The notes under the pieces are model-generated. The model searched no databases, was not told the origin of the DNA, and was given only the letters and a program-made list of their open reading frames with translations. Source: a virus. Taken from it: DNA of 38,960 bases. The DNA lies in IMG/VR virus record IMGVR_UViG_3300038548_000038, positions 1 through 38,960 of that record; one strand, written 5' to 3'. The position numbers and the translations under genes are program-made. Shown piece after piece: positions 1 through 38,960 of the stretch; positions within the stretch are counted from its first letter, which is position 1; each line of letters starts with the position of its first letter.

Positions 1-127
1 GGAGCGCACCCACAAATGTACCTATAAAAGAATTTAATATCTATTTAGATGATGCATTGCACGACACTACAGCTGATTTAGAATATTCATTTACTGGATT
101 AACAGGATCACAAACTTATAAAGTAGT
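1..127. repeat. 127-bp terminal direct repeat, left copy (circular overlap)
   Basis: Bases 1-127 are identical to 38834-38960. A coding frame continues across the joint (38149 to 845), so the repeat is the overlap of a circular or circularly permuted assembly. Unit length is 38,833 bp. The length of 127 equals a common maximum assembler k-mer, so it probably does not mark a physical packaging end. Confidence 0.95.
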
Positions 128-845
128 GGTTAAATCTGTAAGTGGATTTTTAGTTGAATCAAATGACAGCAATATTTTAAATATATTGATGGACGGTAAA
201 GACATTAGACTTGGTATGATATCTCGATATAAATTCGAGGACAACGTTTTAGACGATGTAGGTAGTAATGATGGAACAGATACAGATTTAACTTATGCCG
301 TCGGTGGTGTTGGTAAATCAGGGGTCTTTAACGGTACATCGACTAGAGTTGATTGCGGCACAGGATTAAATACTATTTTTGAGAGTGACTTTACTATGTC
401 TTTATTAATAAATCCAGACGATATAAGCGGAGGTCAGGCACTTTTAGACACGGATGGTACTGGCGGCGTAAGAGGGTTTATATTCAGGCTTAATGATGAT
501 GTTGTGCAGATGATTTCTGTATCTGGAGGGGTTCAAACCACTTCTTCTAATGCTATAATAACTGCTAGCTCGTTACAACACGTCTTGTTGACTTGGGATT
601 CATCCACCCCAGCAAATTCAAAAATATATATAGATGGTGTTGATGAAACATCTACTGTAACTGGTTCTAATACAGGAATGCTGGGACTTACTCACCCTTT
701 TAGAATCGGAGTGAATGGTAGGGGGCTAGATTCTCATTACGACGGATTAATAGATGAGCCAATTGTTTGGAATAGAATATTACCACAGGGAGAAATAACA
801 GACTTAGCAACAGCTCAACTAGCAGGAACAGACATAGACCCATAA
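1..845 (+). CDS. Receptor-binding/tail fibre protein, C-terminal part (FN3 + LamG-like)
   Basis: This is the C-terminal part of a gene that starts at 38149 and continues here across the circular joint; codons begin at base 3 and the stop is 843-845. Joined, the protein has 509 residues. Residues about 226-285 look like a fibronectin type III domain (WSAPTNVPIKEFNIY, then LTGSQTYKVVVKSVS). Residues about 297-495 resemble a concanavalin-like LamG_3 fold: RYKFEDN near the start, KSGVFNGTSTRVDCG, a late LTWDSS strand and KIYIDGVDETST, ending in YDGLIDEPIVWNR. Such jelly-roll domains bind surface glycans, so host recognition at the fibre tip is likely. The gene lies at the end of the fibre block and just before lysis. 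An internal ATG at 57 is not a credible start because the frame is open upstream across the joint. Confidence 0.85.
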   Translation, partial: SAPTNVPIKEFNIYLDDALHDTTADLEYSFTGLTGSQTYKVVVKSVSGFLVESNDSNILNILMDGKDIRLGMISRYKFEDNVLDDVGSNDGTDTDLTYAVGGVGKSGVFNGTSTRVDCGTGLNTIFESDFTMSLLINPDDISGGQALLDTDGTGGVRGFIFRLNDDVVQMISVSGGVQTTSSNAIITASSLQHVLLTWDSSTPANSKIYIDGVDETSTVTGSNTGMLGLTHPFRIGVNGRGLDSHYDGLIDEPIVWNRILPQGEITDLATAQLAGTDIDP

Positions 846-872
846 CAATATTATTAATTAAATCAATAAACA

Positions 873-998
873 ATGAAGAACGAAGAACAAAAACCGAAAG
901 CGAAAGAAGATGAAGTAGTATCAACAACCTCAGACGGCAATCCAGATGGAGATCACACGGAAACACCAAAGAAGAAAGCGCCTCCAGGACAAGGTTAA
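873..998 (+). CDS. Small hydrophilic protein, 41 aa
   Basis: The frame runs from ATG 873 to TAA 996-998 and encodes a highly charged peptide (MKNEEQKPKAKEDEVVSTTS at the start, PKKKAPPGQG at the end) with no membrane segment. It lies 27 nt after the receptor-binding gene in an A/T-rich context typical of starts in this genome (AATCAATAAACAATG). It overlaps the possible ATG of the next gene at 946 by 53 nt, so either it is real and the next gene starts later, or the two truly overlap. No family recognised. Confidence 0.5.
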   Translation: MKNEEQKPKAKEDEVVSTTSDGNPDGDHTETPKKKAPPGQG

Positions 999-1485
999 AA
1001 AGATTAAAAGATTTATCAGAGTGGCTTTTGCTGCTCTGATAAAATTTATTAATTGGGCAAGCATAAAGATAAAAATAGCAAAGTTATTTATTGACAACTA
1101 TTTTAAAGCGGTGGTTTCAACATTAACAGTATTCTTTTTCTTAGCCAGTTATCATGTATGCCAATATTTTTACCCTTTAGATACTGAGGATCATATTGAC
1201 AATTGGTGGCTTTTAAAGGCGGATTTATACGTTTTAATATACACACTTTGTTTGTCTTTGTCTTTTTATCCTAACTCTAAGATTAAAAAAATTAAATTTA
1301 TAAGTGATTTTATGATGTCTTTCGGGATGGGCTTTGCAATAAGCAACACAATTGATAGGTGGATTTTGGATAACAGACTTTTTAACTGGACATCATATTA
1401 TCCACTAGCAATATTAGCTTTCGCTACATTTTACAGTATAAAAAGAATAAATAAACAAGCGGAGAAATTTGCAAAAGAATTATAA
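946..1485 (+). CDS. Four-TM membrane protein, 179 aa (lysis region)
   Basis: A basic amphipathic N-terminus (residues 1-45, many K/R) is followed by four likely membrane segments: about 55-75 (AVVSTLTVFFFLASYHVCQY), 90-107 (LYVLIYTLCLSLSF), 118-136 and 148-166 (YYPLAILAFATFYSI). It ends 4 nt before the XhlA-like gene and two genes before the endolysin, so a role in membrane disruption or lysis control is plausible, but no family was recognised. Start choice is uncertain. ATG 946 overlaps the 41-aa gene, and the next in-frame candidate is GTG 1021, which would remove most of the basic N-terminus. Confidence 0.7.
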   Translation: MEITRKHQRRKRLQDKVKKIKRFIRVAFAALIKFINWASIKIKIAKLFIDNYFKAVVSTLTVFFFLASYHVCQYFYPLDTEDHIDNWWLLKADLYVLIYTLCLSLSFYPNSKIKKIKFISDFMMSFGMGFAISNTIDRWILDNRLFNWTSYYPLAILAFATFYSIKRINKQAEKFAKEL

Positions 1486-1489
1486 CATT

Positions 1490-1753
1490 ATGAATCAAGG
1501 ACAGAAAATAGATAAAATAGCCTCTGATATTTCAAACATAAAGACAGACGTTTATGATATAAAAGCCGCAATGCATAACAATCCTAAAACAGGTCAAAAA
1601 GGACACATAAATAGGCTGAATGATCTAGAACACACCGTTGACGGTATCCTAACCACAGATAAGGTTAGAATGGGGAAAGTGGCTATTGCTGGCAGTAGTG
1701 CTACAATAGCCTTTTATTATATAGGTAAAGTTTTATTTAAATTACTTTTTTAA
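1490..1753 (+). CDS. XhlA-like coiled-coil/TM lysis accessory protein, 87 aa
   Basis: Residues 1-60 are hydrophilic and heptad-like (QGQKIDKIASDISNIKTDVY, then RLNDLEHTVDG). One hydrophobic segment follows at the C-terminus (about 65-87, VAIAGSSATIAFYYIGKVLF). This layout matches XhlA/holin-associated accessory proteins that sit beside phage amidases. ATG 1490 is preferred over an upstream in-frame codon at 1469 because it falls just after the stop of the preceding gene (1483-1485). The endolysin gene starts 2 nt downstream, so the two are probably translationally coupled. Function is inferred from topology and context; no diagnostic motif is present. Confidence 0.6.
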   Translation: MNQGQKIDKIASDISNIKTDVYDIKAAMHNNPKTGQKGHINRLNDLEHTVDGILTTDKVRMGKVAIAGSSATIAFYYIGKVLFKLLF

Positions 1754-1754
1754 T

Positions 1755-2186
1755 ATGAAGCATTTAGAATTAGCATTTTCACAGTACGGAGTAAAAGAGA
1801 TTTCTGGCAATCAAGACAACCAAGAAATATTAAAGTACTTTAATGAATTAGGATTTGACGGCAACGCTTTAAAAGATGAAACTGCTTGGTGTTCTGCTTT
1901 TGTTAATTGGGTTTGTAAAAACTCAGGATTAGAATATACAGGAAAGTTAAACGCCAGGAGTTGGACGGAAATAGGGTGTGAGGTTTCATATCCAAAAATA
2001 GGTGACGTTGTGATTTTTTGGAGAGAATCAAAAGATAGTTGGAAAGGTCACGTTGCTTTTTATATTAACGAGTTAGACGGGTTTATTTATGTGCTGGGGG
2101 GTAATCAATCAAACCAAGTTAAAATATCAGCATATCCAAAGGAAAGACTATTAATGTATAAAAGAATGCAAGATGAAAACAATTAA
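1755..2186 (+). CDS. Endolysin, NlpC/P60-CHAP-type (TIGR02594-like) peptidase/amidase
   Basis: The 143-aa protein has the cysteine-peptidase signature of NlpC/P60/CHAP enzymes. The probable nucleophile is Cys46 in ETAWCSAFVNWV, and the probable base is His99 in WKGHVAFYI, followed by a strand and GGNQSNQVKIS. The spacing PKIGDVVIFWR before the His is typical. These enzymes cut peptide or amide bonds in peptidoglycan. There is no signal peptide, so export depends on a holin; the XhlA-like protein upstream and the GTA-type holin downstream fit that. The length equals the bare catalytic domain, without a wall-binding domain. Confidence 0.88.
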   Translation: MKHLELAFSQYGVKEISGNQDNQEILKYFNELGFDGNALKDETAWCSAFVNWVCKNSGLEYTGKLNARSWTEIGCEVSYPKIGDVVIFWRESKDSWKGHVAFYINELDGFIYVLGGNQSNQVKISAYPKERLLMYKRMQDENN

Positions 2187-2259
2187 AAGAGTATTCAAAA
2201 AGATTAACAAGTTTATGGAGTGGCTTGGTGAAGGTGCTGCGTATGCTTTAAATAGATAG
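2173..2259 (+). CDS. Possible 28-aa basic amphipathic peptide
   Basis: A short frame overlaps the endolysin end by 14 nt and stops 2 nt before the holin ATG. The peptide (MKTIKRVFKKINKFMEWLGE...) is basic and can form an amphipathic helix. It fills an otherwise empty gap in the lysis operon with coupled spacing. It may be a membrane-active helper or simply a coupling frame for holin translation; no family recognised. Confidence 0.4.
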   Translation: MKTIKRVFKKINKFMEWLGEGAAYALNR

Positions 2260-2261
2260 TT

Positions 2262-2726
2262 ATGGGAGATAAAGCAAAATTACGTAAAAATGGAGGGGAG
2301 GGAACTTTTTTAGGGAACGTATTAAGAACACTTAAAGACGTGTCGCCTGAATTGATTAGTATTATAGGAACAGTTGCGCCTGGAGTTGGTGGGTTGTCTT
2401 CTATAATCGGTAAAATAACAGGGGATAAAAACACACCGCAAAAGGATAAAGATACTTTATTAGCAGAATTACAAAAAGATATCGCTGTTGAGGTTGAAAT
2501 AACTAAACGATGGGAATCAGATGGTAAGGCTCAAGACTGGCTGCCTAGAAATATTAGACCTTTAGTAGTTGCTAACTTTACTTTATTAATAGACTTTGTG
2601 TTGATAGCGTCCCAATTTGGAAGACCAATAGCAGAGGCTTATTTACCTATATTAATGACTATGGGAGTTACTGCTATTGGTGGTTACTTTACGCTTAGAG
2701 AGATTGGTAAGAATAAGACTAAATAA
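2262..2726 (+). CDS. Holin, GTA_holin_3TM-like, 154 aa
   Basis: Residues 25-50 contain a hydrophobic segment (LISIIGTVAPGVGGLSSIIG). A charged helix follows (60-92, LLAELQKDIAVEVEITKRWE), then the hallmark DWLPRNIRPL (residues 92-101), and two more membrane segments at about 101-118 and 127-146. The W-x(2)-R-x-x-RP motif before paired TM helices is characteristic of the 3-TM holin family used by gene-transfer agents and many phages. Placement right after the endolysin supports a role in forming the inner-membrane lesion. It converges on the minus-strand gene ending at 2739, with 12 nt between stops and no clear terminator. Confidence 0.85.
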   Translation: MGDKAKLRKNGGEGTFLGNVLRTLKDVSPELISIIGTVAPGVGGLSSIIGKITGDKNTPQKDKDTLLAELQKDIAVEVEITKRWESDGKAQDWLPRNIRPLVVANFTLLIDFVLIASQFGRPIAEAYLPILMTMGVTAIGGYFTLREIGKNKTK

Positions 2727-2738
2727 TTATAATACTAG

Positions 2739-2969
2739 TTATGTGCCGTACCAAAAAGACAACAGCCTTTTTTTAAGCCCTGTTTTTGGCGGTTTAGGTA
2801 TCCATTTTTCAAAGTTTTCCCCGCATTTACTTGGGTAAGTTCTTTCGGTTGTTGCATGGTATCCGCTTAACATACACTTGCTTCCTTCTTTATGTCCGCA
2901 AGTACTACAAGTACGGTATGTAGCGCGTGCGTCACATTTATTTTCTGTTTTTAATATTTTATTTTCCAT
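2739..2969 (-). CDS. Small Cys-rich (zinc-ribbon-like) protein, 76 aa
   Basis: Residues 12-49 carry five cysteines including a CSTC pair (Cys21/24), with Cys12, Cys32 and Cys49, suggesting a small metal-binding knuckle. The C-terminus is basic and aromatic (LKKRLLSFWYGT). It is the last gene of the leftward cluster and overlaps the previous gene by 19 nt. Its leader lies inside that gene's 3' end and repeats the leader of that gene. No family recognised. Confidence 0.6.
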   Translation of the reverse strand: MENKILKTENKCDARATYRTCSTCGHKEGSKCMLSGYHATTERTYPSKCGENFEKWIPKPPKTGLKKRLLSFWYGT

Positions 2970-3139
2970 TGTTTAAGTTTGTTAATGTGTTGTAAATACT
3001 TTTTAAGAATTTTGTTTTGCTCTTTAAGAAGGGCATTCCTTTCCTTTATTACTGTGTATATTCTTTCAGTTATTACAATCAATAATACCGCAAACAATAT
3101 AGAAACCCATAAAAAAATGGTTATTAATTCATTTATCAT
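2951..3139 (-). CDS. Single-TM coiled-coil protein, 62 aa
   Basis: An N-terminal membrane helix (residues 4-24, ELITIFLWVSILFAVLLIVI) is followed by a charged coiled-coil-like segment (RIYTVIKERNALLKEQNKIL). The layout resembles small phage membrane proteins such as spanin-like or exclusion peptides, but no motif decides. The gene is bracketed by a 24-nt direct repeat, one copy in its leader (3151-3174) and one in its own 3' end (2972-2995). Confidence 0.6.
   Translation of the reverse strand: MINELITIFLWVSILFAVLLIVITERIYTVIKERNALLKEQNKILKKYLQHINKLKQWKIKY
2972..2995 (-). repeat. 24-nt leader repeat L2, copy 1
   Basis: On the minus strand this reads TTACAACACATTAACAAACT followed by TAAA. It is identical to 3151-3174. 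This copy encodes the C-terminal QHINKLK of the 62-aa protein and is also the leader of the 76-aa gene. Confidence 0.85.
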
Positions 3140-3150
3140 CTTGTTTATAT

Positions 3151-3174
3151 TTTAAGTTTGTTAATGTGTTGTAA
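3151..3174 (-). repeat. 24-nt leader repeat L2, copy 2
   Basis: Identical to 2972-2995. This copy is non-coding and lies 11 nt upstream of the 62-aa membrane protein start. The TTAACAAACTTAAA-type run is the kind of A/T-rich initiation region used by Bacteroidota genes in place of a Shine-Dalgarno. Confidence 0.85.
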
Positions 3175-3193
3175 TACTAGTTGGGGTTAGGTT

Positions 3194-3517
3194 TTACCAA
3201 TACTGTTGACATTCTTTACAGCTTCTGCCTTTACACATTTTAAGGCATTGCGGGCAAGGCTCTTTCTCTTGTAAAAACTCCGCTTGATTACATCGTAATT
3301 CATCCGAGTGGTCTGTAAAAGAAAACTCAGAAGAGTGACCTCCTATAAAGTTTTCTGGTGTAACCGATTCGTGGACACCAACACTATGCAAATCAAATAA
3401 ATCATTTAAGTCATTTGCAACAGCGTCAAACTTTTCTGTAAACACCGCAGCATTAAAGTTATCCACTTCACTTTTGTAAGCCTCTAACACTTCTTTTATT
3501 TCGTTTCTTAAATCCAT
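3194..3517 (-). CDS. Unknown protein with C-terminal Cys cluster, 107 aa
   Basis: The N-terminal half is acidic and helical (MDLRNEIKEVLEAYKSEVDN). The C-terminus packs six cysteines, five of them in the final 20 residues (PCPQCLKMCKGRSCKECQQY), consistent with a zinc knuckle. No known family was recognised. It is co-oriented with four other small genes and would belong to the leftward transcript starting near 4036. Its leader shares 17 nt with the leader of the upstream 46-aa gene. Confidence 0.65.
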   Translation of the reverse strand: MDLRNEIKEVLEAYKSEVDNFNAAVFTEKFDAVANDLNDLFDLHSVGVHESVTPENFIGGHSSEFSFTDHSDELRCNQAEFLQEKEPCPQCLKMCKGRSCKECQQYW

Positions 3518-3520
3518 ATC

Positions 3521-3537
3521 TTATCTATTTATTACCC
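3521..3537 (-). repeat. 17-nt leader repeat L1, copy 1
   Basis: Minus strand GGGTAATAAATAGATAA, identical to 3678-3694. This copy overlaps the stop codon of the 46-aa gene and forms the leader of the 107-aa gene. Confidence 0.75.
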
Positions 3538-3665
3538 TCAAATTCATCTTTTACATCTTCAATCATTACGCCTGTCTTTTTATAATAATTCCAGCTTACG
3601 TGCAACTTTCCTGCTATGTATCCAATAACAAAAACACCTAATATTATTACTTCTAAATTTTTCAT
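3525..3665 (-). CDS. Small single-TM protein, 46 aa
   Basis: The frame begins at ATG 3665-3663 and ends with TAG at 3527-3525. Residues 4-20 (LEVIILGVFVIGYIAGK) form one membrane helix, followed by a mixed charged tail ending DEFEGNK. It fills the gap between the 107-aa and 87-aa genes with tight spacing. It is bracketed by a 17-nt direct repeat, like the other small membrane-protein gene in this cluster. Function unknown. Confidence 0.6.
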   Translation of the reverse strand: MKNLEVIILGVFVIGYIAGKLHVSWNYYKKTGVMIEDVKDEFEGNK

Positions 3666-3677
3666 CTTATTTAAGTT

Positions 3678-3694
3678 TTATCTATTTATTACCC
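3678..3694 (-). repeat. 17-nt leader repeat L1, copy 2
   Basis: Identical to 3521-3537. It lies about 12-30 nt upstream of the 46-aa gene start and just downstream of a TAGATTTG box. Confidence 0.75.
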
Positions 3695-3696
3695 CG

Positions 3697-3704
3697 CAAA
3701 TCTA
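3697..3704 (-). promoter_or_regulatory. Candidate Bacteroidota -7 box
   Basis: Minus-strand TAGATTTG matches TAnnTTTG exactly and lies 31 nt upstream of the 46-aa gene. No clear TTTG or TTG was found at -33, so this is a half-site only. Confidence 0.35.
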
Positions 3705-3749
3705 AAGTAAATAATATTACTGTGCTTCAGGTTTGTGGGGTGGATATCG

Positions 3750-4013
3750 TTATGCTTTAGTTAATTTTTGATGAATGATTACTATAGGTCTTCTTTTACC
3801 TTGCATCCAAATCAATTGTTTTGTAATATAAGTCTTGATATTTCTAAATACCACTAACCTAATTCCTTTTTTATTATTAACTACATTCTTAAATTCTCTA
3901 TTTCTGTAAGACTGTGTTTTATTCCTGTGTAAATAAGGATCGTTCTTGGTTATAGGGTTTAATAATTCTTTTTTGTCGTTGTACTTCTTTACATAAGGCT
4001 CGTTTACTTTCAT
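3750..4013 (-). CDS. Basic unknown protein, 87 aa
   Basis: The protein is very rich in Lys/Arg and Asn (KKGIRLVVFRNIKTYITKQL, GKRRPIVIIHQKLTKA) with no membrane segment. The charge suggests nucleic-acid binding, but no HTH or RHH motif is evident. It is the first gene of the leftward transcript and lies 22 nt downstream of a well-spaced candidate promoter (4036-4066). As the first gene opposite the early operon it could be a regulator; this is position-based inference only. Confidence 0.55.
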   Translation of the reverse strand: MKVNEPYVKKYNDKKELLNPITKNDPYLHRNKTQSYRNREFKNVVNNKKGIRLVVFRNIKTYITKQLIWMQGKRRPIVIIHQKLTKA

Positions 4014-4035
4014 AATTATAGTTTTAAATTCTTTG

Positions 4036-4066
4036 TAAAGATATAACTTATATTTTGATACGCAAA
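4036..4066 (-). promoter_or_regulatory. Leftward Bacteroidota-type promoter
   Basis: On the minus strand a TTTG at 4066-4063 (-33) is followed by 19 nt and then TATCTTTA at 4043-4036, a match to TAnnTTTG except the last base. It points at the 87-aa gene starting at 4013. Confidence 0.5.
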
Positions 4067-4109
4067 TTAAAGTTAAACAATCTTTAAATAAAAGTTTATT
4101 ACGAAATAG

Positions 4110-4140
4110 TTGTGTATTAAATAAAAGTTGTTTAATATTG
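4110..4140 (+). promoter_or_regulatory. Rightward early promoter
   Basis: TTG at 4110-4112, a 20-nt spacer, then TAATATTG at 4133-4140, close to TAnnTTTG. The predicted start near 4147 leaves a leader of about 20 nt before ATG 4168. Together with 4036-4066 it forms a divergent early control region. Confidence 0.5.
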
Positions 4141-4167
4141 CAGAGTAATAATTTTAAACATCATAAA

Positions 4168-4302
4168 ATGAGTAAAGAGAAAAACGCTATAATAATAGCA
4201 TCGGGCAAAAAAGTAACTGTGTATAAGTCTAAGTTAAGAGGTACTTGGATAAATTCATTTGATTTAGAAACCGAATACAAACCAAAAGAATTAAAATTTT
4301 AA
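4168..4302 (+). CDS. Small unknown protein, 44 aa
   Basis: First gene after the rightward promoter. The peptide starts MSKEKNAIIIASGKKVTVYK and ends EYKPKELKF. It is predicted to form beta strands, with no membrane segment or Cys. Stop 4300-4302; the next ATG is 2 nt later. The first position in the early operon suggests a regulatory or host-takeover protein, but nothing in the sequence decides. Confidence 0.6.
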   Translation: MSKEKNAIIIASGKKVTVYKSKLRGTWINSFDLETEYKPKELKF

Positions 4303-4304
4303 TT

Positions 4305-4466
4305 ATGGCAAAGCAAAAATCAGAAGTCTTTTCAATATCATTACAAGAAAAGCACAAGGAAATGGCAAAGATTCAATCTGCCTCAATATTTGGACGTGAA
4401 AACATAAGTGGGTATTTCGCTTATTTATTGGAACGTGAAAACAAAGTGTTAGAAAATGGGAATTAA
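4305..4466 (+). CDS. Ribbon-helix-helix-like small protein, 53 aa
   Basis: A short strand (EVFSISL) followed by two helices (QEKHKEMAKIQSASIFGRE and NISGYFAYLLERE) matches the Arc/MetJ/CopG strand-helix-helix layout and length. Such proteins dimerise and bind operators. It is the second gene after the divergent promoters, a usual place for an early repressor. It overlaps the next gene by 11 nt. RHH assignment is from pattern only. Confidence 0.6.
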   Translation: MAKQKSEVFSISLQEKHKEMAKIQSASIFGRENISGYFAYLLERENKVLENGN

Positions 4467-4728
4467 GAAACTAGACTTAAACAACGCTCTTAACAGCGCG
4501 GACATACACCACGAAACCCAAGGCACTCGCATTGAGTTCGACGAAGATTTCAACATATCAGCAGAATACAAAGAGAGTACAGATACTATTGAGTATTCCG
4601 CATACGACGTAAGCGACGAGAAAGTAACATTAACAGACAATCAAACTACAATAGTTTACAACTTCGTTAAAGCCCTACACGACACCGAGAAGCAAAAGCA
4701 AGAAGATCACAAAGCACAAACATTATGA
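4456..4728 (+). CDS. Acidic unknown protein, 90 aa
   Basis: Acidic, soluble, with beta-prone segments (GTRIEFDEDFNISAEYKEST, TIEYSAYDVSDEKVTLTDNQ) and a C-terminal charged helix. It overlaps both neighbours (11 nt upstream, 4 nt with an ATGA junction downstream), so it is translated as part of the early operon. The GC of this gene looks a little higher than that of its neighbours. No family recognised; small acidic early proteins are often DNA mimics, but no evidence for that beyond composition. Confidence 0.6.
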   Translation: MGIKKLDLNNALNSADIHHETQGTRIEFDEDFNISAEYKESTDTIEYSAYDVSDEKVTLTDNQTTIVYNFVKALHDTEKQKQEDHKAQTL

Positions 4729-4856
4729 CAAGACAGGAACTACACGAGTTATCGAAACAGATTGATAAATTAGACACTTTAATTGGATTAAATGACATGA
4801 CAATTACTGACGTAAGAAATAAAATAAATAAAGCATATCAAATAGCAAAAAATTAA
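4725..4856 (+). CDS. Small helical protein, 43 aa
   Basis: Starts in the ATGA overlap with the previous gene and ends at TAA 4854-4856. The peptide is almost entirely helical (RQELHELSKQIDKLDTLIGL, then DVRNKINKAYQIAKN) and may form a coiled coil. Unknown function; supported by the coupled start and tight packing. Confidence 0.55.
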   Translation: MTRQELHELSKQIDKLDTLIGLNDMTITDVRNKINKAYQIAKN

Positions 4857-4867
4857 AGCCAAACAAA

Positions 4868-5443
4868 ATGAAAATCACAAAGAAACAACAAGAATTTATT
4901 AAGGACGCTACAACTAGTTCAGATGTATATGAAGAATGGAGAGTATCAATTAAACTAATGTTCCCTAAACTGTTTAAGGAAGAAGAGTATAAAGTAAATG
5001 ATTGGGTTTATTGGAGTGGAAATAATCCTGGGTATGGATTCATGAGAGGTAAGTGCCCTAGTTTTAGCGATTCTTTAGATATATGTTTAATAGAAGATAC
5101 TGAAAAAGTAACAAGTTGTGCTAAGAGTAATTTAAGACCAGCCACCGACAAAGAAGTAGAAACAGCATTAATTAAAGAGGCTAAGAAGAGAGGGTTTAAA
5201 GAGGGGGTTTATTTTAATCTTATACGGGGATGTATAGGTAGCAAAAACGAAGATAAAATAACTAGTTCTTTTAAGTTAAAAAACCAAAAATCACAACATA
5301 GATTGATATGGGATTCGTTAGGATCATGTTATACAGTTTTTAAAGCCGGAAGATGGGCAACCATTTTACCCAACAAAAAGAAAATGAGTTTAGGAGAGAT
5401 TGAATCGGCTTTAGGTTACGAAGTAGAAATAATAAGTAAATAG
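4868..5443 (+). CDS. Conserved-looking phage hypothetical protein, 191 aa
   Basis: The N-terminus is helical (KKQQEFIKDATTSSDVYEEW). A middle part resembles a small SH3-like/beta module (EYKVNDWVYWSGNNPGYGFM). Then comes NLRPATDKEVETALIKEAKK with RGF, a linker I associate with hypothetical proteins of Bacteroidota phages and prophages. The C-terminus has beta strands around a repeated W (RLIWDSLG, AGRWATIL). No catalytic motif. It lies in the early operon and its role is unknown. Confidence 0.75.
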   Translation: MKITKKQQEFIKDATTSSDVYEEWRVSIKLMFPKLFKEEEYKVNDWVYWSGNNPGYGFMRGKCPSFSDSLDICLIEDTEKVTSCAKSNLRPATDKEVETALIKEAKKRGFKEGVYFNLIRGCIGSKNEDKITSSFKLKNQKSQHRLIWDSLGSCYTVFKAGRWATILPNKKKMSLGEIESALGYEVEIISK

Positions 5444-5450
5444 ACTAATC

Positions 5451-5615
5451 ATGAAAACAACATTAACCACAGGAGTAGTAGTAAGACACAATCAAAGCGG
5501 AGTTATAAAAGTTTACTCCCCTATCTTAGACGAAGAGCCTATTTATTTAGATGTCACAGTAGACACTATGTTACGTAATCAATTAGGAAATCAATTAATA
5601 AAATTACACAAATGA
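5451..5615 (+). CDS. Small unknown protein, 54 aa
   Basis: ATG 5451 to TGA 5613-5615, joined to the next gene by an ATGA overlap at 5612. The peptide is beta-rich (LTTGVVVRHNQSGVIKVYSP, PIYLDVTVD) with a helical end. No family recognised. Confidence 0.6.
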   Translation: MKTTLTTGVVVRHNQSGVIKVYSPILDEEPIYLDVTVDTMLRNQLGNQLIKLHK

Positions 5616-5935
5616 AAAACAAGATTAAAGAAGTACACGACTATTTTAAAAACAAAATTATTGAAGGGGATTACATAGTATTTAAAAAGACTAGTTATGT
5701 ATGGTCAATTGAAATAGATAAGGAGTTTAAATTTTATTTATGGATTTCCAATGGGTCAAGTTCTTTAGAGTGCTATGAACATGATAATAATTTCATGAAT
5801 ATACAATTAAGTCTTAAAGAAAGAAAATTAGCATTTAAAGATATTGAAAAAGGAATTAAAGAACACGACATAAACGTGCTAAAAGTTGCAAGAAAAATAA
5901 AATACGAATCTTTAAAAAAAGAATTTGAATCATGA
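5612..5935 (+). CDS. Unknown protein, 107 aa
   Basis: Lysine-rich soluble protein: helical start (KNKIKEVHDYFKNKI), a beta middle (YIVFKKTSYVWSIEIDKEFK, FYLWISNGSS) and a helical C-terminus (SLKERKLAFKDIEKGIKEHD). ATGA overlaps at both ends give tight translational coupling. No known motif. Confidence 0.65.
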   Translation: MKNKIKEVHDYFKNKIIEGDYIVFKKTSYVWSIEIDKEFKFYLWISNGSSSLECYEHDNNFMNIQLSLKERKLAFKDIEKGIKEHDINVLKVARKIKYESLKKEFES

Positions 5936-6021
5936 AAAACTTTAAAGAACACGTCCCCACAATAGCATTTATATTATTTCTATTAGTACTAATGTATTTT
6001 ACAACATTCATAAATCATTAA
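5932..6021 (+). CDS. 29-aa single-TM peptide
   Basis: Starts in an ATGA overlap with the preceding gene and ends 3 nt before the recT ATG. One hydrophobic helix (IAFILFLLVLMYFTTFI) occupies most of the peptide. Membrane micropeptides are common in early phage operons, but no function can be assigned. Confidence 0.5.
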   Translation: MKNFKEHVPTIAFILFLLVLMYFTTFINH

Positions 6022-6024
6022 CTC

Positions 6025-6939
6025 ATGAGCAATTTACTAACAATAGAATCATACAAAGGAATAAAGCCTAGTTTTATTAAACTCTCAAACGAAAAGACAT
6101 TTATAAGAGAGGTGAACTTTGCGATACAAGCATTAAAAAAGAATACTTATCTACAAAGTTGTGATATTAATTCAGTCTTAGAGGCCGTTTTGAATATATC
6201 TCAAACATCTTTAACATTGAACCCTGTACTTAATTACGCTTATTTAGTACCCCATAAAGGAAAGTGTGTTTTATATCCAGGGTATCAAGGTTTAGTTAAA
6301 TTAGCAACGGAGACTGGTACAGTTACCTCTATTGAGGTTCAATTGATTTACCAAGGGGATGACATAGAAATAGATTTAGCAAGCTCTGAGCGTGTTAAAA
6401 AGCACATACCTTATATTTTAACTGGAAAAGATAAAGGAATGATTATAGGCGGTTATTCTATCGCTATGTTACCAGACGGATCAAAGCATATTGAAATAAT
6501 GTCTTTGTCGGATATTCACGCAGTTAGAGAGTGTTCGGAATCTTACAAGTATGATGTTAAGAAAGGGTTTAAAAATTCGCCTTGGAATAACAACATGCCA
6601 GAAATGAGCAGAAAGACTATACTAAAAAGACATTTCAAGTATTTACCTAAATCGGATAAAAACGAATCTTTAACAAAGGCTATTGAATTAGATAATAAAG
6701 ATTATGATTTTCCTATGACTTACAGTCAAGGAAATTATATTGACAGTCTTTTAATCTCCTCCACTCTTGAGGGTGCACAAGCAAAACAAATACTAGATGC
6801 TTTAACCACAGGAATGACACAAAAGAGAGCAGAAGAATGTATAGAGTATTTAAAAGAAAACCAACTAGATGCAATTGATGCAGGAGGTAATTACTCTCAG
6901 GGAGATATACAAAATAAACTTTCTCAATTAAAAGGATAA
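6025..6939 (+). CDS. recT: RecT-family single-strand annealing protein
   Basis: The 304-aa protein has the RecT signature: an N-terminal helical region with SVLEAVLNISQTSLTLNPVL (residues about 50-69), then YAYLVPHKGKCVLYPGYQGL (about 71-90) followed by VKLATETG, and later MPEMSRKTILKRHFKYLP (about 192-209). RecT proteins bind ssDNA and anneal complementary strands, supporting phage recombination and repair of replication ends. A partner 5'-3' exonuclease (RecE, YqaJ or lambda Exo) normally lies next to it, but none is seen; the VRR-NUC protein at 8507 is the nearest nuclease. The C-terminal 60 residues (helical, with QGNYIDSLLISSTLEGAQAK) are an extension. It overlaps the next gene by TAATG. 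Confidence 0.92.
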   Translation: MSNLLTIESYKGIKPSFIKLSNEKTFIREVNFAIQALKKNTYLQSCDINSVLEAVLNISQTSLTLNPVLNYAYLVPHKGKCVLYPGYQGLVKLATETGTVTSIEVQLIYQGDDIEIDLASSERVKKHIPYILTGKDKGMIIGGYSIAMLPDGSKHIEIMSLSDIHAVRECSESYKYDVKKGFKNSPWNNNMPEMSRKTILKRHFKYLPKSDKNESLTKAIELDNKDYDFPMTYSQGNYIDSLLISSTLEGAQAKQILDALTTGMTQKRAEECIEYLKENQLDAIDAGGNYSQGDIQNKLSQLKG

Positions 6940-7124
6940 TGGACTTAACAAAAATCACAAACGTAGTAGTAGAAGATGTAGACCTTACAGATTTGCCCGA
7001 CCTGTGCGATGCTTTTATTGCGTCCGCGGATATTGATGGCGTAAAAATGACCGATAAACAATTAGATGAGCTCAACGAGGATTACGATTTTGTACACGAA
7101 CACGCTTTAAATTCCCTTTACTAA
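6939..7124 (+). CDS. Acidic protein, 61 aa
   Basis: Highly acidic (EDVDLTDLPDLCDAFIASAD, LDELNEDYDFVHEH). Joined to recT upstream and to the 117-aa gene downstream by single-base TAATG overlaps, so the three are almost certainly co-translated. It may modulate the recombination proteins; no family known to me. Confidence 0.65.
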   Translation: MDLTKITNVVVEDVDLTDLPDLCDAFIASADIDGVKMTDKQLDELNEDYDFVHEHALNSLY

Positions 7125-7477
7125 TGTTAATCATACCAGCAATATTAGAAAGCCATAGAAGTCTAAAGGATAAAAGTTTAAAACTCACCTTTGAGACACA
7201 GGAACCAACACCAGAGCAGTTGGTCGCAATTGCAATGAATACTCAAACCTTTGGATTCTTAGCATTTAAAGACAATCCCTTCAAAGAAAAGGAAAAAGAA
7301 ATGCTTACCACTTTAAAATCTGATTTTGAAGATACAGGAAAGAGTAAAAGCCAAAGATTAAGAGGTGTTTTATATCGCAATTGGGAACAGAAAAGCGATA
7401 ATTACGAGGTGTTTGATGACTATTACAATCATCACATGGAGAAAATGATTATTCACTTTAAAAATAAACTAGATTAA
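7124..7477 (+). CDS. Recombination-module protein, 117 aa
   Basis: Begins MLIIPAILESHRSLKDKSLK and contains GKSKSQRLRGVLYRNWEQ and YNHHMEKMIIHFKNKLD. I recognise this GKSxSQRLRxVLY...F-KxKLD pattern from small proteins encoded beside recT/erf-type recombinases in other phages; their biochemical function is not known to me. It is tightly coupled to the two upstream genes. Likely an accessory of the annealing machinery, inferred from context. Confidence 0.7.
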   Translation: MLIIPAILESHRSLKDKSLKLTFETQEPTPEQLVAIAMNTQTFGFLAFKDNPFKEKEKEMLTTLKSDFEDTGKSKSQRLRGVLYRNWEQKSDNYEVFDDYYNHHMEKMIIHFKNKLD

Positions 7478-7479
7478 TT

Positions 7480-7980
7480 ATGATACTAGCATACATTGCA
7501 GCAGGACTAGTAATACTATACGGAATTTACAAATTCGTATTCAAAAAGAAAAAAAAGAATATCATTTACCAAGTAATACCCATACAATACTCTGAAGGGT
7601 CAGACGCTAAAATTATCTTCACTCTAATAAACGAGATACGATGGGCGCACAACCTTAAACCATTATTGTCCGACGGTGAAACAACCACTTTAGCAACCAG
7701 GAGAAACAAAGAAATGATTTCAGACGGCAAAGCCTCACATAAAGGAGCAGCGGGTGAAATAGGAACACTCATAAAACTCGGTGCGGATGATGTAGGTGAG
7801 ATTATAGGATACAAATACAAAACTCCAGAGGCGTGTGTAAGAGCATGGCAAAAAAGCGAACGCCACTACATGCAGATTTTAAGCGTTACTTTTGACTGGT
7901 GCGGTGTTAGTGTAGAAGTTGATAAAAAAGGCGTTAAATGGTATTGTGTGATGTTTGGGAATGAAGATACAATTAACTAG
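7480..7980 (+). CDS. Membrane-anchored CAP/SCP (YkwD-like) domain protein, 166 aa
   Basis: Residues 2-22 form an N-terminal membrane anchor (ILAYIAAGLVILYGIYKFVF) followed by a Lys-rich stop-transfer. Residues about 45-160 match the CAP fold: LINEIRWAHNLKPLLSDGET near the start, MISDGKASHKGA with the conserved His, a GEIIGYK strand where family members have a GEN/GEI box, WQKSERHYMQIL, and a terminal WYCVMFG strand. Bacterial YkwD-type CAP proteins lie outside the membrane; their activities are poorly known. Under the positive-inside rule the Lys cluster after the helix would place the domain inside the cell, so topology is unresolved. It is unusual inside a recombination/early operon and could act at the cell surface against superinfection; that role is inference. 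Confidence 0.72.
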   Translation: MILAYIAAGLVILYGIYKFVFKKKKKNIIYQVIPIQYSEGSDAKIIFTLINEIRWAHNLKPLLSDGETTTLATRRNKEMISDGKASHKGAAGEIGTLIKLGADDVGEIIGYKYKTPEACVRAWQKSERHYMQILSVTFDWCGVSVEVDKKGVKWYCVMFGNEDTIN

Positions 7981-7983
7981 AGT

Positions 7984-8175
7984 ATGAAGATAGCAACCGT
8001 AAAAATAGAATTTCATCATTTACCCGATTTTATATTAAGTAAAGAAGAATATGATAAACAAGGAAAATTCAATGGATTTTGTAAAGAAAATTGCATAAAC
8101 AAATCGGATGTAAAAAAAGTACATCACATCCAATTAGAAGAAAATAAATACCCAACCCAAGAATGGGAAGGTTAA
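7984..8175 (+). CDS. Small unknown protein, 63 aa
   Basis: A soluble 63-residue protein with beta start (KIATVKIEFHHLPDF) and a Cys pair (GFCKENCI) plus a HH in the C-terminal half, possibly metal-binding. It is 3 nt downstream of the CAP gene and followed by 89 non-coding bases, so it ends a sub-operon. No family recognised. Confidence 0.55.
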   Translation: MKIATVKIEFHHLPDFILSKEEYDKQGKFNGFCKENCINKSDVKKVHHIQLEENKYPTQEWEG

Positions 8176-8264
8176 TACATTAAAATTTTAGTTTCTGATT
8201 CCTTCTGAACGTTCGCTCCATGTGATTTTAGTAGGTAGGAATTGGAACTATTTAAAACGTATTT
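8176..8264. other. 89-bp intergenic gap
   Basis: This holds a short GAACGTTC palindrome near its middle but no recognisable TAnnTTTG box, terminator or small gene. It separates the RecT/CAP group from the HNH/nuclease/methyltransferase group, so a promoter may lie here, unseen by eye. Confidence 0.3.
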
Positions 8265-8510
8265 ATGAAAAAACACACGCAAATATATTTTAATCATTTC
8301 GGATATGATAAAACTGATTTTATAGGGTGTGAAGTTTGCGGATCTGTTGCTGTGGATATCCACCACCTAGACGCTAAAGGAATGGGAGGGAGCAAAACAA
8401 AAGATTACATTGAAAACTTAATAGCGGTTTGTAGAGGTTGCCACGAACAATGCCACGACTCCAAATATTTTAACACCAAAGCAAAAGAAATACATTTAAG
8501 TAAATTATGA
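8265..8510 (+). CDS. HNH-type nuclease-like protein, 81 aa
   Basis: Residues 22-65 form an HNH core: CEVC zinc pair, AVDIHHL (first His pair), GMGGSKTKDYIENLIAVC with the central Asn, and CRGCHEQCH. It is the minimal HNH length. Stand-alone HNH proteins of this size in phages nick or cut DNA in replication, packaging or recombination. It lies in the plus-strand early operon with an ATGA overlap to the VRR-NUC gene, so a role in DNA metabolism is more likely than homing. The complete His/Asn set suggests an active enzyme. Confidence 0.82.
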   Translation: MKKHTQIYFNHFGYDKTDFIGCEVCGSVAVDIHHLDAKGMGGSKTKDYIENLIAVCRGCHEQCHDSKYFNTKAKEIHLSKL

Positions 8511-8893
8511 AAGAAGAAAAACTACAAATAGCAATTAGCACTTATTTAAAAGCACAATATCCTGACGTTTATTTTATGTCGGATAGCAGCGGCTTAAGGT
8601 TGCCTATGGGATTGGCTATTAAAGCAAAGAAACAACGATCTAAGCACGCTCAATTAGACTTGGTAATATTAGAGCCTAGAGGTCTGTATCATGGTCTTAT
8701 AATTGAGTTAAAGAAAGATGTTAAAGAAGTGTATAAAATTAACGGTGAGTTTAGAAAGTCTGAACACATCGAAGCGCAAAACAAAAGCATTGAGCATTTA
8801 AAAAGCAAAAGATATTTATGTTGTTATTGTTTTGGATTTGATGACACAAAATTAATTATTGATTTGTATTTAAAATTAAAATCTTATGACTAA
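8507..8893 (+). CDS. VRR-NUC domain nuclease, 128 aa
   Basis: Stand-alone PD-(D/E)XK nuclease of the VRR-NUC family: an N-terminal EEKLQIAISTYLKAQYPD helix, then Asp51 in QLDLVIL, Glu67 and Lys69 in LIIELKK, and Gln91 in HIEAQNKSIEHLKSK followed by the final strands. Stand-alone VRR-NUC proteins of phages are known to act as dimers on branched DNA such as Holliday junctions. With RecT nearby and no RecE/YqaJ/Exo seen, it is the best candidate for the phage's resolvase or recombination nuclease. It overlaps the HNH gene by 4 nt and the next gene by 8 nt. Confidence 0.85.
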   Translation: MKEEKLQIAISTYLKAQYPDVYFMSDSSGLRLPMGLAIKAKKQRSKHAQLDLVILEPRGLYHGLIIELKKDVKEVYKINGEFRKSEHIEAQNKSIEHLKSKRYLCCYCFGFDDTKLIIDLYLKLKSYD

Positions 8894-9164
8894 AATAATA
8901 ACACAAAACCAAAGAGACAGAGTTTTGAGATTGTTATACAGAACCACACTAAGGAAAGGGGAAGTAATAATTGACAACATGGACTCAACAATAGCGGATG
9001 AATTAAATATTCATATACGAGAGGTCAGGCATATTATAAACAAAGACAATATTGAAAGACGAAAGAACATAGGAATCAAAGAAGAGCCTATACAACATTT
9101 AATACTCGAAGCGAGTAAGGCTATTATAAATTTAGAAGTAGAATACACAACCGTAAAACATTAA
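8886..9164 (+). CDS. HTH-like small protein, 92 aa
   Basis: Residues about 30-60 (NMDSTIADELNIHIREVRHI) look like a helix-turn-helix in which a tail of helices follows a DNA-recognition helix, and the N-terminus is basic. It overlaps the VRR-NUC gene by 8 nt and precedes the next gene by 2 nt. It could be a transcription or DNA-binding regulator of the replication genes; this is pattern-level evidence only. Confidence 0.55.
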   Translation: MTKIITQNQRDRVLRLLYRTTLRKGEVIIDNMDSTIADELNIHIREVRHIINKDNIERRKNIGIKEEPIQHLILEASKAIINLEVEYTTVKH

Positions 9165-9166
9165 CC

Positions 9167-9436
9167 ATGACACCAACAAACCAACACTCAGAAGTAATAT
9201 ATCACGTATTACATAAATACGGATTCAGCCTAAAAGACGTAATAAACGAATCAATGTTCTTTAAGTTCCAGACTAGACTAAGCGAAATAGAATCAAAGCA
9301 TGGGCGTATAACTAAAAAACTGAGAGTAAAGTTTACCAACAAATTTGGACGTAAATCTTCTTACTTGAAATACTATAAATGTGTGAGTAATGATAAATTA
9401 TTAGAACTGTTTAACACTTTAAACGAAAGCAAATGA
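9167..9436 (+). CDS. Basic unknown protein, 89 aa
   Basis: Helical, Lys-rich protein (SEVIYHVLHKYGFSLKDVIN, ITKKLRVKFTNKFGRKSSYL) of possible nucleic-acid-binding character. It ends in an ATGA overlap with the methyltransferase gene, so it is co-translated with it. It could be a helper or antagonist of the methyltransferase, but no motif confirms this. Confidence 0.6.
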   Translation: MTPTNQHSEVIYHVLHKYGFSLKDVINESMFFKFQTRLSEIESKHGRITKKLRVKFTNKFGRKSSYLKYYKCVSNDKLLELFNTLNESK

Positions 9437-10515
9437 TTAAAACAGGATCAGACTTTAGTGGAGTGGGTGCATTCGACCAAGCATTTGAAAGATCAGGATT
9501 AATACAAGATAAGATATTTGCTTGTGATATGGATAAGTATGCAAGACAAACGTATATTTATAACTATGGTGAACCAGCATACTACCCGGAGAACGTTTAT
9601 GATAGGGTTATTCCAGAAGAATCATTAGATATTTATATGACCTCACCACCATGTCAAGGGTTTTCTATTGCCGGTAAAAGAGGGGGTTCAATTCTATTTT
9701 TAAATTCACATGAGTTTATTGTAAAGAACAAACCCCGATACTTCATATTTGAGAACGTCAAAGGACTTCTAAGCCATGAAAAGAAAAACAAAGATGATAC
9801 TTATGGAAATACTTTCAATCAATGGTTAAACTATTTGGGAGGTAAATCTGTAAATGGTAATCCAGTAATATTTCCACATGAAGAAAGTGTACCGTATCAT
9901 ATTTATCATAAAGTAATTAATGCAAAAAAATGCGGTGTACCTCAAAATAGAGATAGGGTTTTTATAGTTGGGATTCGTGATGATTCAGATAATACATTTA
10001 CCTGGCATAAAGATTTACCACTTGAAAAACGTTTAAAAGATGTATTGGAAGATGAAGTTGATGATAAGTATTATTTGAGTGAAAATGCAATAAATAGTTT
10101 AATTAATAACCATGACGCTCTGCAAAAATCAAAAGTTAATCCAGAAATAGCAAGTTGTTTACAATCACCCGGGAACGCTTGTGGAAATTATAAAGGGATG
10201 ACTGCTATTAGTGAACCTTGGATAGCGGATTACAGAACCGATGAAGGGTTAAGAATTAGAAAAAGCGGGTTATCACCATGCATGACCGCAAGTATGAAGA
10301 AAAACACAGAAACAATGAAGCGTGGTAATTGCGTTCCTTTGGTTGGTTTAAAAGACAAAATAAGACGTTTAACACCAACAGAATGTTTTCGACTAATGGA
10401 CTTCAACCCAAGTTTTAAATGGAATGTAAGCGACACCCAAGCATATAAACAAGCGGGGAACAGTATTGTAGTTGCATGTTTGGTAAGAATTATATCAAAA
10501 CTGAATCTATACTAA
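9433..10515 (+). CDS. DNA (cytosine-5) methyltransferase, 360 aa
   Basis: All main 5mC methyltransferase motifs are present in order: motif I DFSGVGAFDQAF (SAM binding, residues 7-18), motif IV TSPPCQGFS with catalytic Cys74, motif VI FENVKGL (106-112), motif VIII QNRDRVFIVG (171-180), and motifs IX/X RRLTPTECFRLMDF and QAGNSIVV (about 340-347). The region between VIII and IX (about 180-310) is the target-recognition part. No cognate restriction enzyme is adjacent, so it is an orphan methylase, most likely protecting phage DNA from host restriction. The start overlaps the upstream gene by 4 nt. Confidence 0.95.
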   Translation: MIKTGSDFSGVGAFDQAFERSGLIQDKIFACDMDKYARQTYIYNYGEPAYYPENVYDRVIPEESLDIYMTSPPCQGFSIAGKRGGSILFLNSHEFIVKNKPRYFIFENVKGLLSHEKKNKDDTYGNTFNQWLNYLGGKSVNGNPVIFPHEESVPYHIYHKVINAKKCGVPQNRDRVFIVGIRDDSDNTFTWHKDLPLEKRLKDVLEDEVDDKYYLSENAINSLINNHDALQKSKVNPEIASCLQSPGNACGNYKGMTAISEPWIADYRTDEGLRIRKSGLSPCMTASMKKNTETMKRGNCVPLVGLKDKIRRLTPTECFRLMDFNPSFKWNVSDTQAYKQAGNSIVVACLVRIISKLNLY

Positions 10516-10550
10516 CACTCCTTTAATTAGTTTATTTAAAATAAAAGACG

Positions 10551-10558
10551 TAGATTTG
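10551..10558 (+). promoter_or_regulatory. Candidate promoter (-7 box) before structured leader
   Basis: TAGATTTG matches TAnnTTTG exactly. A transcript starting 6-7 nt downstream (about 10564-10565) would begin at the first base of an RNA stem. The -33 region (about 10528-10531) has no clear TTTG. Confidence 0.45.
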
Positions 10559-10564
10559 CTTTAT

Positions 10565-10669
10565 AGTTGGCTTCTGACATTATACCAACTTAACGAGATT
10601 ATATAACTCTCATAATGAAAGCGAAGTCAGAAGCGTTGGATTTATGGGAGTTTTTTTATACTCAAAATT
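10565..10669 (+). ncRNA. Structured leader RNA with pseudoknot-like pairing
   Basis: AGTTGG (10565-10570) pairs with CCAACT (10585-10590). The loop between them contains TTCTGAC, part of GCTTCTGAC (10570-10578), which can pair perfectly with GTCAGAAGC (10626-10634), an H-type pseudoknot arrangement. A second GTTGG (10635-10639) could instead pair with CCAAC, giving two mutually exclusive folds. A small hairpin (GAG/CTC around TTATATAA) lies between. A 24-codon frame (ATG 10615 to TGA 10689) overlaps the gene start and might be a leader peptide. It does not match a riboswitch I know. It could control the zinc-protein/replication genes downstream or be an independent RNA. Confidence 0.5.
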
Positions 10670-10885
10670 ATGAAAATATATCAATGTGATAACGATAACT
10701 GTTCTGAAAAGGCATCTAATTTAGATGAATGGTTAGAAATAGGAAGTGTAAGCGGTAAAAACTTAAAAATAAAAAACAACCTCCCTGGCAGAAATTTAGT
10801 ATCAATGAGTAATCATACTGATTTGCATTTTTGTTCTGCTCAATGCCTTATATCAAGGTTTGTAGATAAGTTAATTATAACATAG
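10670..10885 (+). CDS. Small zinc-binding protein, 71 aa
   Basis: Two cysteine pairs, Cys6/Cys11 (YQCDNDNC) and Cys55/Cys59 (LHFCSAQC), frame a helix and strands (SNLDEWLEIGS), a layout of small phage zinc fingers with one distant CxxxC half. No catalytic residues. It is the first gene after the structured leader and 3 nt before the replication initiator, suggesting an accessory of DNA replication or a transcription regulator. Confidence 0.65.
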   Translation: MKIYQCDNDNCSEKASNLDEWLEIGSVSGKNLKIKNNLPGRNLVSMSNHTDLHFCSAQCLISRFVDKLIIT

Positions 10886-10888
10886 ATT

Positions 10889-11521
10889 ATGAACAGTTAC
10901 GAACTTTCTAGGAATTGGTTTGATTTCTGTTTTGAGAATCCAGAAAAAATAAAACCAAATCATACAGCGGTGTATTTTTTTGCAATTGAACATTGTAATA
11001 GATTAGGATGGAAAGAAAAATATGGATTTCCTACAACTATGGCAATGGAAGCGGTGGGTATAAAATCATATAATACATACATAAACACCTTTAATGATTT
11101 GGTTGAATGGAGGTTTATTAAAGTCATTCAAAGAAGTAAAAATCAGTACTCAGCAAATATAATTGCCCTATCAAATTTTAATAGGGCACTTGATAAAGCA
11201 CTTGATAAAGCATTGATAAAGCACGGGTCAAAGCAAAGTGAAAGCACAGGCGAAAGCATTGATAGTATAAATAAACAAGTAACAATTAAACAAACAACTA
11301 AAGAACATAAAGAAATTATATACCCAACTTTAGATGAGTTTTTAACATACTGTGTAGAGAGCATAGCAACAGACAGATCTGAATACTTGGCTAAAAAACA
11401 ATCCGCTATACTTAAATACAAATCTTGGGAGGTGGATGACTGGCATAAAACAATAGGCGGCAAAAGAACCAAAATAAAGAACTGGAAAACAACAATATTA
11501 AACACTTGGAAATGGCTATAA
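10889..11521 (+). CDS. Replication initiator / replisome organiser-like protein, 210 aa
   Basis: N-terminal residues 1-90 form a winged-helix-like region (SRNWFDFCFENPEKIKPNHT, FPTTMAMEAVGIKSYNTYIN, RFIKVIQRSKNQYSA). A low-complexity linker (about 98-133, with DKALDKALIKHGS) leads to a C-terminal domain ending GGKRTKIKNWKTTILNTWKW, which resembles primosomal/DnaD-like ends of Bacteroidota phage replication proteins. The linker DNA carries tandem repeats and a hairpin (11165-11224) that look like an origin, as in lambda O. Likely it binds these repeats and loads the replication machinery. Confidence 0.7.
   Translation: MNSYELSRNWFDFCFENPEKIKPNHTAVYFFAIEHCNRLGWKEKYGFPTTMAMEAVGIKSYNTYINTFNDLVEWRFIKVIQRSKNQYSANIIALSNFNRALDKALDKALIKHGSKQSESTGESIDSINKQVTIKQTTKEHKEIIYPTLDEFLTYCVESIATDRSEYLAKKQSAILKYKSWEVDDWHKTIGGKRTKIKNWKTTILNTWKWL
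11165..11224 (+). other. Candidate replication origin: hairpin plus three iteron-like repeats
   Basis: GCCCTAT (11165-11171) and ATAGGGC (11181-11187) form a perfect 7-bp inverted repeat around a 9-nt AT-rich loop. It overlaps two bases of three tandem repeats: GCACTTGATAAA (11186-11197), GCACTTGATAAA (11198-11209) and GCATTGATAAA (11210-11220), followed by GCAC. The cluster sits in the linker of the probable initiator gene, as the iterons of lambda O do. Confidence 0.5.
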
Positions 11522-11835
11522 AAACAGACACCGATATTTTAGAAACATTAATATACTGTTTAATCAACCAGCACTGTATAGAATACATGAACCAGGAGCA
11601 ACCGATTAACTTAACAGTAATTTACAGAAAGATAAACACCGCTTTAGAATACGAGACTAATTTAGCAATGCGTGAAATTGCTAGTAAGTTAGAGCATCAG
11701 GAGTTATTGCTAACTTTACAAACAGGTGGGACTAAAAAACTAGAACAGTTAATTTTAAAAGGGCGTACCAACTACAACAAGACTATCACAAGAATGATGT
11801 TAGCAATTAAAAACCAATCTAAATTTATACATTAA
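11512..11835 (+). CDS. Unknown protein, 107 aa
   Basis: ATG 11512 (MAIKTDTDILETLIYC...) is preferred to the upstream TTG at 11506; it overlaps the initiator end by 10 nt. The protein is helical and Leu/Gln-rich (TDTDILETLIYCLINQHCIE, NLAMREIASKLEHQELLLTL) and ends RTNYNKTITRMMLAIKNQSK. It lies between the initiator and the ATPase genes, so a helicase loader or primase accessory role is conceivable; no motif was recognised. Confidence 0.65.
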   Translation: MAIKTDTDILETLIYCLINQHCIEYMNQEQPINLTVIYRKINTALEYETNLAMREIASKLEHQELLLTLQTGGTKKLEQLILKGRTNYNKTITRMMLAIKNQSKFIH

Positions 11836-11848
11836 AACTATAATTATC

Positions 11849-12088
11849 ATGACAAGATTACAAAAAGAATTTAAAGTAAAGAGATTAAAAAACGGAATGG
11901 GGCATAGTCATTTATTAGCGGTTACAGATGAAGCTTGTGAAGATATACACATTGGAACGGTTGTAATAATTCCTTATGCAGATGGATTTAAAGACCCGAT
12001 CAAAGTTTTGCTACAAGTTGATGGAAATGGTGTACCAAAACGAGCAAATAAAAAGTTTGCAATTGTGTCTAAATATATTTACGAGTAA
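11849..12088 (+). CDS. Small unknown protein, 79 aa
   Basis: A basic, beta-rich protein (KEFKVKRLKNGMGHSHLLAV, DIHIGTVVIIPYADGF, KKFAIVSKYIYE). No motif or membrane segment. It lies 18 nt before the RecA-like ATPase gene in the replication cluster. No family recognised. Confidence 0.6.
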   Translation: MTRLQKEFKVKRLKNGMGHSHLLAVTDEACEDIHIGTVVIIPYADGFKDPIKVLLQVDGNGVPKRANKKFAIVSKYIYE

Positions 12089-12106
12089 TCAATCAAACTG
12101 TAGGAT

Positions 12107-12925
12107 ATGGACAATTTAGAATACTTTAAAGGCTCTAAGGTGCTAAAGGATATGCACAAACAATCAATTATAGACACCTCTGTAAAGGTTAAGTTTCCCC
12201 CTTGTGCAATTAGCATAGGTAATTTTAACGTAGGTACTCAATCGTATAACAATCCTTTTGGAACGTATGGGAACTTCTCTGTAGTATCAGGAATGGGTAA
12301 AGTTAGAAAGTCTTTTTTTATATCTACTTTAGTATCTGCATATATCGGAGGTAACTCAAATGCCTATGCGAGCGATTTTAAAGGGCACTGGGACGGTAAT
12401 AAAGTTATTCTACACTTTGATACGGAGCAAGGTGATTGGCATGCTCAGAACTGCGCTGTGCGTGTTGAAAAGTTAGTAGGAAACAAAAACCCTAAGTACT
12501 TTCCAAAGAAATTAAGAAAGTGGGGCGCAAAAGATAGGGTAGAATATATTGAATGGTGTATATTAAACAGCCATTATAAGCGTGACGGGATAGGATTAGT
12601 AATAATCGATGGGATTGCAGATTTAGTTACTGATGTGAACAGTTTAGTAGAGTGTAATGAGTTGGTACAAAAATTAATGATGTGGACTGAGGTGTCTAAT
12701 TGCCATTTAATAACCGTTATACACACTAATTTTGACAGTAAAAAAGCAACTGGACACTTAGGATCAGCGGTGATGAAAAAAGCGGAAACAGTTTGTGTAA
12801 TTACGGCAACAGAACATCAATCAGAAGTAGAATTTAAAATGACTAGAGGTAGCAAAATAGATAATATTGCCTTTAATATAGATAACGAGGGATTACCTCA
12901 CGTTACAGTACCTAGTATAATCTAA
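12107..12925 (+). CDS. RecA/RepA-like AAA_25 ATPase (replicative helicase type), 272 aa
   Basis: The core has a P-loop-like SGMGKVRKSFF (residues 61-71), a conserved strand VILHFDTEQ (100-108), and Walker B GLVIIDGIADL (163-173). A SNCHLITVIHTN motif (about 197-208) resembles the sensor strand of RecA/DnaB-like helicases such as RepA. The P-loop is atypical: Arg occupies the usual Gly before Lys-Ser (GxxxxRKS), a variant I associate with this family in Bacteroidota. The protein probably unwinds or translocates on DNA at replication forks with the initiator upstream. No primase domain is attached. Confidence 0.78.
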   Translation: MDNLEYFKGSKVLKDMHKQSIIDTSVKVKFPPCAISIGNFNVGTQSYNNPFGTYGNFSVVSGMGKVRKSFFISTLVSAYIGGNSNAYASDFKGHWDGNKVILHFDTEQGDWHAQNCAVRVEKLVGNKNPKYFPKKLRKWGAKDRVEYIEWCILNSHYKRDGIGLVIIDGIADLVTDVNSLVECNELVQKLMMWTEVSNCHLITVIHTNFDSKKATGHLGSAVMKKAETVCVITATEHQSEVEFKMTRGSKIDNIAFNIDNEGLPHVTVPSII

Positions 12926-12961
12926 AATAAACCAATTAATCAACTAAGATATATTTAAATT

Positions 12962-13129
12962 ATGGAGATAGGCCAAAAAGTAAAATACGGAGTAGCCGAA
13001 AGCAAAGAGCAGGGAGGTAAAGAAACTTTAGAAACTTTTGAAATTTACAAAGTTTTTGATAATCATGTTTGGTTAAGAAATAAAGAATTTAATCACGTAA
13101 CCGCTTGGAAGAAATCATTAATACTATAA
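12962..13129 (+). CDS. Small beta protein, 55 aa
   Basis: ATG 12962 to TAA 13127-13129, 36 nt after the ATPase gene. Beta-rich (IGQKVKYGVAES, TFEIYKVFDNHVWLRNKEF) with a possible SH3-like compact fold. No motif; function unknown. Confidence 0.6.
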   Translation: MEIGQKVKYGVAESKEQGGKETLETFEIYKVFDNHVWLRNKEFNHVTAWKKSLIL

Positions 13130-13219
13130 TACATAAAAAAACAAAGTAGAAGATATAATAAAAGAATTAACATATTAACTTTAATAAAATATAAACATTA
13201 ACCATTAAAACAAAAAGCG

Positions 13220-13600
13220 ATGACAAAAACAATCATCTCCGAATTATCGGACAATTTATCAAAAGAAATTTCAGAACGTAAAATTTACGATTTAGAAGAA
13301 ATCAGCAACTTAATAAAAGTACGTGTTTCTTTTGGAATGAGGGATTTGATTAGGGAACACTCTACGAATGAAGAAGTAGAATACATGAAACTACTTAGAG
13401 AGCAAAGTAAAAACAGAATAGGAAGCAATCAGTATATTAGTACTGGGTATAAGTTGGCAGAAGCAAAGCAAAAAAAGTCATCCGCAAACAGAGCCGCTAA
13501 TAATATGGGGCGTGAAGATAATTACCTGAAGTTGCAAAATTTCATTCGTAGTAAATCACTTGATGATTTATTGATTGAATTTCATAATACAAAGCCATGA
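13220..13600 (+). CDS. Unknown helical protein, 126 aa
   Basis: Helical, charged protein (SELSDNLSKEISERKIYDLE, EYMKLLREQSKNRIGSNQYI, AEAKQKKSSANRAANNMGRE). No membrane segment or Cys. A 90-nt AT-rich gap precedes it, and its leader (AACATTAACCATTAAAAC) resembles the leaders of other early genes. Possibly DNA-binding; nothing specific recognised. Confidence 0.65.
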   Translation: MTKTIISELSDNLSKEISERKIYDLEEISNLIKVRVSFGMRDLIREHSTNEEVEYMKLLREQSKNRIGSNQYISTGYKLAEAKQKKSSANRAANNMGREDNYLKLQNFIRSKSLDDLLIEFHNTKP

Positions 13601-13645
13601 TTAAAACCAACTAATAAAACAAACATTAACTTTAAATAACAAATT

Positions 13646-13996
13646 ATGAAAGCAACGGATTTACGAATAGGAAATTGGGTTAATTTATACGACGATTACA
13701 ATTCAGAAGTTACAGGGCTAACCAATACAAATAAAGTGTGGTGTGTGAATAATCCCCATAATGAAAATTGCGCTTGGAATCCTGATAAAATTAAACCCAT
13801 CCCATTAACAGAAGGGTGGTTGAAAAAACTAGGGTTTGAAAAAGCATTAAATGGATGGTGGGATGAAACAGAAAACTGGTGCTGTAATAATAATGATTTT
13901 TATTTAGGAGCAAAAATGTTTTTAGCCAAGGTTGATTACGTACATCAATTACAGAATTTGTATTTTGCGTTAACAGGAAAAGAACTAACAATATGA
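13646..13996 (+). CDS. Conserved Bacteroidota phage/mobile-element protein, 116 aa
   Basis: The pattern LRIGNWVN at the start, IKPIPLTEGWLKKLGFE in the middle (residues about 49-65) and VDYVHQLQNLYFALTGKELT at the end identifies a family I recognise as common in Bacteroidota phages and conjugative elements, with function unknown to me. It overlaps the next gene in an ATGA junction. Confidence 0.8.
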   Translation: MKATDLRIGNWVNLYDDYNSEVTGLTNTNKVWCVNNPHNENCAWNPDKIKPIPLTEGWLKKLGFEKALNGWWDETENWCCNNNDFYLGAKMFLAKVDYVHQLQNLYFALTGKELTI

Positions 13997-14184
13997 TCTC
14001 AAGAAAATGCCAGATCATGAAATCAAGAAAACGCCAGGAGTACCCGGGGTATTTCAGTATTATAACAACAATGGTATATTGCGGCATACTTTGGTTCTTG
14101 TCATCCGGTATAATTTACAACATGAGAAACCCAGAATTAACAAAAACAGAAGCTCTTTGGGGCGTAATTAAAATAATATTATAA
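13993..14184 (+). CDS. Small membrane protein, 63 aa
   Basis: Begins in an ATGA overlap. A basic N-terminus (MISRKCQIMKSRKRQ) precedes one membrane helix (about 21-42, FSIITTMVYCGILWFLSSGI). Its in-frame alternative start at residue 9 would shorten the basic tail only. Function unknown. Confidence 0.5.
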   Translation: MISRKCQIMKSRKRQEYPGYFSIITTMVYCGILWFLSSGIIYNMRNPELTKTEALWGVIKIIL

Positions 14185-14195
14185 ATAAATTTATT

Positions 14196-14390
14196 ATGAG
14201 AGGAGTAGGATGGAAAGAAGTACACAAACAATTACCCAAAATAGGTCAGCCTGTTATTGTGAAAACGGATTACGGCAAGTGTGATATTTGTGTTTTAGAA
14301 ATTGATGACGGAAAATTAAGTTGGGTGAATCACATGAGACCGCAACACACTGATGGAAGTGTAATATTATGGCATAAAATTCCAAATTAA
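14196..14390 (+). CDS. DUF551-like protein, 64 aa
   Basis: WKEVHKQLPKIGQPVIVKTD at the start and VILWHKIPN at the end match the W-x-V-x-x-x-LP...V-x-x-W-x-x-x-P layout of DUF551-type proteins, common in phages and prophages. Function unknown. It lies 11 nt downstream of the membrane protein gene. Confidence 0.65.
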   Translation: MRGVGWKEVHKQLPKIGQPVIVKTDYGKCDICVLEIDDGKLSWVNHMRPQHTDGSVILWHKIPN

Positions 14391-14408
14391 CATAAACACT
14401 TTAGACAA

Positions 14409-14579
14409 ATGAGAACAAAAGAAATTATAATAATAGAAACCATACTATCATTTATAATCACCCCTATAATCTACATACTCTACACTGATTGGATAGTAAT
14501 GTTATACATCTTAATCGGTTGTGCGTGTATTCCAGGAGGGGCGGTATTGATTAGGTGGGGTAGAAATAAATTAAATTAA
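14409..14579 (+). CDS. Two-TM small membrane protein, 56 aa
   Basis: ATG 14409 to TAA 14577-14579. Two membrane helices: about 6-24 (IIIIETILSFIITPIIYIL) and 29-48 (IVMLYILIGCACIPGGAVLI), then a basic tail (RWGRNKLN). It may be an early exclusion or membrane-modifying peptide; no motif confirms. Confidence 0.6.
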   Translation: MRTKEIIIIETILSFIITPIIYILYTDWIVMLYILIGCACIPGGAVLIRWGRNKLN

Positions 14580-14589
14580 ATATAGAATT

Positions 14590-14925
14590 ATGACAAAACA
14601 AATAAGAGTATGTAACGATCATCAAGAAGACGAGATAGTTCCTTTGATTTGGACATTTGCATTTAATGGATCTGAATATTGGTGTCCTGCTTGTGGGTTC
14701 AATGGAGGAATGTTTGGTTCTGGAGAAGTTATTGAAATGACAAAAGAATTAAAAAAGTCAAGGAAAAAGTGGAGTAAAATAGGCAAAGAATTTCTAGATG
14801 CAAAAAGCACAACGGTTTGTTCCTCTTTGATTTGGGAAGGCGAAAGAATATCACCGCATGATTTGCCTGATTCGGAAAAAGAAAGAGTTAGTAAAGTCAT
14901 TGAAAAGTGGAGATATAAATTCTAA
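14590..14925 (+). CDS. Zinc-ribbon-like unknown protein, 111 aa
   Basis: The N-terminal half carries a CPAC pair in YWCPACGFNGGMFG (residues about 31-44) with an upstream CNDHQEDE, likely a zinc ribbon. The C-terminal half is helical and Lys-rich (MTKELKKSRKKWSKIGKEFL). It is the last gene before the non-coding control region and terminator 15035-15078. Confidence 0.65.
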   Translation: MTKQIRVCNDHQEDEIVPLIWTFAFNGSEYWCPACGFNGGMFGSGEVIEMTKELKKSRKKWSKIGKEFLDAKSTTVCSSLIWEGERISPHDLPDSEKERVSKVIEKWRYKF

Positions 14926-15034
14926 AGCAATGGTAGTATTTGAGCGCATGAGTAACCATTAAAAATAAATTACGTACCTTGTACAACATAACGGGTTTCA
15001 TTTCCTGTTAGATTAAAGTAAATTAAGTTTGGTT

Positions 15035-15078
15035 AGTTTAAGGAGGTGATATTAGTAAGTGCCTCCTTAAACTTTTTT
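15035..15078 (+). terminator. Rho-independent terminator of the early operon
   Basis: AGTTTAAGGAGG (15035-15046) pairs perfectly with CCTCCTTAAACT (15062-15073) around a 15-nt loop, followed by a T tract (15073-15078). It lies 109 nt after the last early gene. Confidence 0.85.
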
Positions 15079-15130
15079 CATTTAATTATAATTCACTATA
15101 TTTACAACAGATTTTTTTCATAGCAATTTG

Positions 15131-15167
15131 ACCTCTTTGATACGTGGGGACGATCAAGGAGGTTTTT
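15131..15167 (+). terminator. Second terminator or attenuator hairpin
   Basis: ACCTCTTTGAT (15131-15141) pairs with ATCAAGGAGGT (15153-15163), 11 bp including one U-G, followed by TTTTT to 15167. The wobble pair supports the plus strand as RNA. The AGGAGG segment could also pair with the CCCCTCC about 20 nt downstream (near 15186), so two exclusive folds are possible. Confidence 0.65.
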
Positions 15168-15314
15168 GTGTACAATTAAAAACCCCTCCAACTTAATGAA
15201 AGGGTCAAAGAAAACTGTACATAATCTATGTTTATTTAGTAGTTGGGTTCATTCCCACGAGTGCAAGATATAAAATATATCTATACTAAATACAAGTTAT
15301 ATCAAATAAAGTAA

Positions 15315-15322
15315 TATATTTG
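15315..15322 (+). promoter_or_regulatory. Promoter -7 box of the sigma-like gene
   Basis: TATATTTG matches TAnnTTTG exactly and ends 8 nt before ATG 15331. A start 6-7 nt downstream would leave almost no leader, implying a leaderless or near-leaderless mRNA. No convincing -33 element was seen. Confidence 0.5.
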
Positions 15323-15330
15323 TTTCCAGA

Positions 15331-15912
15331 ATGTTAGAACACCTGGCTAAAAAAGATAAACTTTGGAGGCAAACAGCCTTTAATATTTGCAAGTGTAAAG
15401 ACTTAGCAGACGAACTAACTAACCTCATGTATCTACGGATATACAACTACAACGTACCAATCGACAAACTAACTGAAAACTACGTAGGGTTTGTAATATA
15501 CAACCTCTTCAGGGATCACTGCAAAAGAATAAAAGATTTAAGTTTAGACTGGGTTTATGACAACGGAGGAGACGCATGGAGTACGGAAGACTACAGCACT
15601 TTAATAAACACAATAACAGTAGAAGAACCTACAGGGTTTGATGATGACGATTCAACTATACTAACTAAAGCTGGAGAACTAAAATGGTGGGAGCAGCAAT
15701 TACTTTCACATTCTTACGACAAATCATTAAGACAGATTGAAAAGGAGTTTAACATAAATTATAAGTTTGTGTACAATAACACTAATAGATGCCGTAGAAT
15801 CATCTTAGGTGAAGACTACAACCATATCAAACAACCAAGGCACTCAAACACCGCAACTAGGAAAGAAGATAAAAGAACCAAATCATATAAGAATGGAAAA
15901 CGAACTGCATAA
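15331..15912 (+). CDS. Sigma-70-family-like RNA polymerase sigma factor, 193 aa
   Basis: Residues about 10-65 (LWRQTAFNICKCKDLADELT, NLMYLRIYNYN, YVGFVIYNLFRDHCKR) match sigma region 2, and residues about 117-158 (WWEQQLLSHSYDKSLRQIEK, EFNINYKFVYNNTNRCRRI) match a region 4-like HTH. A linker with acidic residues lies between. The tail is basic (RKEDKRTKSYKNGKRTA). It lies directly before the terminase genes behind its own promoter, so it is probably the late-gene switch. Its length fits a short ECF-like or phage sigma factor. Confidence 0.72.
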   Translation: MLEHLAKKDKLWRQTAFNICKCKDLADELTNLMYLRIYNYNVPIDKLTENYVGFVIYNLFRDHCKRIKDLSLDWVYDNGGDAWSTEDYSTLINTITVEEPTGFDDDDSTILTKAGELKWWEQQLLSHSYDKSLRQIEKEFNINYKFVYNNTNRCRRIILGEDYNHIKQPRHSNTATRKEDKRTKSYKNGKRTA

Positions 15913-16519
15913 CAAATCACTAAAAGAATTAAGAGAGATTTACCCTAACATTAAATCAACATCTAAGGCTGGGTTTATTAAACAATTAGAGTCAGCCACG
16001 CATGAGTTTAAATATAAAAAGGAAACACAAGAAGAAATAGATGCAAGGGCTGATAAATTAGACAAAGCATTTGAGGACGCTGGATATCCCACTTTAAATG
16101 AAGGCGAAACTATAGAAATGGTATTAGAATCTTCAAAACAAATACAATCACAGGGACTAGGCGACACAATAGAAAAGGTTTTAGCATCTCCAGCAATCGC
16201 ACCAATCACAAAAGCAATAAAGAAAGTAATATTTAAAGACGGTGAAGACTGCGGATGTAAAGAGCGAAAGGTGTTCCTGAATCAAAAGTTCAAATACAAA
16301 CTAAAACCAAGATGCCTAACAGAACAAGAGCACAAAGAATGGGGGAAGTTTGCAAAGAACCTCACGCTAAAGATAGAAGACAAACAAATAAAGTACATTT
16401 GTAAATTATACTCAGAGGTAATGCAAAGACAGTATTTCGAGCCGTGTAGAAACTGCTCACCTAAACCGCTGATATACATGATAGATAATTTAAACGTAGT
16501 TTATGATAGTTATAAATAA
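15893..16519 (+). CDS. Bacteroidota phage protein upstream of terminase, 208 aa
   Basis: The N-terminus (NKSLKELREIYPNIKSTSKA, GFIKQLE) resembles a SAP-like helix pair that binds DNA. The middle has EDCGCKERKVFLNQKF with Cys120/Cys122 and KPRCLTEQEHKEW with Cys141, and near the end FEPCRNCSPKP, so a zinc-binding domain is likely. ATG 15893 is preferred (20-nt overlap with the sigma gene) over a longer open frame to 15809. I recognise the CGCxERK...CLTExE pattern beside terminase genes of Bacteroidota phages; function unknown, perhaps packaging or transcription. Confidence 0.72.
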   Translation: MENELHNKSLKELREIYPNIKSTSKAGFIKQLESATHEFKYKKETQEEIDARADKLDKAFEDAGYPTLNEGETIEMVLESSKQIQSQGLGDTIEKVLASPAIAPITKAIKKVIFKDGEDCGCKERKVFLNQKFKYKLKPRCLTEQEHKEWGKFAKNLTLKIEDKQIKYICKLYSEVMQRQYFEPCRNCSPKPLIYMIDNLNVVYDSYK

Positions 16520-16625
16520 ACATGGGGAATATATAGAAGTTGACCCAGAGTTTACAGATCTAAAAGAAACTGCTGATGGGTGCGTAGTAACATATAAAAT
16601 TATACGTTATTTAAAAGATGACTAA
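16503..16625 (+). CDS. Small protein, 40 aa
   Basis: ATG 16503 overlaps the previous gene by 17 nt, and the stop TAA 16623-16625 shares its last base with the next ATG. Beta-rich (MIVINKHGEYIEVDPEF, CVVTYKIIRYLKDD). No motif. Confidence 0.5.
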   Translation: MIVINKHGEYIEVDPEFTDLKETADGCVVTYKIIRYLKDD

Positions 16626-16759
16626 TGATAATAGAACACAACATAGATATATTAGAAGACGGTGAGATTGGTCAGCGCGTTAAGTCTGTGAGTGTAGAGA
16701 ACGGTAAAATAATAGATTCTAGTTGTTACTTTGAATTTAACAAAGTTTTATTAAACTAA
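16625..16759 (+). CDS. Small protein, 44 aa
   Basis: ATG 16625 and stop 16757-16759 share single bases with both neighbours (TAATG junctions), making it part of the terminase operon. Beta-rich (MIIEHNIDILEDGEIGQRVK, GKIIDSSCYFEF). Similar in size to the preceding small protein but not clearly alike in sequence. Confidence 0.55.
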   Translation: MIIEHNIDILEDGEIGQRVKSVSVENGKIIDSSCYFEFNKVLLN

Positions 16760-17199
16760 TGGCATACAGTAAAGAACAGATAGAGAAAACGTTTACAGAA
16801 ATATGTAGACAGATAGCCGAAGAGGGAAAATCTCTTAGGGCTGTGCTTCGTTCTGAAGATATGCCAGAGAGTCACACATTCTATAAGTGGGTAGATTCAA
16901 GCAAAGAAAAGTTACTACAATACACGCGCGCGATAACTAACGACAGACCAAATATAATCTTTGAGGAGATACTTGTGATTGCAGACGACCAAGAGCATGA
17001 TGTTTATGAAGACGCAGACGGAAACGAACAGACTAATCACAATGTAATTAATAGGGCTAAGATTAGAATTGACGCTCGTAAATGGATGTTGGGGAAAATG
17101 AACCCTAAGAAGTACAGCGACAAAATACAAGTAGATACAACGGAATTTTCAGAGCAACCTTTATTTCCAGATGTTCCAAAGAACGACAGCAATAAATAA
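16759..17199 (+). CDS. terS: Terminase small subunit, 146 aa
   Basis: The N-terminal part has an HTH-like region (SLRAVLRSEDMPESHTFYKW, residues about 24-43) and the C-terminal part RIDARKWMLGKMNPKKYSDK (about 112-131), the W-x-x-GK-x-x-PKKY motif of phage small terminases. It binds the packaging site on concatemers and recruits the large subunit. It overlaps TerL by 29 nt and follows the 44-aa gene with a TAATG junction. Confidence 0.88.
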   Translation: MAYSKEQIEKTFTEICRQIAEEGKSLRAVLRSEDMPESHTFYKWVDSSKEKLLQYTRAITNDRPNIIFEEILVIADDQEHDVYEDADGNEQTNHNVINRAKIRIDARKWMLGKMNPKKYSDKIQVDTTEFSEQPLFPDVPKNDSNK

Positions 17200-18364
17200 A
17201 CTATTAGCAATGACTGCTCGTAAAAGAGTAGTTCAAGGCGGTACAAGTGCGGGTAAGACTCACGGTATCATACCCATTGAAATAGACTATTGCATCAAAC
17301 ACCCAAAGACACTCACAACTTTTGTAGCAGAATCTATACCAGCGGTTAAAGCGGGGTGTGTTAAGATATTCAAAGACGTAATGCAAGACACTAATCGATG
17401 GAATCACAACCGATGGCTAGGCAGTCCAATGCAATACACATTTTCAAACGGTTCAATCATAGAGTTCAAATCGTTTCCTACAATTGGGAGCGCAAAAGTA
17501 GCAGGAAAAAGAGATAGGCTATTTATGAACGAGGCTAATCACATTCCTTTTTTAATTGCTGATGCTCTAATGATTCGATCTAAAGAAACATGGATAGACT
17601 TTAATCCAGACAATGAGTTTTGGGCGCATACAGAAACACTACAAGAGCGTAACAGCGAGTTCTTACTACTTACATACGAAGATAACGAAGCGTGTCCTGA
17701 AGAGACTATTGAGGATTTAGAGATAAAGATGCGCAAAGGGTTTTACAATGTAAATAAAGACTGGAACGACAAGACGAATATCAAGAGTGAGTATTGGGCT
17801 AACTGGTGCAGGGTTTACGTAAAGGGTGAGATAGGAAGTTTAGAGGGGGTTATCTTTAACAACTGGCAATTGATTGACAACTTACCTCCAGAGGCTAGAC
17901 TACTCGGTTACGGTTTGGATTTTGGTTATAGTAACGATCCGACTGCAATAATCGAGGTGTACAAATGGAATGATAAGCGGGTGCTGAATCAAATCTGTTA
18001 CGAGAAAGGATTGAGTAATAAACAGATCTCCAAATTCATTACTACAAAGCATAGATGCTGGTGTGATAGTGCAGAGCCTAAATCTATACGAGAGTTACAG
18101 ACGTATGGGATTAATGCTGGGGGAGTCACCAAAGGAAAGGACAGTATTAACTACGGGATTCAAATCATTCAAGACAATGAGTATCTTGTAACATCTTCAT
18201 CATTAGAGTTTATTACAGAGCTTAGAAAATATGCTTGGGCAAAGGACAAGACTACGAATGAAAAGTTAAACATTCCAATTGATATGTGGAATCATGGGAT
18301 TGACGGGTGGAGGTATCACGAGATGGAGGCGATAGGAAAGAACCGCAGGATAGAAATAGGATAA
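17171..18364 (+). CDS. terL: Terminase large subunit, 397 aa
   Basis: ATPase: Walker A QGGTSAGKT (residues 22-30) and Walker B RLFMNEANH (116-124). Nuclease: acidic residues in GLDFGYSNDP (Asp250), WCDSAEPKS (Asp299) and HGIDGWRY (Asp378), the metal-binding triad of phage terminases. The length is near-complete for this family. It packages DNA into the prohead and cuts the concatemer. ATG 17171 overlaps terS by 29 nt; starting at the ATG gives the P-loop at the expected place. Confidence 0.95.
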   Translation: MFQRTTAINKLLAMTARKRVVQGGTSAGKTHGIIPIEIDYCIKHPKTLTTFVAESIPAVKAGCVKIFKDVMQDTNRWNHNRWLGSPMQYTFSNGSIIEFKSFPTIGSAKVAGKRDRLFMNEANHIPFLIADALMIRSKETWIDFNPDNEFWAHTETLQERNSEFLLLTYEDNEACPEETIEDLEIKMRKGFYNVNKDWNDKTNIKSEYWANWCRVYVKGEIGSLEGVIFNNWQLIDNLPPEARLLGYGLDFGYSNDPTAIIEVYKWNDKRVLNQICYEKGLSNKQISKFITTKHRCWCDSAEPKSIRELQTYGINAGGVTKGKDSINYGIQIIQDNEYLVTSSSLEFITELRKYAWAKDKTTNEKLNIPIDMWNHGIDGWRYHEMEAIGKNRRIEIG

Positions 18365-18382
18365 CAATTAAATAAATATATT

Positions 18383-18607
18383 ATGATGCAAGAAATAATA
18401 CCAAGTACTGAAGTCAAGGTGGTGATAAAAGTTTATGACCATGATGTTGTGGATGCAAAATGTATGGCATATTTGGAGGGTGATGAATATAGAGGCGTTG
18501 TTGTTCAGGCAAAATCAATTCCATCTGCATTAAAAAAGTTAGCCGTTTCGTTGGAGGCTATAAATCAATATCGTCTTAATACCCAAAAATGCACGAGTAA
18601 CAAATAA
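18383..18607 (+). CDS. Small unknown protein, 74 aa
   Basis: Soluble, beta-rich start (STEVKVVIKVYDHDVVDAKC) and a helical end (SALKKLAVSLEAINQYR). Two adjacent ATG codons at 18383 and 18386 are equivalent. It lies between TerL and the tail chaperones with no known motif. Its stop is followed by the repeated 26-nt leader. Confidence 0.6.
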   Translation: MMQEIIPSTEVKVVIKVYDHDVVDAKCMAYLEGDEYRGVVVQAKSIPSALKKLAVSLEAINQYRLNTQKCTSNK

Positions 18608-18610
18608 TTA

Positions 18611-18636
18611 AAAATTTAGTTATAATAATAGATGAA
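18611..18636 (+). repeat. 26-nt leader element, copy 1
   Basis: A 26-nt sequence (AATTTAGTTATAATAATAG core, ending ATGAA) is identical at 32414-32439. In both places it spans the start codon of the next gene. TATAAT lies 5 nt before the ATG. It may be a late promoter or translation element. Confidence 0.7.
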
Positions 18637-19282
18637 GATAAAAGTTACAATACCAGAAGATATAAGCGACATTACACTAGGTCAGTATCAAGAGTATGAA
18701 CTACTCAACGACAAACTGAAGGACGAGGGTCTTGACGGACGGGAGTACAACAAACAAAAGATATCTTTATTCTCTGGTATTCCTTACAACAGAATGAACC
18801 AAGTGAGTTATAAAGACTTTGCTAGTTTGTTATCGGACATTGATAAGGCGTTAGAACAGGATTGTAAGTTTAAGAATAGGTTCTTTATAGATGACATTGA
18901 GTTTGGTTTTATTCCGAACCTCCAGAAGATTACTAGCGGTGAGTTCTTTGATTTACAAGCGTACAGTAAAGAGGTTGATGAGGGTAAGGGAATCCCAATT
19001 GAAACGCTTAACAGTTTGATGGCGATACTATTTAGACCTGTAAAGAAAAAGGATAAGTTAGACAATTACGCTATAAAGAATTACAAAGGAACAGAGCGAT
19101 ACGGCGAACTAATGAAACGCACACCGATGAACATTGTAAAAGGTGCATTAGTTTTTTTTTGGAGTTTATCCAGGGAATTACAGAAAGACATTACAAGGTG
19201 TACGCTGGAGGCACAAGTGAAGGAGCAAAAGCATCAGACTTCTTTGCGGAGTGGGGTTGGTATGATACCCTCAACACATTAG
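18632..19282 (+). CDS. Tail assembly chaperone G-like, 216 aa
   Basis: Begins MKIKVTIPEDISDITLGQYQ; the N-terminus looks like a beta/alpha domain and residues about 160-180 (NIVKGALVFFWSLSREL) contain the slippery site. The C-terminal tail ends GVGMIPSTH. Its layout (first frame ending just after a run of nine T, second frame in -1 continuing) is that of lambda G/GT tail assembly chaperones. G-like proteins hold the tape measure protein during tail assembly. No sequence signature is definite; the frameshift partner and the tail-gene setting support the call. Confidence 0.7.
   Translation: MKIKVTIPEDISDITLGQYQEYELLNDKLKDEGLDGREYNKQKISLFSGIPYNRMNQVSYKDFASLLSDIDKALEQDCKFKNRFFIDDIEFGFIPNLQKITSGEFFDLQAYSKEVDEGKGIPIETLNSLMAILFRPVKKKDKLDNYAIKNYKGTERYGELMKRTPMNIVKGALVFFWSLSRELQKDITRCTLEAQVKEQKHQTSLRSGVGMIPSTH
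19151..19162 (+). other. -1 ribosomal frameshift site (GTTTTTTTTTGG)
   Basis: Nine T (19152-19160) in zero frame read GTT TTT TTT TGG. A T-TTT-TTT heptamer (19153-19159) allows both phenylalanyl tRNAs to slip back one base. Next read is TTG at 19159, then GAG, entering the downstream open frame. Transcriptional slippage on the T run is an alternative. Confidence 0.75.
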
Positions 19283-19407
19283 CAAAGGGTAAGCCGTGGA
19301 AATATGATTGGGTTTGTAGTTGGAACGTTCACGAAATGCACACGTTTCTAGCTCACAAGATTGATAAGCAGAAGTTAAAAGCAAGTTTAAGAACAGTTAA
19401 AAATTAA
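19159..19407 (+). CDS. Tail assembly chaperone GT extension (made by -1 frameshift)
   Basis: The frame encodes 82 residues without a proper start (first ATG is deep inside, in NVHEMHTF). It contains KASDFFAEWGWYDTLNTLAK and WNVHEMHTFLAHK, resembling the T-domain of GT proteins. After the -1 slip at 19153-19159 it adds to the first 176 residues of the G-like protein to give a 258-aa GT-like product. The overlap with G's own C-terminal coding is 124 nt. Confidence 0.72.
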   Translation: MEFIQGITERHYKVYAGGTSEGAKASDFFAEWGWYDTLNTLAKGKPWKYDWVCSWNVHEMHTFLAHKIDKQKLKASLRTVKN

Positions 19408-19411
19408 TATT

Positions 19412-19594
19412 ATGGAAGTAAGAACATATAAAACACCATTAGAAGATTTAAGAAATTCAGATTTAGAACATTATGAAGAAGCGTCTACAAAAATACATCA
19501 TTGGTCAAGCGGAATACCAAGGGCTATTAATTTCTATTACGATTATAAGAGTTTAAATTTTTTGGGTAAGATTATGTTTGCAATAAAAAGCTAA
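19412..19594 (+). CDS. Small unknown protein, 60 aa
   Basis: Short soluble protein (VRTYKTPLEDLRNSDLEHYE at the start, FYYDYKSLNFLGKIMFAIKS at the end) between the GT frame and the tail terminator-like gene. No family recognised. ATG 19412 is 4 nt after the GT stop. Confidence 0.5.
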   Translation: MEVRTYKTPLEDLRNSDLEHYEEASTKIHHWSSGIPRAINFYYDYKSLNFLGKIMFAIKS

Positions 19595-19597
19595 AGA

Positions 19598-20056
19598 ATG
19601 AACCACTACACAGAACTTTTAAGATACGTTAGAGGGTTAGCAGATGAAGACCCTTTTGTCAATACCACAACACAAGGGATTGATGAAGACATGGATTTAG
19701 ACAAAGGGAATATCTATCCACTGTTTAATATTGAGTTGTTTGACCCTACGTTTCCACCTAATACTGTGACGTTTCAATTAGAGATTACTTGCTTACAGCA
19801 ACGAGACACGAATAAAGAAATACGTGTAGATAAGTTCTGGCTACAAGATAATAAGGTTGATAATTTTAACGAGACATTAGCGGTTATTAATAGAGTAATC
19901 GGTAAGATGCGGAAGGACTTTGGAGACACTGAAATATCAATAGACGAAACACCAACGGCTGGAAAGTTAGAAGAGTGGGGTAAGAATACACTTGACGGGT
20001 GGACGCTTACAACAACGGTAACAATGCCGAATACTAATATAGACCTTTGTTCATAA
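19598..20056 (+). CDS. Probable tail terminator/minor tail protein, 152 aa
   Basis: The middle KGNIYPLFNIELFDPTFPPN and ITCLQQRDTNKEIRVDKFWL, and the end LDGWTLTTTVTMPNTNIDLC, follow a pattern I recognise from structural proteins of Bacteroidota phages. The beta-rich layout and the place before a gp10-like protein fit a gpU-like tail terminator; this is inference. TAATG overlap with the next gene at 20056. Confidence 0.6.
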   Translation: MNHYTELLRYVRGLADEDPFVNTTTQGIDEDMDLDKGNIYPLFNIELFDPTFPPNTVTFQLEITCLQQRDTNKEIRVDKFWLQDNKVDNFNETLAVINRVIGKMRKDFGDTEISIDETPTAGKLEEWGKNTLDGWTLTTTVTMPNTNIDLCS

Positions 20057-20601
20057 TGGAAGTAGAAGATGCTTTAAATAAATTTGGCAAGTCAGTTGTA
20101 AAGCAATCAAGAACGCAACTGTCTAAAAAGGATAAGAACGCAAGTAAGAAGTTATGGAACTCAATGGGGTATGATTTAAAAGTATCTAAGAATAGTTTTG
20201 AGTTGTCTTTTAGCATGGAGGACTATGGTAAGTTTCAAGATAGAGGTGTTTCGGGTAAAAATGCGTCAGGGTTTAAAGGTAAAAAGAAAAAAGTACAAAA
20301 GAGTTTAAGCGGGTTTAGATTTGGCAGTGGAAACTTTAAAGGCAAAGGTGAAGACTGGGAAAAGAGAATAGACAAATGGATGTTCTCGAGAGGTATTGCT
20401 CCAAGAGATAAAGAAAGCGGTAAGTTTATAAAAAGGTCTACTGTTAATTTCTTGATAAGGCGTTCGATATTTCAGCACGGTATAGCAGCAAGTAAGTTTT
20501 TTACACGACCCTTTGAAGTTGCTTTTGAGCAATTACCAGAGACATTATTAAAAGCGTTCGGTTTGGAAGTTGACACATTATTAAATAGATTATTAAAATG
20601 A
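20056..20601 (+). CDS. HK97 gp10-like head-tail/tail completion protein, 181 aa
   Basis: Basic protein (RTQLSKKDKNASKKLWNSMG, FSMEDYGKFQDRGVSGKNAS, KFFTRPFEVAFEQLPETLL) with a helix then a beta region and a C-terminal helix. The YGKFQDRGVSG motif and basic loop match gp10-like proteins that complete the head-tail joint. ATG 20056 is preferred to an upstream TTG at 20047. It overlaps the next gene by 4 nt. Confidence 0.62.
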   Translation: MEVEDALNKFGKSVVKQSRTQLSKKDKNASKKLWNSMGYDLKVSKNSFELSFSMEDYGKFQDRGVSGKNASGFKGKKKKVQKSLSGFRFGSGNFKGKGEDWEKRIDKWMFSRGIAPRDKESGKFIKRSTVNFLIRRSIFQHGIAASKFFTRPFEVAFEQLPETLLKAFGLEVDTLLNRLLK

Positions 20602-21191
20602 TTAAAGCATTATCACCATTTTACGTAATAACTCCTTTTGTCAGCCCATTGACGAGCGCAACGAGTACAGAATATCTATTACAGATATACGTATGGAGTG
20701 GAGACAAGGCTGCTGTGCCAGCGCAAGTAACGTATGAGAAGACAATACTAAACACTTCAAGTTCAATCGGGAATAGCAGAGTAAACATTGCAAGGCTTAT
20801 AAACGACTTTATAGATTTCACTCCAGCATCCTCAAATATAACCGAAGCACTAGATGGGAATAATCAGTTATGGGTACAGCACAATGTAATATACACAACA
20901 GCAAACCCTTCAGATGATGGAGTGCAGCAAACAATAGTCAAGCAGTTAATGGTGAGTGGTTACGGTTATGGAATAGAGGGAGAGAACGCACAACCACCAG
21001 CAAATAAAGTTTTTATGTTTGGTACAGAGTTCAATGTTAGCCGTACAGGGTTCTTTGTAGTTCCTATATTGGCGGATGAAGACGCTGCACAACTTCTCTT
21101 AAACGATTACAAGACAAGAGTATTAGCAGACGGTGGAATTATGACAGACGAAGTTTGTTTAAAAACATATATTAATTCTATATTATTATGA
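20598..21191 (+). CDS. Structural protein, 197 aa (beta-rich tail protein)
   Basis: Begins SPFYVITPFVSPLTSATSTE and contains EYLLQIYVWSGDKAA, RVNIARLINDFIDFTP and LWVQHNVIYTTANPSDDGV. This resembles a Bacteroidota phage structural protein type with a beta sandwich. ATGA overlaps on both sides. Likely a tail tube accessory or distal tail component; no catalytic residues. Confidence 0.6.
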   Translation: MIKALSPFYVITPFVSPLTSATSTEYLLQIYVWSGDKAAVPAQVTYEKTILNTSSSIGNSRVNIARLINDFIDFTPASSNITEALDGNNQLWVQHNVIYTTANPSDDGVQQTIVKQLMVSGYGYGIEGENAQPPANKVFMFGTEFNVSRTGFFVVPILADEDAAQLLLNDYKTRVLADGGIMTDEVCLKTYINSILL

Positions 21192-22021
21192 GTACTTACA
21201 GTAATGCTAGTTTAATAATGCCAGAGGGGTTTGGTGTAAAAGCGGGGACTTTGTATAATTTAAAACCTATTGATGGGCTTGCAGATTTTACAGTTGATAG
21301 GAATAGTTTAGCGACACATATAGATAAGGATGGTATATTACAAACTGCGGCAATAGACGTTCCTAGAAATGATTATACTGATGTAGTCGGTTGTGGTCAT
21401 TTATTGGTAGAACCTCAAAGCACAAACATAATCCCTTATAGTCAAGAATTTACTAATGCAACATGGAACGCACAAAGCCCACTTGTAACAAGAACAGCGA
21501 ACAGCGCGATTAGTCCAGACGGAACACTAAACGCAACAAGAATAACAGCAACGGCTTCAAATGGTAGATTGAGAGAAGATGGTGTTTCGATAAATACTTT
21601 AAGCTATACAAACAGTTTGTGGATAAAACGAGTTTCGGGTGTTGGGGATGTTAAATTATTGGACGTGACTGGTAGTGGTGGAGCAGTAACATTAACAAAT
21701 GAGTTTCAAAGGTTTTCTATAACGACTCAATCAGTAGGAACGTCAGGGCGTTTTATTCTGGAAATTGTCACATCGGGCGACTCTGTAGATGTTTGGGGTG
21801 CACAAGTTGAGCAGCAAACGAACCTTACAAGCTACATAAAAACCGAAGCGACAACCGTTACAAGATTAGCCGATGATATAAGCGTATTAACATCGTTAAT
21901 AGTTCCAGCAGTAACTGAAATAATAGAGACTATTGATGGTGTGCCGCAAACCCCTATAACAATTATTCCGGCAACCTATACAGTTCCAGAAGGAAATATT
22001 AATAATATAATAATGAACTAA
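21188..22021 (+). CDS. Carbohydrate-binding-type minor tail protein, 277 aa
   Basis: DFTVDRNSLATHIDKDGIL near the start, DVPRNDYT and LLVEPQSTNIIPYSQEFTNA, then SPDGTLNATRITATASNGRL and a beta region to residue 235. The RxSxAT-xxxxG, PR-x-Y, LLEP-x-x-TN series is a common N-terminal pattern of phage particle proteins with carbohydrate-binding-like folds. The C-terminus has a proline-rich beta tail (PQTPITIIPATYTVPEGN). It likely decorates the tail or tip. Confidence 0.68.
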   Translation: MSTYSNASLIMPEGFGVKAGTLYNLKPIDGLADFTVDRNSLATHIDKDGILQTAAIDVPRNDYTDVVGCGHLLVEPQSTNIIPYSQEFTNATWNAQSPLVTRTANSAISPDGTLNATRITATASNGRLREDGVSINTLSYTNSLWIKRVSGVGDVKLLDVTGSGGAVTLTNEFQRFSITTQSVGTSGRFILEIVTSGDSVDVWGAQVEQQTNLTSYIKTEATTVTRLADDISVLTSLIVPAVTEIIETIDGVPQTPITIIPATYTVPEGNINNIIMN

Positions 22022-22320
22022 TGAGGAAGTTTAAGAAATACGGATTTACAGACGAAGTAGAAGCGGATAGTTATATTTCTGATTTAGGAGAAGATAATAA
22101 AAACCATATTGTAAAGGTGGGTTTCTATGTTGTAACTCAAGGCGAGTATGATGAACAAGGAAACGAAACAACACCGCCTGTATTGTCAGATAAATACATG
22201 GTGGATATGATGTGGGTAGACAAGAAAGATAAAGATTGGAAAGACTTTAGATATAAGTTAAACGGAGAACCAAACTATCATACTTTTTTCGGCATAGAAT
22301 ATTCAGATAACACAGTGTAA
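22021..22320 (+). CDS. Unknown tail-region protein, 99 aa
   Basis: Starts in a TAATG overlap. Helix-then-strand start (KKYGFTDEVEADSYISDLGE), then VKVGFYVVTQGEYDEQGNET and acidic C-terminus (YHTFFGIEYSDNTV). No motif; position suggests a chaperone or small tail-tip component. Confidence 0.6.
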   Translation: MRKFKKYGFTDEVEADSYISDLGEDNKNHIVKVGFYVVTQGEYDEQGNETTPPVLSDKYMVDMMWVDKKDKDWKDFRYKLNGEPNYHTFFGIEYSDNTV

Positions 22321-22322
22321 TT

Positions 22323-22904
22323 ATGGCAACAGCAACAATAATAAGTTTTCCAGATAGCGAGATAAACGAAAGTATAAATATACCGCAAACTTTAGATAGT
22401 GCTGAGTTAATACAATACCTATGGATAGACGTAAGCGAAACAACAACAGATACTCATATCGAGGTGGTTTACAATGGTGTTACTATAACCTTATTCATTA
22501 CCGAAGAATGCAGATATACACCAGTAGACATTGTATTTCAAAACAAAGAGGGTGCTCAGCAAATTTTAACTTTCTTTAAAAAGAGAGTTGAGAGTATGGA
22601 TGTGACCAACGAAGTTTTTGAAGGCGACAGAGGGCAACCGAGTGAGGGCAACCACCAGTTCATAAAGTTCAATGTAGGCGGTAAAAGTAAGTTCACGGTT
22701 AATAGTGGATTTATAGACGAAGATGTAAACGAAACTATCAAGCAGTTGTTTTTAAGTGAGCGAGTTTGGGAGTTCGACGGTACTAATTTTATCCCTTTGA
22801 ATATCTCAAGTAAAACCTTTGAAGAAAAGACACGCCAAAACGATAGGTTAATTAACTATGAGATAGTATTTGATTACGCTTTTAATGAAATAAACACAGT
22901 TTAA
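22323..22904 (+). CDS. Structural tail protein, 193 aa
   Basis: Beta-rich (TIISFPDSEINESINIPQTL, YTPVDIVFQNKEGAQQILTF) with the C-terminal VFDYAFNEINTV. The YTPVDIVFQNKEGAQQ segment is typical of tail-tip or baseplate-like proteins in Bacteroidota phages as I recall them. ATG follows the preceding stop by 2 nt, and a TAATG overlap joins the 792-aa gene. Confidence 0.6.
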   Translation: MATATIISFPDSEINESINIPQTLDSAELIQYLWIDVSETTTDTHIEVVYNGVTITLFITEECRYTPVDIVFQNKEGAQQILTFFKKRVESMDVTNEVFEGDRGQPSEGNHQFIKFNVGGKSKFTVNSGFIDEDVNETIKQLFLSERVWEFDGTNFIPLNISSKTFEEKTRQNDRLINYEIVFDYAFNEINTV

Positions 22905-25282
22905 TGAGAGTTGATATTTTCATAGGGGGTGACCAAGTAGAACTATTTCCAAACGAGAGCCTGGAAGTTAATAGTTCAGTTGCGGATATAGAAGACATTA
23001 CCGAGAACACAACTGACTATACTAAGACTTTCACAGTTCCAGCAGGCAAGGAAAACAACAAACTATTTAAACACTGGTATGATGCGGACGTGGACAATTC
23101 ATTTGATGCTCGGATAAAAGTAGACGGGCGTATTGATTTGGACGGTATGCTATTCAGGATTGGAAAGTTTAGGCTTTCTAAAGTCGCGGTTAAAAGTGGT
23201 GCGCCTAGTTCTTATACTATTAATTTCTGGGGTAATTTAGTATCACTAGCGGACGCGTTAGGAAAAGACGAGTTAAGCGATTTAAATTTAACAGCGTTCG
23301 ATCATGGATACAATAGCGCAAATGTATTTACGGGTTTAGTTTCAACAGGTTTTATGTCAGACGGCTTAGTTTACAATCTATTACCAAAGAAACAATACTA
23401 TTATACTTCGGATCCATCGGACACTACAATCACAGACACCCTTGTTAATATTGGATGGGGTGACGGGTCTGGAAGCAACGGGGTTACATGGAGTGATTTA
23501 AGACCATCGATAAGATTAATAAAACTAATCGAGGCAATAGAGACAGATTATTCTTTAACGTTCAGTAGAGACTTCTTTGGACGTACAGAATTTAACGAGT
23601 TGTATCTATGGCTTAACTCCGCGAAGAAATCAGAAATAGACGGTACTGAATTAATGGTTGATTTTGACGTTAATAGCGGGAGTTTAGTTAATGTAAATCT
23701 AACAACCAACATAGGGACTTTTGACACTGAAAACTCACCAAGAAGATGGTGGCAGTTATACATGGAGGTTACTCCTAGTCCTGGGTATGAAGGTGTGGAA
23801 TATACTATTTTGTATTTTAGGGATGATGACGAGTCAGGTAGTGAGGTAGAACTACAAGCGCAAATCACAAAGACCGGACAGTTTAGATGGAAAAATAGTT
23901 TACACGCTCAAGGAGGGGAAACTATCTACGAGGTGTTTTATAGGATTCAAGCAAATCAAGAGTTTAAATTTACAACGGAGTTATTCCAACAGAGAAGAGA
24001 CTTTTTCGGTAAGGACGGAAACGGGACAACAACCAGCAGTGAGCAAACAATCGAGTCGAATTTTGTAGTGGCTGATAACATACCTAAACTAAAAACAATT
24101 GACTTTTTAAAAGGGCTGTTCAAAGAATTTAAACTAGTTGTGATACCTCAAGATGACGGGACTATATTTGTGAATACCTTAAATGATTATTATGCTGAAG
24201 GTGGAATATTTGACATTACTAATTACGTTGATTTTGATAGTTACGATGTTTCAAGAGGGCAGATATTAAATGAGATTAATTTTTTATTCCAAGAGCCTAG
24301 CACAATTTTAAATAAAACATTTGAAGAGAATACTAGGATTGCCTACGGAGATCAAGAAACAATTTTAAAAGATGATACTGGTGAGGTTTTAGACGGGGAC
24401 ACGTTAGAGTTTACACTACCATTTGAGCAAGTTCTATTTGAGAGGTTAACAGATATAAACGACGGGACAGATTCTAACGTTCAGTACGGTTCAATCATTG
24501 ATGAGAATTTAGCACCGGTTAACCCAAAGCCTGTAATTTATTACAACATTTACCAAAGTTTAGGCAGTAAGCCAGTGGGGTTTATAAACGACTCAGGGGT
24601 TAAGGAAATATTAAACGGGAGTTTAAACACTCCATCAAGTACTATTGATTTTGAAACAATGAATTTCAGCACGCTGTTTGATTCAGAGTTTTCAACATGG
24701 GACGGGAGAAAAATAGATAATACTTTATTCACTAATTATCACGAAGATTATTTACTATCTATATTCAATATTAAAAAGAGATCGTTTAATTACAAGTGTA
24801 AGAATTTTCCTTTAAGGGTTTTATTGGATTTAGAATTGAATGACATACTACAAATAAAAGACAACTATTTCAGAATTGATAATTTCACATCTAATCTAGT
24901 ATCGGGTGATGTAGATTTCAATCTAGTAAATCATTTCGGTAATGCTGTTAATGCATTTGATGCAAGCCCTACAGATTTCTTCGTTGATAATCTAGCCCAA
25001 CAGATAAGCACCTATGTAACAAATTTAGGAAATTTTAGTTTTAATAAGGTAGACACAGGCGACGGAGTTGGATGGGTAACAGTAACGAGCAACACTAATA
25101 ATGTGTTCTTTGATTTAACTTTAAACGCAACAGGAACACTAAGAAGTATAGTTATAGATTTGACGCAAGCGGTAACACTTCAGGAGGTAAGAATATTCAT
25201 AACTCAAGAGGGTGGATTAGTAACAGCAGATAGCACAGTCGTAACAGCGGACAACGATATAGTAACAGTAGACAACGGATAA
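22904..25282 (+). CDS. Large tail-tip/baseplate protein, 792 aa
   Basis: Largest gene of the window. N-terminus RVDIFIGGDQVELFPNESLE, then ENTTDYTKTFTVPAGKENNK, a string of beta segments and a C-terminal repeat-like tail (LVTADSTVVTADNDIVTVDN). It lies between small structural genes and a fibre protein, just ahead of the tape measure block. It is likely a tail-tip hub or distal fibre/baseplate protein. No enzymatic motif noticed. Confidence 0.65.
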   Translation: MRVDIFIGGDQVELFPNESLEVNSSVADIEDITENTTDYTKTFTVPAGKENNKLFKHWYDADVDNSFDARIKVDGRIDLDGMLFRIGKFRLSKVAVKSGAPSSYTINFWGNLVSLADALGKDELSDLNLTAFDHGYNSANVFTGLVSTGFMSDGLVYNLLPKKQYYYTSDPSDTTITDTLVNIGWGDGSGSNGVTWSDLRPSIRLIKLIEAIETDYSLTFSRDFFGRTEFNELYLWLNSAKKSEIDGTELMVDFDVNSGSLVNVNLTTNIGTFDTENSPRRWWQLYMEVTPSPGYEGVEYTILYFRDDDESGSEVELQAQITKTGQFRWKNSLHAQGGETIYEVFYRIQANQEFKFTTELFQQRRDFFGKDGNGTTTSSEQTIESNFVVADNIPKLKTIDFLKGLFKEFKLVVIPQDDGTIFVNTLNDYYAEGGIFDITNYVDFDSYDVSRGQILNEINFLFQEPSTILNKTFEENTRIAYGDQETILKDDTGEVLDGDTLEFTLPFEQVLFERLTDINDGTDSNVQYGSIIDENLAPVNPKPVIYYNIYQSLGSKPVGFINDSGVKEILNGSLNTPSSTIDFETMNFSTLFDSEFSTWDGRKIDNTLFTNYHEDYLLSIFNIKKRSFNYKCKNFPLRVLLDLELNDILQIKDNYFRIDNFTSNLVSGDVDFNLVNHFGNAVNAFDASPTDFFVDNLAQQISTYVTNLGNFSFNKVDTGDGVGWVTVTSNTNNVFFDLTLNATGTLRSIVIDLTQAVTLQEVRIFITQEGGLVTADSTVVTADNDIVTVDNG

Positions 25283-25283
25283 G

Positions 25284-25871
25284 ATGGCACAACAAACAAT
25301 AGGTATAGGAACGGTTGCAAATGACGGATTAGGAGATCCGCTAAGAACAGCAATGACTAAAACGAACGAGAACTTTACGGAGTTGTACGACAAACAAATA
25401 GGGTTCTTCGATTATTCAGATTTAGCGACTACTGGGACACCGATAGCGGTAACACTAGGAACTAGTCCCCTTGCGTTAACTAATGATGAATTAGGGGCTA
25501 ATACAAATAAAGCATTTCCACCAGTAGGAGTTACTGATGTTTGGGATGCGTCTGGAGGTGTGTTTGATTGGACTGAGTTGTCGTTAGGGGATACCGTAGA
25601 TATTAGATTAGACGTAGACGTTATTACGGCAACAGTAAACACTGAAATAAAAATAGATTTACATTTAGGTACTGGAGCCGGCTCTTATACGATCCCTTGG
25701 ATATTACCAACCAACTTTAAGAACACTGGGACTAATAAGTTAAACAGGTTTAACGGAATATACATTGGAGACGCTAACACATTAGATAATGGAGGTCAGT
25801 TTAAGATATCAACAGACAAGGACTGTACAGTAGTAGTTAACGGGTGGTATTGTAGAATTTTAAAAAGATGA
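25284..25871 (+). CDS. Tail fibre-like protein, 195 aa
   Basis: The N-terminus TIGIGTVANDGLGDPLRTAM and TKTNENFTELYDK is the GT-x-x-NDGxGDPLR-x-A-x-x-K-x-NENF-x-ELY motif found in many phage fibre proteins and shared by tail spike anchors. The rest is a beta domain ending CTVVVNGWYCRILKR. One nucleotide separates it from the 792-aa gene. Confidence 0.72.
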   Translation: MAQQTIGIGTVANDGLGDPLRTAMTKTNENFTELYDKQIGFFDYSDLATTGTPIAVTLGTSPLALTNDELGANTNKAFPPVGVTDVWDASGGVFDWTELSLGDTVDIRLDVDVITATVNTEIKIDLHLGTGAGSYTIPWILPTNFKNTGTNKLNRFNGIYIGDANTLDNGGQFKISTDKDCTVVVNGWYCRILKR

Positions 25872-26020
25872 TAGCAAATACAATATCCATATTACAAAGT
25901 AATAATTTCTACGGTGCTGGAGAGTTCACAGAAATAGCAAAAGGAAAGCATGAACTTGTAACCGATTGGAAGGGATTAAAAACTAAATTAGTTAGGCAAT
26001 GGCGATCACCAAGGAAATAA
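25868..26020 (+). CDS. Small protein upstream of tape measure, 50 aa
   Basis: ATGA overlap at 25868; stop TAA 26018-26020 lies 22 nt inside the tape measure gene. MIANTISILQSNNFYGAGEF at the start and WKGLKTKLVRQWRSPRK at the end. Tight coupling suggests a translational or assembly partner of the tape measure protein. Confidence 0.58.
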   Translation: MIANTISILQSNNFYGAGEFTEIAKGKHELVTDWKGLKTKLVRQWRSPRK

Positions 26021-27684
26021 TCATAAAAGCAAATACAGAGGACGCCGTAACTAGTGTTGATAGTCTAAGCACTAGCGTAGAGGGCTTAGGTGATGCTGCA
26101 ATAGATACTTCAAAAGATATTTCTGGAATTAAAAAAGCAAGCCAAACAGCGAGTAAAGGAATTAAGGGTATTGGTGTTGCATTCAAGGCTTTAGGTATTG
26201 GAATCATCGTTGCGTTATTTGCTAAACTCGCGGAGATACTTAGCAGGAATCAGAAGGTAATGGATTTACTAAGTAATGTAATGAAAACCCTTGAGATTGC
26301 TTTTAAAGATTTATTTTCTTTCGTTACCGATAATTTCATGCCAGCATTTGAGAGAGTGAAAACGTTCTTTCAAAATCTTACATTTAAACAAGTTGGCGAA
26401 GCGATAAAGAAGAATATTATAGAACGGTTTAATAGCGTTTTAGATGTTATTGGATTCATAGGTAAAGCGTTTAAAAAATTAAGAGAGGGAGATTTACAAG
26501 GTGCTCTTGAGGAAATAAAGAATGCTGGTAAGGAAATGGTTGACGTTTTTACGGGTGTGGATGGAACGGTTGACAAAGTTACCGAAACAATCACGAAAGG
26601 GGCTAAAGCAATATCCAACTATGCTAAACAATCATTCAACGCAGCCAAAGCAATAACAGACTTAGGTAATCAAGCATTAATAGCCGCAGCGATTAACCAG
26701 GGAATCATTGAGCAGTACGATAGGCAAGCCGAACAACTAAGACAGATCCGAGACGATGACGCTAAAAATATAGAAGTACGTATTGAGGCTAACAGAAAAT
26801 TAGGTGAGGTTTTAGAAGAGCAACAGGAAATCATGCTTAGAAATGCTGACCTAGTAATCGCAGCAGCTCAAAATGAATTTGATTTAAACGGTAACATCGA
26901 AAACCAAATTGCATTAATTGAAGCGCGTAATGAAAAGTTAGCGATACAAGCACAAATAGAAGGATTCAGAAGTGAGCAGTTAGTAAATATTAACGGACTA
27001 TTAAGAGAACAAGGAGAGATTGAACAAGCCGCTTTAGATGCTATAATTGAGCAAGAAAAAATAAAAGAAGATTTAAGAAAAAAAGCGATAGAAGATTTAA
27101 GAAAATTAGCAGATGAAGAGATAGCAATACAGAAAGAAATATCAGCATCAAAAATGGAAGGGTTAGATATTTTAATAGATTTAGCAGGGAGAGAATCCGC
27201 ATTAGGTATCGCCTCTTTATTAGGGAAGCAAGCATTAGCAGTACAAGAATTATTAATAGACTTAGGCGCAATAAAAAGTAAAGCAACAAGGACATTGGCA
27301 GAAGCTTCTTTAGATGGAGCAAAAGCAACTTCATCAGTAGCAACAGGATTTGCAGCAACGTTATCATTAGGATTTCCAGCAGCAATACCAGCACTAGTTG
27401 GATATGCAGGTGCAGCCGTTGGAATTGTTACAGGTGTTCTTAGTGCTGTAAAAGGAAGTAAAAGTGTAGCGGCTAGATTTGGAGCGATCGGTGGAGGGGG
27501 AAGTCAAGCCTCTATACCTACAGCAACAGCACCATCTTTTAACCTAGTCGAAGGAACAGGAAGCAATCAAATTGCAGAAGGATTAGCACGACAAGACAAT
27601 CCTATACGCGCCTTTGTCGTATCTAGTGACCAAACAACAGCAGCGGCTATTGATAGAAATATCGTGAAAAATTCTAGGCTTTAA
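25999..27684 (+). CDS. Tail tape measure protein, 561 aa
   Basis: Long helical protein: early segment (SVDSLSTSVEGLGDAAIDTS), hydrophobic stretch 50-75 (GIKGIGVAFKALGIGIIVAL), long coiled coils (about 220-390, with QAEQLRQIRDDDAKNIEVRI), and a C-terminal Gly/Ala hydrophobic part (GFPAAIPALVGYAGAAVGIV). This is the profile of a tape measure protein, which sets tail length and opens the way for DNA. It is short for the family. A relation of about 0.15 nm per residue would predict a tail near 84 nm; that is a rule of thumb. It fits the preceding G/GT chaperones. Confidence 0.85.
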   Translation: MAITKEIIIKANTEDAVTSVDSLSTSVEGLGDAAIDTSKDISGIKKASQTASKGIKGIGVAFKALGIGIIVALFAKLAEILSRNQKVMDLLSNVMKTLEIAFKDLFSFVTDNFMPAFERVKTFFQNLTFKQVGEAIKKNIIERFNSVLDVIGFIGKAFKKLREGDLQGALEEIKNAGKEMVDVFTGVDGTVDKVTETITKGAKAISNYAKQSFNAAKAITDLGNQALIAAAINQGIIEQYDRQAEQLRQIRDDDAKNIEVRIEANRKLGEVLEEQQEIMLRNADLVIAAAQNEFDLNGNIENQIALIEARNEKLAIQAQIEGFRSEQLVNINGLLREQGEIEQAALDAIIEQEKIKEDLRKKAIEDLRKLADEEIAIQKEISASKMEGLDILIDLAGRESALGIASLLGKQALAVQELLIDLGAIKSKATRTLAEASLDGAKATSSVATGFAATLSLGFPAAIPALVGYAGAAVGIVTGVLSAVKGSKSVAARFGAIGGGGSQASIPTATAPSFNLVEGTGSNQIAEGLARQDNPIRAFVVSSDQTTAAAIDRNIVKNSRL

Positions 27685-27941
27685 AAAGTTCTTTGTCCAT
27701 TATCAGTGGAATAAATAAGTTAATCACTTTGTAATATATTGCAACCTGCCCATCAGATATATGAAATCCTCTGGTTGGGGACTCGAACACCCGCTTCACT
27801 TACACCCTACTTTACTTTCAGGTATGATACTACTTATAAACCTCTACAATAAACACAACTGCTGATACAGTTTAATAACTTTACGTAGAGTCTAGTATGA
27901 CCGTACCCACATTATCGTTTATCTTCGTAGCAAAGAACTTT
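27685..27941 (+). ncRNA. Putative structured RNA closing the tape-measure/HNH gap
   Basis: A spacer between convergent genes, bounded by an exact 11-bp inverted repeat: AAAGTTCTTTG (27685-27695) and CAAAGAACTTT (27931-27941), one arm directly after the tape measure stop and the other 4 nt from the HNH stop. Inside, CCCATCAGA (27749-27757) pairs with TCTGGTTGGG (27770-27779) with a bulge and a U-G pair; GGT/ATACT (27821-27831) pairs with AGTAT/ACC (27894-27902); CTCTAC (27842-27847) with GTAGAG (27885-27890); AACTG (27857-27861) with CAGTT (27868-27872). U-G pairs favour the plus strand. No protein-coding frame of note. It does not match a family I know. Confidence 0.5.
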
Positions 27942-27945
27942 AATT

Positions 27946-28425
27946 TTAAATATTTATATATGTTTTATTCGTAACTATTCGTTGAATTATACTCCTATTA
28001 CAATTGTAAAAATCAGCAATCTCTTGTTGTGTTTTATGCTCTTTGTGCATATCTCTAATATGTAACACATCATCTGAAGTCAAATTACTCCTGCCATGCT
28101 CAACACCTAACGACTTGCCTTTCGTGGGCTTTCTTAATCCAATATCGTAAGCGTGTTTCAAATTGTGAGAGTGATTACACCACTCCAAATTAGACAATTC
28201 ATTATTTAATTTATTACCATCTATATGGTTTATGATAGTATAATTATTAGGATTAGGTATAAATGCAATGGCTAATAGCCTGTGTAGTTTAGTTGTTTTT
28301 CTATGTAACGACACAACCTTGTATCCTGTTTTAGATATGCATTGATTTAATATAGCCCCGGTCCACTCGTTTAGCACTGTGCCTCCTTTTGTTATTGAGT
28401 ACTTACTATCGATCTTATGTTTCAT
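27946..28425 (-). CDS. HNH homing endonuclease (HNH_3), 159 aa
   Basis: Core HNH_3 motif: KLHRLLAIAFIPNPNNYTII, then NHIDGNKLNNELSNLEWCNH and SHNLKHAY, with the HNH residues of phage homing nucleases. The C-terminal HTH (SDDVLHIRDMHKEHKTQQEI, then ADFYNCNRSIIQRI) recognises DNA. It is on the minus strand, converging with the tape measure gene, so it is a free-standing selfish gene inserted in the late block. Its own promoter lies at 28504-28538. The ORF is intact. Confidence 0.88.
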   Translation of the reverse strand: MKHKIDSKYSITKGGTVLNEWTGAILNQCISKTGYKVVSLHRKTTKLHRLLAIAFIPNPNNYTIINHIDGNKLNNELSNLEWCNHSHNLKHAYDIGLRKPTKGKSLGVEHGRSNLTSDDVLHIRDMHKEHKTQQEIADFYNCNRSIIQRIVTNKTYINI

Positions 28426-28503
28426 ATTGTTTATTTAAAAAGCACTAGGATTCAAAACCTTTTTGCAGACCATTAATCCGACAAATTCATTTTAATACTT
28501 ATG

Positions 28504-28538
28504 CAAATATACTTATTTCTTAGTGATTATGTAACAAA
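28504..28538 (-). promoter_or_regulatory. Promoter of the first homing endonuclease
   Basis: Minus strand TTTG at 28538-28535, a 23-nt spacer and TATATTTG at 28511-28504, a perfect -7 match. TTTGTTAC begins the upstream box, as in the promoter of the second homing nuclease. A leader of about 70 nt precedes the start codon. Confidence 0.55.
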
Positions 28539-28548
28539 CACGATATCT

Positions 28549-28565
28549 ATTAGTTATTATAGTAG
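28549..28565 (+). promoter_or_regulatory. Variant of the repeated late leader element
   Basis: ATTAGTTATTATAGTAG matches 14 of 17 bases of TTTAGTTATAATAATAG, which occurs in the exact repeats at 18611 and 32414. It lies 21 nt before the ATG of the prohead protease gene. Confidence 0.4.
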
Positions 28566-28586
28566 AACAATCAATAGTTTTTATTT

Positions 28587-29681
28587 ATGAAGGTCTACGA
28601 AGCCGTGTTTAATCAAGCAAAGAATAAAGGAGTATGGGGTATTTCTTTAGTGGAAGACCCAGCGATGGAAGGCGAGTTCTTAGCGCTATCAAAACAGGCT
28701 AAGATTGAGTTAAAAACTTTAGACGAAGAGCAACGTATTATTATTGGTTTAGTCTTAGAACCTAACAAAAAGATTTACAGAAATCAAGGCGGCGAAGAGT
28801 TTGAAATATTCTTTTCAGAAGAGACTATAAAAGACTTATCACACAACTTTTTTAAACAAGGGTATCAAACTAATTCAAGTATAGAACATAGCGACTCCAT
28901 AGAGGGGGTTTCTTTTGTTGAAAGTTGGATTGTATTGGATTCTAATAATGACAAGTCTAACGCTCTAGGGTTTAACTATCCAAAAGGCTCATGGGTTGCA
29001 ACGATGAAAGTTGATAGTGATGAGGTTTGGGAAAGTTACGTTAAAGACGGCAAAGTAAAAGGCTTTTCAATAGATGCCTTTGTAGAATTACAGGAAGTTA
29101 AATTAAATAAGGATAAACAAATGGAAGATCAAAAAGAAAAGAAATTCTTAGATACTGTAAAAGACGCTATTAAGTTGGCTCTGACTCCGAAAGAGAAAGA
29201 GATCAAACTAGGGAGTGTTACTTCAGTAGATGGAATGGTATTCATGTACGAGGGCGAAACTCCACAAGTTGGAGGTGCGGTTTGGATCATCGCTGAAGAC
29301 GGCGAAACCAGAGTTCCAGTGCCAGTTGGAGATCACGCTTTAGAAGGCGGGGGTGTTTTAGTGGTAACAGAAGAAGGAATCATTGGAGAAGCGAAAGCAG
29401 AAGAGCCTGCCGAATTAGGAGATCCTGGAGCAGGAGCAGCACAACCAGCAGCAGCAGCGGAAGCAGTAGACCAGATTAAATCAATCTTGGTTAAGTTCGC
29501 GGAAGAGGCGAAAGCGGAAAGACTAGAGTTTGAAAAAGGTATCAAGGCAGAACTTGAAACTTTTAAAGGGCAATTAGTAGAGTTTTCTAATAAGCCAGCA
29601 GACGACAAAACAAAGAGCGCACCAACGCCTAGAAATGGAAAATCAAAGAATTTAGTAGAATTTTTAAATAACAATTTATAA
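28587..29681 (+). CDS. Prohead protease (XkdF-like) with C-terminal scaffold, 364 aa
   Basis: Residues about 50-165 fit an XkdF-type phage protease domain: IIGLVLEPNKKIYRNQGGEE, SIEHSDSIEGVSFVESWIVL (His in EHS), SWVATMKVDSDEVW and GKVKGFSIDAFVE. Residues 175-364 are charged, Ala/Glu/Pro-rich and helical (AEEPAELGDPGAGAAQPAAA, EEAKAERLEFEKGIKAELET), typical of a scaffold. A fused protease/scaffold cleaves and guides capsid shell assembly. It is immediately upstream of decoration and capsid genes. Confidence 0.75.
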   Translation: MKVYEAVFNQAKNKGVWGISLVEDPAMEGEFLALSKQAKIELKTLDEEQRIIIGLVLEPNKKIYRNQGGEEFEIFFSEETIKDLSHNFFKQGYQTNSSIEHSDSIEGVSFVESWIVLDSNNDKSNALGFNYPKGSWVATMKVDSDEVWESYVKDGKVKGFSIDAFVELQEVKLNKDKQMEDQKEKKFLDTVKDAIKLALTPKEKEIKLGSVTSVDGMVFMYEGETPQVGGAVWIIAEDGETRVPVPVGDHALEGGGVLVVTEEGIIGEAKAEEPAELGDPGAGAAQPAAAAEAVDQIKSILVKFAEEAKAERLEFEKGIKAELETFKGQLVEFSNKPADDKTKSAPTPRNGKSKNLVEFLNNNL

Positions 29682-30085
29682 TGGCAACAACAGTAACAAG
29701 AGTATTTAGACCACTAAATGCTGATATTGACCAAAAATCATTAACGGCAGACACGACTTTAGACGCGGGAGACACCAACACAACAATTTTCCTTGATGCG
29801 ATAGGTGAAGCTGTTTTATTACCAGCACCACTTGCAGGGTTAAAATACCCCTTTATCGTAACGGAGGCGATAGTAACAAGCTCGTGGACAATAGCAGCAA
29901 CAGGAGCACTTATCTTTGGTAGCGTTACAGAGGCGGGGCTAGTTCAGTTAGCATCAGCAGAAACAACTATTACCATAGTATTTACAAAAGCAATTAAAGG
30001 TGATTGGTTTACTTTAGAAGCCGACGGCACAAGTTGGTATTTAAAAGGGCAATTATCAGTAGCGGGTAGTTTAACAACTGCATAA
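29681..30085 (+). CDS. Capsid decoration/head fibre-like protein, 134 aa
   Basis: Beta-rich, Ala/Thr-rich (DQKSLTADTTLDAGDTNTTI, LLPAPLAGLKYPFIVTEAIV, GDWFTLEADGTSWYLKGQ). It is between the protease and the major capsid gene, the usual place of a decoration protein. A TAATG overlap joins it to the protease gene. The GDWFxLEADGTSWYLKG end resembles phage surface proteins. No enzymatic motif. Confidence 0.65.
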   Translation: MATTVTRVFRPLNADIDQKSLTADTTLDAGDTNTTIFLDAIGEAVLLPAPLAGLKYPFIVTEAIVTSSWTIAATGALIFGSVTEAGLVQLASAETTITIVFTKAIKGDWFTLEADGTSWYLKGQLSVAGSLTTA

Positions 30086-30110
30086 TATTAATAAATAAAT
30101 AAACAATATA

Positions 30111-31013
30111 ATGGCAACAACAGTAAGCATTACAACAAACTTTGTAGGAGAAGTTGCTGGTGAGTATATCGCAGAAATGATTAAGGAAGCGAATACTATC
30201 AGTCAGAACTTAATTACAGTACTTCCTAATGTCGTTTCACCTCAATTCGTAAGAAAGATACAAACCGCAGAAGGTTTTGTTGATTATGCGTGTGGTTGGA
30301 CTCCAGCGGGATCTACAACTTTATCAGAAAAAGAATTAGCACCTAAAAAAATTAAGTGGGATTCTGAATTTTGTAAAGAAGATTTTAGACAATTATGGAC
30401 GGCTCAAGAAATGGGCTTTTCTGCACACAACGACAATTTACCAGCAACAGAACAAGCAGCAATCTTAGCGGACTACGGAACAAGAGTAGCACGTAAAATT
30501 GATGTAGATATCTGGGAAGGTGACGGGGGAGACGGAAATTTTGCTGGATTTATTCCCGCACTTTTATTAGACGGGGATGTTTTAGACGTATCTGGCGCAG
30601 AGGCAATTACATCAAGTAATGTTCAGGCGGAATTAGGTGATTATTTTGACACTATTCCAGATGAATTAATTGATTCTGATGGATGGATCAACGGAGTTTC
30701 TACAAATGTAGTTAGAGCGTTAAAGCGTTCTTACGGGAATCAAGGGCGTTCTAATGGAACATTCTTAAGAGAAAACGAACTTGAATTTGACGGATATCTT
30801 TTAACAGAGATTAAAGGAGCAAACGCTAACACGATGGTAGGTTACAACAAAAACCAATTATTCTTTGGTACTGGACTTTTATCTGATTTGAATGAGGTAA
30901 AAATTAAGGACATGGACGAAGTAGATTTGTCTGGACAAGTTAGAATGAAGTTAGTTATGACTGGAGGCGTACAATACGCTTACGGAGCAGAGATAGTTTT
31001 ATACAGAGGTTAA
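30111..31013 (+). CDS. Major capsid protein (HK97-fold-like), 300 aa
   Basis: N-terminal helix (GEVAGEYIAEMIKEANTISQ), an early RKIQTAEGFVDYACGW segment, then KWDSEFCKEDFRQLWTAQEM, a P-domain-like helix around RVARKIDVDIWEGDGGDGNF, and a beta end (RMKLVMTGGVQYAYGAEIVL). It lies after protease/scaffold and decoration genes. Its length fits a compact HK97-like coat protein; no specific HK97 crosslink residue could be assigned by eye. Confidence 0.82.
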   Translation: MATTVSITTNFVGEVAGEYIAEMIKEANTISQNLITVLPNVVSPQFVRKIQTAEGFVDYACGWTPAGSTTLSEKELAPKKIKWDSEFCKEDFRQLWTAQEMGFSAHNDNLPATEQAAILADYGTRVARKIDVDIWEGDGGDGNFAGFIPALLLDGDVLDVSGAEAITSSNVQAELGDYFDTIPDELIDSDGWINGVSTNVVRALKRSYGNQGRSNGTFLRENELEFDGYLLTEIKGANANTMVGYNKNQLFFGTGLLSDLNEVKIKDMDEVDLSGQVRMKLVMTGGVQYAYGAEIVLYRG

Positions 31014-31057
31014 TCACAAAGGGGGTTGAAACACTCCCTTAATTAAAATTTATAATT

Positions 31058-31570
31058 ATGGCATGTGATATAACATCAGGAAGAGTAAAGCAATGTAAGG
31101 ACACTTTAGGAGGTGTTTCTAAATTGTATTTGTATAATTTTATTGAAGATCCGTTTACGGTTGTAGCAGGAGAAGCCACAGCAATGAATGTTTTAGTAAC
31201 TGCAGCGTTTGAATACGATCTGGAAGGTAACGGACATATTTTAGATGAGCAATTAGTACCTTCACGAGATGCAGGAACAAGGCTAAACACTCAAACGATT
31301 ACGGCAATACTTCAAAAGATAGATGCGGCTACAAGTGCAGAAATGAATTTGTTAGCAGCAGGAACACCGCAAGCAGTTGTAAAAGACAGAAACGGTAATT
31401 ATTTTGCAGTAGGAATTACAGATGGAATCGACTTTACGGTAGCGGTAAATACTGGAAGTGCAAAAGAAGATTTAAACGGGTACACTTTAACAGGGGTATC
31501 AACAGAGAGTCTAATTGCACCAATATTAGACAGCGCAACAGTAACAGCGTTTCTATTAGTAGTAGCATAA
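31058..31570 (+). CDS. Tail tube-like protein A, 170 aa
   Basis: Starts ACDITSGRVKQCKDTLGGVS followed by KLYLYNF, contains AVVKDRNGNYFAVGITDGID and GYTLTGVSTESLIAPILD. The same pattern CxxTSGRxKQCKD recurs in the protein at 35347, making them paralogues. The immunoglobulin/tube-like beta content and position after capsid fit a major tail tube subunit; I recall this family from Bacteroidota phages. A terminator follows (31588-31616). Confidence 0.68.
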   Translation: MACDITSGRVKQCKDTLGGVSKLYLYNFIEDPFTVVAGEATAMNVLVTAAFEYDLEGNGHILDEQLVPSRDAGTRLNTQTITAILQKIDAATSAEMNLLAAGTPQAVVKDRNGNYFAVGITDGIDFTVAVNTGSAKEDLNGYTLTGVSTESLIAPILDSATVTAFLLVVA

Positions 31571-31587
31571 CCCCGACAACAAGAAGT

Positions 31588-31616
31588 AAAACCCTATCAT
31601 TATTTGATGGGGTTTT
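31588..31616. terminator. Bidirectional terminator (capsid operon / second HNH gene)
   Basis: AAAACCCTATCA (31588-31599) pairs with TGATGGGGTTTT (31605-31616), 12 bp with one wobble U-G on the plus strand, loop TTATT, with T tracts on both strands. It ends the tube protein transcript and encodes the last residues of the minus-strand HNH gene. Confidence 0.85.
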
Positions 31617-32286
31617 CTGATTTAAAGTCATGAGGTGCTTTTTGATATGCTAAATGAGCATCGTATTCAGTTTTAAAATATCCTAAGAATTTAGATTTCC
31701 CTTTTACGGTTTTAAATACTTGCCACTTATTAAATCTTCTATGCCAAGAAACGCCTTTATAATTAGAGCTAAAGGATGGTTTGTTTTTATCTACAATACC
31801 CTGTACGGATTCACCATTATTTACAAGGATTACGGCTTCTTGGTACGCTATGTTAGCTTCTTTTGGTGTGTTGAAATTACCTAGTCTAAACGCTTTTCCC
31901 TCTACATTTATGATAGATGTCCATTTATTACCACTGGGACGCGATCCTTTAAATTTAGACTCTTTATATATATTATTTCTATGTGGTATAAGCTGTAGGT
32001 TCGCTAGCCTATTGTCTGTTTTTACATTATTTATATGATCTACAACCAGCCCTTTATATCCGTTCGGTTTATGGTTTAAAAATGACATTGTTACTATTTT
32101 ATGAACTCTTGTTCTTTTAGACCCCCCGTTCTTGCATAAATTCACTTGAAGATACCCACCGCTCCCTTTTAATGTTGAAAGTATCTTTTCGGAAAGCCTC
32201 CCCTTTCTAACTAAACTCTTAATTCTGCCTAAATCGGATACTTTGTAAATACCCTCATACCCTTTAATATATCTCCATATTTCCAT
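31600..32286 (-). CDS. Homing endonuclease NUMOD4-HNH-AP2, 228 aa
   Basis: N-terminal NUMOD4-like WRYIKGYEGIYKVSDLGRIK (residues 4-23), HNH_3 core with VVDHINNVKTDNRLANLQLI (about 80-99), and two AP2-like modules: KWTSIINVEGKAFRLGNFNT and NYKGVSWHRRFNKWQVFKTV, each ending AYQEA/AYQKA. A classical free-standing homing nuclease architecture; AP2 modules contact the target. Minus strand, own promoter, shares a bidirectional terminator with the tail tube gene. It appears intact. Confidence 0.9.
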   Translation of the reverse strand: MEIWRYIKGYEGIYKVSDLGRIKSLVRKGRLSEKILSTLKGSGGYLQVNLCKNGGSKRTRVHKIVTMSFLNHKPNGYKGLVVDHINNVKTDNRLANLQLIPHRNNIYKESKFKGSRPSGNKWTSIINVEGKAFRLGNFNTPKEANIAYQEAVILVNNGESVQGIVDKNKPSFSSNYKGVSWHRRFNKWQVFKTVKGKSKFLGYFKTEYDAHLAYQKAPHDFKSENPIK

Positions 32287-32374
32287 AAAATAAAAACCCT
32301 CGAATCAGTAGGTAGTGGGCTACATCATCAAAGGTTTTGTAAAAAGTTTTTATTAGAGCCACTACTCTCAAGTA

Positions 32375-32407
32375 CAAATATACGTTTTTTAAACTAATAG
32401 TAACAAA
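32375..32407 (-). promoter_or_regulatory. Promoter of the second homing endonuclease
   Basis: Minus strand TTTG at 32407-32404, a 21-nt spacer and TATATTTG at 32382-32375, a perfect -7 match. The start TTTGTTAC matches the other homing-nuclease promoter. The leader contains a GTAGTGGC/GCCCACTAC stem (plus-strand 32312-32320 with 32358-32365). Confidence 0.55.
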
Positions 32408-32413
32408 TACTTG

Positions 32414-32439
32414 AAAATTTAGTTATAATAATAGATGAA
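32414..32439 (+). repeat. 26-nt leader element, copy 2
   Basis: Identical to 18611-18636, spanning the ATG of the 109-aa gene. Positions relative to the start codon are the same in both copies, which argues that the sequence has a function at the start. Confidence 0.7.
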
Positions 32440-32764
32440 AGTAATATCACCAGATGACACGACGCATTTAATTAAGTTCGATCCTAGATTTTACGAGATA
32501 GGATCTACTTTAACAATGAATTTATATGATGAGGCTCAACGTATTAATCAAGACGTAAACATAACCGATTTTACGGTTGTAAATAGACTTATACATTTAA
32601 CTTTTACAGATGCTGAATTTTCTACTTTAGATTTCTACGAAAACGGAAAGTATCAGATTAGAATTACAGACGTAGATTCAAGTGAAATATTATACAGGGG
32701 CAAAATGATAGCAACAACACAAACACCGCAAGATTATAAATTAACTAACGATCGTTATATATGA
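32435..32764 (+). CDS. Head-region protein before portal, 109 aa
   Basis: Beta-rich (TTHLIKFDPRFYEIGSTLTM, IHLTFTDAEFSTLDFYENGK, YQIRITDVDSSEILYRG). ATGA overlap with the portal gene. Likely a head-tail connector or decoration component. The leader carries the 26-nt repeat, so it may head a distinct transcript. Confidence 0.6.
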   Translation: MKVISPDDTTHLIKFDPRFYEIGSTLTMNLYDEAQRINQDVNITDFTVVNRLIHLTFTDAEFSTLDFYENGKYQIRITDVDSSEILYRGKMIATTQTPQDYKLTNDRYI

Positions 32765-34413
32765 AAGATAATATAGTAGTATTAAAGTTAGCTAATTACG
32801 TTCGTCCTAAAGTAGAAGAGAACAAGGCTAAGAATTGGGTTTTGAACGGTAAGAATAATTCATTTTATCAATATGTAATTGACCGTTTTAATGGTAGCCC
32901 CACGAACGCGGCAATAATAAACTCGTACGTCGATTTAATTTATGGAAAAGGATTAAGAGCAACTAACGCAGCGCAAAACTTAGCAGATTGGACTAAGTTT
33001 AAGGCTATATTAAGCCGTAAAGATTTAAGGCGCATCATAGCAGACTTTGAACTGTTCGGGGAAGCCTCAATGGAGGTTATACAGACCAACGGTAAAAAGT
33101 TAAGTTCTATTAGTCACGTGGCTAAAAATTTAGTAGTCCCGAGTATAGAGAATGAAGATTGTGAAATAGAGAGTTATTTCTTTAGTAAGGATTGGAGCAA
33201 CACGACTAAGAATCCACCAGAATCCATTCCAACATTTGAAGGTAAGAAATCAAAAGAAATGTATGTAATTACTCCGTATAAAGCGGGTAAAAATTACTTT
33301 TCTGATCCCGATTATTTAGCAGGATTGCCTTATGCAGAAATGGAAGAGGAAATAGCGAACCTTAATATTAATGCTATTAAAAAAGGGCTTAGTACTGGAT
33401 ACGTTATTAATGTTCCTAACGGAAACAGCTGGGAAGATGAGGATAAAGAAGATTTCAAGAGAGATGTAAAACGTAAAATGACAGGATCTACAAACGCAGG
33501 GGATTATATTATAGCGTTTAATGGTGTAGATGAAAAAATTGAAGTAACTAATTTTCCTGTTAACGAAAATCTTCATAAGCAATGGGCTTTTTTAACAGAA
33601 GAGAGTAAACAGCAAATTCTAACAAGCCATAGAGCAACAAGCCCGTCAATTGTAGGTATTATATCTTCATCGGGTTTTAGTAACACTGCGGACGAAATGG
33701 ACATGGCGGAGGCGCAATTAATGAAGCGTGTAATAGCGCCAAAACAAGAGCAGATACTTGAGGCGTTAGAAACTATATTAGTGACATACGGAATCAACTT
33801 AGATTTAGAGTTTATACCGCTAACAGAACCCAAAACAGACGTTCAGCCGACAACGACTGAGTTAAGTACTCATTGCGGTCACGAATACAGCGCAAACGAT
33901 CTAATTGCTTTGGGAGAAACCGAAGACTTAGATAATTACGATATAGTAGACGAGGTTGAGGTTGATTATGACGAGGTTATTACATTAGCGAGTACAGGAA
34001 CAGCAAGACCGAACTCAAAGAGCGAACAGGACAGCGCAAACGTGTTAATTCGGTATAGATACGTAGGTAATAACTCACCACAGCGTGATTTTTGTCAATT
34101 AATGATGTCTGCTAATAAGATTTACCGCAAAGAAGACATAATTCAGATGGAAAACAAGTCGGTTAATCCAGGTTGGGGTCCAAATGGGGCAAATACATAC
34201 TCGATTTGGTTGTATAAAGGCGGTGGAAACTGTTATCACAAGTGGAATAGAGTGATTTACCTTAAAAGAGGTATCAAAATAGACGTAAATAGCCCTTTAG
34301 CCAAGACAATAAGCACTAGTAAAGCGCGACAACAGGGCGAAAAAGTACCTACAAACGACAGTAAAGTAAGTATAGCACCAATTAACATGCCCAAACAAGG
34401 GTTTTTAAAATAA
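32761..34413 (+). CDS. Portal protein with C-terminal fused domain, 550 aa
   Basis: Residues 1-350 fit a portal: NKAKNWVLNGKNNSFYQYVI, IINSYVDLIYGKGLRATNAA, FELFGEASMEVIQTNGK, LTSHRATSPSIVGI and MAEAQLMKRVIAPKQEQILE. After an acidic linker (about 390-415), residues 435-515 hold RYRYVGNNSPQRDFCQLMMS, ANKIYRKEDIIQME, PGWGPNGANTYSIWLYKGGG and NCYHKWNR. This R-x-F-C...C-x-H-x-W unit resembles Mu gpF-like minor head domains and is familiar to me as a C-terminal extension of Bacteroidota phage portals. The portal is the DNA channel and packaging docking site. Confidence 0.82.
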   Translation: MKDNIVVLKLANYVRPKVEENKAKNWVLNGKNNSFYQYVIDRFNGSPTNAAIINSYVDLIYGKGLRATNAAQNLADWTKFKAILSRKDLRRIIADFELFGEASMEVIQTNGKKLSSISHVAKNLVVPSIENEDCEIESYFFSKDWSNTTKNPPESIPTFEGKKSKEMYVITPYKAGKNYFSDPDYLAGLPYAEMEEEIANLNINAIKKGLSTGYVINVPNGNSWEDEDKEDFKRDVKRKMTGSTNAGDYIIAFNGVDEKIEVTNFPVNENLHKQWAFLTEESKQQILTSHRATSPSIVGIISSSGFSNTADEMDMAEAQLMKRVIAPKQEQILEALETILVTYGINLDLEFIPLTEPKTDVQPTTTELSTHCGHEYSANDLIALGETEDLDNYDIVDEVEVDYDEVITLASTGTARPNSKSEQDSANVLIRYRYVGNNSPQRDFCQLMMSANKIYRKEDIIQMENKSVNPGWGPNGANTYSIWLYKGGGNCYHKWNRVIYLKRGIKIDVNSPLAKTISTSKARQQGEKVPTNDSKVSIAPINMPKQGFLK

Positions 34414-34418
34414 TAATC

Positions 34419-34802
34419 ATGGCAATAACAGATCTAGGCACTATAAACAGCCTAAAAACATCACAATTACCAGCGGGATACACCGCTCCTAGCATTGCAA
34501 CGTTCACCGATTGGGAATATAGGAGAGAATTAAACCTAACGGTACTAAAAGCAACGGTTGATGAAGCAACAACAGCCGCAACAATGACGGCAATTTTTGA
34601 CAACGCCACCATAGGACTGGATAAACAGGTCGAAGATATCATAGCGGCAACGTATATCTCGACTCAAACAGTAACAACGTGGGCTGAATTAGTCAAACTA
34701 GAGACAAATAATAGTGATGTTCTTTCAGGAGAGGGAACTTGGCTAAAAGACACCGCAGAAAGTTACACAGCAAAGGTTATTTTGTATATTAAATCATTAT
34801 AA
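34419..34802 (+). CDS. Unknown head-tail region protein, 127 aa
   Basis: Thr/Ala-rich, helical C-terminus (RRELNLTVLKATVDEATTAA, TVTTWAELVKLETNNSDVLS). Lies between portal and connector-like gene; TAATG overlap at 34802. No motif. Possibly a head fibre or chaperone. Confidence 0.58.
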   Translation: MAITDLGTINSLKTSQLPAGYTAPSIATFTDWEYRRELNLTVLKATVDEATTAATMTAIFDNATIGLDKQVEDIIAATYISTQTVTTWAELVKLETNNSDVLSGEGTWLKDTAESYTAKVILYIKSL

Positions 34803-35350
34803 TGCCTATCAAGTTATTCATAACGCCGCAGGAAATAGCAAGTACCACCATTTTAGGGGGTAATGTTGATATAGATAAGTATTCTTTTGAGATAGAAAAC
34901 GCAATGATAACGGTAATAGAGCCGCTTTTGGGCACTTTATTATATGATAAGATTGTTACGGACTGGACTGCAGACGCTTTAGCGGGTGACTATTTGATAT
35001 TATTCGAGGAATACGTCCAGCCAATTACAAAGAATGAGGCAACAGCAGAATATATTGAAATATCTAGTTATATATTGGCTAACGGGGGCTTATTTAAACA
35101 TGCTCCAGATAACGCTGAAGTAGTAGATAAAGACGAAGCGCAATTTTTAGGAGGTAAATATCATAACCTAGCGCAAATGTACATTCTAAGGTTTAACAAA
35201 TGGATATGCAAGAACACTATAACTGAGTATAAGACCTGGCAGGATGATGTAAACGCATCTAAAACCATGACGGTCAGATCGGGATGGCATTTTGGGTCTA
35301 AACGATCTACTATTTCATGTGATTGTAACTTTGATTGTGATTGTGTATGA
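34802..35350 (+). CDS. DUF6712-like head-tail connector, 182 aa
   Basis: Helical protein (MPIKLFITPQEIASTTILGG, SFEIENAMITVIEPLLGTLL, YIEISSYILANGGLFKH, NLAQMYILRFNKWICKN). The N-terminal pattern and length resemble the DUF6712 family of Bacteroidota phages, likely head-tail connectors. The C-terminus ends with clustered Cys (SCDCNFDCDCV), possibly metal-binding or disulphide-linked. ATGA overlap with the tube-like protein B. Confidence 0.62.
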   Translation: MPIKLFITPQEIASTTILGGNVDIDKYSFEIENAMITVIEPLLGTLLYDKIVTDWTADALAGDYLILFEEYVQPITKNEATAEYIEISSYILANGGLFKHAPDNAEVVDKDEAQFLGGKYHNLAQMYILRFNKWICKNTITEYKTWQDDVNASKTMTVRSGWHFGSKRSTISCDCNFDCDCV

Positions 35351-35916
35351 TTTGCGGACTAACATCAGGAAGAGCAAAACAATGCAAGGATAGTATTGCA
35401 GGATTTGACGTGGTTTATTTATTTCCGTTTGTGAAATATAGTAGAAGTCAGATAATATTAGACGATAATAAAGTAACAACGTTTCCGGCGACAACTATAT
35501 TTAAGTTTGAGGTTTTGAGCCCTACCCTAACAGAAGACCCGAACGAAGACGGAGGGGGTAAGTTTTACAGTCAAAGTTTAAGTTTTAATTTGGCTAAATT
35601 TGATATTATAGATAATTTAGAATTAGTAAAATTAATAAAAAAAGATTATAGAGCAATCGTTTTAGACAGAAACGGAAATAATAGGATAGTAGGATTGTAT
35701 AATGGATTAATAGCAGAGTTAGCAAAAGTTACTGGAAGCGGAAAGGGAGACTTTAACGGGTACAAGATAACAATGGAAGGTCAAGAGGCTTTAAGTGCTT
35801 TTTTTATTGATGATTTATCAGATGCTGGGTTTACAATATCAGAAGATAATTTCCTATTATTAGAAGATGGAAGTTTCTTACTGCTAGAAGATAACGAAAG
35901 AATAATACTAGAATAA
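35347..35916 (+). CDS. Tail tube-like protein B, 189 aa (paralogue of 31058)
   Basis: MICGLTSGRAKQCKDSIAGF and AIVLDRNGNNRIVGLYNGLI align with the protein at 31058 (TSGRVKQCKDTLGG; AVVKDRNGNYFAVGITDG), plus GYKITMEGQEALSAFFID matching GYTLTGVSTESLIAPILD. An extra C-terminal extension (FTISEDNFLLLEDGSFLLLE) has a short internal repeat (LLLEDGSFLLLED). ATG 35347 is preferred to a TTG at 35341. A tube or neck protein role is inferred from the family. Confidence 0.65.
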   Translation: MICGLTSGRAKQCKDSIAGFDVVYLFPFVKYSRSQIILDDNKVTTFPATTIFKFEVLSPTLTEDPNEDGGGKFYSQSLSFNLAKFDIIDNLELVKLIKKDYRAIVLDRNGNNRIVGLYNGLIAELAKVTGSGKGDFNGYKITMEGQEALSAFFIDDLSDAGFTISEDNFLLLEDGSFLLLEDNERIILE

Positions 35917-37553
35917 TGAGCAAGAAATTAAGTGCATTAACTAAAATAACAAGACTCTTAGAAGGGGCTTTAATTTATATTGTTGATTTAACAAGACCAG
36001 CAGGAGATCAATCTGTCGGTATAACTAAAGATGATTTCGCTAACGAATTAGGAGAGGCTACTGGAATACCTACGGTTGTGAGTGCTATATGGACATCAGG
36101 ATTAACTTTCTTTGTTACAGCGGACTCTTTATATTTAGACAATGTTTTATACAGCGCAACAGCTGACGATGTAACACTAGACGCGGCGCACGCTACCTTA
36201 GAGCGTTTAGATTATTTAGGTTTTTATGTGAGTACTGGATTAGTAGGTAAAGCAACAGGAACACCGGCGGCTGCTAATGTAGTTGTAGAGCCAGACTATG
36301 ACCCTTCAGATTTTTACCCTATTAAATTAGTTTTAATTAAACCAGCAGCTACAGAGCCAAGCGATCCAGATCCAGACGATCCAGGAACAGGAACAGGAAT
36401 GGCTAGGGTTTTAGTATTTGATGAAGGCGTAGGAAGCCCCACAGAGTTTGATGTTACTTTGACCGCTGACGGGGCTATAAACTCAAACGACCCTTTTAGT
36501 GGTACGGAAAGTATAGAGGTTACTAACGTTGCGGTAGGGTCTTTAATTACTTTTGTTTCAGGGTCTAAATTAAACACTAAAGACTTCACGGCTATAAGTT
36601 GGTGGACTAAGTTAAAAGGAGACATGACCGGAAGGTATATAAGAGTTAGATTTCTTAATGGAAGTTTAAGGGTAGGGAGACCTTATTATTTTAAAACAGA
36701 ACAACACGGGTTTAACAGCGCAAACACTAACTACCAAAAAATAGTAATAGATAAAAGTGATTTTTCAAGACTTCCAGACACCGTAGAATACGACACTATA
36801 ACAATTAAATATCAAGCCTCTGGATTTTCGGGGTATTTCTTTGACTTATTTCAATTACACGATGGAAGTGGGACTACAGATCAAGGGGATGGAACGTTAT
36901 TGAGTAACGAGGTTTTTACAGACACTTCTAACTTTGACGGTAATTTATCAGACGCAGATGATACGGTACAAAAAGCTTTAGATACTTTAGACGAATTAGT
37001 TTTAGGGTTGGGTGACATGATTTTGGCAAGTGTTCAAATAGTTACAGGATTAAAAACATTTGACGCTTTAAAGTTGGGAATGCGAAACGTTGCCGACACT
37101 TTTACAAGTGTATTCACTAATGTAAATACAGCGGCAAGAACTTATACTTTGCCAGATGCTAGCGGAACGATTGCTTTAACTAGTGATATTAACGGCGAAC
37201 TAATAGGTTTTGCATTCAGCGATGAAACAACAGATTTAGCCGTTGGAACAAGTGCGGTATCTTTTCAAATGCCAAACTTCGCGACTACATTAACAGACGT
37301 TAGTGTGAACGTTGTAACAGCACCAACCGGAAGCACAGCAATATTTGACATTAACGAGGCTGGGGTATCAGTATTGAGCACAAAAATAAGTATAGATGCA
37401 GGGGAGAAAACAAGCGAGGACGCAGCAACACCGCCAGTCATTTCTGATAGTTCAATAGCGGCAAATGCAATAATGACAGTTGACATTGACCAAGTAGGGA
37501 GTACTATAACAGGCGCAGGAGGTAAAGTTTGGATTTATTTTACAAGAACATAA
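35916..37553 (+). CDS. Tail fibre/appendage protein, 545 aa
   Basis: N-terminus LSALTKITRLLEGALIYIVD and TKDDFANELG is an attachment part; a Ser/Pro/Asp linker (EPSDPDPDDPGTGTG, about 148-162) leads to a beta domain; the C-terminal region has ARTYTLPDASGTIALTSDIN (about 407-426), a widespread fibre repeat, and LADAS-type strands. It likely forms a trimeric side fibre. Between tube B and the 197-aa gene, 1 nt gap. Confidence 0.75.
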   Translation: MSKKLSALTKITRLLEGALIYIVDLTRPAGDQSVGITKDDFANELGEATGIPTVVSAIWTSGLTFFVTADSLYLDNVLYSATADDVTLDAAHATLERLDYLGFYVSTGLVGKATGTPAAANVVVEPDYDPSDFYPIKLVLIKPAATEPSDPDPDDPGTGTGMARVLVFDEGVGSPTEFDVTLTADGAINSNDPFSGTESIEVTNVAVGSLITFVSGSKLNTKDFTAISWWTKLKGDMTGRYIRVRFLNGSLRVGRPYYFKTEQHGFNSANTNYQKIVIDKSDFSRLPDTVEYDTITIKYQASGFSGYFFDLFQLHDGSGTTDQGDGTLLSNEVFTDTSNFDGNLSDADDTVQKALDTLDELVLGLGDMILASVQIVTGLKTFDALKLGMRNVADTFTSVFTNVNTAARTYTLPDASGTIALTSDINGELIGFAFSDETTDLAVGTSAVSFQMPNFATTLTDVSVNVVTAPTGSTAIFDINEAGVSVLSTKISIDAGEKTSEDAATPPVISDSSIAANAIMTVDIDQVGSTITGAGGKVWIYFTRT

Positions 37554-37554
37554 T

Positions 37555-38148
37555 ATGAAAGCGGTTTTAATAAGAATATCGACACAGACAGTAATTAAGA
37601 AAGCACTATATCCTAGAGTGGATATGGGCGAAGTGATAGGATTAAAACCTGATTTAAAATGGTTGTTAGTTTACAATCCACCAGCACCATCTTATAACGC
37701 CTCAACGCATAGATTGGGTGTTACTCATGAAATAACAGAGGTAAATCATCCAGACTATCCTATCCATAGATATGAGCGTATTTATACAGAGATCGCTTTA
37801 ACACAAGAAGAGCAAGACGAATACATACAACGACTAGAAGACTCTGACAATTCAGCTATACAGTTTCTAAAATATAAAAATGATGGAGTGCAAGGATTTG
37901 ATAGAGCGTATGCGCTTATAATAAGACGTAGTAATCTACCAACAGGACACGCTAATAAGATAACAGGAACACAAGCAAAGAATCTATCAATAGGTTTGTA
38001 TGATTCGTTAGAACCGCTTTATAAAGGTCTATGGCAATTAGTCAAATTGAATTTATCAAACGAAACGCCACCAACAAACACAAAACTATTAGATATATTC
38101 AATAAAATAAAAACAGGAGTTGATAATTACGTTTCAAATAATTACTAG
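37555..38148 (+). CDS. Fibre-associated protein or chaperone, 197 aa
   Basis: Starts VLIRISTQTVIKKALYPRVD; contains RIYTEIALTQEEQDEYIQRL and a helical C-terminus (SLEPLYKGLWQLVKLNLSNE, TKLLDIFNKIKTGVDNY). It resembles small fibre-linked proteins found between fibre genes; chaperone role uncertain. ATG of the receptor-binding gene follows its stop immediately. Confidence 0.6.
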   Translation: MKAVLIRISTQTVIKKALYPRVDMGEVIGLKPDLKWLLVYNPPAPSYNASTHRLGVTHEITEVNHPDYPIHRYERIYTEIALTQEEQDEYIQRLEDSDNSAIQFLKYKNDGVQGFDRAYALIIRRSNLPTGHANKITGTQAKNLSIGLYDSLEPLYKGLWQLVKLNLSNETPPTNTKLLDIFNKIKTGVDNYVSNNY

Positions 38149-38960
38149 ATGATAGCAACTATACAAAGTTCATATAGGTTTGTGTCGGGCGGCGCTCTTA
38201 ACACCTTTCTAGTAGGTGCTGCAACTGATATTCCAACGGCTGCTGCATTAGCTGCTAAAACCTCTTTACTTGAAAGTGAAATACTTGATTTTACGATAAA
38301 CGGTGACGATGTTGAATGCCGTATAGAGACAGATTACTCTATTATAGGTTCAGCGTTCATTAGTCAATCCTATTTAGAAAAATACCTAGATATAGATGGG
38401 CATTTTAAAACAATGGGGACTTCCGCTTTCGCATTTGCAAGTGCCTTAAACGAGGTTGATTTTAACGGTCTTACATCTATGCCAGGTATCGGGTTTAGAG
38501 AATGTACTTCTTTATCTATGATTTCTCTACCATCATTGTTAAATCTAGCAGTACAAAACTTTCTAAATCAAGATAACACTACGGTAATTTTGGAGAATTT
38601 GGTAAACATGGGAGCAGATGAATTAAACAATTTATGTTTTACTCAATCTGATAATATTCTTTTAGCTTGCCCTGTATTTTTTGAAACAAATAACGCTGGA
38701 AATCCTGATGGTGATATAGCCGACCTTGAAAGTCGAGGAGGCGAAGCGTATTATGGAGATATAGCAGCACAACCTAATGCAATTTCTGATTTAGCAACTA
38801 CATTTGTAGGGGAAACGATAATGAATATTGATTGGAGCGCACCCACAAATGTACCTATAAAAGAATTTAATATCTATTTAGATGATGCATTGCACGACAC
38901 TACAGCTGATTTAGAATATTCATTTACTGGATTAACAGGATCACAAACTTATAAAGTAGT
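38149..38960 (+). CDS. Receptor-binding/tail fibre protein, N-terminal part (LRR_5-like)
   Basis: The gene starts at ATG 38149 and runs off the window end; it continues in frame at base 3 and stops at 845 (509 aa in total). Residues 1-90 form an N-terminal attachment region (IATIQSSYRFVSGGALNTFL). Residues about 100-150 resemble BspA-type leucine-rich repeats: GTSAFAFASALNEVDFNGLT, IGFRECTSLSMISLPSLLNL. The FN3 domain begins about residue 226. Together with LamG at the C-terminus it has a three-module receptor-binding design. Confidence 0.78.
   Translation, partial: MIATIQSSYRFVSGGALNTFLVGAATDIPTAAALAAKTSLLESEILDFTINGDDVECRIETDYSIIGSAFISQSYLEKYLDIDGHFKTMGTSAFAFASALNEVDFNGLTSMPGIGFRECTSLSMISLPSLLNLAVQNFLNQDNTTVILENLVNMGADELNNLCFTQSDNILLACPVFFETNNAGNPDGDIADLESRGGEAYYGDIAAQPNAISDLATTFVGETIMNIDWSAPTNVPIKEFNIYLDDALHDTTADLEYSFTGLTGSQTYKV
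38834..38960. repeat. 127-bp terminal direct repeat, right copy
   Basis: Exact copy of bases 1-127 (GGAGCGCACCCACAAATG start, AAGTAGT end). Both copies encode the same residues of the receptor-binding protein, as expected of a circular genome opened inside that gene. Confidence 0.95.

Follow-up and report, generated by a model that had tools for sequence, protein, structure and literature searches.

The window (the whole stretch of 38,960 nt analyzed here) contains a spacer between two converging genes, a plus-strand gene that ends at position 27684 and a minus-strand gene encoding an HNH endonuclease that ends at position 27946. An earlier reading, made from the sequence alone, had described an exact 11-bp inverted repeat closing this spacer, and we confirmed both the repeat (27685-27695/27931-27941) and the placement of its arms, one right after the TAA stop codon at 27684 and the other 4 nt from the HNH stop. 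The plus-strand gene had been taken for the tape measure gene; its profile match is instead phrog_21537 (virion structural protein, head and packaging). A Bacteroidota-type −7 box upstream of the HNH gene is a possible promoter of a transcript containing both the HNH gene and the RNA described below. When the HNH protein was used as a query against viral contigs, no relative was found. Contig L002 encodes a protease protein identical to that of the window and is 99.5% identical to it in DNA from 28501 onward; before the point matching 28501, its sequence is unrelated to that of the window. Furthermore, the two flanking genes are separated by only ~38 nt in contig L016, and the HNH-RNA unit therefore lies in a variable accessory slot. 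A second HNH endonuclease gene, at 31600-32286 (minus strand), is again flanked by plus-strand genes of the structural region. By its portal protein, the window phage is nearest to an Inhavirus, and the closest isolate is Nonlabens phage P12024L (38% identity).

The first leads came from a distant DNA search in which the spacer served as the query: a faecal phage scaffold (E value of 2e-8) and the Cellulophaga phages phi4:1 and phi17:2 (E value of 1e-4); the Cellulophaga match falls under a short annotated "hypothetical protein" inside the RNA. Used as a pattern, the Cellulophaga motif matched 61 viral contigs, most of which carried the full element in an orientation corresponding to the minus strand of the window. 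Further members came from a second pattern (5′ end) and a third pattern (3′ end), which brought the number of distinct copies in phage contigs to about 50. The copies are typically 160 to 285 nt long. Pattern matches without P1 (L029, L032, L049, L051, L066, and L076) were excluded as probably due to chance; with the covariance model introduced below, L032 and L076 scored 30.7 bits over only part of its length. The T-arm motif GGGTGTTCGAGTCCCC, tried as a family signature, returned eight contigs that were chance or unrelated matches, and a search of viral contigs for the motif CCTGAAAGTANAGTANGGTG returned none.

We built a covariance model (R1) from 29 relatives, excluding the window. The model matched 27684-27942 on the minus strand over its full length (model positions 1-184) with a score of 87.1 bits and an E value of 1.9e-13 (802 kb searched), and with an E value of 9.1e-15 in a second search; within the window, this was the sole significant match. 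The window copy has P1, P2, the base of P3, P4, P5, P6, and the complementarity between the P4 and P6 loops (Table 1), and the free minimum-energy fold of the minus strand recovered P1, P2, P3, P4, and P6. Collectively, these data indicate that the spacer almost certainly encodes, on its minus strand, a structured RNA of a previously uncatalogued family.

Table 1. Coordinates of the structured RNA, its parts, and neighboring features in the window
Feature	Position	Strand	Remark
Whole structured RNA, 259 nt	27684-27942	−	5′ end at 27942, 3 nt past the HNH stop; R1 match
P1 5′ strand, AAAGTTCTTTG	27931-27941	−	Pairs with 27695-27685; covaries
J1, CTACGAAG	27923-27930	−	Conserved junction; family consensus [A/C]TTGAAG
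P2 5′ strand, ATAAAC	27917-27922	−	Pairs with 27854-27849
P3 arm	27874-27916	−	Variable in the family; base GATAA/TTATT pairs in homologues
P4 hairpin, AACTG-TATCAG-CAGTT	27857-27872	−	Nearly invariant in recovered members, partly through the search pattern
P2 3′ strand, GTTTAT	27849-27854	−	Partner of ATAAAC
J2/5, TGTAGAGG	27841-27848	−	Conserved junction
P5 arm	27711-27840	−	Variable, unusually long here; pairing in homologues
P5 helix, ATAAGT/ACTTAT	27837-27832/27720-27715	−	Read from sequence
Insert in P5 arm, with T-arm-like GGGTGTTCGAGTCCC	27735-27824	−	Related to tRNA-array spacer of faecal phage scaffold MT839121.1
P6 hairpin, TCCA-CTGATAA-TGGA	27696-27710	−	All 4 pairs covary; CTGATA complementary to P4 loop TATCAG
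P1 3′ strand, CAAAGAACTTT	27685-27695	−	Followed by short T-run overlapping stop codon of converging structural gene
HNH endonuclease, 159 aa	27946-28425	−	Pfam HNH_3, phrog_59; directly upstream of RNA, same strand
Bacteroidota-type −7 box, TATATTTG	28504-28511	−	Upstream of HNH gene; read from sequence; candidate promoter

In the hand-registered members, the layout runs from P1 through J1 to P2, which surrounds P3 and P4, and continues with J2/5, P5, P6, and the return strand of P1. Partner-swap tests with best-register scoring gave 0 of 1,000 results as good as the real partners for each of P1, P3, P5, and P6. When 29 members were aligned with MAFFT, leaving out the window, 90.4% of cells were paired in the named structure compared with 38 to 52% when it was slid, and 16 double-changed pairs were counted against 7.0 in shuffles, with none of 500 shuffles reaching as high. 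On a tree of 49 members, we counted 29 compensatory branch events, nearly all of them in P1 (16) and P6 (11), compared with 1.1 ± 1.5 for shuffled partners (maximum of 8 in 500 shuffles); these counts are approximate, since the same short columns also served to build the tree, and P1 and P6 were each registered so as to pair best. Support for P2 and P4 consists mainly of G-U variants and a few double changes; contigs L050, L055, and L058 carry a P2 variant, ACAAAC/GTTTGT, and alternative P4 stems occur in L097 and in the second copy of L086. The conservation seen in P4, P1/J1, and P6 is partly selected, because the patterns by which members were recovered fix parts of these elements. RNAalifold recovered P1 and P4 from alignment A2 and missed P2 and P3, probably owing to the unalignable arms.

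The two hairpin loops of the core offer a further contact. The P4 loop UAUCAG is complementary to the P6 loop CUGAAA or CUGAUA, and a small number of telling loop changes keep this complementarity: UUAG/CUAA replaces UCAG/CUGA in L091, the second L086 copy has UUCAG/CUGAA, and L097 has UAUC/GAUA. These pairs hardly vary among the members, independent changes in them are few, and no compensatory branch event was scored there. We consider a contact between the P4 and P6 loops probable, and it would lock the core into a compact form. As judged from the homologues, the comparison shows a predicted core of P1, P2, P4, and P6, in which P1 joins the two ends of the RNA and which bears two variable arms, P3 and P5.

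This structure bears out the proposal of the sequence-only reading that the spacer holds a compact structured RNA with a closed junction, and the suggested search for homologues with compensatory changes yielded about 50 copies with strong covariation on the named pairs of the minus-strand structure. The 11-bp repeat corresponds to P1 and is supported by the homologues, as is the AACTG/CAGTT helix (27857-27861/27868-27872), which corresponds to P4. The other three of the four internal helices proposed at that time proved wrong, and the conserved structure differs from them. CTCTAC/GTAGAG and GGT-ATACT/AGTAT-ACC are present in the sequence but are not conserved as pairs in homologues, and the long nested arm that they were thought to form would join a variable segment of the P3 arm to the conserved junction after P2 or to the P5 arm, thereby crossing P2. 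Similarly, CCCATCAGA/TCTGGTTGGG exists as sequence but sits in the P5-arm insert unique to the window copy. Folding energies relative to shuffled sequence (z of −1.28 for the plus strand and −1.04 for the minus strand) are unremarkable on both strands, so that the energy measure named in the sequence-only reading fails and the support for the RNA is comparative.

The arms behave differently from the core. P3 and P5 cannot be aligned between most members, and random pairs are ~50% identical, which is the level of chance alignment. Nevertheless, certain members share one arm. L050 and L058 have identical P5 arms (100%), a shared core, and upstream flanks that are 93% identical, while their P3 arms are 47% identical, the level of random pairs. 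Conversely, L055 and L058 have identical P3 arms (100%), with P5 and the flanks at or near the random level. P3 is common to L041 and L047, P5 is common to L043 and L054, and the P3 arms of phi4:1 and phi14:2, which belong to different phage families, are ~91% identical. At an orthologous tRNA-Glu/tRNA-Ala site, L031 and L046 keep the flanks and the core and differ in the arms, and the two copies carried by one phage (G009) have P3 in common but not P5. Exchange of arms at the conserved core is the simplest reading of these patterns. The P5 arm of the window copy is unusually long because it contains an insert related to the tRNA-array spacer of MT839121.1 (87% identity over 54 nt, E value of 2e-8; 74% over ~90 nt). 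A tRNA-array spacer in L025 (690-893, minus strand), with a T-arm-like hairpin and located ~60 nt upstream of a tRNA-Ser gene, is related to this insert.

The copies are placed in varied surroundings. At six loci (L031, L036, L042, L044, L046, and L062), the RNA lies 5 to 13 nt from same-strand tRNA genes, in one placement being flanked by tRNA-Glu and tRNA-Ala. In 21 of 53 copies, a same-strand open reading frame stops ≤17 nt upstream or just inside P1, a raw count given with no background rate; profiling of 10 of these 21 upstream reading frames assigned them to unrelated families or to no family. A TAnnTTTG box, of the Bacteroidota promoter type, occurs ≤60 nt upstream of 9 of the 53 copies, against a background of 4%. 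Such placement next to tRNAs, stop codons, and promoter-like boxes favors a predicted stable free RNA over a cis element of a single gene. The suggestion that the RNA is carried with the HNH gene holds for the window, where the two are adjacent; the link is only local, however, since an HNH gene was recognized directly upstream of the window copy alone among the 53 copies, whose upstream reading frames were profiled in part. tmRNA genes are present in the carrier contigs L044 (5476-5870) and L030 (980-1359, minus strand), the tmRNA match in L030 lying ~88 nt upstream of the RNA.

Dozens of otherwise different phages carry the RNA, several of which are known to infect marine Bacteroidota, and the carriers include Cellulophaga phages phi4:1 (Lightbulbvirus) and phi14:2 (Crassvirales). 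Of the records chosen through the loci, R1 matched 17 of 24 in one set and 16 of 17 in another, and the records picked as carriers of the RNA match. Two copies are present in records G009, G022, G803, and G813. L045 has a full copy followed directly downstream by a weak second match (28 bits) at 8075-8193 (minus strand), which resembles a tandem copy that has decayed. R1 found no match in the window relatives G001-G006 or in Nonlabens phage P12024L, and since these records of close relatives are without it, the RNA is not essential to the group of the window phage. Among host genomes (~790 in all), one of 397 matched in the family of a Lutibacter MAG, and the same MAG was the only match among 395 of the class, in a search whose strict filters lose weak matches; the contig of this MAG may itself be viral. 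As this MAG stands alone among the family and class genomes, the RNA belongs to phages and is seldom, if at all, carried in chromosomes. Annotated frames cover some of the copies: phi4:1 gp168 ("hypothetical protein," NC_021788.1, 129616-129774) overlies the RNA and is probably a spurious frame, and phi14:2 gp003 and gp004 (NC_021806.1, 1321-1619), over or beside the RNA, are probably spurious as well and were dropped from RefSeq in 2020. Downstream of the RNA in several carriers lies a second conserved element with ACATAAAGATACTAGCAGTAATGTTAGAT and GAGTTCTCAGCAAGTAGT blocks, seen at L058 (minus strand), L129 (1895-2010), L087 (7359-7512), L078 (minus strand), L042 (minus strand), and L111 (3195), and also in phi14:2; it has no Rfam match at the gathering level and is possibly another structured RNA.

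We lean slightly toward reading the members of the family as stable phage RNAs that act in trans, their core being fixed and their arms exchangeable. As to its parts, a free and stable RNA is reasonably probable, and the chances that the arms are specificity modules are evenly balanced. The RNA would be transcribed with the preceding gene or tRNA, or from its own promoter, and the transcript would be trimmed to a stable free form whose ends are shielded by P1. Where tRNAs adjoin the RNA, RNase P and 3′ trimming enzymes would process them and thereby release it. The RNA would then act in trans, with its near-invariant core bound by one conserved partner during infection and with the P3 and P5 arms, exchanged as cassettes, setting a variable second contact. 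Within the window, the longest antisense complement of the RNA is 12 nt, as in shuffles. As a speculative extension that we regard as doubtful, hypervariable arms swapped between unrelated phages might give each RNA its own second target, for instance as a decoy for host RNA-directed defense.

An unlikely alternative, though the strongest one, is a cis-acting 3′ element in which P1 and the T-run protect, trim, or end the preceding transcript without any action in trans. The short T-run after P1 would fit such a role, as would the copies that directly follow same-strand stop codons and the others that follow tRNAs. However, some copies immediately follow a promoter-like box and not a gene, no intrinsic terminator (G+C-rich stem plus T-run) was found at 27600-28600, and a probable loop-loop contact with two long variable arms seems far beyond what termination or end protection needs. 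Even less probable is a selfish or recombination-linker element, whose core would be mainly a shared recombination sequence carrying arms and flanks, with little function as RNA. The recombination of arms and flanks around the core and the four two-copy records, including G009 with its common P3 and different P5, would fit such an element, but the compensatory changes in P1 and P6 argue that pairing is kept rather than sequence identity, and the same-strand placement near tRNAs fits expression. The small closed core, the conserved junctions, and the probable loop-loop contact would also suit a self-cleaving ribozyme or another catalytic RNA, which we consider improbable given that no Rfam ribozyme matched and no cleavage motif was recognized. 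Finally, the preference of the sequence-only reading for the plus strand, as a 3′ UTR or processed RNA of the structural-gene operon, can practically be dismissed: although the plus strand alone folds about as well relative to shuffles, the homologues and the covariance model place the RNA on the minus strand, in the same orientation as the HNH gene, and in other phages the tRNA neighbors and adjoining upstream genes lie on the RNA's own strand.

The family is of broader interest in several respects. One well-supported fold without a match in Rfam 15 recurs across phages as different as Lightbulbvirus, Crassvirales, and the window phage. Because the host strains of two isolated carriers, phi4:1 and phi14:2, are named, its expression, structure, and deletion are directly testable. 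The independent exchange of arms, in turn, is a natural experiment in the diversification of an RNA by phages.

As the sequence-only reading had supposed, the family is not a known one: none of the 4,227 families of Rfam 15 reached its gathering threshold in the window, and even at lax thresholds none matched the RNA of other members. Weak matches to STnc220, GibS, and others were far below the gathering score and were judged to be chance. ARAGORN called no tRNA or tmRNA in the spacer and, at relaxed thresholds, gave a few weak, scattered, low-scoring calls. A literature search, with subscription papers and preprints largely outside its coverage, found no paper on the RNA. Phage tRNAs and tmRNA resemble the family in occurring in the same arrays, the L030 copy lying near a tmRNA; the family core, however, has no tRNA-like end or tag frame and received no calls from ARAGORN or Rfam. 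The HNH gene adjoining the RNA in the window phage recalls group I introns with HNH homing endonucleases, but the copies are intergenic, the upstream genes of other copies are unrelated, and the Rfam intron models gave no match, in agreement with the earlier view that a group I intron core is absent.

The packaging RNA of phi29, known from phi29-like phages, has its ends joined by a helix and engages in loop-loop pairing. Our RNA resembles it in size, in the end-joining helix, and in its probable loop-loop pairing, but differs in occurring in unrelated phages, sometimes in two copies, in being absent from close relatives, and in giving no Rfam match. GOLLD and ROOL are "ornate" RNAs of phages and prophages found near tRNA islands and containing kissing loops, and GOLLD consists of a conserved and a less conserved part, with a linker that sometimes holds phage tRNAs (PMC12286853). 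Like them, the family described here comprises phage-borne orphan structured RNAs, often located by tRNA islands, with a probable loop-loop contact. However, GOLLD and ROOL greatly exceed it in size (GOLLD often has more than 800 nt) and differ in core and sequence, and their Rfam models matched neither the window RNA nor other members. GOLLD and ROOL are its nearest counterparts in habit, as separate families, and what is new, as far as these comparisons reach, is the RNA family and its predicted core.
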